Origin: Halorubrum rubrum
Lineage (GTDB): Archaea; Halobacteriota; Halobacteria; Halobacteriales; Haloferacaceae
Direction of reading: 5' to 3'
DNA length: 64,000 bases
Assembly (NCBI RefSeq): GCF_024494685.1
Contig: NZ_JANHDM010000001.1
Location: forward strand, 124,001-188,000
Positions 1-64,000 of the stretch are shown here, in pieces. Both the position numbers and the translations under genes were made by a program. The notes beneath the pieces are model-generated. The model had not been told where the DNA came from. It did not search any database and saw nothing but the letters and a program-made list of their open reading frames with translations. How positions within the stretch are numbered: position 1 is the first letter of the stretch; each line of letters starts with the position of its first letter.

Positions 1-345
1 CTCGCGTGGGCCGTCTTGGCCGCTGTCTCCGGTCTGGGTATGGCGTTACTGTATCCGAACCTGATGACTGTGCCGAGCGACGCCGCTCACCCGACGTGGC
101 GGTCAGCGGGTATGGGTGTCTATCGAATGTGGCGTGACTCCGGCTACGCCGTCGGTGCGATCCTGATCGGGCTTTCGATGGAGTTCGTCAGCGCCGAGGC
201 CGCATTCTACATGACTGCAGTTCTCATGTTCATCTCCGGCGCGATCGTGTACGTCTGGATGGAAGAGACTCACCCGGACTTCGGGACACACGAGCCGCCC
301 GCCCCTGCGACGGAGCAACCAACCAAAACGGTTCCTCAAGACTAG
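1..345 (+). CDS. MFS transporter, C-terminal part (5' truncated by window)
   Basis: The reading frame is open from the first base and stops at 343-345, so only about 114 C-terminal residues are visible. They contain two hydrophobic helices (around AVLAAVSGLGMALLYPNL and AFYMTAVLMFISGAIVYVW) separated by a loop with SAGMGVYRMWRDSGYAVG, the pattern of the last helices of major facilitator permeases. The tail is hydrophilic and ends PTKTVPQD. Substrate cannot be told from this fragment. The true start lies outside the window. Confidence 0.75.
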   Translation, partial: LAWAVLAAVSGLGMALLYPNLMTVPSDAAHPTWRSAGMGVYRMWRDSGYAVGAILIGLSMEFVSAEAAFYMTAVLMFISGAIVYVWMEETHPDFGTHEPPAPATEQPTKTVPQD

Positions 346-798
346 TGTAGTATATACGCAGGCGCGTTCGCTCGGCTAATTCAAGGATTAGATGAAGAAC
401 ACGTCTCGGTTCCCGTGCTGGCTATACTCTGGATACGGTAGTTGGATCTTGGTCGGATATGAAGCGATCCCTCCGACCACCTGCGGAGGATACGTCAATC
501 GAAATTGGTTCTCTCTACTGGATCCAGTTCGGCTGTACACGAATCCCGCCGAGACACCCGTGGACGATCGCCCGTCGAACGAAAGCACGCATCTCGGAGT
601 ATCACCGTATCTACCCCGTCGCAGTCTTGCGATGAGAACGATAGGGGCGCGACGGGCGCTGGTCCAACTGTCGAACGACGAGACGGTTCAGGCGTGAGGC
701 GGTCGAAATCGGCGTCCCGAAAACGGGGAGTTCTGACACCCTCACCCGACCTCATCCATAGCAACACCTACACTGGCGGAGCATCGAGGTCGGAACGA
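346..798. other. Intergenic region without a convincing gene
   Basis: No reading frame here has haloarchaeal composition. The frame upstream of the Doc toxin stays open from 505, but its translation is basic and serine/arginine rich with no acidic bias, so I treat it as chance. A TATA-like tatatac lies at 351-357. GC content is lower than in the right-hand 55 kb, matching the accessory character of this end. Confidence 0.6.
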
Positions 799-1287
799 AT
801 GGCCGACTCGCTGTGGTACCCGTCCGTCGAAGACGTCATCGCCATCCACGGCGACGTCGTCGCGGAGTACCTCGATACTCCCGCCGGTGTTCGGAACCGT
901 GGCGACATCGAATTCGCGGTCAACTACATCGAAGAGGGCAGTTTCGGTTCCGCACCGGACACCATCCACGAGAAGGCGTATCACCTCCTCCGGCTCCTCG
1001 TCGCCACCCACCCGTTCGTCGATGCGAACAAACGGACTGCACTCAACGTGACGGTCGTCTTCTACTTCCTTAACCGGTATCGGTTCAAATACGACAACGA
1101 AATCAGAACGATTCTGAAACGGTTCGGGACTGACGAGGTGGCCGTCGATGAGGAGGACACCACTGAGTATCTGCGATCCCACACCGAGGAACTGGATCTG
1201 GCCGGTGAGATCGAGGAACGGCGAGAGGAGCTCGTCCGGTACGGGCTCGACCGGCTGACCGGCGATTCCGTGGACCCGAACGATTAA
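799..1287 (+). CDS. doc: Doc-type (death-on-curing) toxin, Fic fold
   Basis: 162 aa starting at ATG 799 (MADSLWYPSVEDV). The Fic/Doc motif is at residues 71-80, HPFVDANKRT, with the K that marks Doc proteins in place of the second G of true Fic AMP-transferases. Doc enzymes phosphorylate EF-Tu in bacteria; the archaeal target is presumably EF-1alpha, which is inference. The helical array before the motif (IHEKAYHLLRLLVAT) is typical. No Phd-like antitoxin is encoded upstream, but a 46-aa acidic ORF follows after 25 nt and is the obvious candidate partner. The longer in-frame start at 505 is rejected because its added residues look random. Confidence 0.85.
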   Translation: MADSLWYPSVEDVIAIHGDVVAEYLDTPAGVRNRGDIEFAVNYIEEGSFGSAPDTIHEKAYHLLRLLVATHPFVDANKRTALNVTVVFYFLNRYRFKYDNEIRTILKRFGTDEVAVDEEDTTEYLRSHTEELDLAGEIEERREELVRYGLDRLTGDSVDPND

Positions 1288-1312
1288 CGGCCCTCGAAGC
1301 GTCCGTTCAGAC

Positions 1313-1453
1313 ATGGACACCGAAGAAGGCGCAGAAACGACCTCTCCGCTTGACGACGTGATGGAGGACATCCGGCGGGAACTGGTTCGGCGGGTCGCGG
1401 CGGACGACCGAGATGCGAACCGAGAGGTCTACGACGCCCTCGAAGACGAATAA
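1313..1453 (+). CDS. Small acidic protein, candidate antitoxin partner of Doc
   Basis: A 46-codon ORF, ATG 1313 to TAA 1451-1453, 25 nt after the toxin stop. The sequence is strongly acidic, with a predicted helix VMEDIRRELVRRVAADDR and the tail REVYDALEDE. The acidic bias and codon choice look like real haloarchaeal coding sequence. No DNA-binding domain is visible. In most Phd-Doc pairs the antitoxin gene comes first, so this order would be reversed. Function as antitoxin is inference from position only. Confidence 0.5.
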   Translation: MDTEEGAETTSPLDDVMEDIRRELVRRVAADDRDANREVYDALEDE

Positions 1454-1700
1454 TCGGAACTGCTGCAATTCGCCGAGTTGACTGCCCTCTACAGATCTAA
1501 TCGCTCGGTGCAGGCCGTGTAGTTAGCACAACGGCACTCCGTCTTACCGAGAACTGTCACAAACAGCGTTCTCGGTCCAGACGGAATATCCGCTGCCCGG
1601 TACCCCCAACTGCGCTGGTCGAGTTGCTCAGCCGCACGAACGAGCCGTGAGACGGTACGTGAACAAAATGACTATGAGCGCTCGATGAACAGTGGTCATC

Positions 1701-2150
1701 ATGCGCCGTCGTGCCCTCCTCTCGGCCGCTGTTGGCGTGACCGTAGGTAGCGTGGGGTGCCTCGCATCGATACGCGATTCCAACCGCCAGATGGCCCAGC
1801 TCGGCTGGTTCGGCGTCCATAACGTCGATCCAGAGTCCAGCCATACCTTCACGCTCATTGTTGAGAGAGATGGCAATGTCGTTCACGAATCATCGCATGA
1901 AGTCGATACAGCAGAAGACCATGACCCCGGCGTAGCAAGTGATGGTGCCGTCGCTGAGTGCACGTGGGGGGGCACTGCCGGTGATTACTCAGTTCGTGTT
2001 CGTAGGAACGGAGAAGAAGAGACCGAGAGATCAATCAGCGCGTTTGCGGCAGAAAGAGGAGCTAACTGCGTGGTTGCGGACGCCGAATATCAAAACTACG
2101 ATGCCACCTCTGAGTTCCTCGACGGGAAGGCCTGTCCATTTCCCTTCTAG
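1701..2150 (+). CDS. Secreted lipoprotein, haloarchaeal, unknown function
   Basis: About 149 aa from ATG 1701 (MRRRALLSAAVGVTVGSVGC); a GTG three codons upstream is less likely. The N-terminus has an Arg cluster, a hydrophobic stretch and a lipobox ending in C20, so the protein is probably exported and lipid-anchored. The mature part has a beta-rich pattern (HTFTLIVERDGNVVHESSHEV; GDYSVRVRRNGEEETERS) like the small immunoglobulin-like domains of many haloarchaeal lipoproteins, and further cysteines near C89, C124 and C146. Codon use is more AT-rich than the core genes. No neighbour suggests a role. Confidence 0.65.
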   Translation: MRRRALLSAAVGVTVGSVGCLASIRDSNRQMAQLGWFGVHNVDPESSHTFTLIVERDGNVVHESSHEVDTAEDHDPGVASDGAVAECTWGGTAGDYSVRVRRNGEEETERSISAFAAERGANCVVADAEYQNYDATSEFLDGKACPFPF

Positions 2151-2312
2151 AAGCCTGTGACAACGACGACTACGTTAGACGGTGTTCCTTTTTACCCAAG
2201 AGTGACGCACTCTGAGTACCGTACTTACCGCAGAGGATTCTGCTCCGAATCTAGTCTCGGTCAAGATACGCGTCTTCTATTCCTCGGGCGATATCAACAA
2301 TATCAACAATCT

Positions 2313-2448
2313 CGCTGTATTATCACTTCAGATACAGTTATTCTTCTTGATCAATTGGGTGCCAATCGAAGTCGTGTTGCCGTTCACAACTGGGTACGGA
2401 AAGCCGATCTACAGCCAGCTGACGGTGAGAGTCCGGATCGCGTTGCGG
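2313..2448 (+). pseudogene. Decayed IS6-family transposase fragment
   Basis: The translation around 2340-2448 contains VAVHNWVRKADLQPADG and SPDRVAV, matching the conserved stretch before the first catalytic Asp of haloarchaeal IS6-family transposases (VHNWVHKADLQP...VAVDE). Just upstream the expected LSLSDTV can be restored only by adding a base near 2329, so the reading frame is broken. Homology stops abruptly at 2448, before the DDE residues. What follows (ttgttgaaatcc onward) resembles the end of another haloarchaeal IS, suggesting an insertion into the transposase followed by deletion. The 121-codon frame spanning this region is not a gene. Confidence 0.6.
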
Positions 2449-2616
2449 TGGCCTTGTTGAAATCCTTGGTCGCTGATAGTTCGTCGAGGCCGTGCTACAT
2501 ACAGAGCGCGTGTCGCGTGTGACGCCTTCTCAGTGTTTGGAGATTGACCAGCACAAGTTGAAACGAAAGGTGTGTGGAAAGACCTCTCACCGTCTCTGCG
2601 CTTAGCCCGCCGGCTA

Positions 2617-3042
2617 TTACTCGCCACGGAGGATTCCCCGGATCGCACTGACAGTCTCTCTGAACGCGCTGACGTCCATGGAGTCGGTGGTGAAGAGCAC
2701 GCCGGAATCGCCCTCAAGCGCCCTGACGACAAATCCGTCGTCGTGGAATCGAACGGTGAAGTTGTACGGTCCGATATCTGGACCGTCGTCACTGTGTGCG
2801 ATTTCGGTCCGCGCCGACCGTTCCGCAAACCCCACCCGTTCGAGTCGGACCAGTTGCGCCTTCCGGTCTCTAGCGGCCTCATCAGACGGATAGAGGTCCT
2901 GCCGTACGTACAACAGATCGAACGACGAGGGGGTGAAGTACACAATGCTCCGGAGCGTGTCCCCGAGGCTGGTTCGGGTGGCACTCAGAATGCTGTCGGC
3001 CATCCCCTCGCTGATCCCCGTATCGAACGTTTCTGGTCTCAT
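2617..3042 (-). CDS. Conserved haloarchaeal protein (DUF7522-like)
   Basis: 141 aa from ATG 3042 (MRPETFDTGISEGMADSIL). An upstream in-frame ATG adds 29 basic residues that do not fit. It begins with an amphipathic helix, then SIVYFTPSSFDLLYVRQDLY, a charged helix, and a beta-rich half NFTVRFHDDGFVVRALEGDSGVLFTTD. I recognise this as a family common in haloarchaea, which I believe is catalogued as DUF7522, with no known function. It is soluble, without cysteines or membrane segments. It stands alone between IS debris and the zinc-ribbon genes, which point the other way. Confidence 0.65.
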   Translation of the reverse strand: MRPETFDTGISEGMADSILSATRTSLGDTLRSIVYFTPSSFDLLYVRQDLYPSDEAARDRKAQLVRLERVGFAERSARTEIAHSDDGPDIGPYNFTVRFHDDGFVVRALEGDSGVLFTTDSMDVSAFRETVSAIRGILRGE

Positions 3043-3257
3043 GCGATGTAATAACGCGCCCGGTGATGATTGGGACATCGATAGCCACGTGCGAGACTCA
3101 ACTGTGGCATTTGACGAGTGCCGTCGCATACACTGTCTTGCGTTTCGAGAACAGTCCCGTGATGGTGTAACTTGGCGGTAGCATATTCTCCGAACCTGTG
3201 AAAAGTGATGTCGCTAGGGAGCGAAGAGCTACGGTACCTCCGGCCCAACAGTAGTGT

Positions 3258-3563
3258 ATGCCCGAAGACAGTGAGGCAGCGTCTGCGGATCGAGTACTCA
3301 AACCAGGACGGCGAGTGTACGATGAGGCTGGCCGGGTGATCGGAGTCATCCAGGCTATCACGGACATCGGTGTTGAGGTTAACACCGACAGCGACGTCGA
3401 GAGGCTCTCGCTCCGGCAGTCTCCCAGCGTGAACCTCGGTGAAGGGTATCTCGTGTGGAGGTGTAGTGAGTGTGGTGAGTTGGGAGACATCAACCAGATC
3501 CCCGATCACTGTCCGAGCTGTAGGGCCAGCAAAGACACCCTCTACGCCTACTTAGAGGATTAA
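3258..3563 (+). CDS. Rubredoxin-like zinc-ribbon protein (DUF7130-like)
   Basis: 101 aa. The N-terminal half, with GRRVYDEAGRVIGVIQAITDIGVEV, looks like a small beta-barrel. The C-terminal half carries a CxxC...CxxC zinc ribbon, WRCSECGELGDINQIPDHCPSC, of rubredoxin/rubrerythrin type, which binds Zn or Fe. Probably a haloarchaeal small stress or redox protein; the substrate is unknown. It is followed after only 4 nt by a second tiny zinc-finger gene, so the two are very likely co-transcribed. Confidence 0.75.
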   Translation: MPEDSEAASADRVLKPGRRVYDEAGRVIGVIQAITDIGVEVNTDSDVERLSLRQSPSVNLGEGYLVWRCSECGELGDINQIPDHCPSCRASKDTLYAYLED

Positions 3564-3567
3564 GTGT

Positions 3568-3762
3568 ATGTCTGAAAATCACCCTCCACGCGATTCGCCG
3601 GAGTGGGACAGCCCCGACCTGTGTCCGTTCTGTGGTGTTGCACTGTCGGACGGCGGAATCGGATTTATCGACCACATAGCGGACGCCGCTGTGTGCGAAG
3701 AGCGATTCGACGCCTGGCGGGAGCAGATTCGGGACGATATCGGTGGGGAGTGGGGTGGTTAG
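3568..3762 (+). CDS. Small C2HC-type zinc-finger protein (DUF7501-like)
   Basis: 64 aa with LCPFCG followed by a spaced H35 and C43 (FIDHIADAAVCEERF), a four-ligand CCHC zinc site. Proteins of this size with one zinc finger are common in haloarchaea and mostly uncharacterised. It starts 4 nt after the rubredoxin-like gene, suggesting one mRNA and perhaps a shared process. The TGTGTG-rich codon use is more relaxed than in the core genome. Confidence 0.7.
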   Translation: MSENHPPRDSPEWDSPDLCPFCGVALSDGGIGFIDHIADAAVCEERFDAWREQIRDDIGGEWGG

Positions 3763-3916
3763 CTGTGGTTTGCCTGCTAAATCCACCCTCTGTATCTCGC
3801 ACGCCGATCCTATCAGCTCTTAAGAATTTCAACAGAGCCAAATCAAATTAGGCAGCCAAAGTCGATTTATAAATGACCAGCCGCCGTCTGTCAGATTTGG
3901 ATCGTTCGAAAATCAA

Positions 3917-3936
3917 GCGGGCGCGACGGGACTTGA
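3917..3936. repeat. attL, left copy of the attachment repeat
   Basis: 15 identical bases (3917-3931) plus ttga after one mismatch match the tRNA-Arg 3' end at 7991-8010. Directly after the core the sequence forms a perfect 8-bp palindrome with a 2-nt centre, acgggact-tg-agtcccgt (3926-3943), where the tRNA has its T-arm. The integrase stop codon is only 39 bp away. Confidence 0.8.
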
Positions 3937-3981
3937 GTCCCGTAATTATCGTGTAGTAATCGGCTTGAATTTGTATGACAC

Positions 3982-5025
3982 TCATTGTTGTATAATTCTC
4001 CATCGGCGATCTGCTTTCTCGCGCTCCGAGGCGCGATCGTAGTGCTTGTCGAGAACGTCCTCGCTCGCGTTGAGCTGGTCCGAAACGACACCTCGAGGAA
4101 CCCCGTCGTTCCGGTACTTCGTCACCCGCGCCTTCCGGGCGTCGTGCGGTGACCGAGCGGACGGGCACCCGCTCACGTGACGGAACGTCGCGAACTTACA
4201 CGACTCCGGATCCTCGTCGTGCGGGCACTCCTTTCCGATGAAACACGGGCGAGTCCATCGGTAGAACGCCTTCCGGACGGTTCCGGCCGCGATCCGGCCC
4301 GCGTCGGTCGTCACCAGCGGGTTTCGTCCGTACTCGTCGACGGTGTCCGTCCGCGGACCGTCGATGTAATCCTGTAGGATCTGGGCGACCCGGCGGCTGA
4401 TACGATTGACTCGCTCGCTCGCGGCGTCGTTCTTGAGCGGCGTACCCGTTTCCGGGCGGTGAGCGAACTCGATCGAGGGCTTGTTTCCCTCCAGCTCGAG
4501 ATCCTGAAGATCCAGCGATCGTACGGCACCCAACCGAGCACCCGTATGCCAGATCAACGCCCATACGACGTGGTCGCGGCTCGCGTACTCGTACCGCGAG
4601 AGGTACTCGATGATGTCTGCCGCTCGCTCCGGCCGTAGATACGAGTCGCTCACCTCGTCGTCGCGGGTGAGCTTCACGAGCGGCACCTTTTCGTACAGAT
4701 CCGACGGGACCGCCTCGATCTCCCCGCAGAACCTGAGGAACGACCGCAACGTGGAGAGGTTCGAGTGAAGCGTCTTCTTCGCGAGTTCATCGACCTTGCT
4801 CTTGCTGTATCTTCCCTCCCGACGCCAGATCCGGTATTCGTAGAGGTCGCGGCCGGACAACTGGTTCATGTTGTCGACAGCTCCCTCCTCGCGACACCAC
4901 TCGACGAACGGCCGGAGTTCGCTCCGGTGGGTAGTCTGGGTCCACTCGGCGCGGTCTTCTTTCATCTTTTCGAGATGCATCTCGACCGCCCGCTCCGGAG
5001 GGATCGGTTCGAGGTCGTCACTCAT
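3982..5025 (-). CDS. Tyrosine recombinase/integrase of the tRNA-Arg element
   Basis: 347 aa. Residues 1-115 form a core-binding SAM-like domain (TQTTHRSELRPFVEWCREEG). The catalytic domain shows R164 in TGARLGAVRSL, H294-x-x-R297 in SPHDARK, and the nucleophile Y329 in DKHYDRAS. Four cysteines (C261, C267, C276, C287) lie between box I and box II and may bind zinc. It should catalyse site-specific recombination between the attP and the tRNA-Arg gene. The start ATG overlaps by 4 nt the stop of the 40-aa gene upstream, so translation is coupled. Confidence 0.92.
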   Translation of the reverse strand: MSDDLEPIPPERAVEMHLEKMKEDRAEWTQTTHRSELRPFVEWCREEGAVDNMNQLSGRDLYEYRIWRREGRYSKSKVDELAKKTLHSNLSTLRSFLRFCGEIEAVPSDLYEKVPLVKLTRDDEVSDSYLRPERAADIIEYLSRYEYASRDHVVWALIWHTGARLGAVRSLDLQDLELEGNKPSIEFAHRPETGTPLKNDAASERVNRISRRVAQILQDYIDGPRTDTVDEYGRNPLVTTDAGRIAAGTVRKAFYRWTRPCFIGKECPHDEDPESCKFATFRHVSGCPSARSPHDARKARVTKYRNDGVPRGVVSDQLNASEDVLDKHYDRASEREKADRRWRIIQQ

Positions 5026-5144
5026 TCCGATCCCTCCGTCTTCCCGTCACCGTCGTCGTCCTCATCGTTCTCGTCATCCTCGTCGTCGTACATCGCGAGC
5101 TGCTCCGCGATCCGCCGGGCGTGTCCTCGCGCGTCGTCGGTCAC
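5022..5144 (-). CDS. 40-aa acidic protein coupled to integrase
   Basis: Starts at GTG 5144-5142, overlapping the zinc-finger gene stop by 4 nt (GTGA), and its TGA overlaps the integrase ATG (ATGA). The protein begins TDDARGHARRIAEQLAMYDD and continues with an almost pure D/E tract before ending KTEGSE. Double overlap with real genes on both sides, and helix-then-acidic-tail composition, argue for translation. It may be a recombination directionality or DNA-mimic-like partner of the integrase, but that is only a guess from position. Confidence 0.65.
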   Translation of the reverse strand: MTDDARGHARRIAEQLAMYDDEDDENDEDDDGDGKTEGSE

Positions 5145-5398
5145 GCCGGCCCCTCTCCGTCGAGATCGCGATCGTAAGGGCCGACCTGGGTCACGAGTCG
5201 CACCCGATCGCGTGCGAGGAGTGCGCCCGTTTTCCGGTCGCTAAGCTCCTCGAAAACGCCGTCCACGTCGTCGTGAGCGGCGCACTTCTGACACCAGAAA
5301 TGGTGGTTCGTCGGCTCCCAGGAACGGTGCCCGCGAGGGCACACATACCGCCACCTGTCCTGCCGGTCTTCGATCCGCACGACTTCTTTCGAAACCAT
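5141..5398 (-). CDS. Small zinc-finger protein, first gene of integrase operon
   Basis: 85 aa from ATG 5398 (MVSKEVVRIEDRQDRWRYVC). A C-x2-GH and a C-x2-C pair (YVCPRGHRSWEPTNHHFWCQKC) form a likely zinc-binding knuckle. The rest is a charged helix (DDVDGVFEELSDRKTG) and a strand. Genes of this type often sit just upstream of integrases in haloarchaeal plasmids and proviruses. A long upstream extension to 5671 is rejected because it runs through the non-coding structured region. Stop and next start overlap as GTGA. Confidence 0.75.
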   Translation of the reverse strand: MVSKEVVRIEDRQDRWRYVCPRGHRSWEPTNHHFWCQKCAAHDDVDGVFEELSDRKTGALLARDRVRLVTQVGPYDRDLDGEGPA

Positions 5399-5556
5399 CG
5401 CCTCGGGTCGACGGACGGGGGTTAAAAAGAGCCGATCCAGACGTGCGGAGTGTAACTGAAAGTGGTCGGTTCCTGTGGTTGTGTTGCGGTTCCTCGATCG
5501 ATCGGGGATTTCAAACCCCGGCGCGTTGTGTCCGAACATGGCTTTCGTGGCCTTAG

Positions 5557-5654
5557 CACGGAAGCCCGCGCGGACCCGAGCCCCACCTCGGGGTCCGCTT
5601 TGATTCTGCGAGGGACCCACCGACGAGCGACGGGTCCGCGTGAGTGCTTCCGTG
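5557..5654. ncRNA. Candidate structured RNA or origin in integrative element
   Basis: Nested inverted repeats: an outer perfect 9-bp stem cacggaagc (5557-5565) with gcttccgtg (5646-5654), enclosing an 11-bp hairpin with one bulge (5570-5580 with 5587-5598, loop ccccac) and a 6-bp hairpin ggaccc/gggtcc (5613-5618 with 5632-5637). It lies in the 379-bp gene-free stretch between the divergent integrase and repressor operons. The form allows a three-way-junction RNA, or a replication origin or iteron-type site in DNA. Strand is not determined. Confidence 0.4.
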
Positions 5655-5683
5655 ATCTTCTCCAGGAACACCGCCGACTTAAC

Positions 5684-5766
5684 TGTAACCCATCAAATCG
5701 TGTAGTTACAAACACGGAAAGCTACTTGAACCGAACCGAACCGGTATCTGTTATATGAACCGGTAT
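5684..5766. promoter_or_regulatory. Operator repeats around the repressor promoter
   Basis: Two direct copies of gaaccggtat (5738-5747 and 5757-5766) flank a TATA-like ttatat (5751-5756), about 22 bp before the repressor ATG at 5778. Further upstream an inverted pair tgtaac (5684-5689) and gttaca (5705-5710) is spaced by 15 bp. A protein bound to the direct repeats would cover the TATA box, so autoregulation by the product of the next gene is likely. That is inference from geometry. Confidence 0.5.
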
Positions 5767-5777
5767 GACGCGGACGT

Positions 5778-6029
5778 ATGCGCCCTCGGGTGGAGTGGAT
5801 GAACCAGACGGACGATCGGGTCCTCGAGCTGCTCGCCGAGTCCGATCTCATCCTCACACCCGCCGTGATCGCGAAGAATCTCGAGTACACGCGAAACTGG
5901 GTATCCCGTCGGATCGGGAAACTCGAAGCCGCCGATCTCGTCGAACCGGTCGACGCCGGATACTACCGGATCACCGGCCGCGGTCGCGCCTACCTCGCGG
6001 GCGAACTCGACGCCGACGATCTCGAGTGA
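5778..6029 (+). CDS. PhiH1-like winged-helix repressor
   Basis: 83 aa, one winged-helix domain: a helix WMNQTDDRVLELLAESD, an HTH LTPAVIAKNLEYTRNWVSRRIGKLEAADLV, then a wing VDAGYYRITGRGRAYLAG. This is the standard form of the small MarR-like repressors of haloarchaeal proviruses, named after the phage PhiH1 repressor. It likely keeps the element quiet. The mRNA seems leaderless or nearly so, given a TATA-like box about 22 bp upstream. Its 3' end overlaps the convergent HTH gene by 40 bp. Confidence 0.85.
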   Translation: MRPRVEWMNQTDDRVLELLAESDLILTPAVIAKNLEYTRNWVSRRIGKLEAADLVEPVDAGYYRITGRGRAYLAGELDADDLE

Positions 6030-6829
6030 TCGGCGGACTGGCGTCTTCCCGTTCGTTGTGGGATCTGAAGCTCCCTCGCAGCGTCGGCCGAGATCGTGAT
6101 CCCGGTAGGACCGATCGACACTTCATCGGTCACACACTCCGTGATGAGCCGGTGGAGGTCGTCGAGGTATGAGTCGGGGCGTTCCTCTTGGATCCGCGTC
6201 GTGGCCTTCCCTTCGAGGTACACCCCACGGTGGGCGACGTATATCTCGACGAACCGACGGCGCGTCGGGGCCGGGCTCTCCCACACGACGGTAGGCACGG
6301 CGGAGAGTTCGGTCTTCGAGCCCTTCGGCGCGCCCATCGCGACGAGACACCGCCCGAGGACCGACGCGTCCGTGGCCGGATAGAGTTCTGTCGACCGGGA
6401 GTCGCTGTCGGCGTGGCGCGTCCGTGCGTCGACACCGACCGCTTCGAACGCCTCGGAGATCGCCGCAGGACCGATCCGCCGGCCGGACGACACCGCCGGA
6501 ACGAACACGTCGCTGACGGTCCCGCCCGCGAGGACGTGCGCGAGCAGCTCGACGAGCGCTGCCGCCACGCCCCCGTCCGGGTCGGGGTCGATCCACCCGT
6601 GATCGATCGCGGTCTGGATGCCGCGAACCGGGTCGGGCTTCCCGCCGTCGAGCCAGCCGCGGACGCGGCTCGGCGGGAGGTCGATGGCGTTCCCGACGCG
6701 AGTTCGGCCGTGGTTGGGGTGGTCGGCGGCGTACTCCCGAACGCGTCGGTAGTCGAGGACTTTCTCCCACGGGTCGGGGTACTCCCGGTCGCTGTAGGTC
6801 CGCGCGAGGGCCTGCGCCGTGGGGGACAT
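5990..6829 (-). CDS. HTH-containing element protein, unknown function
   Basis: 279 aa from ATG 6829 (MSPTAQALARTYSDREYPDPW); a start six codons earlier is possible. Residues around 30-60 (RRVREYAADHPNHGRTRVGNAIDLPPSRVRGWLDGGKP) form a helix-turn-helix. The rest is a mixed alpha/beta region with TRRRFVEIYVAHRGVYLEGKATTR, which resembles homing-endonuclease-like domains seen in related haloarchaeal plasmid proteins, but no catalytic motif is clear. It is divergent from the pilin gene and convergent, with 40 bp overlap, with the repressor. Confidence 0.7.
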   Translation of the reverse strand: MSPTAQALARTYSDREYPDPWEKVLDYRRVREYAADHPNHGRTRVGNAIDLPPSRVRGWLDGGKPDPVRGIQTAIDHGWIDPDPDGGVAAALVELLAHVLAGGTVSDVFVPAVSSGRRIGPAAISEAFEAVGVDARTRHADSDSRSTELYPATDASVLGRCLVAMGAPKGSKTELSAVPTVVWESPAPTRRRFVEIYVAHRGVYLEGKATTRIQEERPDSYLDDLHRLITECVTDEVSIGPTGITISADAARELQIPQRTGRRQSADHSRSSASSSPAR

Positions 6830-7001
6830 ACACGTGATTCCGCGCAAACAGGATTAGAAGATGCCGGCCCAATTTTCAGTCCTGATACGTACGCCATTAA
6901 GTACATATACCGGATCCGCTTCCGTTCAGATAGCCAGCAACCGACGAACGCGGATCGGGGGGTTCTCGTAACCGCGTTCTCGGCCCCAGCTGGGTTCAAT
7001 C

Positions 7002-7490
7002 ATGAAACCACGCAACCTGTTCAAAGCGGACGACCGCGGTGTGAGTCCCGTAATCGGGGTCATCCTGATGGTCGCGATTACCGTCATCCTGGCCGCCGTC
7101 ATCGGGACGTTCGTGCTCGGACTCGGCGACTCGCTCGGCGACAGTCAGCCGACAGCACAACTGAGTGCCAGTATTGATGATGATGATAGTGATAACAAGT
7201 CGGTTGTTATTGATCACGACGGAGGCGATTCAATCGATTCTGAAACACTACGTGTGATTGTCGAAGACGAAGATAATAATCAAGTTGAGGCCACCGACCA
7301 ATTCAGCGAGTCATTCGGTGTCGGAGACTCTGAATCTGGTTCGTTTGTAGCTAATGGTTCAGACGGAACTACCCTTCAGGTCCGTGTTATACATGTTCCC
7401 AGTGATTCGATTATTCTTGATCGCTCGATTGAGGTCTCCGACATAGATAATGTTGATGAGGACGAGGACGACGGTATTGATTTCTCCTAA
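7002..7490 (+). CDS. Type IV pilin-like secreted protein
   Basis: 162 aa. The N-terminus FKADDRGVSPVIGVILMVAITVILAAVIGTFVLGL is the archaeal pilin signal (class III, N-terminal domain PF07790): a positive start, a prepilin peptidase site before VSP, and a hydrophobic assembly helix. The mature domain is short, beta-rich and extremely acidic (DDDDSDNKS; NVDEDEDDGIDF). Pilins assemble into surface filaments for adhesion. The gene is clearly AT-richer than its neighbours (runs such as gatgatgatgatag), a sign of separate origin. Finding a pilin inside an integrative element suggests surface modification of the host. Confidence 0.88.
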   Translation: MKPRNLFKADDRGVSPVIGVILMVAITVILAAVIGTFVLGLGDSLGDSQPTAQLSASIDDDDSDNKSVVIDHDGGDSIDSETLRVIVEDEDNNQVEATDQFSESFGVGDSESGSFVANGSDGTTLQVRVIHVPSDSIILDRSIEVSDIDNVDEDEDDGIDFS

Positions 7491-7500
7491 GAATTAGTTT

Positions 7501-7761
7501 TTACCGCCACCGGCTTTTTATTCGCGTTCGGTACTGTAACCCAACGACTGACGTATTACACAACTCCTGAATAGTTACTGGGTCGTACTCGTCGCGAGCG
7601 TTCTGGATATTCTCTTTACTCTCCACCAGGTGCGCGAGCGCCGCGTCGATCACGACGCTCATCGGCGGGTCGTCGTCGGGACCGCTCGCCACGATCTCGC
7701 TCGCCTTTTCGAGCTGACGCTCTCGTTCGTCGGAGGGCTTCAGGCTGGTTCGACGGCTCAT
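7501..7761 (-). CDS. Small conserved element protein (DUF7386-like)
   Basis: 86 aa. The N-terminus SRRTSLKPSDERERQLEKASEIV followed by PPMSVVIDAALAHLVESKENI has the length and helix pattern of ribbon-helix-helix regulators (strand, then two helices). I believe this family is listed as DUF7386 and is frequent in haloarchaeal mobile elements. It converges with the pilin gene, 10 bp apart. A DNA-binding role is likely but not proven; the strand residues are T4-S5-L6-K7. Confidence 0.6.
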   Translation of the reverse strand: MSRRTSLKPSDERERQLEKASEIVASGPDDDPPMSVVIDAALAHLVESKENIQNARDEYDPVTIQELCNTSVVGLQYRTRIKSRWR

Positions 7762-7990
7762 TCATATACCTCACCGTATGTACGGGGGTCGCGATCCCGT
7801 CGATCTCGGGTGACTGAACGCGTTGAAGTGGTCTGGGCGGATCGCCCGCGATCGCGACGACGGCCACCCGCAACCCAACCGAGTTCTATGTACTTCGGCA
7901 GTCTTCGAGGACCGCTTCATTCGGTGTATTCGGGAGTATCGATGCCTCTACGGTGCGTTCGCTGTTGGTCGGTGATCGTCCCGCGAGAAG

Positions 7991-8010
7991 GCGGGCGCGA
8001 CGGGATTTGA
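7991..8010. repeat. attR, right attachment repeat within tRNA-Arg
   Basis: Identical to attL over 15 bp and 19 of 20 overall. It covers the acceptor 3' strand and part of the T-arm of tRNA-Arg, so the tRNA stays intact after integration. Confidence 0.8.
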
Positions 8011-8064
8011 ACCCGCGGCATCTTGGTCCGGAACCAAGTGCTCTGTCCGCTGAGCTACGCGCCC
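7992..8064 (-). tRNA. tRNA-Arg (anticodon CCG)
   Basis: Read on the minus strand, a 7-bp acceptor stem GGGCGCG/CGCGCCC (8064-8058 with 7999-7993) and discriminator G at 7992. The D-arm is GCTC...GAGC, the anticodon stem CTTGG/CCAAG with loop TTCCGGA gives anticodon CCG, and the T-loop is TTCAAAT. Length 73 nt, no intron, CCA not encoded. It is the integration target of the 4.1-kb element. Confidence 0.95.
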
Positions 8065-8114
8065 TCACGAGGTGGTCGTCCGGGCGAGCGTTTAACGCTT
8101 CTGACTCTCGTTTC

Positions 8115-8723
8115 TCAGTCGACGAACAGCCCGTCGACGATGGTCTCGATCAGCCGCTCTTCGACCTCTTCGTACTCGGAGACGTGGAGGACGGAGATGG
8201 GGGAGTCCTGTGCGCGGGTGACGAAGACCAACGAGCGGAACAGCCCGTTTATCAGGTCGGGGTCGTCGTAGCGGACCTCGTCCATCGCCGCCCAGCGGCT
8301 GGCGTAGGGGAGTTCGCCCTCGCGGGGGTCGGATCCGATCGACTCTCGGTCCTCCTCGGAGAGCTGGTCGTGTAGCTGCCGGAGTTCGCCCCCGACGATC
8401 AGTCGGGAGGCGAGCGGGTTCGACCGGACCTCCCGAAACGTGGTGTGGAGCATCGTCCGCACTTCCTCGCGTGGCGTCTCGGCCTCCGATATCGCCGCTT
8501 CGATGTGCGCCTCGATCCGCTCCTGTTCGGCGTGGAGCACCGCCGCATACAGCGTCTCCTTCGAATCGAAGAACTGGTAGAACGTGCTGGTGCCGATGCC
8601 GACCGCCTCGGTGACGTCCTTGATCCGGGTGCGGTCGAAGCCGAACCGGGCGAACAGCTCGCGACCGTTCTCGACGAGCTGTGACCGGATCCGGTCGCGC
8701 TCGGACTCGGAGAACCGACTCAT
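8115..8723 (-). CDS. TetR/AcrR family repressor
   Basis: 202 aa from ATG 8723 (MSRFSESERDRIRSQLVENG). The N-terminal HTH is typical: ENGRELFARFGFDRTRIKDVTEAVGIGTSTFYQFFDSKETLYAAV (residues about 18-62). The C-terminal helical domain would bind a ligand. It is divergent from the envelope/RND operon starting at 8960, so it most likely controls that exporter and itself. The longer frame to 8801 adds an unnatural basic leader. Confidence 0.9.
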   Translation of the reverse strand: MSRFSESERDRIRSQLVENGRELFARFGFDRTRIKDVTEAVGIGTSTFYQFFDSKETLYAAVLHAEQERIEAHIEAAISEAETPREEVRTMLHTTFREVRSNPLASRLIVGGELRQLHDQLSEEDRESIGSDPREGELPYASRWAAMDEVRYDDPDLINGLFRSLVFVTRAQDSPISVLHVSEYEEVEERLIETIVDGLFVD

Positions 8724-8959
8724 TGGTCTTCTCTCGGGTGGTGTCTTCGGTGGCGTATGCCTTTGCTCATGGCGGCAATACGAACTCAAAAACAAAGGCA
8801 TTATTGATTCGTAGATTCACGTACGGGTATGAGACGGACACGGGACCACACCGGAGGTCGACCGAAACGCGTCGGTTCCCGCACGGATCGACCGGGCGAT
8901 CGAACGGCCTCGAACCGGCCGGGGCGGCACCGCTCGCCCGCCGTCGGTCGGAGGGATAG

Positions 8960-10642
8960 ATGAACGCGCGGTCGGTCCTCGTCGCGCTCGTGTCGGTGAC
9001 GCTGTTGACGAGCGGGACGGCCGGCCTCGCCGTCGCGGCGACGACGGGCGGGGCGGGCGGGACTAGTGGGGGAGTCGGCGACGCCACGGCTCCGACGACG
9101 ACCCCCCAGCAGTCCGAGGGACTGCTCCGCGGCTCTCCGGAACTGTCGGTCAGCACGTCGGACCCGACCCTCGATCCGGGCGAGGTCAACACGCTCCCGC
9201 TTCAGATCACCAACGACGGCGACCTGGACCTCGGCACCTCGTCGTCGCGGGCGGTGGTCACGACCGCGCGAAACGTCCGCGTCGAGGCGGACGCCGAGGA
9301 GACGCCACTTTCGGTCGAGACCGGGACGCTCGCGATCGGCTCCGTCACGGAGAACCGGCCGGGCGAGGCACCGATCGCCGTGAGCGTCCCCGAGGACGCC
9401 GCGGAGGGGACCTACACGATCGACGTCGAGGTGAAGTACTCCTACACCTACCAGCAGTCGGGCGGGGTTACCTACGACCGCGACGAGACGCTCTCGACCG
9501 AGGTCGACGTCGAGGTCGACGAGGACGCGCGCTTCGAGATCACGAACGCGACGACCGACGCGAAGGTCGGCGAGGAGGGCGTCCTCGAGGCGGAGGTGCG
9601 CAACGTCGGGGCGGACGGCGCGCGCGACCTCTCGGTGGCCATGGCGTCGTCGAGTCCCCAGGTCGGATTCGGCGGGGCCACGAGCGACACGGCGCAGATC
9701 GACGCGCTCGCGCCGAACGAGACCGCGACCGTCCGCTACGACGTCGGGTTCACGCCGGGCGCATCGGTGCGGGAGTACGTCCTCGACGGGACCGTCCAGT
9801 TCGAGACGCCGGAGGGCTACGCGCGCGTCGACGAGGACCCGTCGGTCGGCGTGACGCCGCGGGGAGAACAGCGGTTCAGCGTCGGCGACGTGGAGGCGGA
9901 CCTCTACGTCGGCGAGCAGGGCGACCTGTACGGGACGGTGACGAACGAGGGGCCGGACCCGGCGCGCAACGTCGCCGTCCAGTTCGCCGAGGAGTCGCCG
10001 AACGTGATCCCGCGGGAGTCGTCGGTCGCGGTCGGGACGCTCGAGGCGGGCGAGTCCGGGTCGTTCCGGCTCCCGATCGACGTCGGCGGCGAGGCGGAAC
10101 CGATCGATCGAACCTCCGACGTCGTCGTCCAGTACCGCAACGAGGAGAACGAACGGCGGGCCTACGAGGACCTCGAACTGCTGTACACGGTCGAGCCGCA
10201 GCGAGACCAGTTCGGGATCGCCGTCGAGACGCGCGAGATCGAAGTCGGCGGGCAGGTCGATCTGGCCGTCGAGGTGACGAACGAGCTGGACGAGCCGGTC
10301 ACGGACGTGGAGGCGCGGCTGTTCGCGGACAGCCCGCTCGACAGCGAAGACGACGAGGCGTTCGCGTCGACGCTGGATCCCGGCGAGTCGACCACGATGA
10401 CGTTCGACCTGTCGGCGTCCGCGTCCGGGACCGCGAAGACGTACCCCGTCTCGTTCGACTTCCGGTACGACGACGCCGACGGCGACAGCCAGCTCTCGGA
10501 CACGACCCGTGTGCCGATAACCGTCGTCGAGGCCGAGGAGCGCTCCCCGCTGTCGGGGATCGGCACCCTCCCGCTCGTGCTCGGCGTCCTCGCCGCGCTC
10601 GCCGTCCTCGGGGGCGCCCTCTACGTCACACAGAGAGAATAG
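8960..10642 (+). CDS. COG1361-type S-layer-like membrane-anchored protein
   Basis: 560 aa with a Sec signal peptide (residues 1-27, LVALVSVTLLTSGTAGLAVAA), three or more CARDB-like immunoglobulin repeats (for example PTLDPGEVNTLPLQITNDGD; DAKVGEEGVLEAEVRNVGADG; EIEVGGQVDLAVEVTNELDE), and one C-terminal transmembrane helix (TLPLVLGVLAALAVLGGALYV). Such proteins lie outside the membrane, anchored by the last helix. The next gene, an RND permease, starts right after the stop codon, so this is probably its external partner, playing the part of a periplasmic adaptor in an organism without an outer membrane. Confidence 0.85.
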   Translation: MNARSVLVALVSVTLLTSGTAGLAVAATTGGAGGTSGGVGDATAPTTTPQQSEGLLRGSPELSVSTSDPTLDPGEVNTLPLQITNDGDLDLGTSSSRAVVTTARNVRVEADAEETPLSVETGTLAIGSVTENRPGEAPIAVSVPEDAAEGTYTIDVEVKYSYTYQQSGGVTYDRDETLSTEVDVEVDEDARFEITNATTDAKVGEEGVLEAEVRNVGADGARDLSVAMASSSPQVGFGGATSDTAQIDALAPNETATVRYDVGFTPGASVREYVLDGTVQFETPEGYARVDEDPSVGVTPRGEQRFSVGDVEADLYVGEQGDLYGTVTNEGPDPARNVAVQFAEESPNVIPRESSVAVGTLEAGESGSFRLPIDVGGEAEPIDRTSDVVVQYRNEENERRAYEDLELLYTVEPQRDQFGIAVETREIEVGGQVDLAVEVTNELDEPVTDVEARLFADSPLDSEDDEAFASTLDPGESTTMTFDLSASASGTAKTYPVSFDFRYDDADGDSQLSDTTRVPITVVEAEERSPLSGIGTLPLVLGVLAALAVLGGALYVTQRE

Positions 10643-13129
10643 ATGACCCGAGCCGGACGGTGGATCGAGGACGCCACCACGCGACTCAACGAGGTCATCG
10701 TCTCGCGGCCGCGAGCGGTCGTCGTCGCGTTCCTGCTCGCGACCGCGGTCTTCGTCGGCGGGATGACCGCCGTCGAGACGCAGACGAACCCGACGGAGGG
10801 GTTCTCGGAGGACCTCCCCGAACAGGAGGCGCTCGACGCGATCGAAAGCGAGTTCGACGACCCCTTCGCGGCGGAGACGGAGACGACGCAGCTGATCCAC
10901 GAGGGTAACGACGTCCTCACCCGCGAGGAGACGCTGGTGATGTTGCGGCTGATAGAGCGGATCGACTCCCGAGAGGACCTCCACATGGAGTCTGCGAACG
11001 GGGCCGCGACGGCCATCGCTCGGGGGATCGATCCCTCGTCGGAGAGCCCGGCGGAGATGCGGGCGGCGGTCGCGGGCGCGACCGACTCCGAGTTCCGCCG
11101 GGTCGTCAGACGGCTGAGCGAGAATCCGGAGTTCTCCGTGAGCGTCTCGGACGACTTCAACCCGACCGAGGCGTCGGCCTCGACGACGATCACGGTGATC
11201 AGACACGACGTGCCGCAGGGGTTCGACGACCTCCAGTCGGTCCAGACCGAGATCCGGACGCTCGCGAACGACGAGCCCGCGGACGTCCGGACGTTCGGGA
11301 CCGGGATCATCAACGCCGAGACGGGACGCGTCATCGCCGACTCGCTGCTCATCGTGATGCCCGTCGTCGTCGTCCTGCTGTTGGGCTTTCTGGTGGTCGC
11401 GTATCGGGACCCGATCGACTTAGCGCTCGGGCTGTTCGCGCTGTTGATGACGCTCATCTGGACGTTCGGGTTCCTCGGCTTCTCGGGGATCCCGTTCGAC
11501 CAACAGCAGATCGCCGTGCCGGTGCTGCTTCTGGCGGTCGGGGTCGATTTCGGGATTCACTTCATCAACCGGTACCGCGAGGAGACCGTCCAGGGGTACG
11601 ACCCGATGCCGGCGATGCGGACCGCCGCGAACCAGCTCGCGATCGCGTTCGTCATCGTCACCGTGACCGCGGTGTTCGGGTTCGGCGCGAACGTGACCTC
11701 CGGACTCGACCCGATCCGGAACCTCGGGATCGTCTCGGCGGTCGGGATCGTCTTCACGTTCCTCATCTTCGGACTGTTCTTGCCGGCCGCCAAGCTCGAA
11801 CTCGACCGGCTCAGGGAGCGGTACGGCGTGCCCGAGTTCGGCACCACCCCGATCGCTTCCGAGGAGTCCGCGCTCGGTCGGCTGCTGGCCGTCTCCGTCG
11901 ACGTCGGCCAGCGCGCGCCGGCGGCGTTCGTCGTCCTCCTGCTTCTCACCGGCGGGGCGTTCGGCGCGTACGGCGCGGGCGTCGACACCACGTTCGAACA
12001 GGAGGACTTCCTCCCGCCGGAGGAGGAGCCGGGGTACGTCGCGTACATCCCCGAGCCGTTCGCGCCGAGCGAGTACACGGTCACCGAGACCCTGAGCCTG
12101 CTCGAGGACAGCTTCACGGCGAGCCAGGACGCGTCGCTCACGGTGTACGTCGAGGGACCGTTCGAGGAGGACCACGCGCTGGAGGCGCTCGCCGCGCCGA
12201 CCGACGACCCGCCCGACACGCTGGCGGTCGGCGAGGGCGGGCGCGCGGAGACGACGAGCATCGTGACCGTGATCCGGTCGCACGCCGAAAACGACGAGAA
12301 GTTCGCCGCGCTCGTCGCCCGCAACGACCTGGACGACGACGGGATCCCCGACCGGAACCTCGAGCGGATCTACGAGGAGCTGTTCGACTCGTCGGCGGGC
12401 GAACGGGCCGGCCGGTATCTCACCGACGATCGGCGCGGCGCGCAGGTCGAGTACACCGTCGAGAGCGGCGCGACCCAGAGCGAGATCTCCGCGGACGGCC
12501 GCGAGCAGGCGGACCGGTACCGCTACGCGGCGACCGCGACGGGACAGATCGTCGTCTTCGACGCGATCACGGCCATCATCTTCGACTCGGCGATCCAGGG
12601 GCTCGTGCTCGCCGTGGGCCTGAGCGGCGTGTTCCTCGTGATCACCTACGGCGTGTTGGAGGGGATGCCGATGCTCGGGATCGTGAACGTGTTCCCGATC
12701 ACGATCTCCGTCACGTCGCTCGTCGGGACCATGCGCTTTCTCGGATACCCGCTCAACGCGCTGACGGCGACGATCCTCTCCATCGCGATCGGGATCGGGA
12801 TCGCCTACTCGGTCCACATCACCGCCCGGTTCATCGACGAGTACCGCGAGAACGGCGACGTGGCGACGTCGCTGCGGACGACGCTCACGGGCACCGGCGG
12901 GGCGCTCGTCGGGAGCATGCTCACGACCGCGCTCGGGACCGGCGCGCTCGGGCTCGCGATCACGCCCGTGCTCGGCGACTTCGGCGTCCTGATCGCGATG
13001 AGCGTGTTCTACTCGTTCGTCATCTCCGTGATCGCGCTCCCGCCCGCGCTGTTCCTCTGGGACCGGATCCGGTCCGCCTCGTCGACCGCCGAGCCGGCCG
13101 ACCCCGTCGAGCCGACCGGCGAGGCGTGA
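10643..13129 (+). CDS. RND/MMPL superfamily exporter
   Basis: 828 aa with the RND duplicated architecture: TM1 (VVVAFLLATAVFVGGMTAV) then a large external loop, then TM2-6 (VMPVVVVLLLGFLVVAY through IVFTFLIFGLFLPAA), then TM7 (AAFVVLLLLTGGAFGAYG) with a second external loop and TM8-12 up to residue 810. Motifs PVLLLAVGVDFGIHFINRYREE and TILSIAIGIGIAYSVHITARF carry the acidic residues of TM4 and the matching region of TM10 in MMPL proteins. It is a proton- or ion-driven exporter of hydrophobic compounds or lipids. It begins at the base after the COG1361 gene stop. Confidence 0.9.
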   Translation: MTRAGRWIEDATTRLNEVIVSRPRAVVVAFLLATAVFVGGMTAVETQTNPTEGFSEDLPEQEALDAIESEFDDPFAAETETTQLIHEGNDVLTREETLVMLRLIERIDSREDLHMESANGAATAIARGIDPSSESPAEMRAAVAGATDSEFRRVVRRLSENPEFSVSVSDDFNPTEASASTTITVIRHDVPQGFDDLQSVQTEIRTLANDEPADVRTFGTGIINAETGRVIADSLLIVMPVVVVLLLGFLVVAYRDPIDLALGLFALLMTLIWTFGFLGFSGIPFDQQQIAVPVLLLAVGVDFGIHFINRYREETVQGYDPMPAMRTAANQLAIAFVIVTVTAVFGFGANVTSGLDPIRNLGIVSAVGIVFTFLIFGLFLPAAKLELDRLRERYGVPEFGTTPIASEESALGRLLAVSVDVGQRAPAAFVVLLLLTGGAFGAYGAGVDTTFEQEDFLPPEEEPGYVAYIPEPFAPSEYTVTETLSLLEDSFTASQDASLTVYVEGPFEEDHALEALAAPTDDPPDTLAVGEGGRAETTSIVTVIRSHAENDEKFAALVARNDLDDDGIPDRNLERIYEELFDSSAGERAGRYLTDDRRGAQVEYTVESGATQSEISADGREQADRYRYAATATGQIVVFDAITAIIFDSAIQGLVLAVGLSGVFLVITYGVLEGMPMLGIVNVFPITISVTSLVGTMRFLGYPLNALTATILSIAIGIGIAYSVHITARFIDEYRENGDVATSLRTTLTGTGGALVGSMLTTALGTGALGLAITPVLGDFGVLIAMSVFYSFVISVIALPPALFLWDRIRSASSTAEPADPVEPTGEA

Positions 13130-13172
13130 CCGCGCCCGTCGCGTTTATTCCGGGCGCTCCCGAAACGCGGAC

Positions 13173-13646
13173 GTGACCCCCGCCGAGGCGACGATCCGGC
13201 CGGTCGAGCGCGCCGACCTCCTGGCGGTGCTCCGGATCGAACGCGAGTGCTTCTCGGATCCGTGGCCGTACGACGCCTTCGAGCGGCTGATCGACGCGCC
13301 GGCGTTCCTCGTCGCCGAGCGTGACGGCGAGGTCCTCGGCTACCTCGTCGCGGACGTCACCCCGAACGCCGGCCGCGACATCGGGCACGTGAAGGACCTC
13401 GCGGTCCGCCCCGACGCCAGAGGACGGGGCGTCGGGCGGGCGCTGTTGCGCGCCGGGCTCGCGCGGCTCCGGGCCGCCGGGGCCGCCGTCGCCAAACTCG
13501 AGGTCCGCGAGGGGAACGACCCCGCCCGGTCGCTGTACGCGGCGGAGGGATTCGAGCCGGTCCGGCGGGCGCGGCGATACTACCGCGACGGCGAGGACGC
13601 GCTCGTGCTCGTCGTCGACCTCGCGGAGTGGGTCCGCGGCGGATGA
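13173..13646 (+). CDS. rimI: GNAT N-acetyltransferase, RimI-like
   Basis: 157 aa starting at GTG 13173. It has the full GNAT fold with the acetyl-CoA motif VKDLAVRPDARGRGVGRALLRAGL (Q/RxxGxG/A) and the RimI/Ard1-like N-terminus ERECFSDPWPYDAFERL, plus a C-terminal YAAEGFEPVRRARRYYRDGEDALVL. It is expected to acetylate N-termini of ribosomal protein S18 homologues or other nascent proteins. Archaeal RimI also stands for the general N-terminal acetyltransferase. It stands alone between the RND gene and pepF. Confidence 0.85.
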   Translation: MTPAEATIRPVERADLLAVLRIERECFSDPWPYDAFERLIDAPAFLVAERDGEVLGYLVADVTPNAGRDIGHVKDLAVRPDARGRGVGRALLRAGLARLRAAGAAVAKLEVREGNDPARSLYAAEGFEPVRRARRYYRDGEDALVLVVDLAEWVRGG

Positions 13647-13776
13647 CGGTCCCGAGGGGTTCGGCTCCTCGGAGAGTTCGGGTTCTGGAGGATCGCGACC
13701 CCTCAAGGGCGTCCGACCTCGGGGCGTCGGTTCCGCCTTTGACAAGGCTTAGTGCCGAGGGGATCGACGAGAACGT

Positions 13777-15576
13777 ATGAGTTCGGTTCCCGAGCGGTCC
13801 GAGATCGACGAGGCGTACAAGTGGGACCTCGAGAGCGTGTTCGCCGACGACGAGTCGTGGGCGGCGGCCTACGAGGCCGTCGAGGGACGGATCGACGAAC
13901 TCGGTGCCTACGAGGGACGCGTCACGGAGAGTCCCGGAACGCTCCTCGAACTGTTGGAGCTCCGCGAGGAGGTGTTCCGCGAGCTCTCGAAGGTCGCGGT
14001 GTACGCTCGGCTCCGGAGCGCGGAGGACACGCGAAACCAGGAGTACCAGGCGATGTCGGCGCGGGCGTCCTCGCTCCAGTCGGAGGCCTCGAGCGCGATC
14101 TCGTACCTCCAGCCGGAGCTCCAGTCGCTGACCGAGGAGACGCTCGCGGAGTTCCTCGAGGCTGAGCCCGCCCTCGCCGAGTACGAACACTACCTCGAGG
14201 ACGTGCTGCGGATGAAACCGCACACGCGGTCGGCGGAGGTCGAGGAGGTGCTCGCGGACCTCTCGGAAGTCACGAGCGCGCCGAGCGAGATCTACTCGAT
14301 GCTGACGAACGCGGACATGACCTACGGCGTCGTCGAGGACCCCGACGGCGAGGAGGTCGAGATCACCCAGGCGAACTTCACGAAGCTCCAGACGAACCCG
14401 GACCGCGAGTTCCGCCGCCGGGTCCACGAGACGTTCTACGACGAGTGGGCGGACGTCCGCAATACCGTGGGGACGAGCCTCGAGAAGGCGGTGCGCGAAC
14501 ACGTCGCGAGCGCCGGGATCCGCGACTACGACACCGCCCGCGAGGCCGCCCTCGACGGCTCGAACGTCCCGGTCGCGGTGTACGACACGCTCGTCGACAC
14601 CGTCGACGAGGAGCTCGACACCCTCCACCGACACGCGGAGTTGAAGCGGGCGGCCCTCGGCGTCGACACCCTGGAGAGCCACGACCTGTACATGTCGCTG
14701 ACGGGCGACCAGGGGCCGGACGTGGAGTACGACCAGGCGGTCGAGTGGGTCATCGAGGCGGTCGCGCCGCTGGGCGACGCGTACCAGGAGCGGATGGCGG
14801 AGGGGCTCGAGAGCCGCTGGGTCGACGTGTACGAGAACCGCGGGAAGCGCTCCGGCGCGTTCTCCTCGGGCACCTACGACACCCAGCCGTACGTCCTGAT
14901 GAACTACCAGGACGACGTGGCCTCGATGTACACGCTGGCGCACGAACTGGGCCACTCGATGCACTCCGAACTGGCGGGCGACGCCCAGCCGTGGCACGAC
15001 GCGAGCTACGAGATCTTCGTCGCCGAGATCGCCTCCACCGTCAACGAGACGCTCCTCACCCACCACCTGCTCGAGACCGTCGAGGACGAGACGCTCCGCA
15101 CGCACGTGCTCGACGAGTACCTCGAGCGCTTCCGTTCGACCCTCTTCCGCCAGACGATGTTCGCGACGTTCGAACAGCGGATCCACGAGCGCGTCGAGGC
15201 GGGCGAGGCGCTCACCCCGGACGTCCTCGACGAGACCTACGCCGACCTCAAGGGCGACTACTACGACCCCGCCGACCTCGCCGGCGGCATCGAGCGCGAG
15301 TGGGAGCGAATCCCCCACTTCTACTACGACTTCTACGTCTACCAGTACGCGACCGGCATCTCCGCGGCCGCCGCGATCGTCGAGCGCGTCCTCGAGGAGG
15401 GCGAGCCCGCCGCGGCCGACTACCGCGAGATGCTGAAGGCGGGCGGCTCCGACTACCCGCTCGACGTGGTGGAACTCGCCGGCATCGACATGGCCTCGCC
15501 CGATCCGATCGAGTCCGCCGTCGGGATCTACGACGACTACCTCGACGAGGTCGCGGCGCTTCTGGACCTGGAGTAG
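13777..15576 (+). CDS. pepF: Oligoendopeptidase F, M3 family
   Basis: 599 aa, the normal PepF length. The zinc-binding HELGH is at residues 389-393, followed by the third ligand Glu in the segment YEIFVAEIASTVNETLL. The N-terminal lobe (KWDLESVFADDESWAAAYEAVEG) and the tail YATGISAAAAIVERVLEEGE are also family hallmarks. It cleaves short peptides in the cytoplasm. Its start ATG at 13777 follows a 130-bp gap with its own promoter space. Confidence 0.95.
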   Translation: MSSVPERSEIDEAYKWDLESVFADDESWAAAYEAVEGRIDELGAYEGRVTESPGTLLELLELREEVFRELSKVAVYARLRSAEDTRNQEYQAMSARASSLQSEASSAISYLQPELQSLTEETLAEFLEAEPALAEYEHYLEDVLRMKPHTRSAEVEEVLADLSEVTSAPSEIYSMLTNADMTYGVVEDPDGEEVEITQANFTKLQTNPDREFRRRVHETFYDEWADVRNTVGTSLEKAVREHVASAGIRDYDTAREAALDGSNVPVAVYDTLVDTVDEELDTLHRHAELKRAALGVDTLESHDLYMSLTGDQGPDVEYDQAVEWVIEAVAPLGDAYQERMAEGLESRWVDVYENRGKRSGAFSSGTYDTQPYVLMNYQDDVASMYTLAHELGHSMHSELAGDAQPWHDASYEIFVAEIASTVNETLLTHHLLETVEDETLRTHVLDEYLERFRSTLFRQTMFATFEQRIHERVEAGEALTPDVLDETYADLKGDYYDPADLAGGIEREWERIPHFYYDFYVYQYATGISAAAAIVERVLEEGEPAAADYREMLKAGGSDYPLDVVELAGIDMASPDPIESAVGIYDDYLDEVAALLDLE

Positions 15577-15583
15577 CGAGTTC

Positions 15584-15973
15584 TCACGCGTCGTACGCGT
15601 GGGCCTCGAGCGTCTCCAGGTCGACCGCGTCGAGGACGGCCTCGTTGGTCGCCTCGAGGACGACGGGCGGGACCGTCGTCTCCGGGAGCCGCCGGTCCCG
15701 CGTGGCCTCCAGCGCCTCGACCCAGCGCCCGAGACAGAGGCACCACCGGTCGCCGGGATCGAGTCCGGGGAACGAGAACGCCGGGCGGGGCGTCACGAGG
15801 TCGTTGCCCCGCTCCCGGCTGAACCGCAGGAACTCGGCGGTCATCACCGCACAGAGTTCGTGTCGGCCCCGGTCGTCGGGGTGGGTTCCGCAACACCCGT
15901 CGCGCTCGAAGCCGGTCGTCGGGTCCGTGCTACAGGCGGCGAGGTCCTCCCCGTGGACGTTCCGGTCGGCCAT
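15584..15973 (-). CDS. DUF2237 family protein
   Basis: 129 aa from ATG 15973 (MADRNVHGEDLAACSTDPTT). Recognised by GFERDGCCGTHPDDRGRHELCAVMTAEFLRF and GDRWCLCLGRWVEA, with conserved cysteines, as in bacterial and archaeal DUF2237 proteins of unknown function. Its stop lies 8 bp from the convergent pepF stop. The open frame continues upstream to 16303 only because it runs through the non-coding repeat A. Confidence 0.85.
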   Translation of the reverse strand: MADRNVHGEDLAACSTDPTTGFERDGCCGTHPDDRGRHELCAVMTAEFLRFSRERGNDLVTPRPAFSFPGLDPGDRWCLCLGRWVEALEATRDRRLPETTVPPVVLEATNEAVLDAVDLETLEAHAYDA

Positions 15974-16010
15974 ACGCTCGGGTGGGGATGCGTGAACAAA
16001 AAGCCACGCG

Positions 16011-16280
16011 CGGTGGCGCGCCTCCGAGTGCCCCAGCGGGGCACGAGGAGCCCGCGAGGGACGCAGTGAGCGCTCGGAGAGCGCGAACTGCGAGGCTGGG
16101 GAGGTGTGAGGTGCGGTGCGGTGCTGTGTGTGTGGTGCTGTATGGGTGGGGTGGGACTCAAAGGGGCAGCCGCGAGGACGCCGTAGGCGACGCAAGCACC
16201 GCAACGAGTGAGCGAACGAAGTGAGCGACCGAGTGAGGAGCACAGCGAGCGTAGGGCGTCCTCGCGGCTGGGGCTTTGGT
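16011..16280 (+). repeat. Structured intergenic repeat, copy A
   Basis: Contains a 7-bp hairpin gtgcccc-agc-ggggcac (16028-16044), the family core gaggctggggaggtgtgagg starting at 16092, and a long-range inverted repeat: aaaggggcagccgcgaggac (16160-16179) against gtcctcgcggctggggcttt (16258-16277), paired over its inner 13 bases. Copies C and D have the same order of parts. It lies in the 516-bp gap between the divergent DUF2237 and M29 aminopeptidase genes. It has no coding signal. Confidence 0.75.
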
Positions 16281-16392
16281 GGTGGTCTCCGAGGTGACCT
16301 CAACTACGTATCGCCGAGCGGCTGGGGCTTTGGTGGTGGTCTCCGAGGTGACCTCAACTACGTATCGCCGAGCGGCTGGGGCTTTGGTGGTG
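16266..16392 (+). repeat. 54-bp tandem repeat, 2.4 units
   Basis: Two identical 54-bp units start at 16266 and 16320, and 19 bp of a third start at 16374. Each unit begins with the right arm of repeat A (ggctggggctttggtggt), so the expansion seems to have started from the end of that element. The period is a multiple of three, which gives a false 18-residue protein repeat in one frame. No promoter or start supports translation. Confidence 0.85.
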
Positions 16393-16489
16393 TTCGCCCC
16401 GCGAACAACCCCGTTCAGTCGACGGCCGAGGTCGTCGTATCGTTCACCGCGCCGGCACCGATTTACCTCCCGCCCGCGACTCGCCGATC

Positions 16490-17656
16490 ATGGACGAACG
16501 CGTACGCGAGCACGCCGACGTGCTCGTCGACTGGAGCGCGCGGGTCGATCCGGGGGACCACGTCGTCGTGAGCGTCGCGGAGGACGCCCACGACCTCGGT
16601 GTCGCCGTCGCCGAGGCGCTCGGCGAGCGGGGCGCGGCCGTGACGACGCTGTACGGCTCCGAGGAGATGACCCGCGCGTACCTGAAGGGGAGCGAGGCGG
16701 CCACCGAAAACGCCCGCGACGAGGACGGCCTCGACGACCCCGACTCCGCCGCTCCCGGCTTCCCCGATCCCGCCGTCGACCGCGCACTCTTCGAGGCGGC
16801 CGACGTCTACCTCCGGCTGGGCGGCGGACGCAACACGGCCGCGACCGCCGACGTCGGTCGGAGGACCCGCAGGGCTTACGCGAGGACCCGCCAAGGGGTC
16901 CGCGAGGCGCGGATGGACACCGACTGGGTGTCGACGGTCCACCCGACCCGAAGCCTCGCCCAGCAGGCGGGGATGGCCTACGGGGAGTACAGAGACTTCG
17001 TCTACGACGCCGTGCTCCGCGACTGGGAGGCGCTCGCCGGGGAGATGGCGGAGATGAAGCGTGTCCTCGATTCGGGCGAGGAGGTCCGGCTCCGCACCGA
17101 ACGCGAGGACGCCCCCGACACCGACGTGACGATGTCGATCGCGGGCCGGACCGCGGTCAACTCCGCCGCCTCCGTCGCGTACGACTCCCACAACCTCCCC
17201 TCCGGCGAGGTGTTCACCGCCCCCTACGACGCCGAGGGCGAGGTCTTCTTCGACGTGCCGATGACGATCGACGCGACCCGCGTCCGGAACGTCCGCCTCG
17301 TCTTCGAGGCGGGCGAGGTGGTCGAGTTCGCGGCCGACTCCGGCGAGGAGGCGCTCGAGAGCGTGTTGGAGACGGATCCGGGAGCCCGACGACTCGGCGA
17401 GCTGGGCATCGGCATGAACCGCGGGATCGATCGGTTCACCGACTCGATCCTCTTCGACGAGAAGATGGGCGACACGGTTCACCTCGCGGTCGGCCGCGCC
17501 TACGACGCCTGCCTCCCGGACGGGGAGTGCGGCAACGAGAGCGCGGTCCACGTCGACATGATAAGCGACGTGAGCGCGAACTCGCGGCTGGAGATCGACG
17601 GCGAGGTCGTCCAGCGAAACGGGACCTTCCGGTGGGAGGACGGCTTCGAGGCGTGA
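16490..17656 (+). CDS. M29-family aminopeptidase
   Basis: 388 aa. Matches the thermophilic M29 leucyl aminopeptidase (AmpS/AmpT) pattern: N-terminal nucleotide-like domain VDPGDHVVVSVAEDAHDLGVAVAEALGERG, then the metal-binding C-terminal half with SGEVFTAPYDAEGEVFFDV (conserved Glu), VVEFAADSGEEAL, LGELGIGMNRGIDRF and the closing AYDACLPDGECGNESAVHVDMI. The final H-D pair in AVHVDMI belongs to the dinuclear metal site. It removes N-terminal residues from peptides in the cytoplasm. Confidence 0.88.
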   Translation: MDERVREHADVLVDWSARVDPGDHVVVSVAEDAHDLGVAVAEALGERGAAVTTLYGSEEMTRAYLKGSEAATENARDEDGLDDPDSAAPGFPDPAVDRALFEAADVYLRLGGGRNTAATADVGRRTRRAYARTRQGVREARMDTDWVSTVHPTRSLAQQAGMAYGEYRDFVYDAVLRDWEALAGEMAEMKRVLDSGEEVRLRTEREDAPDTDVTMSIAGRTAVNSAASVAYDSHNLPSGEVFTAPYDAEGEVFFDVPMTIDATRVRNVRLVFEAGEVVEFAADSGEEALESVLETDPGARRLGELGIGMNRGIDRFTDSILFDEKMGDTVHLAVGRAYDACLPDGECGNESAVHVDMISDVSANSRLEIDGEVVQRNGTFRWEDGFEA

Positions 17657-17707
17657 GTCGCGGGGGCGTGCGCCGCACGATCGTACGGCGTGCTACCGAG
17701 CGTCGTG

Positions 17708-19930
17708 CTACCGAGCGTCGAGCAGCCGCACCGGATGCGCGGGGCGGCGCGTGAGCAGCGCGTCGAGCTGTTCCAGACACGACGTGCCGCTGGCGACGAC
17801 GGTGCGGTCCGCGGCGTCGTCCGTCGTGAACTGGTCGACGAGCGTCTCGCCGACGTCCACGCTGAGGTCGTAGTACTCCGATTTGTATCCGAAACTCCCG
17901 GCCATGCCGCAACACTCCACGTCCGAGGTCACGACGTCGAACCCGCGCTCCTCGAGGACCGCCAGCGTGTAGGGTTCGAGACCGAGCGTTCGCTGCTGGC
18001 AGTGACCGTGGTAGGCGATCCGCTCGCCGTCGCCCGCCGAGAGCGCGTCAGCGTTCGCGCCGTCCTCCAACAGCCCGTAGACGTACTCCATGACCTCGTA
18101 GCTGTTCTCGCTCAGGGCGTCGTAGTTGTCCTCGGGGAGGAGCCGCTCGTACTCCCGACGGAACATCGCGAGGTCGGACGGCTCGATCACGACGACGTCG
18201 CGGCCCGCGGCGACGGCGGGCGAGAGCGCCTCGTAGACGGCCTCGGCGTTGGACCGGGCGGTCGCCACCATCCCCTGTGAAAGCGGGGCGCGTCCGCTCT
18301 CGCCGGCGGCGGGAACATCGACCCGGACGCCGAGCGACTCGAGGACGCGGACGGCCGCCTTCCCGCGCTCGGTGCGCACGTAGTTGGTGTACGCGTCGGG
18401 GTAAAGCGCCACCTTCCGGCGGGCCTCGTCGGGGTCGACGCGCGGTCCGCGGTCCGCGAACCAGTCGACGAGCGACTCGCGCTCGAACTGCGGGAGCTCG
18501 CGACGGCTGTCGACGCCGACCGTGCGCTCCATCATCGATCGGGCGGGGGCGCTCCGTGCGACCCAGTTCGAGAGCGGTGCGAACGCCGACCCGAGCCTCG
18601 CGAGCGCGTCGAAGTTCCCGAACAGGCGTTTCTGGAAGTCGACGCCACCGGGCTCCGCGTCCGGCGTGAGCCCCTCGACGAGGAAGTCGAACTTCCCCTC
18701 CTTCCCGCGATTGATCCGGTCGCGAACGACGGTGTTTATCCACGGGATGTCGATCTTCACCGGGCACTGGTTCACGCACCGGCTACACCCCGTACAGAGG
18801 TCGTTGAACTCGGCGGCGCTCTCCTGCCCGTGGACGCCGGCCTCCCAGCCGGTGGCGATACCGCCGGAGTACGTCTCGCCACCGAAGGCGTGTCCGCCGA
18901 CGTGCTGGAAGTTCGCACACGAGTTCGCGCACGCCGAACAGCGGATACAGTACAGCGTCTCCCGCAGATCGTCGTCCTCGCGCATCGCCATGCGGCCGTT
19001 GTCGATGAGCACGAGGTGGAACTCGCGGTCGTCGCCCGACTCGAGTTCCCGGACCTCGTCGCTCGAACCGCGCCCGTCGTCACCGTCTGTCCCGCCGAAC
19101 GTCGGCGAGTCGCCGGGGGGCGTGAAAAGCGAGACGTAGGAGGTGATGTCCTGTCCGGTCCCCGATCGGCCGATGAGTTCGACGAACGGCTGGAGGTCCT
19201 CGACGCTCGGAACGATCTTCTCGACGCCCGCGACCGCGACGTGGGTGTCCGTGGCCTGCACGCACTTGCGGGCGTTGCCCTCGCTCGTGACCAACGCGAG
19301 CGTGCCGGTGTCCGCCGCGACGAAGTTCGCGCCGGTCATGCCGACCTCGGCGTCCAGAATCTTCTCGCCGAGATATTCGCGCGCGAACCGCGTCAGCTCC
19401 TCGGCGGTCTCGAGCGGCTCGTCGGGGTCGAACACCTCGTTGAACAGGTCCGCGATCTCCTCGCGGGACTTGTGGATGGCCGGCGCGACGATGTGTGAGG
19501 GGGCCTCGTCGGCGACCTGGAGGACGAACTCGGCGAGGTCCGTCTCCCAGACGGTCGCGCCGCGCTCCTCGAGGGCGTCGTTCACGTCGATCTCCTCGCT
19601 CGTCATCGACTTCGATTTCACCACGGTCCGGCCGTCGACGACCTCCGAGACGTACCGGTTCGCGTCCGCGGCGTCGTCGGCGACGTAGACGCTGCCGCCG
19701 TTGGCCTCGACCGTCTCCGTGACCCGGTCGAGGAGTTCGGGGAGGCGTTCGATGGCGTTCTCCTTTATCGCGCGGGCCTCGTCTTTGAGCGCCTCGTAGT
19801 CGTCGAGGTCCGCGGTGGACTCGTACCGCCCCTCGTTGAACACCCGCGTGTTCTCGTGGACGCTGTCACCTTCGGTCTCGAGGAGGTGGCGGATGCGTTC
19901 GGCCTTCCGTCGGCGGTCGTCGGCGCTCAT
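17708..19930 (-). CDS. Fused LutB/LutA-type lactate utilisation Fe-S protein
   Basis: 740 aa. Residues about 1-330 are a LUD domain (LutB N-terminus: KSKSMTSEEIDVNDALEERG and EVGMTGANFVAADTGTLALVTSEGNAR). Two 4Fe-4S clusters follow: CIRCSACANSCANFQHVGGH and CTGCSRCVNQCP. The C-terminal part is a CCG domain as in LutA/GlpC (YHGHCQQRTLG; VECCGMAGSFG). The protein combines in one chain the subunits that LutA and LutB provide in Bacillus, and should oxidise L-lactate to pyruvate, passing electrons to the chain. It starts at the base after the lutC stop, and a lactate permease gene lies divergently. Confidence 0.88.
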   Translation of the reverse strand: MSADDRRRKAERIRHLLETEGDSVHENTRVFNEGRYESTADLDDYEALKDEARAIKENAIERLPELLDRVTETVEANGGSVYVADDAADANRYVSEVVDGRTVVKSKSMTSEEIDVNDALEERGATVWETDLAEFVLQVADEAPSHIVAPAIHKSREEIADLFNEVFDPDEPLETAEELTRFAREYLGEKILDAEVGMTGANFVAADTGTLALVTSEGNARKCVQATDTHVAVAGVEKIVPSVEDLQPFVELIGRSGTGQDITSYVSLFTPPGDSPTFGGTDGDDGRGSSDEVRELESGDDREFHLVLIDNGRMAMREDDDLRETLYCIRCSACANSCANFQHVGGHAFGGETYSGGIATGWEAGVHGQESAAEFNDLCTGCSRCVNQCPVKIDIPWINTVVRDRINRGKEGKFDFLVEGLTPDAEPGGVDFQKRLFGNFDALARLGSAFAPLSNWVARSAPARSMMERTVGVDSRRELPQFERESLVDWFADRGPRVDPDEARRKVALYPDAYTNYVRTERGKAAVRVLESLGVRVDVPAAGESGRAPLSQGMVATARSNAEAVYEALSPAVAAGRDVVVIEPSDLAMFRREYERLLPEDNYDALSENSYEVMEYVYGLLEDGANADALSAGDGERIAYHGHCQQRTLGLEPYTLAVLEERGFDVVTSDVECCGMAGSFGYKSEYYDLSVDVGETLVDQFTTDDAADRTVVASGTSCLEQLDALLTRRPAHPVRLLDAR

Positions 19931-20437
19931 CTACCGGTCCTCCAAGAGCACGACCGCGACCTCGATCGGGCCGTGCGCCCCCTTCACGAGCGCGCCCATG
20001 TCCGCGGTCGCGCTCGGCCCGGTCGCGATGACGGCCTGTCCGGTTCCCTCGCGCGCGTCCTCGGCGAGCCGGTCGAACGTCGCGTCCATGTCCGGGAGGA
20101 CGTCGCTCGCGGCGACGACGGCGACGTGTTCGTCGGCGTAGAGGCTGACCGGCTCCTCCCCGGCGGGGCCGCCCTGGATCACCACGGAGCCGTAGTCGGC
20201 GATGCCGTATCCGGCGGCGGTGACGCCGGTTCTCGCGGCCTCGAGATCCGCCACCGTCGGGTCGGTCTCCACGGCGTCCGGCAGGGAGACGCCCGCGAAC
20301 GGGAGCGGCGTGCCGACCGCGGGCGCGTCGAGAAGCGGGGCGAGCGCCGACTCGAACTCCGCCGCGGGCGCCCGAACGAGTTCGACCCCGATCTCGTCGA
20401 GCGACGTCTCGAACGTCGCGATTGGCTCGACTGACAT
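19931..20437 (-). CDS. lutC: LutC-like LUD domain protein
   Basis: 168 aa, single LUD domain: TDPTVADLEAARTGVTAAGYGIADYGSVVI and PVSLYADEHVAVVAASDVLPDM, ending with AVIATGPSATADMGALVKGAHGPIEVAVVLLED, the typical LutC closing motif. It is the small third subunit of LutABC lactate dehydrogenase. It is the first gene of the leftward operon, directly abutting the fused LutAB-type gene, and its 5' region faces the lactate permease. Confidence 0.88.
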   Translation of the reverse strand: MSVEPIATFETSLDEIGVELVRAPAAEFESALAPLLDAPAVGTPLPFAGVSLPDAVETDPTVADLEAARTGVTAAGYGIADYGSVVIQGGPAGEEPVSLYADEHVAVVAASDVLPDMDATFDRLAEDAREGTGQAVIATGPSATADMGALVKGAHGPIEVAVVLLEDR

Positions 20438-20496
20438 AACCGGAGATTACTGAAACGGCCTAATGGGTGTTTCCCTCCACCCGGTTCCTCCGCGAG

Positions 20497-20582
20497 ATAT
20501 GTAACATATGTTTATTATTATTCCGCCGTCGTATCCCTCGATTTCTGCCGACTGCTATCATCTAGAAAGAAAATTACATATA
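20497..20582 (+). promoter_or_regulatory. Divergent lactate promoter region with palindrome
   Basis: A palindrome atatgt-a-acatat (20497-20509) overlaps a second one aacatatgtt (20503-20512) in the 186-bp region between lutC and the permease. A TATA-like ttacatata at 20574-20582 serves the permease. The palindrome sits near both promoters and could bind a dimeric regulator that responds to lactate. No regulator gene is adjacent. Confidence 0.4.
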
Positions 20583-20623
20583 GTTCGTTGTCCGACGGTG
20601 GAATACGGTCGAGAACTCCAACC

Positions 20624-22336
20624 ATGACCAACGTGCTCACACTGGCACTCGTCGGGGTCATCCCGATCGGCGTCGCGTTCGTACTGCTCGCCGGGCTCCG
20701 GTGGTCGGCGGCCCGCGCGATGGGGGTCGGATGGCTGCTCGCGAGCGGTATCGGACTCACGTACTGGCGAATGGATCCCGACTGGCTGCTGGCGTCGGCC
20801 GTCTACGGTACGCTCCAGGCAGTCGACATCATTCTCATCGTCTTCGGGGCCATCCTGCTCATGAACTACCTCGAAGGAAGCGGCGCGATCGCCACCATCA
20901 GGTGGTACTTCGGTCAGATAGAGGAGGATCGACGCGTTCAGGTGCTGCTCATCGGGCTCGGGTTCATGACGGTCATCGAAGGCGCGGCGGGATTCGGCAC
21001 GCCGGGTGCCCTCGCGGCGCCGCTTTTCATCGGTCTCGGCTTCCCCCCGTTGGCCGCGGCGGTGTTCGGGCTCTTCTTTAACGCCCCGAACCCACCGTTC
21101 GGCGCGGCCGGGACGCCCGTCATCGGCGGCACCGGTGCCGTCATCGAACCGGCGCTGTCGGGCTCGATGGGCGTCTCCGAGTTCCTCTCGATGATCTCCG
21201 CGTGGTCCGGCGTCGTCACTGGGATCGCGTACACGTTCTGGGGGCTGCTCGGCGTCTTCTTCCTGACGTACTGGTTCGGCGACGCCGACGGCGGACGGAG
21301 TCTCGGAGACGCGACGCGTAGCACGCTTCCGATCGCACCGTTCGCGCTCCTTCTCGGCGCCGTCACCGGGGGGACACAGCTTCTGATCGCGTGGTTCGTC
21401 GGCCCCGCGCTTCCCGACATCGCAGCCGGGTTCGCCGTGCTCGCGGTCGGTCTCGTGCTCGCGAACAACGACGTGCTCATTCCCGAGCGGGAGTGGGATT
21501 TCCCCGACGACTCGGCGTGGAGCGACACGTGGCTCGGCGGTCTCGAGCTCGACGAGATCTCCAGGGATCGGCCCAAAAAGGAGATGTCCGTGCTGCTGGC
21601 GTGGACGCCGTACCTGCTCGTCGCGGTCGCGCTGCTTCTCACGCGGTGGCCCGACCTCACGGTCGCCGGCGTCGACGTTCTCGCGTGGATCCAGAGCTTC
21701 TCCGTCAGCATCGACTCGATCCTCGGGACCGATCTCGGGTACACGCTCCAGTACCTCTACCTCCCTGGAACGATGCCGTTCATCCCGATCGCCATCCTCA
21801 CCGGACTGCTCCACGGGATGGACACGAGCGAGATGGGTGCGGCGTGGCGGCGATCGATCGAACAGGTCGCGCCCGCCGCGCTCACCCTCATCATCGCCGT
21901 GTCGATGACGCAGGTGATGATCCAGTCGCAGACGAACACGGCCGGCCTCCTGGGCATGATGGAGGCACTCAGCCGAGCGCTCGCGATGGGTGCCGGCGGG
22001 CTGCTCCCCGTCATCTCGCCGTGGATCGGCGCCATCGGTTCCTTCATGACCGGAAGCAACACGTCCTCGAACATCCTGTTCAGCGTGCTCCAGTACGACG
22101 CCGCCGAGGCGGTCGGCCTCTCCCGCACGATCGTCGTCAGTCTCCAGAACGTCGGCGGCGGTCTCGGGAACATGGTCTCGGTGTTGAACGTCGCCGCCAT
22201 CTGTGGCGTCGTCGGGATCACCGGACGCGAGGGCGACCTCCTGCGGAAGGCCATCGTCCCGATGACGGTTTTCGCCCTCTTCGTCGGTCTGTTCGGCATG
22301 CTGCTGACGTACGTTCTGGTCCCCGGCCTGTTCTGA
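20624..22336 (+). CDS. lldP: L-lactate permease (LctP family)
   Basis: 570 aa from ATG 20624; a TTG 12 codons upstream is unlikely. About 13 transmembrane helices. Family motifs are visible: EGAAGFGTPGALAAPLFIGLGF, NAPNPPFGAAGTPVIGG, IAVSMTQVMIQSQTNTAGLLGMMEAL, SPWIGAIGSFMTGSNTSSNILFSVLQYDAAEAVG and QNVGGGLGNMVSVLNVAA. It imports L-lactate (and perhaps glycolate) with protons or sodium. It is divergent from the lut genes, so uptake and oxidation are encoded together. Confidence 0.95.
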   Translation: MTNVLTLALVGVIPIGVAFVLLAGLRWSAARAMGVGWLLASGIGLTYWRMDPDWLLASAVYGTLQAVDIILIVFGAILLMNYLEGSGAIATIRWYFGQIEEDRRVQVLLIGLGFMTVIEGAAGFGTPGALAAPLFIGLGFPPLAAAVFGLFFNAPNPPFGAAGTPVIGGTGAVIEPALSGSMGVSEFLSMISAWSGVVTGIAYTFWGLLGVFFLTYWFGDADGGRSLGDATRSTLPIAPFALLLGAVTGGTQLLIAWFVGPALPDIAAGFAVLAVGLVLANNDVLIPEREWDFPDDSAWSDTWLGGLELDEISRDRPKKEMSVLLAWTPYLLVAVALLLTRWPDLTVAGVDVLAWIQSFSVSIDSILGTDLGYTLQYLYLPGTMPFIPIAILTGLLHGMDTSEMGAAWRRSIEQVAPAALTLIIAVSMTQVMIQSQTNTAGLLGMMEALSRALAMGAGGLLPVISPWIGAIGSFMTGSNTSSNILFSVLQYDAAEAVGLSRTIVVSLQNVGGGLGNMVSVLNVAAICGVVGITGREGDLLRKAIVPMTVFALFVGLFGMLLTYVLVPGLF

Positions 22337-22391
22337 GTTCCAGGTCGACGGCCCTCGGTCGGACCGGCATACCGGGAACCGTCGGCGCGCC

Positions 22392-22476
22392 CGGTCGCGG
22401 GCGGGTCGCCCGCGACCGTCCGCCCGCCGAGGCTGGGGAGGTGCGAGGTGCGGAGCGGGATGGTGCGGAGCGGGAT
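22392..22476 (+). repeat. Structured intergenic repeat, copy B (short)
   Basis: A perfect 12-bp hairpin cggtcgcgggcg-ggt-cgcccgcgaccg (22392-22418), then the family core gaggctggggaggtgcgagg starting at 22429, then two direct copies of ggtgcggagcgggat (22447-22461, 22462-22476). It lies between the converging permease and pheT stops, where the hairpin could also stop transcription. The long-range arms of copies A, C and D are missing. Confidence 0.6.
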
Positions 22477-22564
22477 TTCGGAGGCCACCGCGCCGGCGGC
22501 GTACCGTCGATCGGCCGGAGACCCGACGAGGTTCCCGCGGGCGTGTCTCGCGACCCGAATCCGG

Positions 22565-24328
22565 TCAGCGCAGCGCGTCGAGGTCGAACTCGAAGGCGGC
22601 GACGGGAACCTCCAGATCGTGCTCGACGAGGACCTCCGGATGGACCTCGCCGATCACGCCGACCGACTCGCCGTCGACGACGACGCCGGCGGTCCGGCCG
22701 TCGATGAACGTCGGGTGGTCCGTTCGTGGGGTCTCGAGGTCCGCGCCGAAGTCGTCACACACCGCCTGGAGTCGGCCCTTCGCGGCCTCGTAGGAGGCGT
22801 CGCGCCGCGCGACCGCGCCGGCGACGTGACGGGACTCGGCCACGCCCGTGTTCTCCGCCTCGTCGCGCTCGGCGACGAAGCCGATCTCGGCGACGTCCTG
22901 CGGGTAGGCGTTGTGGGTGTTGCCCTCGAGCAGGATCAGAAGCGACGGGAGCGCCCACGTCCGAAGCTGGGTGTACTCCTCGCTGTACGGCTCCGTGATC
23001 TCGACGGGGTCGCCGCCGCCGAGGACGCCGCCGTCCCCGTCGACCGCCGCGCCGCCAGTGCCGGGCTCGATCCGCATGCGGTCGTAGTTCTCCTCGCCGC
23101 TCGTCATGTGGAAGTTGAGCAGGTCCTCGAAGCCGAGCCCGACGAGGCTCGTTCGGACGGCGTCCTCGAGCCGGGTGCGCTCGTGACGGCCGCCGACGGT
23201 CCCCGCGTCGGGGTAGCGCGGCTCCAGGCGGTCGAAGCCGTGCGCGCGCCCCACGTCGTCGACCAGATCGAGCGGGTGGAGCACGTCGACGCGGTACGGC
23301 GGGATCTCCACGTCGTAGGTCACCTCCTCGCCGAGCGAGTACGTCGCGTCCAGCCCGGAGCGCTCGAAGCAGTCGACGATCTCTTCCGGCTCGAAGTCGA
23401 CGCCGAGCAGCGTCTCGATCCGGTCGTGGGTCACCGACTTCTCGTCGATCTCGAGGTTCGGTCGGACTAGGTCGGAGCCGTACTCCTCCGGATGGGTCGC
23501 GCCGTCGGCGTACGCGATCTCGACCTCCTCGATCGTCGCGCCGCGCGCGGAGAGCGCGTAACAGACGATCGTACACATCTTGTCTATCGTCCACTGGTCC
23601 GTGCCGGTGAGCTCGACGAGCAGCTCGCGGGATTCGGTGTCCACCTCGGTCCGTCTCCCGTTGATCACGGGCGGGAACGAGAACAGCCCGAGCTCGTCGT
23701 AGATCGCCGGATAGCGGTCGTACTCGCTCACGATGTCGGCGTACGTTCGGCCGGTGTCGTGCTCCTCGAGCACCTCGGCCGGCGTCAACTCGTCGGTCGA
23801 GTCCAGCGGGACGAACGTCTCGCCGTCCGGCTCGATCCCGCGGTAGGTGATCGAGCGCTCCGCACCCTCCCGAAGCGGCGCGCCCTTGACCATCGCCAGG
23901 TCGTGGATCCCGATCGCGCCCTTCGCGCGGCCGCGACCCATCGTGGCGTGAAGCTTCTCCTGGAGCTGGATCAGCGACTCCAGTCCGGCCTCGTCGAGGT
24001 CGACGCCGCGGACCACCGCGCCCGTGACGTAGGGACGCTCGTCGGGAACCGACTCGTCGACCTCGATCGTCCACTCGGCGTCGTTGGTGTCGGGGACGTA
24101 CACCCCGCGGTCGTCCCCGTAGTGGTAGCGCAGCGAGCGGGCGACGCCCTCGACCGAGAGCCGGTCGAGCCGGTCCGGCGCGAACTCGAACCGGAGGTCG
24201 CCGTCGTCGGTCTCCCCCTCGAACTCCAAGCCGAGCCCGAACAGGTCCTCTCTGAACTCCTCGTCGGTCTTGTCGGTACGGCCGGTGAGCCCCCGGAGCG
24301 CGTCGGGGTCGACGTCGACGACGGGCAT
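22565..24328 (-). CDS. pheT: Phenylalanyl-tRNA synthetase beta subunit
   Basis: 587 aa starting at ATG 24328 (MPVVDVDPDALRGLTG). Archaeal-type PheT: B3/B4 editing domain region (HATMGRGRAKGAIGIHDLAMVKG; FSFPPVINGRRTEVDTESRELLVELTGTD), then B5 domains (VEIPPYRVDVLHPLDLVDDVGRAHGFDRLEP) and a C-terminal class II-like core (TWALPSLLILLEGNTHNAYPQDVAEIG). Pairs with PheS to charge tRNA-Phe and hydrolyse mischarged Tyr-tRNA. The start overlaps the pheS stop by one base (TGATG). A frame running up to 25201 is only the antisense-frame continuation. Confidence 0.97.
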   Translation of the reverse strand: MPVVDVDPDALRGLTGRTDKTDEEFREDLFGLGLEFEGETDDGDLRFEFAPDRLDRLSVEGVARSLRYHYGDDRGVYVPDTNDAEWTIEVDESVPDERPYVTGAVVRGVDLDEAGLESLIQLQEKLHATMGRGRAKGAIGIHDLAMVKGAPLREGAERSITYRGIEPDGETFVPLDSTDELTPAEVLEEHDTGRTYADIVSEYDRYPAIYDELGLFSFPPVINGRRTEVDTESRELLVELTGTDQWTIDKMCTIVCYALSARGATIEEVEIAYADGATHPEEYGSDLVRPNLEIDEKSVTHDRIETLLGVDFEPEEIVDCFERSGLDATYSLGEEVTYDVEIPPYRVDVLHPLDLVDDVGRAHGFDRLEPRYPDAGTVGGRHERTRLEDAVRTSLVGLGFEDLLNFHMTSGEENYDRMRIEPGTGGAAVDGDGGVLGGGDPVEITEPYSEEYTQLRTWALPSLLILLEGNTHNAYPQDVAEIGFVAERDEAENTGVAESRHVAGAVARRDASYEAAKGRLQAVCDDFGADLETPRTDHPTFIDGRTAGVVVDGESVGVIGEVHPEVLVEHDLEVPVAAFEFDLDALR

Positions 24329-25833
24329 CAGTAGCTCACCTCCGCGTTCCGCAGGAAGTCGATGTCGGCGAGCGTCCCGTGGAGGTCGCGGATGTCCTCC
24401 GCGCCGGTGGTGAGCATCGCGAGTCGCTCCAGGGCGAGCCCCCACGCCATCACGTCGCAGTCGACGCCGAGCGGACCGGTCACCTCCTCGCGGAAGATGC
24501 CGGAGTTGCCGATCTCGATCTCCTCGCCGGTCTCGGGGTGGTCGCCGAACAGCTCGAAGGAGGGCTCGGTGTAGGGGTTGTAGTGCGGCTTGAAGCGGAT
24601 GTCCGTGATCCCGAACTGGCGGTAGAACTCCTCGAAGGTGCCCATCAGGTCGCGGACGGAGAGGTCCTCGGCCATCACCCATCCCTCGATCTGGAAGAAC
24701 TCCAGGAGGTGCGTCGGGTCGAGCGTGTCGTTGCGGTACACCTTTTCGACGGAGAAGTAGCGCTGGGGCGGCTCCAGCTCCGCGCCGGCGTACCCCGAGA
24801 GGTACCGCATCGACAGCGAGGTGGTGTGTCCGCGCAGGGCGACTTCGCGGGCGAACTCCTCCGACCACGGCGAGTGGTAGCCGTCGCCGTCCTCGCCCCA
24901 CCCGTCGCGGTGGGCGGTCTCGACCCGATCGATCAGGGCCTCGGGGATCTCCGCCATCGGCTCGACGTCGAGCGCGAAGCGGTCCCAGTGGGTCCGGGCC
25001 GGGTGGTCCTGCGGCATGAACAGGCAGTCGTTGATCCAGAAGTCGCTGTCGGCGTGGGGACCTTCCATCTCCTGGAAGCCCATGCCGACGAGCACGTCCT
25101 TCACGCGGTCGGCGGTCCGCCGGAGGACGTGTTTCCGGCCGCCCTCGACCGCGGGAGCGTCCGCTTCGACGTTGTACTCGGCGAACTCGACGTCCGCCCA
25201 CGTCCCGCTCGCGAGGAGGTCCGGCGTCACCTGGCCGACCGTCTCGGCCGCCTCGACGCCCTCCATCAGCGCGTCGACGGCGGCGTCGGTGAGCATGACC
25301 GCGCGCGTCGTGTGCTCCGCGAGGTCGACGAGCCCGCGCGAGGCGAGCCGGTCGAGGACGGACGCGTCGTCGACGCGCCCGCCGTCGGCGAGCGTCTCGA
25401 GCGCCGCCGCCTCGGGATCGGCGTCCGGGTCGGCGTCCGGATCGACGGCGAGCTCGCCCGAATCGATCGTCCCGAACCCCTTCCGCGGGAGGTTCGCGAG
25501 CGCGATGTCGACCTCGGGGCCCGCCAGGTCGGCGCGACCGATGACCTCGCCCATCGAAACGGCCTCGTCGGCCGCGCCGGCGTCGACCGCAGCGCGGTAG
25601 AGCCTGGTCTCGGGGAGTCCCTCGGCAACGTACTCGCGCCCCTCCTCGGTGAGTTCGGCGACCTCGGTCGTCGTCTCCGTCACGGTGAGCAGCCCCTCGT
25701 CGCGCAGATCGAAGGCCGCGCCGGTGACCGTCTCGGGTTTCAGGCCCGTCTCGGCCGCGATCTCGTCCATCGTCCGTTCGTCCGTCGCGCTTGCGGCTTC
25801 GAGGACCGCGAGCTGTCGTTCCGGGAGTCGCAT
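24328..25833 (-). CDS. pheS: Phenylalanyl-tRNA synthetase alpha subunit
   Basis: 501 aa, the archaeal length. The N-terminal third has winged-helix tRNA-binding modules (RQLAVLEAASATDERTMDEIAAETGLKPETVTGAAFDL). The class II catalytic core follows: QEMEGPHADSDFWINDCLFMPQDHPAR (motif 2 region), SVEKVYRNDTLDPTHLLEFFQIEGWV and AWGLALERLAML (motif 3, GxGxxR-like). First gene of a pheS-pheT operon with its own promoter in the 339-bp region to the right. Confidence 0.97.
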   Translation of the reverse strand: MRLPERQLAVLEAASATDERTMDEIAAETGLKPETVTGAAFDLRDEGLLTVTETTTEVAELTEEGREYVAEGLPETRLYRAAVDAGAADEAVSMGEVIGRADLAGPEVDIALANLPRKGFGTIDSGELAVDPDADPDADPEAAALETLADGGRVDDASVLDRLASRGLVDLAEHTTRAVMLTDAAVDALMEGVEAAETVGQVTPDLLASGTWADVEFAEYNVEADAPAVEGGRKHVLRRTADRVKDVLVGMGFQEMEGPHADSDFWINDCLFMPQDHPARTHWDRFALDVEPMAEIPEALIDRVETAHRDGWGEDGDGYHSPWSEEFAREVALRGHTTSLSMRYLSGYAGAELEPPQRYFSVEKVYRNDTLDPTHLLEFFQIEGWVMAEDLSVRDLMGTFEEFYRQFGITDIRFKPHYNPYTEPSFELFGDHPETGEEIEIGNSGIFREEVTGPLGVDCDVMAWGLALERLAMLTTGAEDIRDLHGTLADIDFLRNAEVSY

Positions 25834-26172
25834 TCGGTTGTGTGGATACGTGTGTGGCTGCGTGGTAACGGTTCCGGCACGTCGCCGGCGCGGTACGCGG
25901 CGATCGAACCGCGCGGTTTCACCGCCCCGCGGCGGGGCGGCTCCGCCGCGCGCGGCTCACACGAAAAACGGCCCGAACGCGTCGCCGACGGCTTCCCTGG
26001 CGATACTCACGCTGGCGCGTTCGGGTGCCATGTGCTCCCGTGAACCGTGTGCCCAATTATACGTTTCGCTCGACTCGCCGTGCCGGACGCGGGCCCTCTC
26101 GACGCGCCGGGCGATTATCCGTAGTGATAACAGAAAATGAAGTATTATATAGAGACGTGCGGTCGGGACGGT
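25834..26172. promoter_or_regulatory. Divergent promoter region pheS / HalOD1
   Basis: A 339-bp gene-free stretch. It has a strong 8-bp GC hairpin ccgccccg-cgg-cggggcgg at 25922-25940, and at 26141-26150 a TATA box agtattatat, centred about 27 bp before the HalOD1 ATG at 26173, so that mRNA is probably leaderless. The segment attatc-cgtagt-gataac around 26114-26131 is a short inverted repeat just upstream of the TATA box. Open frames here are shadows. Confidence 0.5.
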
Positions 26173-26478
26173 ATGAGCAGCGCTACGACGGACGTCTCTG
26201 ACGACGGTCCGACTTCGGAGTCGGTCCACGTCGCCCACGGTCGTGACGAGCGACCGCCGAGCCTCGCAGTCGCCGACGCGGTAGCCGACCTCGCCGGCGT
26301 CGATTCCGACGCGCTCGACGAGGAGGCGGGGATCGTCCTGTACGACCACGTCGATCCCGACGCGCTCGACGCGCTCGTTACTCATCGTTCCGACGGCGAC
26401 GTCACGCTCGCGTTCACCGTGGACGAGTACGACGTGCGAGTCGACGCCGACGAGGCCGTCGCCAGACCCGCAAAGTAG
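26173..26478 (+). CDS. HalOD1 output-domain protein
   Basis: 101 aa from ATG 26173 (MSSATTDVSDD); the frame extends 12 codons further but into the TATA box. The HalOD1 fold is visible in PPSLAVADAVADLAGVDSDALDEEAGIVLYDHVDPDALDALVTH and GDVTLAFTVDEYDVRVDADE. HalOD1 is a haloarchaeal domain first described at the end of two-component response regulators; stand-alone copies are common and their biochemical role is unknown. It has its own leaderless promoter and no signalling partner next to it. Confidence 0.85.
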   Translation: MSSATTDVSDDGPTSESVHVAHGRDERPPSLAVADAVADLAGVDSDALDEEAGIVLYDHVDPDALDALVTHRSDGDVTLAFTVDEYDVRVDADEAVARPAK

Positions 26479-26502
26479 CGATCTCCGCGAAACGACGCGA
26501 CC

Positions 26503-27159
26503 TCATTCCCCGTCTGCTCGCCGACGCAGCGCCGCGATCCGGTCCCCGAGCGGGGGTTGGACCTCGAACCACGTCGACCAGTCCCCGGTCTCGGGCTCGA
26601 CGCCGCGTCGTTCCGCGACGCGTTCGAAGGCGTCGGCGACTCGATCGGCCCCCACCGCGTCTGCGGCGCGATCGTCGGCCGCGTACTGGACGCGCCGCCC
26701 CACCCAGAAGGAGGCGAGCCCGATCGCGACGAGCGCGAGAAAGCCGGCGTCGAACGCGATCGTCGCCGTCACGATCGCCGCGAGGACCCCGACGACGACC
26801 GCGACCGCGACGGCACGGAACTCGGCGTAGTACGTCCCGACGCGACCCGCCTCGGCCGCGAGAAGCCCGACGGCGACGTCCTCCTCGAGACCCCCGACGA
26901 CGGCCTCGGTGACGAAGAGCACCCGTCGGCGGGGCGGACCCTTCACCGAGACGTCGATCGCGTCCGGATCGGCGGCCTCCACGATCGCGACCCGGTCGAC
27001 GCCGAGGCCGGCCTCGCGGCGGAGCTCGTCGAGCGCCGCACGCTCGGGATCGGTCGGATCGCGGAGGTCCCGAAACCGGTCGGCCGCGTAGAGCGGCCCG
27101 ATCTCGACGGTGAGGAGCGCGAGAACGGCGACGCCAAGGAGGAAGACGGCCGTGAGCAT
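26503..27159 (-). CDS. Inactive M48 (HtpX-like) membrane protein
   Basis: 218 aa with TM1 at residues 1-20, a cytoplasmic part, then two close TM helices (about 113-150). The order matches HtpX/M48 peptidases: RVLFVTEAVVGGLEEDVAVGLLAAEAGRV aligns with the segment that normally ends in HExxH, but here reads A102-E103-A-G-R106, and the later E-x-x-x-D ligand region reads QYAADDRAAD. All three zinc ligands are missing, so it should not cleave peptides. It may be a regulatory pseudo-protease. It ends 69 bp before the MinD-like gene and is on the same strand. Confidence 0.6.
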   Translation of the reverse strand: MLTAVFLLGVAVLALLTVEIGPLYAADRFRDLRDPTDPERAALDELRREAGLGVDRVAIVEAADPDAIDVSVKGPPRRRVLFVTEAVVGGLEEDVAVGLLAAEAGRVGTYYAEFRAVAVAVVVGVLAAIVTATIAFDAGFLALVAIGLASFWVGRRVQYAADDRAADAVGADRVADAFERVAERRGVEPETGDWSTWFEVQPPLGDRIAALRRRADGE

Positions 27160-27228
27160 CGGGCGATCGTCGGAGGCGTCGCCGGTAAAACCACGCGGTC
27201 TCGCCGGCTGCGGCCGCGACCGCCCCCG

Positions 27229-27879
27229 TCACCGCGGCACGCGACGCGCGAGCTCGCGGACGGCGTCGGCGGCCGCGCTGTCGGGGGCGGCGTCGACGAC
27301 GGGGCGTTCCCCGACGACCGAGCGGCCGACGCGCGGGTCGGCCGGAACGACCGCGGCCGGCGCGCCGAGCGCGTCCGCGATGGCGTCCACGGGCGGCTCC
27401 TCGACGACCCGGTTGACCGCGCAGGCGACGAGCCCGGCGTCGAGCTCGCGCGCCAGCTCGCGGGTCCGGATCGCGTCGGCCAGCGCGAACGCCCGCGGCG
27501 AGACGACCACGAGGCAGGCGTCGGCGACCGCCAGCGGGACGCCCGCGTCGGCGCGCCGGCCCGCCGGGCAGTCGATCACGACCGTCCCGTGCGTCCGTTC
27601 GACGTCCTCGACGGCCTCGGTGAGACGGGTCGGATCGGACGCCCGCGCGCCGGCGAGCGTTCGACCGCAGGGAACCACGGCGACCGGGCCGGGGCGAAGC
27701 GTCTCCGCGACCGACGCGCGGCCGGCGAGCACGTCGTGGAGGTCGGGGCCCCGACCGGCCGGGAGGTCCGCCATGCCGAGGTCGGCGTCGACGACGACCG
27801 CGTCGAGCGCGGCCGCGACGTTGTACGCGAGCGTCGTCTTCCCGACGCCGCCCTTGCCGCCCGCGACGGCAAGGATCAC
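27229..27879 (-). CDS. MinD/ParA-like P-loop ATPase
   Basis: 216 aa starting at GTG 27879. The deviant Walker A motif is KGGVGKTT at residues 9-16, with the two lysines of MinD/ParA proteins, followed by VVVDADLGMADL (switch I) and HGTVVIDCPAG (Walker B/switch II). No C-terminal amphipathic targeting helix like that of bacterial MinD is evident. Haloarchaea have several MinD paralogues that position archaella and chemosensory arrays. It overlaps the upstream gene by 4 nt (GTGA) and is last in the leftward mcm operon, which hints at a chromosome-linked role. Confidence 0.85.
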   Translation of the reverse strand: MILAVAGGKGGVGKTTLAYNVAAALDAVVVDADLGMADLPAGRGPDLHDVLAGRASVAETLRPGPVAVVPCGRTLAGARASDPTRLTEAVEDVERTHGTVVIDCPAGRRADAGVPLAVADACLVVVSPRAFALADAIRTRELARELDAGLVACAVNRVVEEPPVDAIADALGAPAAVVPADPRVGRSVVGERPVVDAAPDSAAADAVRELARRVPR

Positions 27880-28748
27880 GCGAGCCGCTCCAGCGCCTCG
27901 GTCGGCACGTCCGTGCCCTCCGCGCGCGAAGCCAGCGACGCCGCGCGCTCGCTCAGCCGTCGGAGCGCCGCCGCGTCGGCCGCGACGCGCTCCTCGAGGA
28001 TCGCGACCGCCGCCGCGCCGCCGAGACGGTCGACCGCGTCGGTCGCCGTCGCGAGGTCGGCGCCCGTCAGCCGCTCCGCTCGCTCGATGCGCCGCTCGAT
28101 CCGCCCGAGGCGGCGTTCCGCCCGCTCGAGCGGTTCGGCGAGCCCGTCCGCTTCCGACGAAACGGTGGGAGGGTTCTCGAGTTCCGATCGAGAAGCACGA
28201 GGGTCCGTCCCGTCGCCTACGTCATCCACGTCGTCGCCGGCCGGTCCGGAAGGTGGATCATCGTCCTCGATCAGCGGTGCCGCATCGTCCTCGATCAACG
28301 GTGCCTCGACGACGTCGGGGGCGTTCTCCGCGTACTCATCGACGGCTACGGACGGGGTCGTCCCTCCGGAACCGACGAGCGCGTCACGCGGCGGACGATG
28401 GTCGCCGAGGGACCGGACCGCCGCGTCCGCCGTGGCGTCGGGCGCGTCGGCGTCGTCGATCGGGTGAGCGTCCACGATCTCGACCGGCGGGTCGACGGCC
28501 GGCCCGTCGGCCGGCGGAACGACGGCGAACCCGACACCGCGGTGCTCGTCCGGTTCGAGACGGAGCGTCACGCCCGCGGCGTCCCACCCCGCCTCCGGAA
28601 CGCCCGACCGCCGCGGCGGGAGGACCGGCCCCTCGGTCCGGCTCCGGACGCGCACGCGTCGAGGGACGGCGGCGGCGTTGTGGACGCGACAGGCGACGAA
28701 TCGCACGCCGTCCTCGCGTTCGGCGGTCCAGGAGAGATCCACGCTCAT
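27876..28748 (-). CDS. Conserved haloarchaeal protein (DUF7857-like), mcm operon
   Basis: 290 aa. The first 95 residues are beta-rich (DLSWTAEREDGVRFVACRVHNAAAVPRRVRVRSRTEG) and look like a small immunoglobulin-like or C2-like domain. A long acidic proline-rich linker follows (about 95-200), with the repeat APLIEDD. The last 90 residues form a coiled coil (LERAERRLGRIERRIERAERL; AILEERVAADAAALRRLSERAASL). I believe it belongs to DUF7857; function unknown. Immediately upstream of, and overlapping, the MinD-like gene. Confidence 0.7.
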   Translation of the reverse strand: MSVDLSWTAEREDGVRFVACRVHNAAAVPRRVRVRSRTEGPVLPPRRSGVPEAGWDAAGVTLRLEPDEHRGVGFAVVPPADGPAVDPPVEIVDAHPIDDADAPDATADAAVRSLGDHRPPRDALVGSGGTTPSVAVDEYAENAPDVVEAPLIEDDAAPLIEDDDPPSGPAGDDVDDVGDGTDPRASRSELENPPTVSSEADGLAEPLERAERRLGRIERRIERAERLTGADLATATDAVDRLGGAAAVAILEERVAADAAALRRLSERAASLASRAEGTDVPTEALERLA

Positions 28749-28772
28749 GCGCCGGCTGGAGCCGCATCCTAT

Positions 28773-29543
28773 CTAAAGGTCCGGGCGAGTCACGGGAACG
28801 CCGAGGACCGCCTCCGGACGCCTCCCACTCCGCGCATCGAGGGCGGTGGCCGCCGCCGGCTGGAGGGTCACCGGGCCCTCGACGTCCGCGATCCGTATCG
28901 CCGCGAGCGAGGCGGCGAGAGCGGGGCCGTCGTACTCGCTCGGGGTCGCTCCGGCGTCGGCGGGATCGCCTCCCGGAACCGCCGACAACGCCTCGCGGAA
29001 CGCGGGGTACACCTCGAGCGCGAGCTCCGTCCGCGCGTCCCGCCTCCGGTTTTCCAGCCGATCGCGGAGGGCGAGCCGGCGCTCTCGTTCGTCACGCGCC
29101 GCTGCCGCCCGCTCGCGCTCCCGTGCGAGCGTCTGTTCGGCGGCGATCCGGGCGGTCTGCGCCTCGGACAGCTCCGCCGCGGCCGACTCGAGATCGGCGA
29201 GCGCCGCCGCGGGATCGGCGTCGACCGCCCGTCGAGTCCGGACGTCACCGCGGGCGGCCGCGACGCGTTCTTTCAACCGGTCCTCCTCTCCGGTGGCGTC
29301 GGCGAGGCGTCGTCGAGCGCTCTCGAGGTCGACCTCCGGGACCTCGATCGTCGTCAGATCCGCGTAGATCGCCGCGATCTCGTCGGCGACCGACGCTGTC
29401 CGGCCGCGGGAGCGGGCCGCGGCGGCGAGCTCCCGCCGCAGGCTCGTCCCGGTCGGAACCCGACCGAGAACGGCCTCCGGGTTCGGGATCGGTGCGTCGT
29501 GGGAGCCGGCAACCGACTCGCCCTCGATTCCGGGAGCGGTCAC
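28773..29543 (-). CDS. Coiled-coil protein (DUF7856-like), mcm operon
   Basis: 256 aa from GTG 29543, which overlaps the previous stop by 4 nt. Residues about 20-190 are almost entirely helical with heptad-like charge pattern (LASARRRLADATGEEDRLKERVAAARGDVR-type segments; AAAELSEAQTARIAAEQTLARERERAAAARDERERRLALRDRLENRRRDA). A C-terminal globular part ends with GRRPEAVLGVPVTRPDL. Probably an oligomeric scaffold. The longer frame to 29825 is excluded because it overlaps the genuine gene upstream. Confidence 0.7.
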   Translation of the reverse strand: MTAPGIEGESVAGSHDAPIPNPEAVLGRVPTGTSLRRELAAAARSRGRTASVADEIAAIYADLTTIEVPEVDLESARRRLADATGEEDRLKERVAAARGDVRTRRAVDADPAAALADLESAAAELSEAQTARIAAEQTLARERERAAAARDERERRLALRDRLENRRRDARTELALEVYPAFREALSAVPGGDPADAGATPSEYDGPALAASLAAIRIADVEGPVTLQPAAATALDARSGRRPEAVLGVPVTRPDL

Positions 29544-29878
29544 AGCTCTCGGCGTTTCATCACATCCGGATCGGGGTGATCCGTGCCGGCAGCGAACGAC
29601 GCGTACGGCGTCGATCTCGCGTCCCGGTCGGCGTAGGCGCTCGCGGCCTCCCTGATCGCGTCGTCGACGAGCGCGAACTCGTTGAACGGCTCGGTCCGCT
29701 CGATCTGGACGGCGTTCCCGTGTGTCTCGCGGAGCCGTAACGCCAAGAACGCGCCGTAGGCGGTCGCTTCGAGCAGCGCCGCGCGGCCGAACCGCCTGAC
29801 CACCTGATCGTCGTGGCGGCGGCACGCGTTGCGGAGCCCGGTCCGGGCCGCTTCCGAGTACGTCACGACCAGTAACAC
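29540..29878 (-). CDS. Conserved haloarchaeal protein (DUF7855-like), mcm operon
   Basis: 112 aa from GTG 29878 (start reads VLLVVTYSEAARTGLRNACRRHDDQVVRRFGRAALL). Mixed alpha/beta protein with a strand, two helices, FLALRLRETHGNAVQIERTEPFNEF and the tail DHPDPDVMKRREL. No membrane segment or cysteine pair. Located between the mcm-DUF7854 pair and the coiled-coil gene, with GTGA overlap to the latter. Function not known; the family is, as far as I recall, haloarchaea-specific. Confidence 0.7.
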   Translation of the reverse strand: MLLVVTYSEAARTGLRNACRRHDDQVVRRFGRAALLEATAYGAFLALRLRETHGNAVQIERTEPFNEFALVDDAIREAASAYADRDARSTPYASFAAGTDHPDPDVMKRREL

Positions 29879-29962
29879 GACCGTCGGTGCTCGGTTATGG
29901 AATAAATCGTTTCCGAAGGCGGACGGCGATCGGTGGCCCTGATCGCCCGACAGAGGCCGGGC

Positions 29963-30271
29963 TCAGACGCGTTCGAGGTCGAACTCGGGGATATCGCGGT
30001 CCGTCGGAGGATCGGCGTCCCGGAGAGGTTCGATCCCGGCGGCCGCCAGCACTCGCTCGCGCGCCGCCGGCTCGGAGGGTGCGACGACGACGCGTCCGTC
30101 GACCGGCGGGTCGCCGACCGCGCGGAAGACGGCGTCCTCGCCGTCGAACTCCGTCGCGTACGTCCGGAGCACGGCCGCGACGCGACGCTCGGTTTCCGAG
30201 AGGTCCTCCTCGCCGTTCTCGAACGCACGGAGGGCGTCCTCGACGTTCCGTAGCGCGGAGATGCGGTCCAT
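29963..30271 (-). CDS. Conserved haloarchaeal protein (DUF7854-like), next to mcm
   Basis: 102 aa. An N-terminal helix pair (ISALRNVEDALRAFENGEEDLSETERRVAAVLRTYATEF) is followed by a small alpha/beta part (DGRVVVAPSEPAARERVLAAAGIEPL). The ATG at 30271 is adjacent to the last base of the mcm stop codon, so it must be translated from the mcm message. That close link suggests a role in replication, for example in handling MCM or GINS, but this is inference. Confidence 0.7.
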   Translation of the reverse strand: MDRISALRNVEDALRAFENGEEDLSETERRVAAVLRTYATEFDGEDAVFRAVGDPPVDGRVVVAPSEPAARERVLAAAGIEPLRDADPPTDRDIPEFDLERV

Positions 30272-33200
30272 CTACGTCGTCCGCAGGTGGCCCTGCTGTG
30301 GCTCGTACACTTCGCCTTTGGTCCGGAGCTTCTCGATCTCCCCTTCCGCTTTCCCGGGATCCATGCCGATCTCGCCCGCGCGGTCGAGCACCTCGTCGAC
30401 GGGCGCGCCCTCCTCGTACTCCGTCTCGATGTCCGCGATGAGCCCCTTGATGTTCTTGATGCGGTCGCGCTGGCTCTTCGAGGTGCCCGTCTCGACGACG
30501 TCGGCGTCGAATTGGCCCGTCTCCGGGTCGACGCCGATGTCCTGAAGACACGACTCGACGATGTCGGTCGCGCGGTCGGCGTCCTCGCGTTCGACCGTGT
30601 CCGAGAGGCGGACCCGCGCGCTCGCCTCCGAGAGCCGGACGAGCGCCTCCAGCTTCCGGGCGGTGACCGGGACGGGGGCGTCCTCGTCGGCGCCCTTCGC
30701 GCGGAGGTCGACGTAGAACTCCTCGATGAGCTCCTTCGCCTCCTCCGTCATCGTCGGGTAACAGGACCGTTTCGCGTGCGCGACGTACTTCCTGAGCAGT
30801 TCGGCGTCGATGGCCGGGGCGACCTCCTGAGTCACCTCCGCGACCTGGTCCGAGGTGAACTCCGAGGTCGCCAGTTCCTCGCGCTGGGTGTTGAGCTCGC
30901 CCGCGTAGTTCGTCTTGATGATGTGTTTCGCCAGCCGGGAGTCGTGCTCGGGATCCGGCTGGTCGGTCACGGTGAAGATCAGGTCGAACCGCGAGATGAG
31001 CGCCGGCTCCAAATCGATCTGCTCGCCGATCGGCTCGTACTGGTCGAACCGGCCGTACTTCGGGTTCGCCGCGCCGAGCAGCGAGCACCGCGCCTTGAGC
31101 GTGGCGTTGATCCCCGCCTTCGAGACGGAGATCTTCTGCTGTTCGAGCCCCTCGTGCATCGCGGAGCGGTCCGAGGAGTTGTGGACGACCAGCCCGTTCG
31201 CGACGAAGTTGTGCGTCTCCTCCACGGTCAAGTCGTACACCTTCGGCCGTCGTCCATCCTCGATCCGCGTCAGTATCGACCGGAGTTCCGGCTTGACGGC
31301 GTCGACCTCGGCCGCGACGGCCTCACGGAGCTCCGCGAGCCGGTCCGTCTCGACTGCCCCGGACAGCCACCGCGACACGGTCGCCTGGCTCACGTCGAGT
31401 CGCAACGCCACGTCCGCCTGACTGACGCCGTACGCATCGAGCGCGGCCGACAGTTCCGTCCGCGTCTCGCCGACCGGACCGCGGTCGAGCAGCTCACGAG
31501 CACGCTCTTCGACCGTCTCTATCGGTCCCTCGATGACGTCTGCGAGACGCTGTCGGAGTACCTCGCCGCGGTGTTCGGTCGATTCCGGTGGAACGGTTTC
31601 GACCGACTCCACCCGTCGCCACTTCACGTCGCCGCGGACGAACTCGCGAAGGTCCTCGAGGTCGGTCTCCGCGACTTCGGTGAGGACCTCTCGGAGTCGC
31701 TCGATCACCGTTCGACGGACCTCGTCGCACTCGCCCCACGCACGAGAGATCTGCTGTTGGGACGACGCGGTTCCGTCCGCGAGTTCGGACTGCGAGACGT
31801 GGTACCGCCATCGGAGATCCGCGAGCGCCTCCCACGTCGGTTCCTCGTCGAGTCGACGCCGGTCCTCGGCGGCCGTCTCTCGTCGGTCCTCGAACGCCGC
31901 AAGCACCCGACGGGCTCGGTGGAGCGAGACGTTTGCAGCCCCGCTCTCGAAATCGTGGTACGTGACCGCGTTGAGACCGCACTCGCGCTGGTGAAGCCGG
32001 AGCGAATCGCGAGCCCGCACGAGCGCGTCACCGACGTCCGGGATCACGTCGAGGATCGTGCGATCGCCGTCGGCCGAATCGACGACGCGGTCGAGGGCTT
32101 CGGCCTTTCGCGTGGCCGTGAATCCGACGAAACGCCGGAACGCCGCGAGCGAGTCCGCGTCGGTCACCGTGAGGTAGTACACGTCGCGACGTCCGTCTCG
32201 TTCGCGGTGCTGGAGCTGGCTCGACACGCCGAACTGTCGGAGGAGGTTCCGCGTGCCTCGAAGCAGATCCCGGCTCGCCGACGCTATCCGAACGTTTCCG
32301 GCCGACTCGTCGACGTGCCCCTCGCTGTCGGCGAGCGCCCGGACGAACGCCGCCTTCGCCGCGCGGCTTCCGGTCGAAACGAGGGTCGGGAAGCACTTCT
32401 CGTCGTACCGACCGAGGTTCATTCCGGCGTCGAGAACGGCGTCGGCGTGTGCCTTCCCGGTGATACGGACCGTCTCGACGCCACCGTCGCGTTTCTCGCT
32501 CGGCGGACGGACCGGCTCCGCGTCGAACGCTGCCCGCGCTGCGCGTTCGAAGTCATCTAGGAGTTCGTCGTCCGTGTTGGTGAACCGAACGCCGTAGACG
32601 CCCTCGTCGCGGTCGTAGAAGACGTTCCCATCGCCTGAAAGGTACCCGAGAACGCTCGCCATCGAGGCGTCTATTCCGTCGCCATCGACGGATTCGTGGT
32701 CGAGCGGTTCGACGCTTCCGGTGTCGCCCGCCATCGTCGCCGCCCCGGCGCCGTCGGCGGCCTTCGTCGGAACCTCTCGGGGAACGTACACCCAGTCGCC
32801 GTCGTCGAGCGCAGCCGCCTCGCGCTCGACGCGCTCCCCGTCGTCGAGGACGAAGAACGGATGATCGGCCGTCGCGGTCAGCGACTCGCCCGTCTCCATC
32901 GTCACTCGAGTCAGCTCCGACGGTGCGTCGTACTCGTGGACTGCGGAGACCGGTCGCTCGACCAGCTTCCCGTCCTCGTCCATCGTCCAGACGTCGAGGT
33001 CGACGTCGCGGATGTGGCGACCGTTCGAGAGTTCCTCGATGTCGCCGTCCTCGGCGGCCTCCCGCGCGAGTTCGTCGATTCGCTCGACGCGCCCGTCCGC
33101 GAGCGAAACCAGCGTGTCGCCGGTGACGCAGTCCATCTTATCGAGCTCGTCGACTGCGGCGATTCCCTTGTCGGCGAGCACGAGCGCACCGGCCTCGAGC

Positions 33201-35746
33201 GACCACTGCTGGCCGTCGCCGAAGTCGTCGCGGACGGCTGCAGCCGTAAGCCCCGCCGCGCTGCTGCCCTTCCCCGAGGTGTAGACCGATCGGGGCGCGA
33301 TGTTTTCTACATACGAAATCATCTGGGAGTTGTGTGAGATGATCCCGTTCGAGACGTAGTTGTGCGTGCCCGTTACCTCGAGATCGTACACCCAGTCGTC
33401 CTCGGATTCGACCCGTTCGATCGACTCGATTCGATCCCATCGAACGTCTCCGTCGACGAATTGACGCAGTGCGGCAAGGTCACGCGCGGTAGAGCCGCCG
33501 TCCGCTCTAGCAAGCACCTTGGCTTCGGAGCCGTTCGAGGATCGACATGCGTCCTCGAACGCATCGGTGATCCGACGAAGCGCGGTCCGACTCGGGTTTC
33601 GATTTCCGGCTTCGTAGTGTCGGAACGTGCTCCGCGGGACGCCGCATTCGTACTGCGTCAGCCCGAGCGACTCACGTAACCGGCGAAGGGTCGGACCGAC
33701 GCCGGGGACCACGTCCACGTTCGTGTTCTGATCCGTTTGGAGGTGTTCCTCCGCTGCGGTCCGTTTCCGATCGGTGATGAATCCGATCTCGGTAACGTAT
33801 CGATCGAACTGTGACCCGCTGATACGGAGACGGTGACTGCCGTTGTGCCGCTCGTGTATTTGGGTAGTTATCCCGTGCTGAAGCAGGAGAGAACGAACAC
33901 CCGTGAGCAACTCCTCGCTCATCGACGCGACGGTTATCTCGCGTTGTGAGGTCGAGACGTGACCTTCTCCCTCGACAAATCCTTTGACGAATGCTGCCGT
34001 GATAGCCTCAGAGGTGCCGAAGATACTCTGAGGAACTCGCCTTCCTGACGAGTTTTCGAGTATAGTCTCGTCGATCCCTTCGAGGAAGCTGACGAACTCT
34101 CCCGCGGAGCAGAGCAATTCGCGTGCGCTCTTCCCGTCGTGTGGTTTTCGGATGGTGAATTCGAGTCCGAGGTTTGCGAGCGTGTTGCCGGCGTCGTCGA
34201 GGATTGACTCGTCGTTGTTCGTGATCGAAACGAAGCCGGAGTGGTCGTCACGTTTCTCCACGTATCCCTCCGCTACGACGTATCCAATGAGACGAGCTAG
34301 CGCCGTAGTCCACTGCGTCGGAGGGTCGAGACGAACCGCGTTGTACGACCGTGCCCTACGGAAGTCGACGTCAAGCGTGTCATCGGCGTCGAGGTCGAGT
34401 CGGCCGGGAGCCGCCACGAACTCGCCCGCGTCCAGATCGTCGGCCACCACCGGAGTGAACCGTGCGTTGCGCTGGACGAACAAGGGGTGAGACGGCGTCA
34501 CTTCGATCCTCCGTCCCGACGCGGTTTCTATCCGATACATCGTTTCGGGGGCTTCTCGCTTCCAGACCTTCGTCGCTCGCGACCGTGCGATCGATCCCTC
34601 CTGCTGGAGGGCAGGAACCTCGAAGTCGACGTCGTCCCAAACGCCGTCATCTACTTCCTTGGGATCGTCGAGGTTCTCCTCGACGAGTTCCCTTATTTGA
34701 CGTTCTCGACCGTCTCCGAGCGTGATACGCGTGTCTCCGTGAACACACTTTCCAGTTCCCGGATCCCCGATAAGGAGCATGTGGAGGTCGCCGCGGATCC
34801 GCGAGCCGTCGGGGAGGTGTTTGGTGACGCCGGAGAAGAGCTGGAGGATCATCGCGAGCTTCTCCTCCTCGTAGCCGTAGATGGCGGGCGCGATGGAGTC
34901 GACCATCGCGTCGTAGATGTCGTCGCGGTTCGAGAGCTCGATGATCTCCCGGCGGTCCGCGTCGGTGATGTCCATGTCCTCGAACTCCTCGTCCTCGATG
35001 GCGATGGAGACGCCGTCCATGTAGAGATCGAAGATGGCGGACTTCTCGTTGCCCTGCTCGACCTGCTCGATGTGGAGGACGCCGACGCAGGTGACGTGGT
35101 CGCCGGGGCTCACCTTGCCGGTGATGTCGTCGACGATGTCGACGTCGAGCGACTGAGGCGTCTCGCCGCCGCGGAGCCCCTCGGGCGACTCCTGGATCCG
35201 GAGCTTCTGGGAGTCGATGAACTCCGACTGGTCGAAGTTGACGCGGAAGGGGCCCTGCCGTTCACACCCCTGACACTCGTGGGGCTCCTGGAAGCCGCCG
35301 TCGCTCTGTGGGATGTACGTCATCGTCCCGCAGCGCTGGCACTCGAAGGCCGCCTCCGTCACCTTCGGGCGGACGTCGGTCGCCTTGCGGACGATCCCTT
35401 GAACCGAGACGAGCTTGCCGATGTGGTCGTCGTGGACCCGGATCCCGCGAATGTCGATGTTCTCGGGCAGGTTCCGGAGCCGGACGTGCGCGCGACCGAG
35501 GCTGACGTCCGCGGGGAGGTCGTACAGCCGCAGCGCCTCCTCGGCGTACTCGCGCATCTGGTCGGGCTTCGTGAGGAAGTCCTCGGCGAGGTCGCGGTCG
35601 AACTGGAAGAGGTCGTCGTACTCGACGTACAGCGAGCGCTGTTCGTTGGGGTACTTCTGTGCGAGGGTGCCGATCTCCTCGCGGTAGTAGTTACGGTAGA
35701 ACTGAATGAACCGCTCCGTGAGGTCCTGATTCCCGGCCTGAGCCAT
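30272..35746 (-). CDS. mcm: MCM replicative helicase interrupted by two inteins
   Basis: Precursor of 1824 aa from ATG 35746 (MAQAGNQDLTERFIQF). The mature protein after splicing is about 700 aa, the normal haloarchaeal MCM length. Features: N-terminal domain with a zinc site (ECQRCGTMTYIP; ECQGCERQGPF), AAA+ core with Walker A GDPGTGK, Walker B region AAVDELDKMD, and sensor/arginine-finger region SRFDLIFTVTDQPD, then a C-terminal winged helix (LKNIKGLIADIETEYEEGAP...). Intein 1 splits Walker A just after GTGK and intein 2 sits just after DELDKMD, so no helicase activity is possible before splicing. It is the first gene of a leftward operon with four small conserved genes. Confidence 0.95.
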   Translation of the reverse strand: MAQAGNQDLTERFIQFYRNYYREEIGTLAQKYPNEQRSLYVEYDDLFQFDRDLAEDFLTKPDQMREYAEEALRLYDLPADVSLGRAHVRLRNLPENIDIRGIRVHDDHIGKLVSVQGIVRKATDVRPKVTEAAFECQRCGTMTYIPQSDGGFQEPHECQGCERQGPFRVNFDQSEFIDSQKLRIQESPEGLRGGETPQSLDVDIVDDITGKVSPGDHVTCVGVLHIEQVEQGNEKSAIFDLYMDGVSIAIEDEEFEDMDITDADRREIIELSNRDDIYDAMVDSIAPAIYGYEEEKLAMILQLFSGVTKHLPDGSRIRGDLHMLLIGDPGTGKCVHGDTRITLGDGRERQIRELVEENLDDPKEVDDGVWDDVDFEVPALQQEGSIARSRATKVWKREAPETMYRIETASGRRIEVTPSHPLFVQRNARFTPVVADDLDAGEFVAAPGRLDLDADDTLDVDFRRARSYNAVRLDPPTQWTTALARLIGYVVAEGYVEKRDDHSGFVSITNNDESILDDAGNTLANLGLEFTIRKPHDGKSARELLCSAGEFVSFLEGIDETILENSSGRRVPQSIFGTSEAITAAFVKGFVEGEGHVSTSQREITVASMSEELLTGVRSLLLQHGITTQIHERHNGSHRLRISGSQFDRYVTEIGFITDRKRTAAEEHLQTDQNTNVDVVPGVGPTLRRLRESLGLTQYECGVPRSTFRHYEAGNRNPSRTALRRITDAFEDACRSSNGSEAKVLARADGGSTARDLAALRQFVDGDVRWDRIESIERVESEDDWVYDLEVTGTHNYVSNGIISHNSQMISYVENIAPRSVYTSGKGSSAAGLTAAAVRDDFGDGQQWSLEAGALVLADKGIAAVDELDKMDCVTGDTLVSLADGRVERIDELAREAAEDGDIEELSNGRHIRDVDLDVWTMDEDGKLVERPVSAVHEYDAPSELTRVTMETGESLTATADHPFFVLDDGERVEREAAALDDGDWVYVPREVPTKAADGAGAATMAGDTGSVEPLDHESVDGDGIDASMASVLGYLSGDGNVFYDRDEGVYGVRFTNTDDELLDDFERAARAAFDAEPVRPPSEKRDGGVETVRITGKAHADAVLDAGMNLGRYDEKCFPTLVSTGSRAAKAAFVRALADSEGHVDESAGNVRIASASRDLLRGTRNLLRQFGVSSQLQHRERDGRRDVYYLTVTDADSLAAFRRFVGFTATRKAEALDRVVDSADGDRTILDVIPDVGDALVRARDSLRLHQRECGLNAVTYHDFESGAANVSLHRARRVLAAFEDRRETAAEDRRRLDEEPTWEALADLRWRYHVSQSELADGTASSQQQISRAWGECDEVRRTVIERLREVLTEVAETDLEDLREFVRGDVKWRRVESVETVPPESTEHRGEVLRQRLADVIEGPIETVEERARELLDRGPVGETRTELSAALDAYGVSQADVALRLDVSQATVSRWLSGAVETDRLAELREAVAAEVDAVKPELRSILTRIEDGRRPKVYDLTVEETHNFVANGLVVHNSSDRSAMHEGLEQQKISVSKAGINATLKARCSLLGAANPKYGRFDQYEPIGEQIDLEPALISRFDLIFTVTDQPDPEHDSRLAKHIIKTNYAGELNTQREELATSEFTSDQVAEVTQEVAPAIDAELLRKYVAHAKRSCYPTMTEEAKELIEEFYVDLRAKGADEDAPVPVTARKLEALVRLSEASARVRLSDTVEREDADRATDIVESCLQDIGVDPETGQFDADVVETGTSKSQRDRIKNIKGLIADIETEYEEGAPVDEVLDRAGEIGMDPGKAEGEIEKLRTKGEVYEPQQGHLRTT
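31178..33130 (-). other. MCM intein 2 (Walker B site), 651 aa
   Basis: Starts with Cys (33130) after DELDKMD and ends VVHN before Ser-Ser-Asp. Block A is CVTGDTLVSLADG, block B TADHPFF. LAGLIDADG motifs are SVLGYLSGDGNVF and AAFVRALADSEGHV. It is about 180 aa longer than intein 1 because it has three extra HTH-like segments: around residues 1250-1290 of the long frame, 1311-1345, and 1435-1470 (ALRLDVSQATVSRWLSG). The last lies within the splicing domain, between the DVKWRRVESVE strand and the final VYDLTVEETHNFV block. Confidence 0.93.
33329..34747 (-). other. MCM intein 1 (Walker A site), 473 aa
   Basis: Begins at Cys (codon 34747-34745) directly after GDPGTGK and ends SHN followed by Ser, so splicing uses Cys1, the HN pair and Ser+1. 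Block A is CVHGDTRITLGDG, block B TPSHPLF. It contains a LAGLIDADG endonuclease (RLIGYVVAEGYV and AAFVKGFVEGEGHV; both acidic residues kept) and, after it, an extra HTH unit (SLGLTQYECGVPRSTFRHYE). Ending blocks VYDLEVTGTHNYV and ISHN are intact, so splicing is expected to work. Confidence 0.95.
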
Positions 35747-35844
35747 TACGGCAGCCATTCGTCGGCATCACGTATGAACCTCATGCTCGGGGCGGAGGTG
35801 GTCCGGCTTGCCGATCGCTCGCTGCCCCGTCCACGGCGTCGTCC

Positions 35845-36207
35845 TCACGCCTTCGTCACGAACGTCGCGTCCGCGGAGGTCCGCCCCTCGTTGAACGAGA
35901 GCACCTTCGCGCGGATCACGTCGCCCTTTCCGATATCGTTCGGGACGTCCTCCGTGAAGACGACGAACCCCTCGACCTTGCCGACGGCGACCTCGCTCCC
36001 GGAGTGGTGATCGGTGAGCTCCGTCACGCCGAACTCGTAGGTCTCGCCGATCTCGACCGGTGGATCGCGCTCCTGGGCCGCCTCGTGAGCCCGCTCGGAC
36101 TCGCGCGCCTCCGAGGAGGAGCCGCGAACGCGGGTGACGACGGCTAGCAGGACGAGCAGAACGACCGCGGCGGCCGCGGCGACGACGAGCGGTGAGCCGG
36201 GTATCAT
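35845..36207 (-). CDS. Membrane-anchored TRAM-domain protein
   Basis: 120 aa from ATG 36207 (MIPGSPLVVAAAAAVVLLVLLAVVTRV). One N-terminal TM helix, a short charged linker, then a TRAM domain from about residue 50 (IGETYEFGVTELTDHHSGSEVAVGKVEGFVVFTEDVPNDIGKGDVIRAKVLSFNEGRTSADATFV). TRAM is an OB-like RNA-binding beta-barrel; small TRAM proteins act as RNA chaperones in archaea. Anchoring a TRAM domain to the membrane is less usual and could hold RNA or ribosomes there. It is divergent from the helicase gene. Confidence 0.85.
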   Translation of the reverse strand: MIPGSPLVVAAAAAVVLLVLLAVVTRVRGSSSEARESERAHEAAQERDPPVEIGETYEFGVTELTDHHSGSEVAVGKVEGFVVFTEDVPNDIGKGDVIRAKVLSFNEGRTSADATFVTKA

Positions 36208-36367
36208 ACCTCCCCGTCCACCCGCGATCACCTAAACGGCCAGGGTCCGGACCGACCCTCGGGGAGACCCGTCCGCATGAGAAACGCCTTTGCCCTCGAA
36301 GCCCCCCTCTGGGAGTGATGCGAACCAGCCTCGGTTTCGGAGGGACTCCCCACGGGCGTGGTACCGA

Positions 36368-38710
36368 ATGAAGGTCGCGGACGCGGTGCCGGAGTTCGCC
36401 GACGCCTTCGGGTTCGAGGAGTTCAACCGGATGCAACGCGAGGCGCTTCCGGGGATCGTCGAGACCGACCACAACGTCGTCGCGTCCGCGCCGACCGCCT
36501 CGGGGAAGACGGCGCTCGCCGAGCTCGCGATCTGTAAGACCCTCGCCGCGGGAGGGACGGCGCTGTTCATCGCGCCGCTGCGGGCGCTCACGAACGAGAA
36601 GGAGAGCGAGTGGGAGCGGTTCGAGGAGCTGGGGTACTCCGTGTACGTCGTCTCCGGCGAGCGCGACCTCAACCCCCGGCGGGCCGAGCGCGCCGACGTG
36701 CTCGTGACGACGCCCGAGAAGGCCGACAGCGCGACCCGCAAACACGACTCGGCGCGGTACAGCTTCATCACCGACGTCGACTGCGTCGTCATCGACGAGG
36801 TCCACCTTCTCGACTCGGAGAAGCGCGGCGCGGTGCTCGAGGTCACCGTCTCGCGGCTCCGTCGGCTCCAGGACCCGCGCGTCGTCGCGCTCTCGGCGAC
36901 GATGCCGAACGTCGACGACGTCGCCGAGTGGCTCGACGCGCCGCCGGAGACCACCTACTCCTTCGGCGACGAGTACCGCCCGGTCGACCTCGAGACCGGC
37001 GTCAAGACGTACAGCCACGGGTCGAACGCGTTCGCCGACAAGTACCGCCGGCTCTACCGCGCGATCGACCTGGCCGAGCCGCACGTCCGCGAGGACGGGC
37101 AGGCGCTGGTGTTCGTCTCCTCGCGACAGGACACGGTCCAAGCCGCGAAGAAGGCGCGCGACGAGATCACGGAGCGTGACGTCCCGATCGACTCGCGGGG
37201 CGACTACGACTTCCACAACGCGGCGACGGAGCTCTCGAACGACACCCTGCGGCAGTCAGTCCTCGACGGCGTCGGCTTCCACCACGCCGGGCTCTCGAAG
37301 GGCGACCGCGACCGCGTCGAGGCGTGGTTCAAGGAGGGGAAGATCAAGCTGCTCTTCTCGACGTCCACGCTCGCGTGGGGCGTGAACCTCCCGGCGCGCT
37401 GCGTCGTGATCCGCGACACGAAGTACCACGACCCGCTGGAGGGCGAGACCGACATCTCGCCGCTCGACGTGCTCCAGATGCTCGGGCGTGCCGGCCGGCC
37501 CGGCTACGACGACGTGGGGTACGGCTGGGTGGTGTGTGACCGCGCGGACGCCGACAAGTACCGCACGCTCCTCCGGGACGGCAAGGAGATCGAGTCGCGG
37601 CTCGCGGCGGAGCTCGAGTCCCACCTCAACGCCGAGGTCGCGATGGGGACGATCCGCGGGCTCGAGGACGTGATGGAGTGGCTGGAGACGACGTTCTACT
37701 ACGTCCGCGCGCGCTCGGAGCCGGAGGCGTACGACTTCGCGACCCTCCGCGACCGCGTGCGCGACACCCTCGACTCGCTGGTCGAGGAGGGGTTCGTCGC
37801 GGCCGCCGACGACCTCGGAGTCGAGCCGACGACGCTCGGCCGGCTCGCCTCGAAGTACTACATGCGCCTCGAGACCGCCCGACAGTTCCGCGACCTCGCC
37901 GGGCGCGACCGGCTCACCGTCGACGCGGTCCTGGAGACGGTCGCCGCCGCCGGCGAGTTCGACTCGGTCTCGGCGCGCTCCTCCGAGTCCGACGCGGTCG
38001 ACCGGATCCTCGAGGGTCACGACACCGACCTCGAGGACGGCCACCGGAAGGTGTTCGCCATCCTGCTGGCGGGGATGGCCGACTCGACGCCGTCGGACCT
38101 CCGCTCGGACGCGTGGGTGATCCGTCAGAACGCCCTGCGGCTGCTCGCCGCGCTCTCGGAGTTCCTCGACCGCTTCTCGGGCCCGCGGGCGGCCAATCTC
38201 GCCTGCCGGATCGAGGCGCGAGTCGAACACGGCGTCTCGCGCGAGGCGGTCGCGCTCACCGCGATCGACGGCGTCGGCTCCGGGCGCGCCGAGCGACTCG
38301 CGAACGCCGGGCTCACGTCGCCGGCCGCGGTCGTCGACGCCGGGGTCGACGGGCTTTCCAACGCCGGGATGAGCGACTCCGTCGCCGAGCGGATCGTCGC
38401 GGCCGCCCGCGAGTGCCCGCGGATCGAGGTCGACTGGGGTGCGTTCCCCGAGACCATCGCCGTCGGCGAGAACGAGATCCGCGAGGTCGCGGTCTCGACC
38501 GCGGGCGGCGGCGCGCGCGTCGGGATCCGCGTCACCGTCAACGACGTGGAGATGACCGAGACCGCGACGTACCTCGACGGGGAGACGACGACCCCGGTCG
38601 GCGTGTTCGGCCCGCCGGACGCCGACGAGCTGGAGTTCGTCGTCGAGGTGGTCTTCCCCGACCTGCCGCTGATGCCCGTGCGCGCGAGTCGAACCGTTCG
38701 GGTGGAGTAG
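36368..38710 (+). CDS. Hel308/Ski2-like DEAD/DEAH helicase
   Basis: 780 aa from ATG 36368 (MKVADAVPEFADAFGF); a 26-codon upstream extension is basic and unlikely. Motifs in order: Q-like FNRMQREALP, Walker A SAPTASGKT, PLRALTNEK (Ia), DVLVTTPEKAD, Walker B DEVHLL (II), ALSATMPN (III), then RecA2 with VFVSSRQDT, STSTLAWGVNLPARCVVI and QMLGRAGRPGYD (VI). A winged helix, ratchet and Sec63-like C-terminus follow, with a helix-hairpin-helix (TAIDGVGSGRAERLANAGL). This is the Ski2/Brr2/Hel308 superfamily, acting on forked DNA or RNA. It has no domain for exact assignment to Hel308 proper. Confidence 0.85.
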   Translation: MKVADAVPEFADAFGFEEFNRMQREALPGIVETDHNVVASAPTASGKTALAELAICKTLAAGGTALFIAPLRALTNEKESEWERFEELGYSVYVVSGERDLNPRRAERADVLVTTPEKADSATRKHDSARYSFITDVDCVVIDEVHLLDSEKRGAVLEVTVSRLRRLQDPRVVALSATMPNVDDVAEWLDAPPETTYSFGDEYRPVDLETGVKTYSHGSNAFADKYRRLYRAIDLAEPHVREDGQALVFVSSRQDTVQAAKKARDEITERDVPIDSRGDYDFHNAATELSNDTLRQSVLDGVGFHHAGLSKGDRDRVEAWFKEGKIKLLFSTSTLAWGVNLPARCVVIRDTKYHDPLEGETDISPLDVLQMLGRAGRPGYDDVGYGWVVCDRADADKYRTLLRDGKEIESRLAAELESHLNAEVAMGTIRGLEDVMEWLETTFYYVRARSEPEAYDFATLRDRVRDTLDSLVEEGFVAAADDLGVEPTTLGRLASKYYMRLETARQFRDLAGRDRLTVDAVLETVAAAGEFDSVSARSSESDAVDRILEGHDTDLEDGHRKVFAILLAGMADSTPSDLRSDAWVIRQNALRLLAALSEFLDRFSGPRAANLACRIEARVEHGVSREAVALTAIDGVGSGRAERLANAGLTSPAAVVDAGVDGLSNAGMSDSVAERIVAAARECPRIEVDWGAFPETIAVGENEIREVAVSTAGGGARVGIRVTVNDVEMTETATYLDGETTTPVGVFGPPDADELEFVVEVVFPDLPLMPVRASRTVRVE

Positions 38711-38730
38711 GGAACGAGTGCGGTGCGGTC

Positions 38731-38956
38731 GGCGCGCCTCCGAGTGCCCGATAGGGCACGAGGAGTCCGCGAGGGACGCCACGAGCGGAGCGAATGGCGA
38801 GGCTGAGGAGGCGTGAGGTGCGGTTGCGGTGCTGTACGGGGCGGGACTCAAAGGGGCAGCCGCGAGGACGAAGCACGGCGACGGAAGCACCGCAGCGAGC
38901 AATGCGAGCGAGGAGCGCACCGAGCCGCGCGAGTCCTCGCGGCTGCCCCTTTGATG
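38731..38956 (+). repeat. Structured intergenic repeat, copy C
   Basis: Hairpin gtgccc-gata-gggcac (38744-38759), family core gaggctgaggaggcgtgagg from 38799, and a perfect 20-bp inverted repeat aaaggggcagccgcgaggac (38850-38869) with gtcctcgcggctgccccttt (38933-38952) enclosing about 63 nt. It lies right after the helicase stop, on the same strand, so it will be transcribed as its 3' region and could act as terminator or RNA element. Confidence 0.75.
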
Positions 38957-39020
38957 GTGTCTTCCGTAGTCGTGTTCATCGCATCAGCACCAACAGATGA
39001 TTGATCGGCTAGAACTTTCG

Positions 39021-39066
39021 CGGAGTGGATCTCGAGTCCGCCGCCGTTTCTGGACTCGGCTACCCG
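39021..39066 (-). pseudogene. Partial, diverged tRNA-Leu 5' half
   Basis: On the minus strand this reads like the D-arm, anticodon arm and variable-arm start of the complete tRNA-Leu at 39143-39226: the stretch gaaacggcggcggactc is identical, while the anticodon-loop A becomes G (CTCGAGA) and the stem has mismatches. The acceptor 5' part is changed and the 3' half is absent, replaced by unrelated sequence. It cannot form a tRNA and is a relic of duplication or of an integration/excision event in the anticodon arm. Confidence 0.6.
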
Positions 39067-39142
39067 TACCTAGTGAGTTTAGTGAAGCGGAGTTTTTGCG
39101 AGGGAAGAACGCTCCGAGAGCGCCCTTCCGCACTGTTGCCAG

Positions 39143-39226
39143 TGCGAGGGGAGGGATTTGAACCCACGGACCTCTACAGGAGCGGATCTTGAGTCCGCCG
39201 CCGTTTCCGGGCTTGGCTACCCTCGC
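39143..39226 (-). tRNA. tRNA-Leu (anticodon CAA)
   Basis: Minus-strand transcript of 84 nt. Acceptor stem GCGAGGG/CCCTCGC with discriminator A, D-arm AGCC...GGAAACGGC, anticodon stem GCGGA/TCCGC with loop CTCAAGA giving CAA, a long variable arm (TCCTGTAGAGGTCC region) as expected for a class II tRNA, and T-loop TTCAAAT. No intron in the anticodon loop and no encoded CCA. Confidence 0.95.
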
Positions 39227-39256
39227 ACGCACTCGTGGACTCGACGCCGCAGCCCT

Positions 39257-40423
39257 TTATCCCGTCGGTTCCGCGCCGACCAGCCGCGCCTCGAACCCGC
39301 CCGCCCGCGACTCGCCGACCTCCAGCGTCCAACCGTGGGCGGCCGCGACGCGCTCGACGATCGCGAGCCCGATCCCGGTCCCACCGTCCTTCGAGACCCC
39401 GAACTCGGTCACCTCGTCGCAGGCGTCCTCGGGGAGACCCGGACCGTCGTCGGCGACGTACACGCCGCGGTCGTCGACGCCGATCCGGACCGTCGGAGCC
39501 TCCCCCGCGTGTTCGAAGGCGTTCGCGAGCAGGTTCCCGAGCGCCCGTCGGAGGAGGGTCGGATCCGCGAGCACCGGTCCCGCGTTTTCCACGACGAGGG
39601 TCGCGTCGGCCGGCGGATCGCCGAAGTTTCCGGATTCCCAGCAATCGCGCGCGAGGTCGTCCAGATCGACCGTGGTCTCGGCGACGTCTATCGCCGCCGG
39701 CTCGCGCGCCAACACCAGCGCGTCGTCGATCAGCGCCCCGATCCGGTCGAGCGCCTCCTCGGCGGAATCCAACCGCTCCACTTCGCCGGTCTCGCGGGCC
39801 AGGTCGACGTACCCCTTCGCGACCGAGAGCGGGTTCCGCAGGTCGTGTGAGAGGAACCCGGAGAGGCGCTCGAGCCGCTCGTTGAGCCGCTCGAGTTCGC
39901 GCTCGCGCTCGACGCGATCCGTGACGTCGCGGATGACCCCGACGACGCCGACGACCGGGGCGTCGGATGCGTTCGACGTATCGGCGTCGTCGGAGCGTTC
40001 CCCGATCGCGACCCGATCGAGGTCGTCGGGCGTCAGCGGCGTGAGCCGCGTCTCCGTGGTCACCGACGACCCGTCGCCGAGCGTCGTCGTCAGCTGGATC
40101 CGCTCCTCGCGGGAGTCGCCCGCGAGGACGCGCTCGACCGCCTCTCGGTACCGGTCGCCCTCGCGTTCGTCCCAGTAGCCCGCCTCGACGAGCCGCTCCG
40201 GGTGTTTCGCGAGGAGGAGGTCGTCGTCGAAGCCCGTCACCTCCCGGAGGCGGTCGTTGGCGAACACGCGAACCCGGTCGGCGTCGAGCACGTACGCCCC
40301 GTCGCGGGTGGCGTCGACGACCGCGGCCGCGTACCGGGCTCGCTCGTCGTTTCGGGCCCGGTCGTGGCCCCGAACTCGTTCGTCCGCCGAGACCCCCTCG
40401 TCCGGGGTCCCCTCGTCGTCCAT
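39257..40423 (-). CDS. PAS-domain sensor histidine kinase (soluble)
   Basis: 388 aa. One PAS domain at residues about 30-170 (DATRDGAYVLDADRVRVFANDRLREVTGFDDD; GVIRDVTDRVERERELERL), then the HisKA dimerisation helix with the phospho-acceptor H193 in FLSHDLRNPLS. The HATPase region follows: N box LLRRALGNLLANAFEHAG, G1 VADDGPGLPED, G2 GGTGIGLAIV. It has no transmembrane segment, as is common in haloarchaea. No response regulator is adjacent. It ends close to tRNA-Leu. Confidence 0.92.
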   Translation of the reverse strand: MDDEGTPDEGVSADERVRGHDRARNDERARYAAAVVDATRDGAYVLDADRVRVFANDRLREVTGFDDDLLLAKHPERLVEAGYWDEREGDRYREAVERVLAGDSREERIQLTTTLGDGSSVTTETRLTPLTPDDLDRVAIGERSDDADTSNASDAPVVGVVGVIRDVTDRVERERELERLNERLERLSGFLSHDLRNPLSVAKGYVDLARETGEVERLDSAEEALDRIGALIDDALVLAREPAAIDVAETTVDLDDLARDCWESGNFGDPPADATLVVENAGPVLADPTLLRRALGNLLANAFEHAGEAPTVRIGVDDRGVYVADDGPGLPEDACDEVTEFGVSKDGGTGIGLAIVERVAAAHGWTLEVGESRAGGFEARLVGAEPTG

Positions 40424-40503
40424 GGACCGAACACGGAGGCGAACGGTAAGTGTACGGCGATGTCCGCGAAACGGTTAGGTCGCTGGCGACGCGACGGGGC
40501 GGC

Positions 40504-40998
40504 ATGGACGACCACACTCGGGATCCGGGGGTCGCCCCGCCGATCTCGGGCGAGCCCGCCGGCTGGCGGCGCGACCGGACCGCGTCGAACGGGTGGGAAC
40601 ACGGGACGCTCCGGCGCGCGGTGGTCCACGGCGTCCGGCTGTACAACGACGGCGCGTACCACGAGTCACACGACTGCTTCGAGTGCGAGTGGTACAACTA
40701 CGGGCGCGGCACCACGGAGAGCGCGTTCCTCCACGGGATGGTCCAGGTCGCCGCCGGCGCGTACAAGCGCGTCGACTTCGGGAGCGACGCGGGCATGCGG
40801 AGCCTCTTCGAGACCGCGCTCCAGTACCTCCGCGGCGTCCCGGCCGACTACTACGGGGTCGACGTCGACGACGTGCGCGCCACGCTCGCGGCCGCGCTCG
40901 AGGACCCGACCGCGATCGACGGCTGGCGGATCGAACTCGACGGTGATCGCCCGACTGCCGGCCCGGACAGCTACGGGTACGCCGAGAAGTTCGACTGA
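40504..40998 (+). CDS. DUF309 family protein
   Basis: 164 aa from ATG 40504. The DUF309 signature is clear: a helix with [44 protein letters not shown], with the conserved H-E-x-x-E metal-like pattern. The family is widespread in bacteria and archaea and may be a metal-dependent hydrolase fold; function not known. It is divergent from the histidine kinase (80 bp between starts). Confidence 0.88.
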
Positions 40999-41073
40999 GC
41001 GGGGAGGGCCGGAACGGAACGTCCCGCCCCGACGACCGGTTTATCCCGTCGGAGCGCGGAAGGGGGTACAACG

Positions 41074-41766
41074 ATGGAGCGTCCCGGATCCGACTCCCGA
41101 TCCCGCCGTCGATACCTCCGCGTGATCGCCGGACTCGGGGGCGTCTCGCTCGCCGGGTGCCTGAATCGCGAGGAGTCTGGTGACCCGACCGACGTCGACG
41201 CGGGCGAGGTCGACGCCGAAAGCGACGGCGACACCGGAATCGAGGGGGAGAACGCGACCGGAAGCGAGGAGGAGGAGACTGGCGCGGGTGCGGACGACGT
41301 CGACGGCGACGACGAGAGCGACGCCGGCTCCGACGGCTCCGCGGACGCGGAGAGCGATCCGATCCACCCCGGATACGAGACCCGCGAGGTCGTCGTCGAG
41401 ACCCCCGACGGCGACGCCCTCGGGTCGGTGACAGCGGCGGTCGCGGACACGGGCAAACTCCGACGCCTCGGACTGAGCGACACCGAGTCCCTCCCCGAGG
41501 ACCGCGGCATGCTGTTCGTCCACGCGTCGGTCCAAGATCTGACGTACGTGATGCGCGAGATGGACTTCGGGATCGACATCGTGTTCGCCGACGCCGACGG
41601 CGTCATCACCGAGATCCACCACGCACCCGAGCCCGGACCCGGAGAGGACGGCGAAGATCAGGGATACGAGGGCCGCGGGAAGTATGTCCTCGAGGTCATT
41701 TACCGGTGGACCGAGGAGCGCGGCGTGAGCACGGGCGACGTGCTCGTCTTCGATCCGGTCGAGTGA
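41074..41766 (+). CDS. Tat lipoprotein with DUF192 domain
   Basis: 230 aa. The N-terminus has RSRRRYLRVIAGLGGVSLAGC: a twin-arginine signal followed by a lipobox, with lipidation at C29. Residues 30-105 are an acidic Gly/Asp/Glu-rich linker. The DUF192 domain begins at REVVVETPDGDALGSVTAAVADTGKLRRLGLSDTESLPEDRGMLFVHASV and continues MREMDFGIDIVFADADGVI with the family closing YVLEVIYRWTEERGVSTGDVL. The domain is exported to the outer face of the membrane; role unknown. Confidence 0.88.
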   Translation: MERPGSDSRSRRRYLRVIAGLGGVSLAGCLNREESGDPTDVDAGEVDAESDGDTGIEGENATGSEEEETGAGADDVDGDDESDAGSDGSADAESDPIHPGYETREVVVETPDGDALGSVTAAVADTGKLRRLGLSDTESLPEDRGMLFVHASVQDLTYVMREMDFGIDIVFADADGVITEIHHAPEPGPGEDGEDQGYEGRGKYVLEVIYRWTEERGVSTGDVLVFDPVE

Positions 41767-41861
41767 GCGGGGTCGAACTGATCGGTCGGCTTCGGTGAGT
41801 TCTGGAAGAAAGACCCATCCCGATCCAGTTCGGTCAGTACAGACGAAGCAACGAGCGATCG

Positions 41862-42095
41862 CGGTGGCGCGCCTCCGAGTGCCCGACAGGGCACGAGGAG
41901 CCCGCGAGGGACGCTGCGAACGCAGTGAGCAGCGAGGTTGGGGAGGCGTGAGGTGCGGTGCGGTGCGGGGTGGGTGGGACTCAAAGGGGCAGTCGCGAGG
42001 ACGAAGCCCGGCGAAGCAAGGACCGCAGGAACGAGCGGAGCGAGTGACGAGGACCACAGCGAGCCGCGCGAGTCCTCGCGACTGGGGCTTTGGGG
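41862..42095 (+). repeat. Structured intergenic repeat, copy D
   Basis: Hairpin gtgccc-gaca-gggcac (41879-41894), family core gaggttggggaggcgtgagg from 41934, and long-range arms aaaggggcagtcgcgaggac (41983-42002) and gtcctcgcgactggggcttt (42072-42091). Compared with copies A and C, both arms carry a change (C to T and G to A) that keeps the pair. Lies in the 511-bp gap between two same-strand genes. The remaining gap to 42277 has no gene; a stretch around 42120-42230 is pyrimidine/purine mixed without structure that I can see. Confidence 0.75.
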
Positions 42096-42277
42096 ATCGT
42101 CACCGCGACAGCAAGGGTCCCGTTCTACTCACCCCGATCCCCACCAAAACACCCGTACCACAAGCACGCGAGGTATACCGACCGTCTCACACGGGAACCG
42201 TCCAAAGAGAACGGATCCAACGAAACGGCCGAATCCCGATCCGAACGCGACTTACCCGCCGGCCGCGTGGGTCGAGT

Positions 42278-43081
42278 ATGGACGTCTACGAGCTGGGCGA
42301 GGGCCCGGCGGAGGTCGCGGTCGTCGCGGCGATCCACGGCGACGAACCCTGCGGGGTTCACGCCGTCGAGCGGCTCGTCGCCGAGGAGCCCGACGTCGAG
42401 CGGACGGTGAAGCTGGTCGTCGCGAACGAGGAGGCGCTCGAGGCGGAGGTCCGCTACCTCGAGGCCGACCTCAACCGATCGTTTCCCGGCGACCCCGACG
42501 CCGGCGCCCACGAGGTGCGGCTCGCCCACCGGCTCCGCTCGGAGCTGGTCGGCTGTACCACCCTCGCGATCCACTCGACGCGGTCGTACGCGGAACCGTT
42601 CGCGGTCGTCGACTCGATGGACGAGGTCGCCCGCGCGGTCGCGCCGCACCTCCCGGTCGACGCCGTCATCCAGACCGACGCCTTCACCGAGGGCCGGCTG
42701 ATCGAACACCCGCACACCATCGAGATCGAGGCCGGCCTCCAGGGGAGCGAGGCGGCCGCCGACAACGCCTACTGGGTCACCCGCGCGTTCCTCGCGGCGA
42801 CCGGCGCGCTGCCCGCACCCGGCTCCGACGACGTGATCGACGCCGGCGGACGCGAGGACGTGCCCGTCTTCCGGCTCCGCGACCGGATCTCGAAGCCCGA
42901 CGCGGAGGAGTACGAGGTGTTCGCGCGCAACTTCGAGCGCGTGGAGGCCGGCGACCGCTTCGCGACCGCCGACGGCGAGCCGCTCCGCGCCGAGGAGCCC
43001 TTCTATCCCGTGTTGCTGTCGGCGTACGGCTACCGCGACCAGTTCGGGTACGTCGCCGAGCGGGTCGGCGCGATCGAGTAG
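42278..43081 (+). CDS. Succinylglutamate desuccinylase/aspartoacylase family protein
   Basis: 267 aa from ATG 42278 (MDVYELGEGPAEVAVVAAIHGDEPCG). Zinc carboxypeptidase-like AstE/AspA motifs: VAAIHGDEPCGVHAVERL (first ligands H-x-x-E), EADLNRSFPGD, then LAIHSTRSYAEPF (third His), and IEHPHTIEIEAGLQGSE with the catalytic Glu. It hydrolyses an N-acyl amino acid or a related amide; the actual substrate is unknown. The long frame upstream to 41795 passes through repeat D and is not coding. Confidence 0.88.
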   Translation: MDVYELGEGPAEVAVVAAIHGDEPCGVHAVERLVAEEPDVERTVKLVVANEEALEAEVRYLEADLNRSFPGDPDAGAHEVRLAHRLRSELVGCTTLAIHSTRSYAEPFAVVDSMDEVARAVAPHLPVDAVIQTDAFTEGRLIEHPHTIEIEAGLQGSEAAADNAYWVTRAFLAATGALPAPGSDDVIDAGGREDVPVFRLRDRISKPDAEEYEVFARNFERVEAGDRFATADGEPLRAEEPFYPVLLSAYGYRDQFGYVAERVGAIE

Positions 43082-43082
43082 T

Positions 43083-43096
43083 TCGGCCGTTTTTTT
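43083..43096 (+). terminator. T-run terminator after aspartoacylase-like gene
   Basis: tcggccg followed by seven T at 43090-43096, 8 bp after the stop. Archaeal termination needs only a U-rich tract, so this is a probable termination site for the rightward transcript, and the cupin gene converges on it. Confidence 0.6.
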
Positions 43097-43125
43097 GAAG
43101 ACCGCTTGGCCGAGCGGCCCGTCGT

Positions 43126-43509
43126 CTACTCGACCAGTTCGATCGTGTCGTCGCCGTTCGGGACCGCACAGAGGAACGTGCCGGGCTCGTCGCCGTCGTT
43201 GCGGTACCAGTGCTCGACGCCCGCCGGGATCAGAAGGGAGTCGCCCGCCGCGACCGTGTACTCCTCCTCGCCGATCCCGACCACGTACTCGCCCGCGAGG
43301 ACGTGCTGTTCGTGTTCGACCGCGTTGGTGTGTCGCGGGACCTCGCTGCCGGCGGCGAGCTCGAACCGCCGGATCGCGAAGTTCGGCGCGCCGTCCGACT
43401 CGTCGAGGAGGACGCCCTTCCGGAGCCCGTCGGCCGCGTCGACGGACTCGTAGGATATCTCGCTCGCGCGCTTGACGACCGGTTCCGGATCGCTGATCGC
43501 TTCGCTCAT
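43126..43509 (-). CDS. Single-domain cupin protein
   Basis: 127 aa. Cupin motif 1 is visible as SEVPRHTNAVEHEQHVLAGEYVVGIG and motif 2 as GDSLLIPAGVEHWYRNDGDEPG. Three His and one Glu of the metal site can be assigned. Small cupins serve as sugar or polyketide isomerases, dioxygenases or binding domains; the function is not deducible. It is divergent from the class III aminotransferase with 64 bp between starts, so the two may share regulation. Confidence 0.88.
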   Translation of the reverse strand: MSEAISDPEPVVKRASEISYESVDAADGLRKGVLLDESDGAPNFAIRRFELAAGSEVPRHTNAVEHEQHVLAGEYVVGIGEEEYTVAAGDSLLIPAGVEHWYRNDGDEPGTFLCAVPNGDDTIELVE

Positions 43510-43573
43510 ACCGCTCGTGTCGTCCCGACCCGGTATAAATGGATTTATTGTGATATAGGGGCCATGGAGTCGT

Positions 43574-44911
43574 ATGCAAGAGAACGTACCGCATGCCGGT
43601 CGCGGCGAAGCCGGCGGGGAGGCGATTCCACACTGGCACGATCCGGGAAGCGAGGCGATGACCGTCGTCGAGGGCGAGGACGCGACGGTGTACGACGACG
43701 AGGGGAACGCGTACCTCGACTTCGTCTCGCAGCTCTACTGTACGAACGCGGGCCACAGCAACGAGGCGATAACGGACGCGATGACGGCTCAGCTGGAGCG
43801 GGTCCCCTACGTCTCCTCGGCGAAGGGCAACGACGTCCGGGACGCGCTGGCGGCGGATCTCGCGGAGATCGCTCCCGGCTCGCTCTCGGAAGTGTACTTC
43901 GCTATCTCTGGAAGCGAGGCGAACGAGTCGGCCGCGCAGATCGCGCGGACGGTCCAGGACGCCCCGAAGGTGCTGACGCGCTGGCAGTCCTACCACGGCG
44001 GAACCGCCGGCGCGGGCGCGCTCACCGGCGACCCGAGCACGCGCTCGACGGTCGGCCGATACGCCGCGACGACCGGCTCCGGGAAGTTCCTGCCGCCCCT
44101 GCCGACGGCGTTCGACGCCGACTCGCCGGAGGATCTGGCCGAACAGGCGGCCGACCACGTGGAGTTCGTGATCCGGAACGAGGGGGCGGACTCGGTCGCC
44201 GCGATCATGATGGAGCCGGTCGGCGGATCGAGCGGCGGCTACCCCGCGCCGCCGGGATACTTCGAGCGGCTCCGCGAGATCTGTAACGAGTACGACGTGC
44301 TGTTGATCGCCGACGAGGTGATCACCGGGTTCGGCCGCTGTGGCGACTGGTTCGGCATCGACACCGAGGACGTCGAGCCCGACATGCTCACGTTCGCGAA
44401 GGGCGTCACGAGCGCGTACGCCCCGCTGGCCGGCGTGATCGCCGACGAGTGGATCGGCGAGACCGTCCGCGAGGAGGGGTACGACCTGGGACAGACGTTC
44501 GCCGGACATCCCGTGGCCTGTGCCGCCGGCCGCGCCGCCATCGAGGAGTACGACTCTCACCTCATCGACGACGTTCGGGAGCTGACGCCGTTGCTCGAGT
44601 CCCGCCTCGAGGAGCTCGCAGAGACGCACGACGCGGTCGAGACCGTGCGCGGCCGCGGATTCCTCTGGAGCGTCGTCTTCGCCGATCCCGAGACCGGCGA
44701 ACCGTTCGTCCACCCCTGGTCCGCCGACGAGGAAGAAGCGGAGAACCCGGTCGCCGCGGTCCGGGAGGCGGCCGCCGATAAGGGGGTCATCTACGGAAGC
44801 GGGCGGCCGGACGTACAGATCCTCATCGCGCCGCCGTTCTGCGTCACCCGATCCGAGCTCGAGCGAGGTCTCGACGCCCTCGACGAGGCGATCGAGGAGA
44901 CCGTCGAGTAG
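43574..44911 (+). CDS. Class III PLP aminotransferase (omega-aminotransferase-like)
   Basis: 445 aa. Fold-type I class III signatures: DFVSQLYCTNAGHSNEAI, FAISGSEANESAAQIAR, SYHGGTAGAGALTGDP, IMMEPVGGSSGGYPAPPGYFERLREICNEYDVLLIADEVITGFGRCGDWFGID and the catalytic lysine in LTFAKGVTSAYAPLAG. The GYPAPPGYF pattern fits beta-alanine/taurine/4-aminobutyrate:pyruvate enzymes. The likely reaction is transfer of a terminal amino group to a 2-oxoacid. The donor is unknown. Confidence 0.9.
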   Translation: MQENVPHAGRGEAGGEAIPHWHDPGSEAMTVVEGEDATVYDDEGNAYLDFVSQLYCTNAGHSNEAITDAMTAQLERVPYVSSAKGNDVRDALAADLAEIAPGSLSEVYFAISGSEANESAAQIARTVQDAPKVLTRWQSYHGGTAGAGALTGDPSTRSTVGRYAATTGSGKFLPPLPTAFDADSPEDLAEQAADHVEFVIRNEGADSVAAIMMEPVGGSSGGYPAPPGYFERLREICNEYDVLLIADEVITGFGRCGDWFGIDTEDVEPDMLTFAKGVTSAYAPLAGVIADEWIGETVREEGYDLGQTFAGHPVACAAGRAAIEEYDSHLIDDVRELTPLLESRLEELAETHDAVETVRGRGFLWSVVFADPETGEPFVHPWSADEEEAENPVAAVREAAADKGVIYGSGRPDVQILIAPPFCVTRSELERGLDALDEAIEETVE

Positions 44912-45019
44912 CCACTCCTCGCCGCCTCCTCGCGCGGTCGCCCGTATCCGCTTCCCGCGACGAGAGCGACGATCCGCCGCCCATCAACAGTTAAACGGCC
45001 GCCCGATCAACACGGAGGT

Positions 45020-46198
45020 ATGCGTGGACTCCGGATCGGGACCGTCGTCGGCATCCCGGTCAGGCTCAACTGGACGTTCCTGATCGTGTTACCGCTTTTC
45101 GCGTACCTCATCGGGTCGGAAGTGACGACGATAGCCGGGGTGATGAACGAGACGCTGAACGCGGGCATCGACACGGCGGCGGTCGGCGCGGGGACGACCC
45201 CGTGGCTTCTCGGACTCGCCGCCGTGGTCGGGCTGTTCGCGGGTGTGTTGCTCCACGAGTTCGGCCACTCGCTCGTCGCGATGCGGTACGGCTACGAGAT
45301 CGAGTCGATCACGCTGTGGCTGCTCGGCGGGCTCGCGAACTTCGCGGAGTTCCCCGAGGACTGGAAACACGAGTTCTGGATCGCGGTCGCGGGGCCGATC
45401 GTCAGCCTCGGCGTCGGGGCGGTCTGTTACGGCGCGTTCGTCCTCGCGCCCGCCGGCGCGAACGCCCTGCTCTTCGTGTTCAGTTACCTGGCGGTGTTGA
45501 ACGTCGTCCTCGCCGGGTTCAACATGCTCCCGGCGTTCCCGATGGACGGCGGGCGCGTCCTCCGGGCGCTGCTCGCGCGCAACCAGCCGCACGCGCAGGC
45601 GACCCAGCGGGCGGCCGGCGTCGGCAAGGTGTTCGCGTTCCTGATGGGCGTCTTCGGGCTGTTGACGTTCCAGCTGCTGCTCATCGTGCTCGCCTTCTTC
45701 ATCTACATCGCGGCCTCCGGCGAGGCCCAGCAGACGACGCTGAAGGCGGTCTTCGAGGACGTCACCGTCGCGGACGTGATGACGCCCCGCGAGCGCCTCC
45801 ACACGGTGACCGAGACCACCTCCGTCGCAGACCTGATGAGCCGAATGTTCGAGGAGCGGCACACCGGCTACCCGGTGATGGACGGCGACGACCTCGTCGG
45901 CATGGTCACGCTGGAGGACGCCCGCGAGGTGCGGGAAGTCGAGCGCGACGCCTACCACGTGGAGGACGTGATGGAGACGGACGTCGCGTCCGTCACCGCG
46001 GGCACGGACGCGATGAGCGCCCTTCAGGTGATGCAAGAACACGGCGTGGGGCGGCTTCCCGTCATCGACGCGGACGGCGAACTGGTCGGGCTCATCTCAC
46101 GGTCCGATCTGATGACCGCGTTCAACATCATCCAGACCGGCGGCACGCCGAGCGTGATCACCGGTCGGCGCGCCGAGGAAGAGGGTCGGCTGCTCTGA
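45020..46198 (+). CDS. Site-2 protease (M50) with CBS pair
   Basis: 392 aa. Six or so TM helices with the zinc site HEFGH at residues 79-83 and the distal ligand in NMLPAFPMDGGRVLRALLA (D176). After residue 240 come two CBS domains (VTVADVMTPRERLHTVTETTSVADLMSRMFEERHTGYPVMDGDDLVGMVTLEDAREV and VEDVMETDVASVTAGTDAMSALQVMQEHGVGRLPVIDADGELVGLISRSDL), which usually sense adenosyl nucleotides. It cuts membrane-anchored regulators inside the bilayer. A Shine-Dalgarno ggagg lies just before the ATG. Confidence 0.93.
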   Translation: MRGLRIGTVVGIPVRLNWTFLIVLPLFAYLIGSEVTTIAGVMNETLNAGIDTAAVGAGTTPWLLGLAAVVGLFAGVLLHEFGHSLVAMRYGYEIESITLWLLGGLANFAEFPEDWKHEFWIAVAGPIVSLGVGAVCYGAFVLAPAGANALLFVFSYLAVLNVVLAGFNMLPAFPMDGGRVLRALLARNQPHAQATQRAAGVGKVFAFLMGVFGLLTFQLLLIVLAFFIYIAASGEAQQTTLKAVFEDVTVADVMTPRERLHTVTETTSVADLMSRMFEERHTGYPVMDGDDLVGMVTLEDAREVREVERDAYHVEDVMETDVASVTAGTDAMSALQVMQEHGVGRLPVIDADGELVGLISRSDLMTAFNIIQTGGTPSVITGRRAEEEGRLL

Positions 46199-46237
46199 GC
46201 GGTCGAGGTCCGCACCGACCCTCCAGCCGCCTCCGAG

Positions 46238-47992
46238 TCAGTCGTCGGCGGAGCCGACCGGCGTCGACGTCGACGCTCCGTCCGCGTTCCCTTCGTCCCC
46301 GTCATCGCCGAGTTCCGAGAGTCGGTCCAGCGCGTCGACCATCGCGACGACGCTGGCGCGCGTGATGTCGGCGTCCGACGCCGACACCGAGACGGAGCGG
46401 TCGCCGCGAGAGAGGTCGACCGCCACGGTGACGACGGCGTCCGTCCCGCCGGTGATCGCGTCCACGTGGTAGGAGTCGAGCTCGAAGGAGACGGCGTCGA
46501 CGCCGCCGGTCTCGTCGGCGAGCGCCGCGCGAACCGCCTCGAGACCGGCGTCGACCGGGCCGGAACCGGTGCCCGAGGCGACCCGCTCCTCGTCGCCGAC
46601 GCGGAGCCGCACGGAGGCGGTCGGGAGATTGCCGCCGGAGGTCGCGGACAGATCGATCAGCTCGACGTGGCGGTCGCGCTCGCGACCCTGAACGTCCTCC
46701 GTGATCGCCAGGAGATCCGCGTCGGTGACGCGTTTCCCGCGGTCGCCGAGCTCCTTGACTCGGGCGACGACCTCGCCGAGCTCGTCGTCGTCGACGTCGA
46801 CGCCGTGGTCGGCGAGCGCGGCCGCGACGCCCGCGCGCCCGGCGTGTTTGCCCAACACGAGCCGGCGCTCGCGGCCGACCGTCTCGGGCGGGTACGGCTC
46901 GTACATCGTCCCGTCCTTCAGCGTCCCGTCGGTGTGGATCCCCGACTCGTGGGCGAACGCGTTCGCGCCACACACCGCCTTGTTGGGCGGGATCGCGACG
47001 CCCGTCACCTCCGAGACGCGCCGGCAGAGCCGGTAGAGCCGCTCGACCGCCACCGTCTCCACGTCGTAACAGCGGTCCAACGCGATCGCGACCTCCTCTA
47101 TGGCCACGTTGCCGGCGCGCTCGCCGACGCCGAGGACGGTGCCGTGGACCGTGTCCGCCCCCGCCTTCAGCCCGGCGTGGACGTTCGCCAGCCCGAAGCC
47201 GAGGTCGTCGTGGGTGTGGAGGCTCGTCGGGCCCAGGTCGGCGAGCCGGGAGGCGACCTCGGCGGTTCGCTCCGGACCGGCCGCGCCGACGGTGTCACAG
47301 TAGCAGACGCGGTCCGCGCCCGCGTCGAGGCCGGCACCCATCAGACGTTCGAGGTAGTCGAGGTCGGCCCGCGAGCCGTCCTCGCCGAGCACCTCGACCC
47401 AGAGGTCGTGCTCTTTGGCGTACTCGACGAGCTCGACGGTGGTGTCGACGACCTCCTCGCGGCTCGAGCCCACCTTCGTCTCGACGTGTTTGTCCGAGGC
47501 GGGCACGACGAGGTTGACGCCGTCGACGTCGCAGTCGAGCGCGCGGTCGATGTCGGACCGGACGCCGCGGGCGAAGCTGGTGACCGTGGCGTCGAGCCCC
47601 TCGCGAGCGACGCGACGGATCCCCTCGCGTTCGCCCTCCGATGTACACGCCGAGCCGGCCTCGATCACGTGGACGCCCGCGGCGTCGAGCTCGCGGGCGA
47701 CGTCGAGTTTGTCCGCGGGCGTGAGCGAGACGCCGGGCATCTGCTCGCCGTCGCGCAGCGTCGTGTCCAGCAGCTGTACCTCCTCGAGGTCGGTGAGTGG
47801 GTTCGGGTTCAAAAGGGTCTCCGTGGTCTGCGTCGGTGTCGTTCGGTCGGGTCCGCCGTCGGGAACGAGGCCCGGTGAGTCGGCGTCGGACGCGTCGGCT
47901 GACGCGCCGTCGAACGCGGCGTGATCGTTACTGTCGGCGAATTTCACGGCCAGCCGCCGCGAGGCGACTTGCTCTATCCTCCGAACGACCAC
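46238..47992 (-). CDS. LeuA/CimA-type synthase (isopropylmalate or citramalate)
   Basis: About 550-584 aa. DRE-TIM metallolyase motifs: LLDTTLRDGEQMPGVSL, catalytic region HTHDDLGFGLANVHAGLKAGADTVHGTVLGVGERAGNVAIEEV, and GKHAGRAGV. A C-terminal LeuA allosteric domain starts at around residue 420 (GDEERVASGTGSGPVDAGLEAV; SYHVDAITGGTDAVVTV). It condenses acetyl-CoA with a 2-oxoacid for leucine or isoleucine synthesis. The start is uncertain: the open frame begins GTG at 47992, but a GTG at residue 16 is also possible. A TATA-like element (ttttattac on the minus strand) lies about 48030-48040. Confidence 0.88.
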   Translation of the reverse strand: MVVRRIEQVASRRLAVKFADSNDHAAFDGASADASDADSPGLVPDGGPDRTTPTQTTETLLNPNPLTDLEEVQLLDTTLRDGEQMPGVSLTPADKLDVARELDAAGVHVIEAGSACTSEGEREGIRRVAREGLDATVTSFARGVRSDIDRALDCDVDGVNLVVPASDKHVETKVGSSREEVVDTTVELVEYAKEHDLWVEVLGEDGSRADLDYLERLMGAGLDAGADRVCYCDTVGAAGPERTAEVASRLADLGPTSLHTHDDLGFGLANVHAGLKAGADTVHGTVLGVGERAGNVAIEEVAIALDRCYDVETVAVERLYRLCRRVSEVTGVAIPPNKAVCGANAFAHESGIHTDGTLKDGTMYEPYPPETVGRERRLVLGKHAGRAGVAAALADHGVDVDDDELGEVVARVKELGDRGKRVTDADLLAITEDVQGRERDRHVELIDLSATSGGNLPTASVRLRVGDEERVASGTGSGPVDAGLEAVRAALADETGGVDAVSFELDSYHVDAITGGTDAVVTVAVDLSRGDRSVSVSASDADITRASVVAMVDALDRLSELGDDGDEGNADGASTSTPVGSADD

Positions 47993-48115
47993 GAGTGTCT
48001 CGTGTCATTCGTACCCGTGCGGACGGTCCTCAGGGTAATAAAACGGACGGTTCGCGTCCGAACTCGCCGACCGATCGTCAGTGAGAGCACCTCAACGGTG
48101 ACGATCCCTCACCGC

Positions 48116-48775
48116 TCACCCCAGAAGCGACCGGAGCGTTCGGCGACGAGTCCCGCACTCCTCGCGGTACTCACACGTCGTACACCGGTCGTCGTCGACG
48201 CGAGCCGGCGGGCCGTCCATCGCGCGCACGGCCCGAAGCGCCCGTCGATACCCCGCCTTCCGTCGGGTCGTGAGCCGGACCTCCCGGACGACGCCGACGG
48301 CGGGGTACTCGATGAGCGCCCGCGGGACGGGTCGTTCCCGCTCCCACGCCAGCGCCTTGGCGGCCGCGACCGCCCGGACCGACTGCGGCTCCCAGACGCC
48401 CGACTCGGGCGGCTCGCCGGGCGAGCAGATGACGGGGATCGGCGGCCCGTCGTCGACACCCGCCAGCAGCTTGTGGACGACCCCGTGACACTCGCGTCCC
48501 GAGAGGAACGCCCGCGTCTCGGTCGGATCGACCAGCCGGTCGTACGGGTCGCGCTCGCGGAGCTGAGAGAGGTTTCGGCGGTAGGCAGCCGGCTCGCGAC
48601 GTATCGGGAGCCGGCGGAGGACCGAGTCCGGGGCGTCGATCAGTTCCGGGTAGCGGTAGGCCAGATCGATCCGGTCGCGGACCTCCGCCGGGAGGCTCCG
48701 GTCCTCCTCGCGGCGGCGGTAGTAGAGCTGGCGGGGACAGTACGCCGCGGCCGCGAGGTCGCTGAAGGGGGTCAC
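48116..48775 (-). CDS. Cas4-like exonuclease (orphan)
   Basis: 219 aa from GTG 48775 (start reads TPFSDLAAAAYCPRQLYYRRR). The Fe-S cluster cysteines are present: one in AAYCPRQLYY and three in CTTCEYREECG at the C-terminus. The nuclease core has SGRECHGVVHKLL and ESGVWEPQSVRAVAAAKALAW and RALIEYPAVGVVREVRLT, which supplies the DEK/RecB-like acidic residues. No CRISPR array or other cas gene is nearby, so it is a stand-alone Cas4-like nuclease. The open frame continuing to 49891 runs through repeat E and an antisense gene. Confidence 0.8.
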   Translation of the reverse strand: MTPFSDLAAAAYCPRQLYYRRREEDRSLPAEVRDRIDLAYRYPELIDAPDSVLRRLPIRREPAAYRRNLSQLRERDPYDRLVDPTETRAFLSGRECHGVVHKLLAGVDDGPPIPVICSPGEPPESGVWEPQSVRAVAAAKALAWERERPVPRALIEYPAVGVVREVRLTTRRKAGYRRALRAVRAMDGPPARVDDDRCTTCEYREECGTRRRTLRSLLG

Positions 48776-48830
48776 GGGGTGGATCGCCGCGATATCGTGT
48801 ATAAGGAGTCGGCTGGACGCTGATCGGTCG

Positions 48831-49046
48831 CGGTGGCGCGCGCGAAACGAGCGGCGGAGCCGCGAGTCGCGTGCGAGGGAGTCGGGGCGGCGGTGGGAAA
48901 AGCCCAGCCCCCGAGGCGGGGGGTGCGGGTGGTTGGGGGGGGGTGCCGGCGCCAACGTGGGGGGGGCGCGGGGGGGCGGGTGCGGGGGTGTGGGCTCGGC
49001 GTTCGTAAACGCCGAGCCGACGAGGCTGGGGAGGCGTGAGGTGCGG
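48831..49046 (+). repeat. Structured intergenic repeat, copy E with G-rich tract
   Basis: Begins like the others with ggtggcgcgc, but the middle is an extraordinarily G-rich stretch (about 48895-48990, with runs of up to nine G). A perfect 11-bp hairpin ggctcggcgtt-cgta-aacgccgagcc follows at 48993-49018, then the family core gaggctggggaggcgtgagg from 49022. It lies in the 353-bp gap between cmi4 and the Cas4-like gene, both leftward. Confidence 0.65.
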
Positions 49047-49128
49047 GGCTGTGCACGGCTGAGGTTTCGAAAACGATCCTCCCTGCGCTGTCGAGTCACC
49101 GAATCGGACGCGACACGAGAGTCACGAT

Positions 49129-49773
49129 CTACAGCGACACGTCGGTCTCGATGTCCTCGGTCGCCTCCCGGAGCCCGTCGTCGCGGGCGGTCGCGGCGTG
49201 GGCGTCCTCGATGTCGGCGTCGGTGAGGAGCGTGCGGAACTCGTCGCGGAAGCGGTCGTTCACGCGCGTGGACGCGAGGTCGGCGCGAGCGGCCGGGACG
49301 AACTCGCGAACCGTCTCGACGTCGGCGTCCAGCTCCGCCGCGACCGCCTCGACCGAGCGGTCGGCCGCGAGCAGGCGCTTCAACGCCGCGTACTCGAAGG
49401 GAGCGTCGCGGTCGGCGTCGGCGACGAGGTGGAGGTCGAACCGCGCGTCGCGGACGGTTCGAGCGTCGACCGCCGAACCGGAGCCGCCGAGGGCGTCGGC
49501 GATCGCCGCGTCGCCCTCGCCCTCGAAGAAGCCGGCGACGACGCGCTCGTAGTCGGCGTCGTCGAGGCCGGCGGCGTCGACCCCGCCGTCGATCCCCGCG
49601 TCGAACCCGTACCGCTCCCGCATCGTCGCGACGAGCGCCGCGACCCGGTCGGCCGCCGCGCCGTCGTCGCGGTCGACGAGGCTTCCGGGCGACTCCGCCT
49701 GCCGCTCGGTCACCGTCTCGGAGCCCGTGGCGTCGACGAAGAGGTCCCGGAGCTCCTCGGTCTTCTCGTCCAT
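49129..49773 (-). CDS. cmi4: Conditioned medium-induced protein 4 (Cmi4)
   Basis: 214 aa. Recognised by the N-terminus MDEKTEELRDLFVDATGSETVTERQAESPGSL and by the helical body with HTH-like segment RSVEAVAAELDADVETVREFVPAARADLAS. Cmi4 was named for induction by conditioned medium in Halobacterium-type archaea; its molecular role is unknown. The protein is acidic, soluble and wholly helical, and might be a regulator. Confidence 0.8.
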   Translation of the reverse strand: MDEKTEELRDLFVDATGSETVTERQAESPGSLVDRDDGAAADRVAALVATMRERYGFDAGIDGGVDAAGLDDADYERVVAGFFEGEGDAAIADALGGSGSAVDARTVRDARFDLHLVADADRDAPFEYAALKRLLAADRSVEAVAAELDADVETVREFVPAARADLASTRVNDRFRDEFRTLLTDADIEDAHAATARDDGLREATEDIETDVSL

Positions 49774-49893
49774 GCCCCCGAAGACAGGCGACGAGGCGGA
49801 AAAAACGTGTCGGCGGGGCCTCGCGGACCCTCGGCCCGAACGGGGAGGCCCGAACCGAGAGGCCCGCCCGGATGCGACGGGAACGCCCCATGG

Positions 49894-49925
49894 TCGTAAA
49901 CCAGTACTCTCAAATGGGTTTACGA
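49894..49925 (+). promoter_or_regulatory. BirA-type biotin operator before bioY
   Basis: A perfect 9-bp inverted repeat tcgtaaacc (49894-49902) and ggtttacga (49917-49925) with a 14-bp spacer. This matches the BirA box known from E. coli and other bacteria (TTGTAAACC-N14/16-GGTTTACAA) and reported also for archaeal biotin loci. It ends 13 bp before the bioY ATG and right before a ggagg ribosome binding site (49931-49935), so binding would block initiation. Confidence 0.85.
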
Positions 49926-49938
49926 GAGACGGAGGTCC

Positions 49939-50520
49939 ATGTCGACCCGAACCGAGTCGGTGGATCTCGTCGGCGACGAGGCGGCGACCAACCTCGCGCG
50001 CGCGGCGCTCTTCGCCGCGCTCGTCGGCGCGTTCGCGTACGTCACGTTTCCGAACCCGGTCTCGCCCGTCTCCGTCACGCTCCAGGTGCTCGGCGTCTTC
50101 CTCGCGGGGGTCTACCTCGGTCCGGCGTGGGGACCGGCCGCGCTCCTCTTATATCTGGCCGCGGGCGCGCTCGGCGCGCCGGTGTTCGAGGGCGGCTCCG
50201 CGGGCGTCGGCGCCCTCCTCGGCGAGTCCGCCGGCTACCTCTGGTCGTACCCGCTGGCCGCGGGCGTCGTGGGCGCGGTCGTCCACCGCGGGACCGCCCT
50301 CCGCGACCCCTCCGCGGCCGGGCTCGGGACGCTCGTCGCCGCGATGGTCCTCGGGACGGTCGTCATCTACGCGCTCGGGGTCGCCGGCCTCGCGCTCGTC
50401 CTCTCGCTCGGGCCGGTCGAGGCGGTGGCGGTCGGAGCCGTCGCGTTCCTCCCCGCCGAGGCGCTGAAGATCGCAGCCGCGGTCGGGATCGTCCGATCCG
50501 ACGCGATCACGGCCGCCTGA
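49939..50520 (+). CDS. bioY: Biotin transporter S component BioY
   Basis: 193 aa, about five or six TM helices. BioY motifs: FPNPVSPVSVTLQVLGVFLAGVYLGPAWGPAALLLYLAAGALGAPVFEGGSAGVGALLGESAGYLWSYPLAAGVVG. This is the substrate-binding S unit of an energy-coupling factor (ECF) transporter. Preceded by a BirA-type operator and followed 3 nt later by the ATPase and EcfT genes. A consensus ggagg lies upstream of ATG 49939. Confidence 0.95.
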   Translation: MSTRTESVDLVGDEAATNLARAALFAALVGAFAYVTFPNPVSPVSVTLQVLGVFLAGVYLGPAWGPAALLLYLAAGALGAPVFEGGSAGVGALLGESAGYLWSYPLAAGVVGAVVHRGTALRDPSAAGLGTLVAAMVLGTVVIYALGVAGLALVLSLGPVEAVAVGAVAFLPAEALKIAAAVGIVRSDAITAA

Positions 50521-50523
50521 ACG

Positions 50524-51333
50524 GTGATCGCCCTCGAGAGCCTCACGTGTCGGTACGAGGGTCGCAACCGCGAGGAGGGCGACGAGAACGGGACCGACGA
50601 GAACGGAGTCGACGACGTCGGGACCGTCGCCGTCGACGACGTCACCCTCACGGTTCCCGACGGCGAGTTCCTCGTCGTCGCCGGGGCGAACGGCTCGGGC
50701 AAGACGACGCTCGTTCGCACGTTCAACGGGCTCGTTCGGCCGGATACGGGGACCGTCTCGGTGAACGGGACGCCCGTCGACGAGGACCTCGTCGCCGCCC
50801 GCGCCGCGATCGGGATGGTGTTTCAAGAGCCCCGCGACCAGCTGGTGTCCGCGACCGTCGGCGGCGACGTCGCCTTCGGCCCGGAGAACCTCGGGTGCTC
50901 CCGCGCCGAGATCGACCGGCGGGTTTCGGCCGCGCTCGACGCGGTGAACATGGTCGGCCGCGAGGACGACCGGATCGCGGCGCTGTCGGGTGGCGAGCGC
51001 GAACGCGTCGCGATCGCCGGCGCGCTCGCGATGGAGCCCGACCACCTCGTCTGTGACGAGCCGTTCGCCGGGCTCGACGATCCGGCGCGCGAGTCGGTCC
51101 TCGCCCGCCTGCGCGTCCTCCACCGCGAGGGGACCGGCGTCGTCGTCGTCACCCACGACCTCCGCGACGTGGTCGGTCTCGCCGACCGCGTCGTCGGTCT
51201 CGCCGACGGGCGGGTCGTCGTCGACGGATCGCCCGGCGCGACCCTCCCGGATCTCGCCGCGCTCGGCGTGCGGATTCCGGAGACCTGCGACACCGACGCC
51301 GGCGGCGAGGCGGGGAGGTCGACGGACCCGTGA
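50524..51333 (+). CDS. bioM: Biotin ECF transporter ATPase BioM
   Basis: 269 aa from GTG 50524. ABC ATPase motifs: Walker A GANGSGKTT, Q-loop FQEPRDQLVS, signature ALSGGERERVA, Walker B HLVCDEPFAGLD, and H-loop VVVTHDL. The N-terminus has a small acidic insertion (REEGDENGTDENGVDDVG). With BioN it drives BioY uptake of biotin. It starts 3 nt after bioY stop and overlaps bioN by 4 nt (GTGA). Confidence 0.93.
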   Translation: MIALESLTCRYEGRNREEGDENGTDENGVDDVGTVAVDDVTLTVPDGEFLVVAGANGSGKTTLVRTFNGLVRPDTGTVSVNGTPVDEDLVAARAAIGMVFQEPRDQLVSATVGGDVAFGPENLGCSRAEIDRRVSAALDAVNMVGREDDRIAALSGGERERVAIAGALAMEPDHLVCDEPFAGLDDPARESVLARLRVLHREGTGVVVVTHDLRDVVGLADRVVGLADGRVVVDGSPGATLPDLAALGVRIPETCDTDAGGEAGRSTDP

Positions 51334-52043
51334 CGCTCGCGTACGTCCCTGGCGACTCGCTCGCCCACCGGCTCGATCCCCGGACGAAACTGCTCGTCCA
51401 GATAGGGTTCGCCGCGGCGGCCTACGCGCACGCGACTCCGCGGGGATTGGCGGCGCTCACGGCTCTCGCCGGCGGCTGTCTGTGGGCCGCCGACGGCGAT
51501 ATCGCCGACCTGTGGGCGTACCGGGTCGCGTTCCCCGTCCTCTTTTTGGCCCCCCTCGTCGCCGGCGCGACGCTCGGCTCGCCGTGGTTCCGGGCCGCCC
51601 GCGCCGCCGAGACGGCGCTCGCGAGCTACCGGGTCCTGCTCCTGCTCGTCGTCGCCGCGGCCTACGTGCGGTCGACCCCGGTTCGCGACTCGCGGGCGGC
51701 GCTCCAGCGGACCGTTCCGGGGCGGGCCGGAACGTTCCTCGGGGCCGGCGTCGCGCTCGTGTTCCGCTTCCTCCCGCTGCTCCGTCGCGACCTCCTGACC
51801 GCCCGCGAGGCGGTCCGCGCCCGTGGCGGGGACCGGCTTCCGGTCCGCGAGCGGATCCGGCTCGTCGCGGTCGCCGGGACGAACCGGGCGTTCGGCCGGG
51901 CCGATCGACTGGGAACCGCGCTGGCCGCGCGGTGTTTCGCGTGGAACCCGACGCTCCCGCGGCTGTCGTTCGAGCCTGCGGACTATCCCGCGCTGGCGCT
52001 CGGCGTCGGACTGCTCGCGGTCGCGGCGGCGGCCGTGATCTGA
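51330..52043 (+). CDS. bioN: Biotin ECF transporter permease BioN (EcfT)
   Basis: 237 aa, GTG start in GTGA overlap with bioM. Five or so TM helices and EcfT hallmarks: the N-terminal SLAHRLDPRTKLLVQIGF, and the coupling helix motifs with ARG (VRARGGDRLP) and the later AARCFAWNP, which contact the ATPase Q-helices. It connects the ATPases to the BioY unit. It is the last gene in the cluster. Confidence 0.92.
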   Translation: MTLAYVPGDSLAHRLDPRTKLLVQIGFAAAAYAHATPRGLAALTALAGGCLWAADGDIADLWAYRVAFPVLFLAPLVAGATLGSPWFRAARAAETALASYRVLLLLVVAAAYVRSTPVRDSRAALQRTVPGRAGTFLGAGVALVFRFLPLLRRDLLTAREAVRARGGDRLPVRERIRLVAVAGTNRAFGRADRLGTALAARCFAWNPTLPRLSFEPADYPALALGVGLLAVAAAAVI

Positions 52044-52104
52044 CCGCGCGAGCGACCACGACCAGGCCCGGAGGGCGGGCCCGTCCCGGCTCCCGCGTGG
52101 CAAG

Positions 52105-52110
52105 CTTTAA
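52105..52110 (+). promoter_or_regulatory. TATA-like box of the EtfD-like gene
   Basis: aagctttaaccc gives a TATA-like ctttaa centred about 28 bp before the ATG at 52136, the distance for a leaderless haloarchaeal transcript. Confidence 0.5.
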
Positions 52111-52135
52111 CCCGACCGTATGCCCGTGATAGATC

Positions 52136-54301
52136 ATGACCGCGCTGCAGGCGGCCACCCGCGAGACGTTCTGGACCATCAGTCCGGTCGGGAAGGCCGC
52201 GTTCTACTGGCTCGCCGCGGTGGCGATCCTCGCGTTCGGCTACGGCGTCTACGCCCGATTCGCGGCGTACGCGCGCGGGTGCGAGGACCCGCGTGATAGA
52301 CTCTCGAACCTCCCCGGCCGCGTCGTCACCGCGACGCGGACCGTCCTCTCGAACGAGAACCAGTTCGACGGGGACCTGTACGCCGGCGTGATGCACACGT
52401 TCGTGCTCTGGGGATTCCTCGTCCTGCTCGTCGCCACGACGATCCTCGGGATCGACATCGACGTCTACCGCCCGCTCGCCGGCGAGTCCTTCTGGGTCGG
52501 CGACTTCTACCTGGTCTACCAGTTCGCCGTCGACGCGTTCGGCCTGCTGTTCGTCGTCGGCGTCGGGATGGCGATGTACAGACGCTACCGGGAGCGAGAA
52601 GGACGGCTGTGGGGCAAACACACCTCGCTCGAGGACGACGCGTTCGTCTGGATGCTCCTCCTGCTCGGCGTCGGCGGCTTCGTCCTCCAGGCGATCGGTA
52701 TCGTCGGCCAGCCGGCGCGCGCGGACGAGACGGTGAGCTTCGTCGGCATGGCGATGGCGGCCGGCTTCGAGGCGGCCGGGCTGACCACCGCCGGGGCGGA
52801 GGCGGTATACGGCGTCGTCTGGTGGAGCCACTCGCTTCTCGCGTTCGCGTTCATCGCGTGGATCCCGTACGCGAAGCCGTTCCACATGATCTCCTCGTTC
52901 GCGAACGTCGTCGTCCGCGACGAGAAGGCCGGGGCGCGGCTCCCGAACGTCCCCGCCGACCTCGATCACACGAACGCGGAGTCGCTCGAGGACTTCACCT
53001 GGAAGGAGCTGCTGGACGGCGACGCCTGTACCAAGTGCGGCCGATGTACCGACGCCTGCCCGGCGGACACGGTCGGACGGAACCTCGACCCGCGGGACGT
53101 CATCCTCGATCTCAAGGCGTACCGCGAGTCCGTGGTCGACGACCCGGTCGCGGGGAGACGCGACGACGCGGCGGTCGCGACCGACGGCGGGAGGGGCGGC
53201 ACCGTCCCCATCGTCGCCGACGAAGGGGGCGTCATCGCGAGCGAGTCGATGGAGTCGTGTATGTCCTGTATGGCGTGTATGGACGCCTGTCCCGTCGACA
53301 TCGAGCACCTCACCTCGTTCACGCGCATGAACCGCCAGCTGGTCGACGAGGGCGCGGTCGACTCCACCCTCCAGGACGTCTTCCAGGACGTGATGCAGAA
53401 GGGGAACACCTTCGGCGAGTCGCAGTCGAGCCGGGGCGACTGGGCGGACGAGCTCGAGTTCGAGGTCGACGACGCCCGCGAGACCGAGGTGGAGTACCTC
53501 TGGTACGTGGGCGACTACCCGAGCTTCGACGACCGAAACGAGAAGGTCGCCCGCGCGCTCGCCCGGCTGTTCGAGGAGGCCGACGTGTCGTTCGGGATCC
53601 TGTTCGACGACGAGCGGAACGACGGCAACGACGTCCGGCGGATCGGCGAGGAGTTCCTCTACCTCGAGCTCGCCGGCCACCACGTCGAGACGTTCGCCGA
53701 CTGCGAGTTCGACTCGATCGTCTGTACGGACCCGCACTCGTACAACACGATGAAAAACGAGTACCCCGAGGTCGACTTCGCGGAGTTCGCCGACGACCCG
53801 ATGATGCCGTTCGACCGCGAGGAGCCGTGGAACCCGGAGGGGGAGATCGACGTGCTCCACTGGACGCAGGTCGTCGAGGAGCTGGTGAACGACGGCCGGC
53901 TCGGTCTGTCCGGCGACGAGCTCGACTACACCGTCACCTACCACGACCCCTGCCACCTCGGGCGGTACAACGACGAGTACGAGGCCCCCCGCGAGCTGAT
54001 CCGCGCGACCGGCGCGGAGCTGTACGAGATGCCGCGCTCCCGATCGGACTCCTTCTGTTGTGGCGGCGGCGGCGGCGGGCTCTGGACGGAGCACGACGAG
54101 GAGGTGAAACCGAGCGAGGAGCGGCTCCGCGAGGCGCTCGAGGACACCGACGCAGGCGACGCCGTCGAGAAGTTCGTCGTCGCCTGTCCGATGTGTACGA
54201 CCATGTTCGAGGACGGCCGGAAGACGGGCGGCTTCGAGGACGACGTCGAGATCGTCGACGTCGCGGAGCTGTTGATCGAGGCGGTGGAGACGGGACGGTA
54301 A
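52136..54301 (+). CDS. EtfD/HdrD-like membrane Fe-S oxidoreductase
   Basis: 721 aa. The first 280 residues carry about six TM helices in a NarI/HdrE-type cytochrome b arrangement (AFYWLAAVAILAFGYGVYARF; VMHTFVLWGFLVLLVATTILGI; VYQFAVDAFGLLFVVGVGMAM). Two 4Fe-4S motifs follow: CTKCGRCTDACP and CMSCMACMDACP. A CCG domain with HDPCHLGRYNDEY and SFCCGGGGGGLW binds a further cluster. This fusion is the form of EtfD, which passes electrons from electron-transfer flavoprotein to quinones. No etfAB is adjacent, so the donor is inferred. Confidence 0.85.
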   Translation: MTALQAATRETFWTISPVGKAAFYWLAAVAILAFGYGVYARFAAYARGCEDPRDRLSNLPGRVVTATRTVLSNENQFDGDLYAGVMHTFVLWGFLVLLVATTILGIDIDVYRPLAGESFWVGDFYLVYQFAVDAFGLLFVVGVGMAMYRRYREREGRLWGKHTSLEDDAFVWMLLLLGVGGFVLQAIGIVGQPARADETVSFVGMAMAAGFEAAGLTTAGAEAVYGVVWWSHSLLAFAFIAWIPYAKPFHMISSFANVVVRDEKAGARLPNVPADLDHTNAESLEDFTWKELLDGDACTKCGRCTDACPADTVGRNLDPRDVILDLKAYRESVVDDPVAGRRDDAAVATDGGRGGTVPIVADEGGVIASESMESCMSCMACMDACPVDIEHLTSFTRMNRQLVDEGAVDSTLQDVFQDVMQKGNTFGESQSSRGDWADELEFEVDDARETEVEYLWYVGDYPSFDDRNEKVARALARLFEEADVSFGILFDDERNDGNDVRRIGEEFLYLELAGHHVETFADCEFDSIVCTDPHSYNTMKNEYPEVDFAEFADDPMMPFDREEPWNPEGEIDVLHWTQVVEELVNDGRLGLSGDELDYTVTYHDPCHLGRYNDEYEAPRELIRATGAELYEMPRSRSDSFCCGGGGGGLWTEHDEEVKPSEERLREALEDTDAGDAVEKFVVACPMCTTMFEDGRKTGGFEDDVEIVDVAELLIEAVETGR

Positions 54302-54333
54302 CGCGAAAGCAGCGGAGTGAGGACCGGCCGGGT

Positions 54334-54636
54334 TCAGGCGCGACGCGGGGTCGAATCGACGGCGTCGTCGGTCCGGCGGAGCAGCGCTCGGCCGGGCGCG
54401 CGATCGCGGACGGGCGCGTCGCCGAGGTAGTCGACGAGAGCGTCCCGGAGCAGCGCCGTCCCGTCCGCGTCGAGTTCGTCCCCGCGTTCGATGCGGGCGA
54501 TGGGCCGGCGGTACGGGGAGGCGTCCCCGCCGGCGTCGACGGCGCGCTCGCAGGCGTCGAGCAGCGCCGCGTGCGCGACCCACGCCTCCTCGCGGGAGAG
54601 CGTCAAGTCGATCGCGTCGGTCCTCCGGGAGGGCAT
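54334..54636 (-). CDS. Small conserved haloarchaeal protein (DUF7853-like)
   Basis: 100 aa: DAIDLTLSREEAWVAHAALLDACERAVDAGGDASPYRRPIARIERGDELDADGTALLRDALVDYLGDAPVRDRAPGRALLRR. All-helical, no cysteine or membrane segment. A recurring haloarchaeal family of unknown function. Its stop faces the EtfD-like gene 32 bp away. Upstream it is divergent from the HTH gene at 54718. Confidence 0.65.
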   Translation of the reverse strand: MPSRRTDAIDLTLSREEAWVAHAALLDACERAVDAGGDASPYRRPIARIERGDELDADGTALLRDALVDYLGDAPVRDRAPGRALLRRTDDAVDSTPRRA

Positions 54637-54717
54637 TCACCTGGGTCCTCCAGAGGGAGGGTCTTAAAAGTATGCCCGAGTTCGATGGTTTAAGAGTCGT
54701 CGCACGAAAGCGCCGGT

Positions 54718-55101
54718 ATGGCGCGGGATCCGTCGCACGAGGAGGACACACCCGACGCCGCGGAGGTGCTCGACGCGCTGGCCGACGAGTCGGCTCGGCG
54801 GATCGTCGCGGCGCTCTCGGAGCCGAAGACGGCGAGCGAACTCTCCGAGGAGTGTGACGTCCCGCTCTCGACGACGTACCGGAAACTGGAGAAGCTCACC
54901 GACGCGTCCCTGTTGAGCGAGTCGACCGACATCCGGCGCGACGGCCAGCACACCACGCGGTACAGCGTCGCGTTCGAGGAGGTGGTCGTCTCGATCGACG
55001 AGGAGGACGGACGCGACCTGGCCGTCGAGTTCGAGCGTCCGGAACCGACGCGCGACGAGCGGCTGGCCGACCTGTGGTCGGAGCTTCGTGAGGAAACATG
55101 A
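54718..55101 (+). CDS. ArsR-like winged-helix regulator
   Basis: 127 aa. Winged helix with VLDALADESARRIVAALSEPKTASELSEECDVPLSTTYRKLEKLTDASLLSESTDIRRDGQHTTRYSV, ArsR/HTH_20 style, and an acidic C-terminal part. It overlaps by 4 nt (ATGA) the small membrane protein gene that follows, a pair often found in haloarchaea; the membrane protein may control or respond to the regulator. Confidence 0.85.
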   Translation: MARDPSHEEDTPDAAEVLDALADESARRIVAALSEPKTASELSEECDVPLSTTYRKLEKLTDASLLSESTDIRRDGQHTTRYSVAFEEVVVSIDEEDGRDLAVEFERPEPTRDERLADLWSELREET

Positions 55102-55376
55102 CAACGCAAATCGATTTGACGATAATCGTGGCAAAGACTGCCATCCTCGTGTTGGGTGGCTCGATCACCTACTACGCGCTTCGGGCGTTCGAGCGCACCG
55201 GTGACCGCTCGCTGCGGGCGCTCGGGATCGGCTTCGGCGTGGTCACCGTCGGCGCGTTGGTCGGCGGCGTCTCCCACCAGATCATCGGCGCGGACCTGGC
55301 CGTGGGGATCGCGATCGACAGCCTGCTGACGGCCGCCGGGTTCGCGGTGATCGTCTACTCGCTGTACGTGGAGTGA
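55098..55376 (+). CDS. Small membrane protein (DUF7521-like)
   Basis: 92 aa with three TM helices (TIIVAKTAILVLGGSITYYAL; ALGIGFGVVTVGALVGGVSHQI; GIAIDSLLTAAGFAVIVYSLYV). Start overlaps the stop of the winged-helix gene (ATGA), so translation is coupled. The family is, as I recall, DUF7521, nearly always downstream of such regulators. Function unknown. Confidence 0.8.
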   Translation: MTTQIDLTIIVAKTAILVLGGSITYYALRAFERTGDRSLRALGIGFGVVTVGALVGGVSHQIIGADLAVGIAIDSLLTAAGFAVIVYSLYVE

Positions 55377-55454
55377 TCGGTCGGTCGCGGATCCCCGGTC
55401 GAGCCCGTCGACGAACGGTAGCCTTTTGCGGGGCTCACGCGTGGTACCGGACAG

Positions 55455-56159
55455 ATGAGCGAGGCCGCACGCGAGGATCTCTCCCGCCGGATCGCCGGGG
55501 AAATCACGCTCAGCGACGATCCGGGAGCGACCCTCCGGAAGTGGCGGACCGACTTCGACGTCTCACAGACGGAGCTGGCCGACCAGCTCGGTGTGTCCTC
55601 CTCCGTGATCTCCGACTACGAGAGTGGCCGGCGCGAGAGCCCCGGAATCGGCGTCGTCCGCCGGACCGTGGAGGGGCTTCTCGACATCGACGAGAAGCGC
55701 GGCGGCGGCCGACTCCGCCAGTACGCCCGCGTCCTCTCCGCGGGGTTCGAAAGCGACATCGTCCACGACCTCCGGGAGTACGCGACCGCCGTCCCGCTGG
55801 AGGACTTCTACGAGGCGATGGGCGCGACGGAGGTCGTCCGCGGCGACCGCGACCACGTCAACGGCCACACCGTGATCGACTCCATCCAGGCCATCACCCG
55901 CCTGTCGAGCGAGGAGTTCTATCGGCTGTACGGCCAGTCGACCAACCGCGCGCTGGTGTTCACGCGGGTCACCCGCGGGGAGTCGCCGCTCGTCGCGATG
56001 CGCGTCGTCAGCCCGACACCGAACGCGGTCGTGCTCCACGGGATCGACGCCGACGACCTGTGGGAGCACGCCGGTGACCTCGCTCGCGTCGACGGCTTCT
56101 CGCTCGCGACCTCAACGCGCGATTTGGAGGCGTGCCTGGCGGACCTCCGGGAGCTGTGA
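55455..56159 (+). CDS. HTH (XRE-type) transcriptional regulator, archaeal
   Basis: 234 aa. The XRE HTH is at residues about 25-75: ATLRKWRTDFDVSQTELADQLGVSSSVISDYESGRRESPGI. The C-terminal domain (residues 80-234) has a helical stretch YARVLSAGFESDIVHDLREYATAVPLEDFYEAMGATEV and a mixed alpha/beta region VFTRVTRGESPLVAMRVVSPTPNAVVLHGID, the typical C-terminus of this archaeal regulator family, which may bind a small ligand. Confidence 0.85.
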   Translation: MSEAAREDLSRRIAGEITLSDDPGATLRKWRTDFDVSQTELADQLGVSSSVISDYESGRRESPGIGVVRRTVEGLLDIDEKRGGGRLRQYARVLSAGFESDIVHDLREYATAVPLEDFYEAMGATEVVRGDRDHVNGHTVIDSIQAITRLSSEEFYRLYGQSTNRALVFTRVTRGESPLVAMRVVSPTPNAVVLHGIDADDLWEHAGDLARVDGFSLATSTRDLEACLADLREL

Positions 56160-56238
56160 GCGGCGTCGGGTCGACGCCGGAGGCGCCCTCGAAGCCGCGA
56201 CCGGGGATCTGAAACCGTTGGCCCGTCTCGGTTCGCCC

Positions 56239-56787
56239 ATGAGCGACCGAGGATACGCCGACCGGCTCACCGCCAACCGCGAGGAGAAGGACGAGTTCTT
56301 CGCCGAACACCCGCAGTCGCCGATCCCGCCGGAACACCGGGAGGGGTTCGACGGCCTCGAGTACTTCCCGCCCGATCCGGACTACCGCGTCGAGGCGACC
56401 GTAACCGTCCACGACGAGCCCGACCCCGTCGAGATGGAGACGACCGCGAGCAACCCGGTCCGCTACCTCCGTGTCGTGACGTTCGCCTTCGAGATCGACG
56501 GCGAGGAGCACGATCTCGCGGGGTATCGACAGGAGGACGAGGAAGGCGAGATATTCGTTCCGTTCCGCGACAAGACCACCGGCCAGCAGACGTACTACCA
56601 GGGGCGGTACATGGAGCTGGATCCGGCCGAGGAACTCGAGGACGGCGACGCCGTCATGATAGACTTCAACCTCGCGTACAACCCCTTCTGTGCGTACAGC
56701 GAGACGTTCGCGTGCCCCCTCCCGCCCGAGGAGAACTGGCTGGAGATCGTGATCCCCGCCGGCGAGAAGGCACCGCAACTCGACTGA
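56239..56787 (+). CDS. DUF1684 family protein
   Basis: 182 aa from ATG 56239 (MSDRGYADRLTANREEKDEFF); an upstream frame that overlaps the regulator gene is not used. DUF1684 signatures: FFAEHPQSPIPPEHREGFDGLEYFPPDPDYRVEA near the N-terminus, and MIDFNLAYNPFCAYSETFACPLPPEENWLEIVIPAGEK at the end, with a beta-sandwich in between. Family function unknown, common in bacteria and haloarchaea. Confidence 0.9.
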   Translation: MSDRGYADRLTANREEKDEFFAEHPQSPIPPEHREGFDGLEYFPPDPDYRVEATVTVHDEPDPVEMETTASNPVRYLRVVTFAFEIDGEEHDLAGYRQEDEEGEIFVPFRDKTTGQQTYYQGRYMELDPAEELEDGDAVMIDFNLAYNPFCAYSETFACPLPPEENWLEIVIPAGEKAPQLD

Positions 56788-56821
56788 GCCGATCGCCCCG
56801 ATCGCCCCGATGGACGCCCCG

Positions 56822-56993
56822 GCGCGCCGGCGAGCGCCCGATAGGGCGCGAGTCGACCGCGAGGGAGGCGGCGGACCGGTGCGACATCGCCCGCACCGGT
56901 CCGTCCGCCGAGGCTGGGGAGGCGTGAGGCGCGGTCGCAGTGCGGTCGCGGGCGGTCGCAGTGCGGTCGCGGGCGGTCGCAGTGCGGTCGCGG
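56822..56993 (+). repeat. Structured intergenic repeat, copy F, with 21-bp tandem repeat
   Basis: Hairpin gcgccc-gata-gggcgc (56834-56849), a second 12-bp hairpin cggaccggtgcg/cgcaccggtccg (56872-56903, 8-nt loop), the family core from 56910, then three identical 21-bp units gcggtcgcagtgcggtcgcgg (56931-56951, 56952-56972, 56973-56993). Compared with copies C and D the first hairpin has a paired T-A to C-G change in the stem. It occupies the 379-bp gap between two converging genes; the rest of the gap up to 57166 has no visible gene. Confidence 0.7.
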
Positions 56994-57166
56994 CGCGGTC
57001 GCGATATCAGTACACCCGACGGTTCACGGTCGGCTCGCGGCTCGAACGCGACGGATCGGTCCCGCCGGTCTCGAGGCCGCGACGCGAACCGACACGGGTC
57101 GACACGAGCCGAGCCGACCGACCGGACACGAGCCGAGTCGATCCCGTCCGGAGGACCCGACTCGAT

Positions 57167-58021
57167 TCAGACGCGCTCCTCGAACCGCTCGATCGCCCGG
57201 TCGGCCCCCACGGAGAGGAAGCCGATGTCGGTCCCGGCGATCAGGTAGTCGTAGCCCGCCTCCACCCATCGGTCGATCTGGGCGTCGCTCGTCGCCAGCG
57301 TCCCGACCGGCACCCCCTCGTCGTTCGCGGCGGCGAGGGTCTCCTCGATCGCGTCCGCGAACGCGGGATCGTCGTACTCGCCGAACCGCCCCAGCGATGC
57401 CGAGAGGTCGGCCGGGCCGACGAACAGCGCGTCGATTCCGGGAACCGCCGCGATCTCGCCGGCCGACTCGACCGCCCGCGGAGTCTCGATCTGGGCGATC
57501 ACCGCGATGTCGTCGGCCCCGCTCCGGAGGTAGCCGTCGAGCCGCCGACCGAAGTCGGACGCCCGGCTGCCGGCGACGCCGCGCCGGCCGCGGTAGCCGT
57601 CGCTGTCGACGCGGTCCGCCGGGTCGGTCGAATCCGTCGCGTCGGCCGACCCCCCCGCGTCGCCCTCGGCTCCGTCCCCGACCTGCGGCGGATATCGGCA
57701 CAGCTCGACGAGCTCGCGCGCCGCCGCCGGCGAGTTGATCTGCGGGGCCATGATCGCCGACGGTCCAGCGTCGAGGACGCGCTTGATCCGGGCCGGCTCC
57801 GCGTCGGCGACGCGCACCAGCGCCTCCGCGTCGCCGGGAGCCGCCTCGATCGCCCGGAGCATGTTCTCGACGGACTCGGTCGTGGCCGACGAGTGCTCGG
57901 TGTCGACGGTCACGAAGTCGAAATCGGCCGTCGCCAGGGCCTCCGCGACGCCCGGCGAGGGCAGCGCACACCAGCCGCCGACCGGACGGTCACCCTCCGC
58001 GAGCTTGCGTTTCAGGTCCAT
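57167..58021 (-). CDS. HpcH/HpaI aldolase/citrate lyase family protein
   Basis: 284 aa from ATG 58021 (MDLKRKLAEGDRPVGGWCALPSPG). TIM-barrel class II aldolase of HpaI type: DFDFVTVDTEHSSATTESVENMLRAIEAAP (catalytic His), RIKRVLDAGPSAIMAPQINSPAAARELVELCRYPP, and VIAQIETPRAVESAGEIAAVPGIDALFVGPADLSASLG (metal-binding Glu and Asp). An acidic low-complexity insertion of about 30 residues sits after the PP (DAGGSADATDSTDPADRVDS). Likely cleaves a 4-hydroxy-2-oxoacid; substrate unknown. Confidence 0.9.
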   Translation of the reverse strand: MDLKRKLAEGDRPVGGWCALPSPGVAEALATADFDFVTVDTEHSSATTESVENMLRAIEAAPGDAEALVRVADAEPARIKRVLDAGPSAIMAPQINSPAAARELVELCRYPPQVGDGAEGDAGGSADATDSTDPADRVDSDGYRGRRGVAGSRASDFGRRLDGYLRSGADDIAVIAQIETPRAVESAGEIAAVPGIDALFVGPADLSASLGRFGEYDDPAFADAIEETLAAANDEGVPVGTLATSDAQIDRWVEAGYDYLIAGTDIGFLSVGADRAIERFEERV

Positions 58022-58166
58022 GCGCCACGTTCGCGGACGGGACACAAAAACGCCGGTGCGGCGGCCATCGTCGGGGGGTTCGGGGACGCCACGGCTCACC
58101 GACACGGCGCGCGCTCGCGGGGGGAGCGCGAAAACGTGAACCAGGAAAAACGCGGGTCGGTCCGGC

Positions 58167-58433
58167 CTACAGCCGGCCGACGTTCTCGACGGCGACGGAC
58201 TCGACGTCCTCGACCGCCGCGAACGCCTCCTCGACGGCCTCGGTGCCGCCCGCGTCGTCGGGGACGATCACGGTCGGGAGCAGCGCGACGAGTCCGAAGG
58301 CGACGTCGTCGCGTTCGAAGCCCCGGATGCGCGCGCCCTGTGGGAGGGCGGCCTCGAGATCGTCTTGAAGCTCGTCGAGGTCGACCTCCGGGCTGTTCGG
58401 CATGACCTTGATCTTGGCGGCGACGTCCCCCAT
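58167..58433 (-). CDS. Elongation factor 1-beta (aEF1B)
   Basis: 88 aa from ATG 58433. The archaeal EF-1beta fold is visible as [59 protein letters not shown] and the closing [21 protein letters not shown]. It is the nucleotide exchange factor for EF-1alpha. The zinc-finger gene upstream ends one base before its start region, so both form one operon. Confidence 0.93.
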
Positions 58434-58434
58434 C

Positions 58435-58614
58435 TCAGGGCCCCCGGAACCCACAGTCGTGACACTCGTAGAGGTTGCTCTGCTTCCGGCACTTCGCACA
58501 CCGGTGGATCGTCGCGCCACAGTCCGGGCAGGCGAACCGCGCGGCGTTCATCCCGGACACCTGGATGCCACAGGAGACACACTGCTTCGTGCCCCGGCTT
58601 TCGGTATCGCTCAT
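58435..58614 (-). CDS. HVO_2753-type double zinc-finger small protein
   Basis: 59 aa from ATG 58614. Four CPxCG-like pairs: CVSCG, CPDCG, CAKC, CHDCG, which form two zinc fingers. It matches the small protein HVO_2753 of Haloferax volcanii, whose structure showed this type and which has been linked to swarming and biofilm formation. Its stop is next to the start of aEF1B, an arrangement conserved in haloarchaea, suggesting a role close to translation. Confidence 0.92.
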
Positions 58615-58735
58615 ACCAGTTCTCACCGGCGCGCGACGTTTAACCGTTGTTCTTTGCCCTCGATTCCGGGTTCGATCGCGCGAACGACCGCACGCTCGAC
58701 CGATCCCGATGGCCCGGTCGACCGACCTCGACCGC

Positions 58736-59971
58736 TCACCCCAGCATCAGCGGCCCGATCAGCACGCCCATCAGGTGGACGCGCCGCGCGCCGAGCCGCG
58801 GCGGAACGAGGCCGAGGACCGCGGCGACGAGGAAGACGCCGACGCCGAACGAGCCCGCGAACGCGTAGGAGACGCAGCCGAGCAGACAGAGGACGCCGAC
58901 CGAGAGCCGAGTGTAGTCGGCGTTCCCGACCACCCGCAGGTACGCGTCGCCGACGAGGAGGAGGAGCGTGAACCCGCAGGCCGCCGCGGTGGCGCAGGCG
59001 ACGAGGAGGATCGGAAGCGCGAGCGGCACTTCGGCGCGGTCGACGGCGACCGTGACCCCGGTCCGCGGCGTGCCGAGCGCGGCGAGCGCGAACAGCGCGA
59101 AGACGGTGTTCGCCGTGTTGGCCCCGCTCGTGGCGACGATGAACCCGCGGTCGGCCTCGCTTTTCGGGACCGCGGGCAGCGCCGCGACGCTCGCGATCGC
59201 CGCCGAGATACCGGGAACGTAGCCGACGACCGCGCCGGCGAGCGAGCCCGCGGTCGCGCTGACGCCGAGGTCGCGTCTCCCCATCGTGATTCGTGCGTCC
59301 GACTGCGGGGGGACGCCGTCGCCGCCGAGCGCGTCGACGAGGACCGGCGCGCCGAACAGCCCGGCGAAGAGGGGCGCGAGCACCCCGCCGGCGTCCAGCG
59401 GTGCGGACGGGTCGACGTCGAGGGTGGCGACGCCGAGCGCCGCGCTCGCGAGGAAGGCGACGAGCCCGACGACCGCGGCCCGCCTCGACGACTCGGTGAC
59501 GACGAGGAAGGCGACGACCGCCCCGAGCAACAGCGGGAGGTGCGCTCGGACGATCGGGTAGCCCCGCGCCATGACCCAGGTGACCGGGACCGCGAAGGGT
59601 ACCGCCAGCGCGACCGCGAGCCCGGACCCGACCGCAGAGAGACGGAGCGCCTCGCGGCCGCGACCCGCGATCACGAGCCGGTGTCCGGGGAGCGCGGCGA
59701 CCGCGGTCGCGGCGTCGGGCACCCCGAGCGCGAGCGCGGGGACGATGTCGAGAAACGAGTGGACGACCCCCGCGCCGAGCATGGCGATGCCGACGAGCAG
59801 CGGGTCGGCGGGGATCGAGGGGGCGAGCCCCGCGAGCAGCAGCGCGAAGTTGTTCGCGTGGAGTCCGGGAACGAGTCCGCTCACGGTTCCGAGCGCAGCG
59901 CCACAGAACAGGAAGGCGAGTGCGGCTCCGGCGAAGGTCGGATCCAGCACCGGCCGGACGAGCGCGTCCAT
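58736..59971 (-). CDS. TctA-like tripartite tricarboxylate transporter permease
   Basis: 411 aa, about ten TM helices. TctA-like motifs: [43 protein letters not shown], and [21 protein letters not shown] with [25 protein letters not shown], which parallel the two inverted halves of TctA (DUF112). No TctB or TctC-type partner lies nearby, so it may act alone. The exact substrate is unknown; the archaeal branch is much shorter than bacterial TctA (about 500 aa). Confidence 0.75.
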
Positions 59972-60051
59972 CCCGGCGAGGTGGCCGCGGCTTCGGGCAT
60001 AAAGGTGCGCCGGCGTGTCGGGCTATCGGAGCGGACGACGAGATCCGAGAA

Positions 60052-60246
60052 TCAGGCCGAAGCGGCCGCCTGCGACTTCTTCTGGGTGATGTAGCCGGCG
60101 ATGCGGTTGCGGACGCCCTTGGACTCGACGGTCGTCAGCGCGGAGACGCTCTCCTTGTTCGTCTCGAAGTCGGTGTTGAACGACTCCGGATACTGCTCTA
60201 AGAGGACGTTCGCGAGCTGTTTGATGTACTTGGGCTTGATGGCCAT
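60052..60246 (-). CDS. rps17e: 30S ribosomal protein S17e
   Basis: 64 aa: IKPKYIKQLANVLLEQYPESFNTDFETNKESVSALTTVESKGVRNRIAGYITQKK, the archaeal/eukaryotic eS17 fold of three helices. Single-gene unit with own promoter, next to the cofD operon. Confidence 0.97.
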   Translation of the reverse strand: MAIKPKYIKQLANVLLEQYPESFNTDFETNKESVSALTTVESKGVRNRIAGYITQKKSQAAASA

Positions 60247-60340
60247 ACCGAGCGATACCGGCGGACCGAACTAAAAGGGTTCGTTCCCGCGCGAGCGGCC
60301 CTACGGGGGAACGACGCCCCCGTAGCACCGCGACGGCGGA

Positions 60341-61024
60341 TCACGGCGAGTCGACCGAGTCATCCGAATCGACCGAGTCGTAGTCGTCGTCGTCCGCGAC
60401 CGCGTCCGCCTCGAGTCCGCGTTCCGCCGCGATCGCCCGCCAGCCGGTCGCCCCGTCGATCCGCGCGAACGCCTCGCGCTCCGCCGGACCGCCGCACCGG
60501 TCGACGACGTCGGCGAAGTATCGCAGACGATCGAGCAGCTCCGCCGTGTCGTACGCGGGGACGTCGAGCCGCGAGGCCGCCACCGTGGCGTCGACGACCG
60601 CGCCGAACCCCCGATTGATCGTGGGCACCCGCTCGGAGACGACCGCGCTCTCCACGGGGTCGAGCGCCCACGTCCGCACGGTGAGGTCCCCCCGCGTCTC
60701 GTCGGCGACCTCCCTCGCGTCAACCTCGACCCAGGCGTCGGCGCCCGGGAGGACGGGATCGGTCTCCTCGCGGACCGTGAGCGCCGCGTCGACGAACTCC
60801 CGCGGGTCGGCGGTGAACTGGACCACGCCGCCGCCGCGCTCGGTGAAGTTCCGCCAGGTTCGGGTCCGACCGTACGTCCGGGCGGTGACGGGGTCGCCTG
60901 CGGTCTCGGGCGCGTGGAGTCCGAGCGCGGCGACGTTCCACAGGCCGTTCGGGCCCAGGGTGGCGACGACCGACTCCGTGACGCCACGGAGGTCGACCGG
61001 CCAGCCGTCGGGGCTCGCGGTCAC
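60341..61024 (-). CDS. DUF447 family protein
   Basis: 227 aa from GTG 61024 in a GTGA overlap with the gene before it. DUF447 motifs: GVTESVVATLGPNGLWNVAALGLHAPETAGDPVTARTYGRTRTWRNFTERGGGVVQFTADPREFVDAALTV and INRGFGAVVDATVAASRLDVPAYDT. The fold is a split-barrel FMN-binding type. In methylotrophs and methanogens DUF447 genes sit with tetrahydromethanopterin genes; here it ends the cofD operon. The tail is acidic (ADDDDYDSVDSDD). Confidence 0.88.
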   Translation of the reverse strand: MTASPDGWPVDLRGVTESVVATLGPNGLWNVAALGLHAPETAGDPVTARTYGRTRTWRNFTERGGGVVQFTADPREFVDAALTVREETDPVLPGADAWVEVDAREVADETRGDLTVRTWALDPVESAVVSERVPTINRGFGAVVDATVAASRLDVPAYDTAELLDRLRYFADVVDRCGGPAEREAFARIDGATGWRAIAAERGLEADAVADDDDYDSVDSDDSVDSP

Positions 61025-62049
61025 GGGTCGTCCCCCGTTCGTTCGCCCACGCCGCCACCCATCTCCGCCCCGCGCCGGAGCGCGACGTACAGCGCCGCGC
61101 AGGTGAGATCGGCCGTCGTCCCCGGATTGATCCCGCGCTCGAGGAACGACGCCGCGAGCGACTCGACCGCCTCGAGGTCGATCGCGTGGACCGCGCCGGC
61201 GTCGGGTGGGGTTCCGGCGAGGGGTTCCGTACCCGGAACATCCGTCGTGTCCGCCTCCGCCACCGGGTCCGCCTCTGCCACCGGGTCCGCCGCCGAGACG
61301 AGCGCGCGCGCCTCCGCGCTCGCCTCCCGCGCGACCGCCGACCCGTGGGCCGTCGCGACGAGCGTGTCCGGCTCGGTCGCGAGCAGGCCGAGGAAGGCCC
61401 TGGCGGCTCGGTCCGCCAGCGGTCCCTCGTCGGCGAGGATCCAGTCGGCCGCGCGGAACGTCCGGGGAAACCCCTCGACCCACTCCTGGGCGTTGCGGTC
61501 GGGGACCCGGTCGGTACCGTCGGCGTTGCTTCCGCCCCCGACGCTCGCCGACGTGGCCATCACGTCGTGGAGCGTGAGCCCACGGTCGCGGAGGACCGGC
61601 GCGGCGTCGGCCCCGCGGCGCACGTCGAGGTCGGTCGCGTCCTCGGGGGGATCCCCGACCGCGACGTCGACGCGCTCGAACGCCCGGTAGAACGCGACCG
61701 CGTCGTCGACCGTGGCGTCTCGGGTCACGCGGTCGAGGCCCTCCGGCGAGAGGTCGTCGCTCCGGGTCGCACGGAGGAGCGGGACGAGGAGCAGGAGACA
61801 GCCGAACTGCGTGTTCGTCCGCGCTCGACCGGCCATCCCGGCGACTGCACGGTCGAAGGCGTGACCGATCGCCGCGCCGCGGGCCGCGCGGGCGAGCCCC
61901 TCACGAGCGCCGACGGCACCGCCGAGGAAGGACTCGAACCGGAGGTCCGCGAGGTCGCGCCGGCGGTCGACGTTCCCCGGCTTCGGCGTCCCCGCGACCT
62001 CGAGCAGGAGCGCGAGGACGGCGTCGTCCGCGGGAGACCGCCTCGTCAC
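61021..62049 (-). CDS. Triphosphoribosyl-dephospho-CoA synthase-like (CitG/MdcB) protein
   Basis: 342 aa from GTG 62049, overlapping both neighbours by 4 nt. CitG-type motifs: ALLLEVAGTPKPGNVDRRRDLADLRFESFLGGAV, AVAGMAGRARTNTQFGCLLLLVPLL, DVMATSASVGGGSNADGTDRVPDRNAQEWVEGF, and SFLERGINPGTTADLTCAALYVAL. Citrate lyase is not encoded here, so the true role is different from making its prosthetic group. Archaeal relatives occur with methanopterin-type genes. A low-complexity acidic segment sits around residue 255-280 (DPVAEADPVAEAD). Confidence 0.85.
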   Translation of the reverse strand: MTRRSPADDAVLALLLEVAGTPKPGNVDRRRDLADLRFESFLGGAVGAREGLARAARGAAIGHAFDRAVAGMAGRARTNTQFGCLLLLVPLLRATRSDDLSPEGLDRVTRDATVDDAVAFYRAFERVDVAVGDPPEDATDLDVRRGADAAPVLRDRGLTLHDVMATSASVGGGSNADGTDRVPDRNAQEWVEGFPRTFRAADWILADEGPLADRAARAFLGLLATEPDTLVATAHGSAVAREASAEARALVSAADPVAEADPVAEADTTDVPGTEPLAGTPPDAGAVHAIDLEAVESLAASFLERGINPGTTADLTCAALYVALRRGAEMGGGVGERTGDDP

Positions 62050-62945
62050 CGGGACACCTCTCTCCGCCCATCGGGACCATCGGTCAGGTCCCCGTCGCGC
62101 CACGCGTCGACCGCGTCCGCGACTCGAGACAGGACCCGCGGGTCGTCGCTCGGCCGGCCGACGCTCACTGCGTCGGCCCCGTACGCCGCGTACTCGCGAA
62201 CCGTCTCGCGATCCCTGACGCCGTTGTTGGCGACGATCGTCGGGGAGACGAGGGCGTCCGTTTCGGCGGACGCGGACGCGCCGGCGGCCGCCGAGCGCGC
62301 CGCCGCCGTGACCTCGGCGACGACCGCCTCCGAGTCCATCGCGTCGACGTGGATCCACTCCGCGCCCGCCTCGACGACCGCGCGGGCGACCGCGGCGAGA
62401 TCGACGCCTTCGACCTCCGTGCGGACCTTCACGCCCGTCGTCGCGCCCGTTTCGGCCGCGGCCGCGACGTAGTCGGCGAGACGCTCGCGGTTCGCGAGCA
62501 GGGCTTCACCGCAGCCGACCGCGCGGAGTTCCGGCTGCCGACAGTGGGCGTTTATCTCACAGATCGCCCCGTGATCGGCACACACCGCGGCCGCGTCGCG
62601 GACCGGCTCGACCGTCGCGCTCCGGACGTTGACCGCGGAACGGACCGGGGCGTCGGCGAGCGCTCGCAGCTGTCGGTCGATCCACGCGATCGGCTCCGCC
62701 GGGAGGAACTCGGACCGGCCGCGGGCGACGAGGTCGCGGGCGGCCTCGCGGCTCGCCGGGTCGAGCGCGATCCCGCCCACCACCGCGCCGTCGACGTGGT
62801 CGGCCGCCGCCCGCGCCCACGCCGCGTCCGACGCGCCGCTGAGGCTGGCGGCGACGAGGAACGGGCGGGCGCGGGAGGACGGGCCACCGGCGGTCTCGGA
62901 GTCGGCGTCGGCCGGCGAGTTCGACGGGGAGGGCGGGAGCGTCAC
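62046..62945 (-). CDS. tRNA-dihydrouridine synthase-like TIM-barrel protein
   Basis: 299 aa from GTG 62945. FMN-barrel features: [59 protein letters not shown] (region with the active Cys), [27 protein letters not shown] and a phosphate-binding [29 protein letters not shown]. It is a divergent Dus/dihydroorotate-dehydrogenase-like enzyme; archaeal clusters often place it with F420 and methanopterin genes. Overlaps cofD and the CitG-like gene by GTGA. Confidence 0.85.
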
Positions 62946-63937
62946 GACGCCGCCTCCAGCGCCCGGTCGCACGCGCGGGCGACGCGCTCGGCGTCGTCGG
63001 CGTCGTCGATCCGGGTGTCGGTTCGCTCGACGTGGCGGTCGGGATCGGTCGGGTCGTCGCGGTCGAGGACGAACGCGTCCGCGAACGGGTAGGCGTCGAC
63101 GACGCCCGCGGTCGAGGGGTCGAGCCCGACGCCCGCCATTAGCTCGGCGGCGGGGCCGGAGAACACCTCCTCGCCGACGAACGGCGAGACCGCGACGACG
63201 GACGTCGCCTCCAGGGCGGCCTCGATCCCCGGCACCGCGAGCATCGGTCCGATGCTCGTCACGGGGTTCGACGGCCCGATCACGACCGGCTCCGCGAGCG
63301 CCTCGCGGACCGCGTCGGTCGGCTCGGCCGCGTCCGCGCCGCGGAACTCCACGTCGACGACCGCCGGCTCGCCGCGCCGGGCGACCCAGTACTCCTGGAA
63401 GTGAAGGGTCTCGCCCTCGGCCGTGTGGACCAGCGTCGCGATCGGGTCGTCGGACATGGGGAGCAGGTCGACCGCGAGGCCGAAGGCGTCCGCGAGGATT
63501 CCGATGACCTCGGTGAGCGTGTGGCCCTCGTCGAGGAGGCCGGTCCGCGTGAGGTGGACCGCGCGGTCGCGGTCGCCGATCTCCATGAACTCCGCGACGC
63601 CGGAGAAGCGCCGCCAGCGGGCGAGCCGCCGACCCGCGACCTGGGCGTCGTCGTCGAGGTATCGCGGGCCGGAATCGAGTCCCGCCGCCTCGGCGAGCCG
63701 GACGAGTTCGTCGTGGGTCTCGGTGGTGTCGTCGGCGATCCCCCACCAGCGCTCGCGGTCGAGGACGTCGCCGCCCGCGAACAGCACGGTGTCGACGTCC
63801 GGACAGACGAGGTGGCCGCCGAGCTCGACGTCGTCGCCCGTGTTGGCGACGACCGTCACGTCGTCGAGGTCCCAGCGGACGCTCGCGCCCTCGAGCAGCT
63901 TCGGCGTTCCCGTGCCGCCCGCGAGGAACGTGACCAT
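62942..63937 (-). CDS. cofD: 2-phospho-L-lactate transferase CofD
   Basis: 331 aa. N-terminal [17 protein letters not shown] (GGTG P-loop-like), then [47 protein letters not shown] and [22 protein letters not shown], all hallmarks of CofD. It joins the lactyl-phosphate moiety to Fo in coenzyme F420 synthesis. First gene of a four-gene operon with 4-nt overlaps throughout: cofD, Dus-like, CitG-like, DUF447. Confidence 0.96.
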
Positions 63938-64000
63938 ACGCCCGCAAGGCGGGGGGCGGATTTGTATCCTCGGCTCCGCGACGACGGCGATGGCGACGAC

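Follow-up and report, generated by a model that had tools for sequence, protein, structure and literature searches.

The element at tRNA-Arg(CCG)

The locus was examined within a 64-kb window (the whole stretch of DNA that was analyzed). Two exact copies of a 15-bp att core, GCGGGCGCGACGGGA, lie at 3917-3931 and 7991-8005, and no further exact copy is present elsewhere in the 64-kb window. The left copy (attL; 3917-3931, plus strand) is identical to the 3' end of tRNA-Arg(CCG), and the right copy (attR) is formed by the 3' end of that tRNA gene itself, which was located by ARAGORN at 7990-8064 on the minus strand. The element measures 4,089 bp from core to core. The initial annotation had reported recognizable attL and attR sites, an intact tRNA-Arg(CCG) and an integrase adjoining attL, and these reports hold: the repeat is exact, the tRNA gene is intact, and the integrase gene is intact and ends 50 bp from attL. 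The attL core occupies the same position beside int in two related loci (L065 and L066). Judged from sequence, the att match is not a chance one, because three further genomes of the genus have a full provirus at this tRNA, and because other genomes carry the chromosomal module beside this tRNA with no element between.

Seven genes were found in the element, all of them intact, rather than the eight counted initially. The gene nearest attL encodes a SNJ2-type tyrosine integrase of 347 aa (3982-5025, minus strand) that shares 91-94% amino acid identity with the integrases of proviruses at the same tRNA and 54-55% identity with those of SNJ2 and HHPV4. Its GARLG, HDAR and HYDR motifs are conserved, and dN/dS among close copies is ~0.06. 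A small acidic ORF of 40 aa, whose start codon is uncertain, occupies the orf2 position (5022-5144, minus strand) and has tblastn matches in L066, L069 and other loci. It is followed by orf3 (5141-5539, minus strand; 133 aa), a homolog of HRPV9 ORF4 with 82% identity over 129 aa; a shorter, 85-aa version of orf3 corresponds to an internal start, and the 133-aa frame was preferred. A winged-helix-turn-helix (HTH) regulator of the PhiH1-repressor-like type (5778-6029, plus strand; 83 aa) matches PHROG 2440 (E 7e-33) and is 98% identical to the copy in L068.

The remaining genes are orf279 (5990-6829, minus strand), a homolog of SNJ2 gp9 that matches PHROG 14115 (E 1e-92); an archaeal type IV pilin of 162 aa (7002-7490, plus strand) that matches PF07790 (E 2e-25) and TIGR02537 (E 7e-15) and bears out the pilin-like surface protein of the initial annotation; and a DUF7386 protein of 86 aa (7501-7761, minus strand; PF24111, E 3.5e-46) with 74% identity to its homolog, HRPV9 ORF8.

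An internally deleted provirus

The integrase, orf3, orf279 and DUF7386 proteins match those of the betapleolipoviruses SNJ2, HHPV4 and HRPV9. In three other genomes of the genus (the other members of which are nearly all named Halorubrum in their records), tRNA-Arg(CCG) carries a provirus with virion genes, NTPase and Rep (L065, L066 and L079), and provirus size at this site in relatives is ~14 kb. For L065 and L066 the sequence extends to the integrase end as well, and their integrases are 91% and 94% identical to that of the window. The SNJ2-type integrase of the window adjoins a tRNA-derived att site, and both arms of the element are collinear with complete proviruses.

The homologies of the two arms meet within a few bases of each other. 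Left-arm homology, upstream of DUF7386, was seen with five loci (L068, L070, L072, L074 and L075) and stops at window position 7913, and homology of the attR arm to L065 begins at 7919 (83.5% over 182 bp); a fourth genome (L088) confirms the attR arm, with homology from ~7917. A deletion junction was placed at 7911-7925 on the basis of these arm homologies. An interval of ~10 kb in L065, with the VPs, spike, NTPase, DUF7845 Rep and origin, has no counterpart in the window. Searches of the window by tblastn for Rep, spike and NTPase were negative and VP is also gone, such that the element does not have the spike, small VP, NTPase and DUF7845 Rep genes that a complete virus would carry. From the sequence of the two arms, it is almost certain that a single deletion took VP, spike, NTPase, Rep and ori from between the region upstream of DUF7386 and the attR arm. 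The initial annotation was correct that capsid and replication genes are missing, the cause being one internal deletion with its junction at ~7913-7919; its description of the element as complete fails, as ~10 kb is missing relative to proviruses at the same site.

The same junction was not found in a second genome in either viral_contigs or genome_contigs, sets from which near-identical records may be missing. No strict palindrome was detected near the junction; positions 7877-7913 match relatives on both strands by BLAST, as an imperfect inverted repeat would. The assembly of the host is a draft of 25 contigs, and there is no repeat at the junction that would hint at assembly collapse.

Unoccupied sites were also identified. 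In four genomes (G004, G047, G038 and G041), the short block that flanks attL of the full provirus in G003 sits directly against tRNA-Arg, the same Doc module comes next, and no provirus intervenes; across the genus, tRNA-Arg(CCG) is thus seen with a full provirus, with a gutted one or empty. No empty site was found that carries the left flank of the window itself (1453-3916). The window itself has a Doc/Fic-family gene (death-on-curing type) at 494-1457, with an att-like sequence, GGCGCGACGGG, at 646. The Doc module recurs in the genus, in ~20 genomes; several of these have it beside tRNA-Arg(CCG) together with more att-like copies, which suggests tandem accretion at this tRNA.

Taken as a whole, the element is very probably an internally deleted, HRPV9-like betapleolipovirus provirus, in which orf279 and the pilin may be host-kept cargo. 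As such, it provides a worked case of a chronic archaeal virus reduced to a small genomic island, for which the junction can be identified and full relatives exist at the same site.

Excision and replication

The initial annotation proposed that the element is a satellite, or a plasmid-derived element, dependent on a helper virus or on host replication. Excision may still work, given that the integrase motifs, the orf3 homolog and both att sites are intact; in SNJ2, integration depends critically on ORF2 and ORF3, according to work cited in PMC5867852. The excised circle would be without Rep and its origin, and would be lost unless it reintegrated. DUF7845 is the domain of RepSNJ2, a protein that was found to drive replication together with a downstream hairpin (PMC13107129). 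The origin hairpin motif, GTGTGGCTAAGGCCAC, was present in all of the full proviruses examined and is absent from the element, and no DUF7845 Rep or HRPV9-type NTPase was found anywhere in the host genome. One ori-like motif, GGCCTTAGC at 5549, lies within a stretch of 11 bases that matches the core of the Rep nick site in the full proviruses; the sequence differs at this position in relatives, and the motif was therefore treated as a chance match. By the known route, replication of the circle would not be expected.

For the element to be a functional satellite, its own integrase would have to excise it and a co-infecting betapleolipovirus would have to replicate and package it. The intact integrase, orf3 homolog, att sites and repressor are compatible with this, as is the abundance of pleolipoviruses in the genus. 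However, of the cis signals that a helper's replication could use, the known hairpin is missing (others might serve) and relatives do not share the sole 9-mer that resembles it, at 5549; the Rep and NTPase of the HRPV9 type are missing from the host genome; and the junction is confined to the window in the contig sets searched. As the circle would not be expected to replicate by the known route, a satellite is very unlikely, and a plasmid origin more remote still. The latter would require that a plasmid-derived integrative element shares its integrase with pleolipoviruses by chance; SNJ2-type integrases are indeed widespread (46 of 52 genomes) and occur beyond proviruses, but the proviruses at this tRNA are collinear with the element gene by gene, DUF7386 and both arms included, and this two-arm homology in practice refutes a plasmid derivation. 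What stands of the original proposal is a tRNA-integrated element that has neither virion nor replication genes; its genes are those of a betapleolipovirus.

An ~8-kb element at tRNA-Arg(TCG) in another genome (L071; G008:C37, ~2657-10706) has a 92% identical integrase, an HTH gene, an intact DUF7845 Rep and the origin hairpin (6201), and is without VP, spike, NTPase, orf279 and pilin; from its gene content it is a better candidate than the window element for a replicating capsidless derivative. The window's own genome has another SNJ2-type integrase (39% identical), which lies with an orf3 homolog at a contig end (L013; G000:C1:60-1058).

Predicted fold of orf279

An AlphaFold2 model of orf279, built from a 31-sequence alignment, had a pLDDT of 87. 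Residues ~85-261 of the model match LAGLIDADG proteins, namely the TliVMA intein (Z 16.7), I-DmoI (Z 12.3) and WhiA (Z 12.3). The predicted fold is like that of the LAGLIDADG homing endonucleases, whereas the acidic residue that ends each LAGLIDADG helix in those enzymes is missing from orf279: according to the alignments, with helix ends taken from the model, position 102 is Gly in most members and Cys in others, and position 201 is an invariant Arg. With both catalytic acids replaced and the nuclease residues lost, orf279 is predicted to be nuclease-dead, as judged by mapping the motifs onto the predicted model. The N-terminal part is predicted to be helical and, by its helix pattern, looks like a helix-turn-helix.

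A search of orf279 by sequence against solved structures returned nothing meaningful and no match to the solved WhiA chains, and neither single-protein nor profile searches of viral_contigs gave a confirmed match. WhiA is a LAGLIDADG-derived transcription factor without the LAGLIDADG catalytic acids, and its HTH is C-terminal; among the structure entries, it is found bound in an RNA polymerase promoter complex. It has the LAGLIDADG fold in common with orf279, and the catalytic acids are lost in both. Unlike WhiA, orf279 has its HTH-like region at the N-terminus and there is no detectable sequence homology between the two, so orf279 is not a WhiA in the sense of a LAGLIDADG domain followed by a C-terminal HTH. 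Orf279 probably controls the divergent pilin promoter. If so, archaea would have adapted a LAGLIDADG fold to regulation, as happened with WhiA in bacteria.

The pilin and the divergent region

The pilin has the Pilin_N signal and hydrophobic domain of an archaeal type IV pilin. Identity to relatives averages 89% over residues 1-50 and falls to an average of 30% over residues 51-162, a pattern that would be expected if the export and assembly part is conserved and the exposed part is variable.

A 172-bp region with the divergent promoters of orf279 and the pilin lies between the two genes (6830-7001). In an alignment of the intergenic regions of 28 loci, the conserved blocks are AATTTTCA, TACATA, CCAGC-AACC and GCTGGGTTCAA, and they include CCAGC and GCTGG in opposite orientation. 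The region is almost identical to positions 9377-9548 of a second remnant in the same genome (L012; contig C25, at tRNA-Ile). The orf279 proteins of the window and L012 are only ~60% identical, yet their intergenic regions are nearly identical, and recombination or gene conversion is a possible explanation.

Retention of orf279 and the pilin

The fate of the individual genes was followed in 24 partial loci, the window counted; these are the 26 non-full loci minus two (L068 and L077) that are full proviruses with Rep just beyond the fetched stretch. The pilin was intact in 23 of the 24 (scored on its conserved N-terminal part, the open frames listed all being at least 122 aa) and orf279 in 22. 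DUF7386 was intact in eight and fragmented in ten, Rep was intact in one, and an HRPV9-type NTPase in none. All but one of the loci were found by searching with orf279, which biases the presence of that gene; the bias weighs less on how often it is intact and on the counts for the pilin, which was not a search key. Among matches across the genus, orf279 was intact in ~45 of 54 and DUF7386 in ~20 of 47 (counted by eye; Fisher p 2.5e-5). In twelve loci of the genus the orf279-pilin pair was intact, and no viral gene was detected within the stretch that had been fetched.

Three loci at tRNA-Arg(TCG) (L082, L123 and L128) likely descend from one old remnant. The pN/pS of orf279 among them is 0.17-0.23, although low values in remnants may include selection that acted before the deletion. 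Two of these remnants (L082 at 14552 and L123 at 10730) have the origin hairpin but only ~80 aa of Rep.

The association with pilins extends to other genera, where 21 of 23 orf279 relatives directly adjoin a pilin gene, in operonic or divergent order (the 23 include L179 and L180, duplicates within one genome). In L184 the pilin is 1.4 kb from the orf279 relative, and L194 has a split orf279, with no pilin detected. The pilin background in sampled sequence was four in ~325 kb, one of which is the window's own.

Why the pair persists

The window element itself is a defective provirus, of a known kind, and the retained pair is the part worth study. The order of events would be as follows: a full HRPV9-like provirus at tRNA-Arg(CCG) underwent one internal deletion and left a 4.1-kb remnant, the selectable content of which would be orf279 and the pilin; orf279, which looks like a DNA-binding protein of the LAGLIDADG fold without the residues needed for cleavage, would control the divergent pilin promoter; and the pair would be preserved by hosts as lysogenic-conversion cargo, changing the pilus surface, as the other parts of the provirus decay. 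That the pair serves its hosts in this way is a tentative reading of its role, to which we give somewhat less than even weight. More tentatively still, orf279 and the pilin may constitute an undescribed mobile pilus-switch module, in which a nuclease-dead LAGLIDADG/HTH protein controls a pilin of hypervariable ectodomain, and which is carried between haloarchaea by betapleolipoviruses and kept by hosts after the virus decays. Such a module could benefit the host through, for example, changed adhesion or a block on pilus-dependent viruses, and the retained pair leads to a claim open to testing, that a working cassette for surface variation stays behind after a pleolipovirus is gone.

The simplest competing account is plain decay, in which the deletion is recent, the genes have not yet been broken, and orf279 and the pilin have no host role. 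The seven intact genes and the unique junction of the window are what would be expected of a recent event. Plain decay accounts for the window but not for the retention pattern: the pair is recurrently kept in older remnants in which other genes are broken or gone, pN/pS in remnants is low, and the linkage to pilins reaches beyond proviruses and beyond the genus. We regard it as unlikely. A similarly doubtful alternative is that orf279 acts on the pilin non-transcriptionally, or that the pair serves the virus, through, for instance, receptor masking or superinfection exclusion. The presence of the pair in full proviruses and in SNJ2 (as orf9 and, by tblastn position, orf10) fits a service to the virus, as does the highly variable ectodomain of the pilin. 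However, the pair also occurs in loci without detectable viral genes, and relatives of orf279 lie beside pilins in other genera, which implies that a purely viral role is insufficient.

Relation to known viruses

The gene order int-orf3-HTH-cargo-DUF7386 of the window is also that of HRPV9 (Betapleolipovirus) and of the proviruses L065 (in a record of Hrr. alkaliphilum) and L066 (in a record of Hrr. sodomense). In both proviruses, the tRNA-Arg(CCG) and att arms match those of the window as well. HRPV9, L065 and L066 differ from the window in holding the ~10 kb of virion genes, NTPase, Rep and ori that it is missing; no match to orf279 was found in the HRPV9 isolate. Natrinema virus SNJ2 is a complete 17-kb virus with a DUF7845 Rep (ORF19) and an origin (PMC13107129), both of which are missing from the window, and its regulatory region, unlike that of the window, holds hicBA and an Orc1/Cdc6 gene. 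SNJ2 nevertheless has the same type of integrase module as the window element, and its orf9 and orf10 correspond to the orf279-pilin pair.
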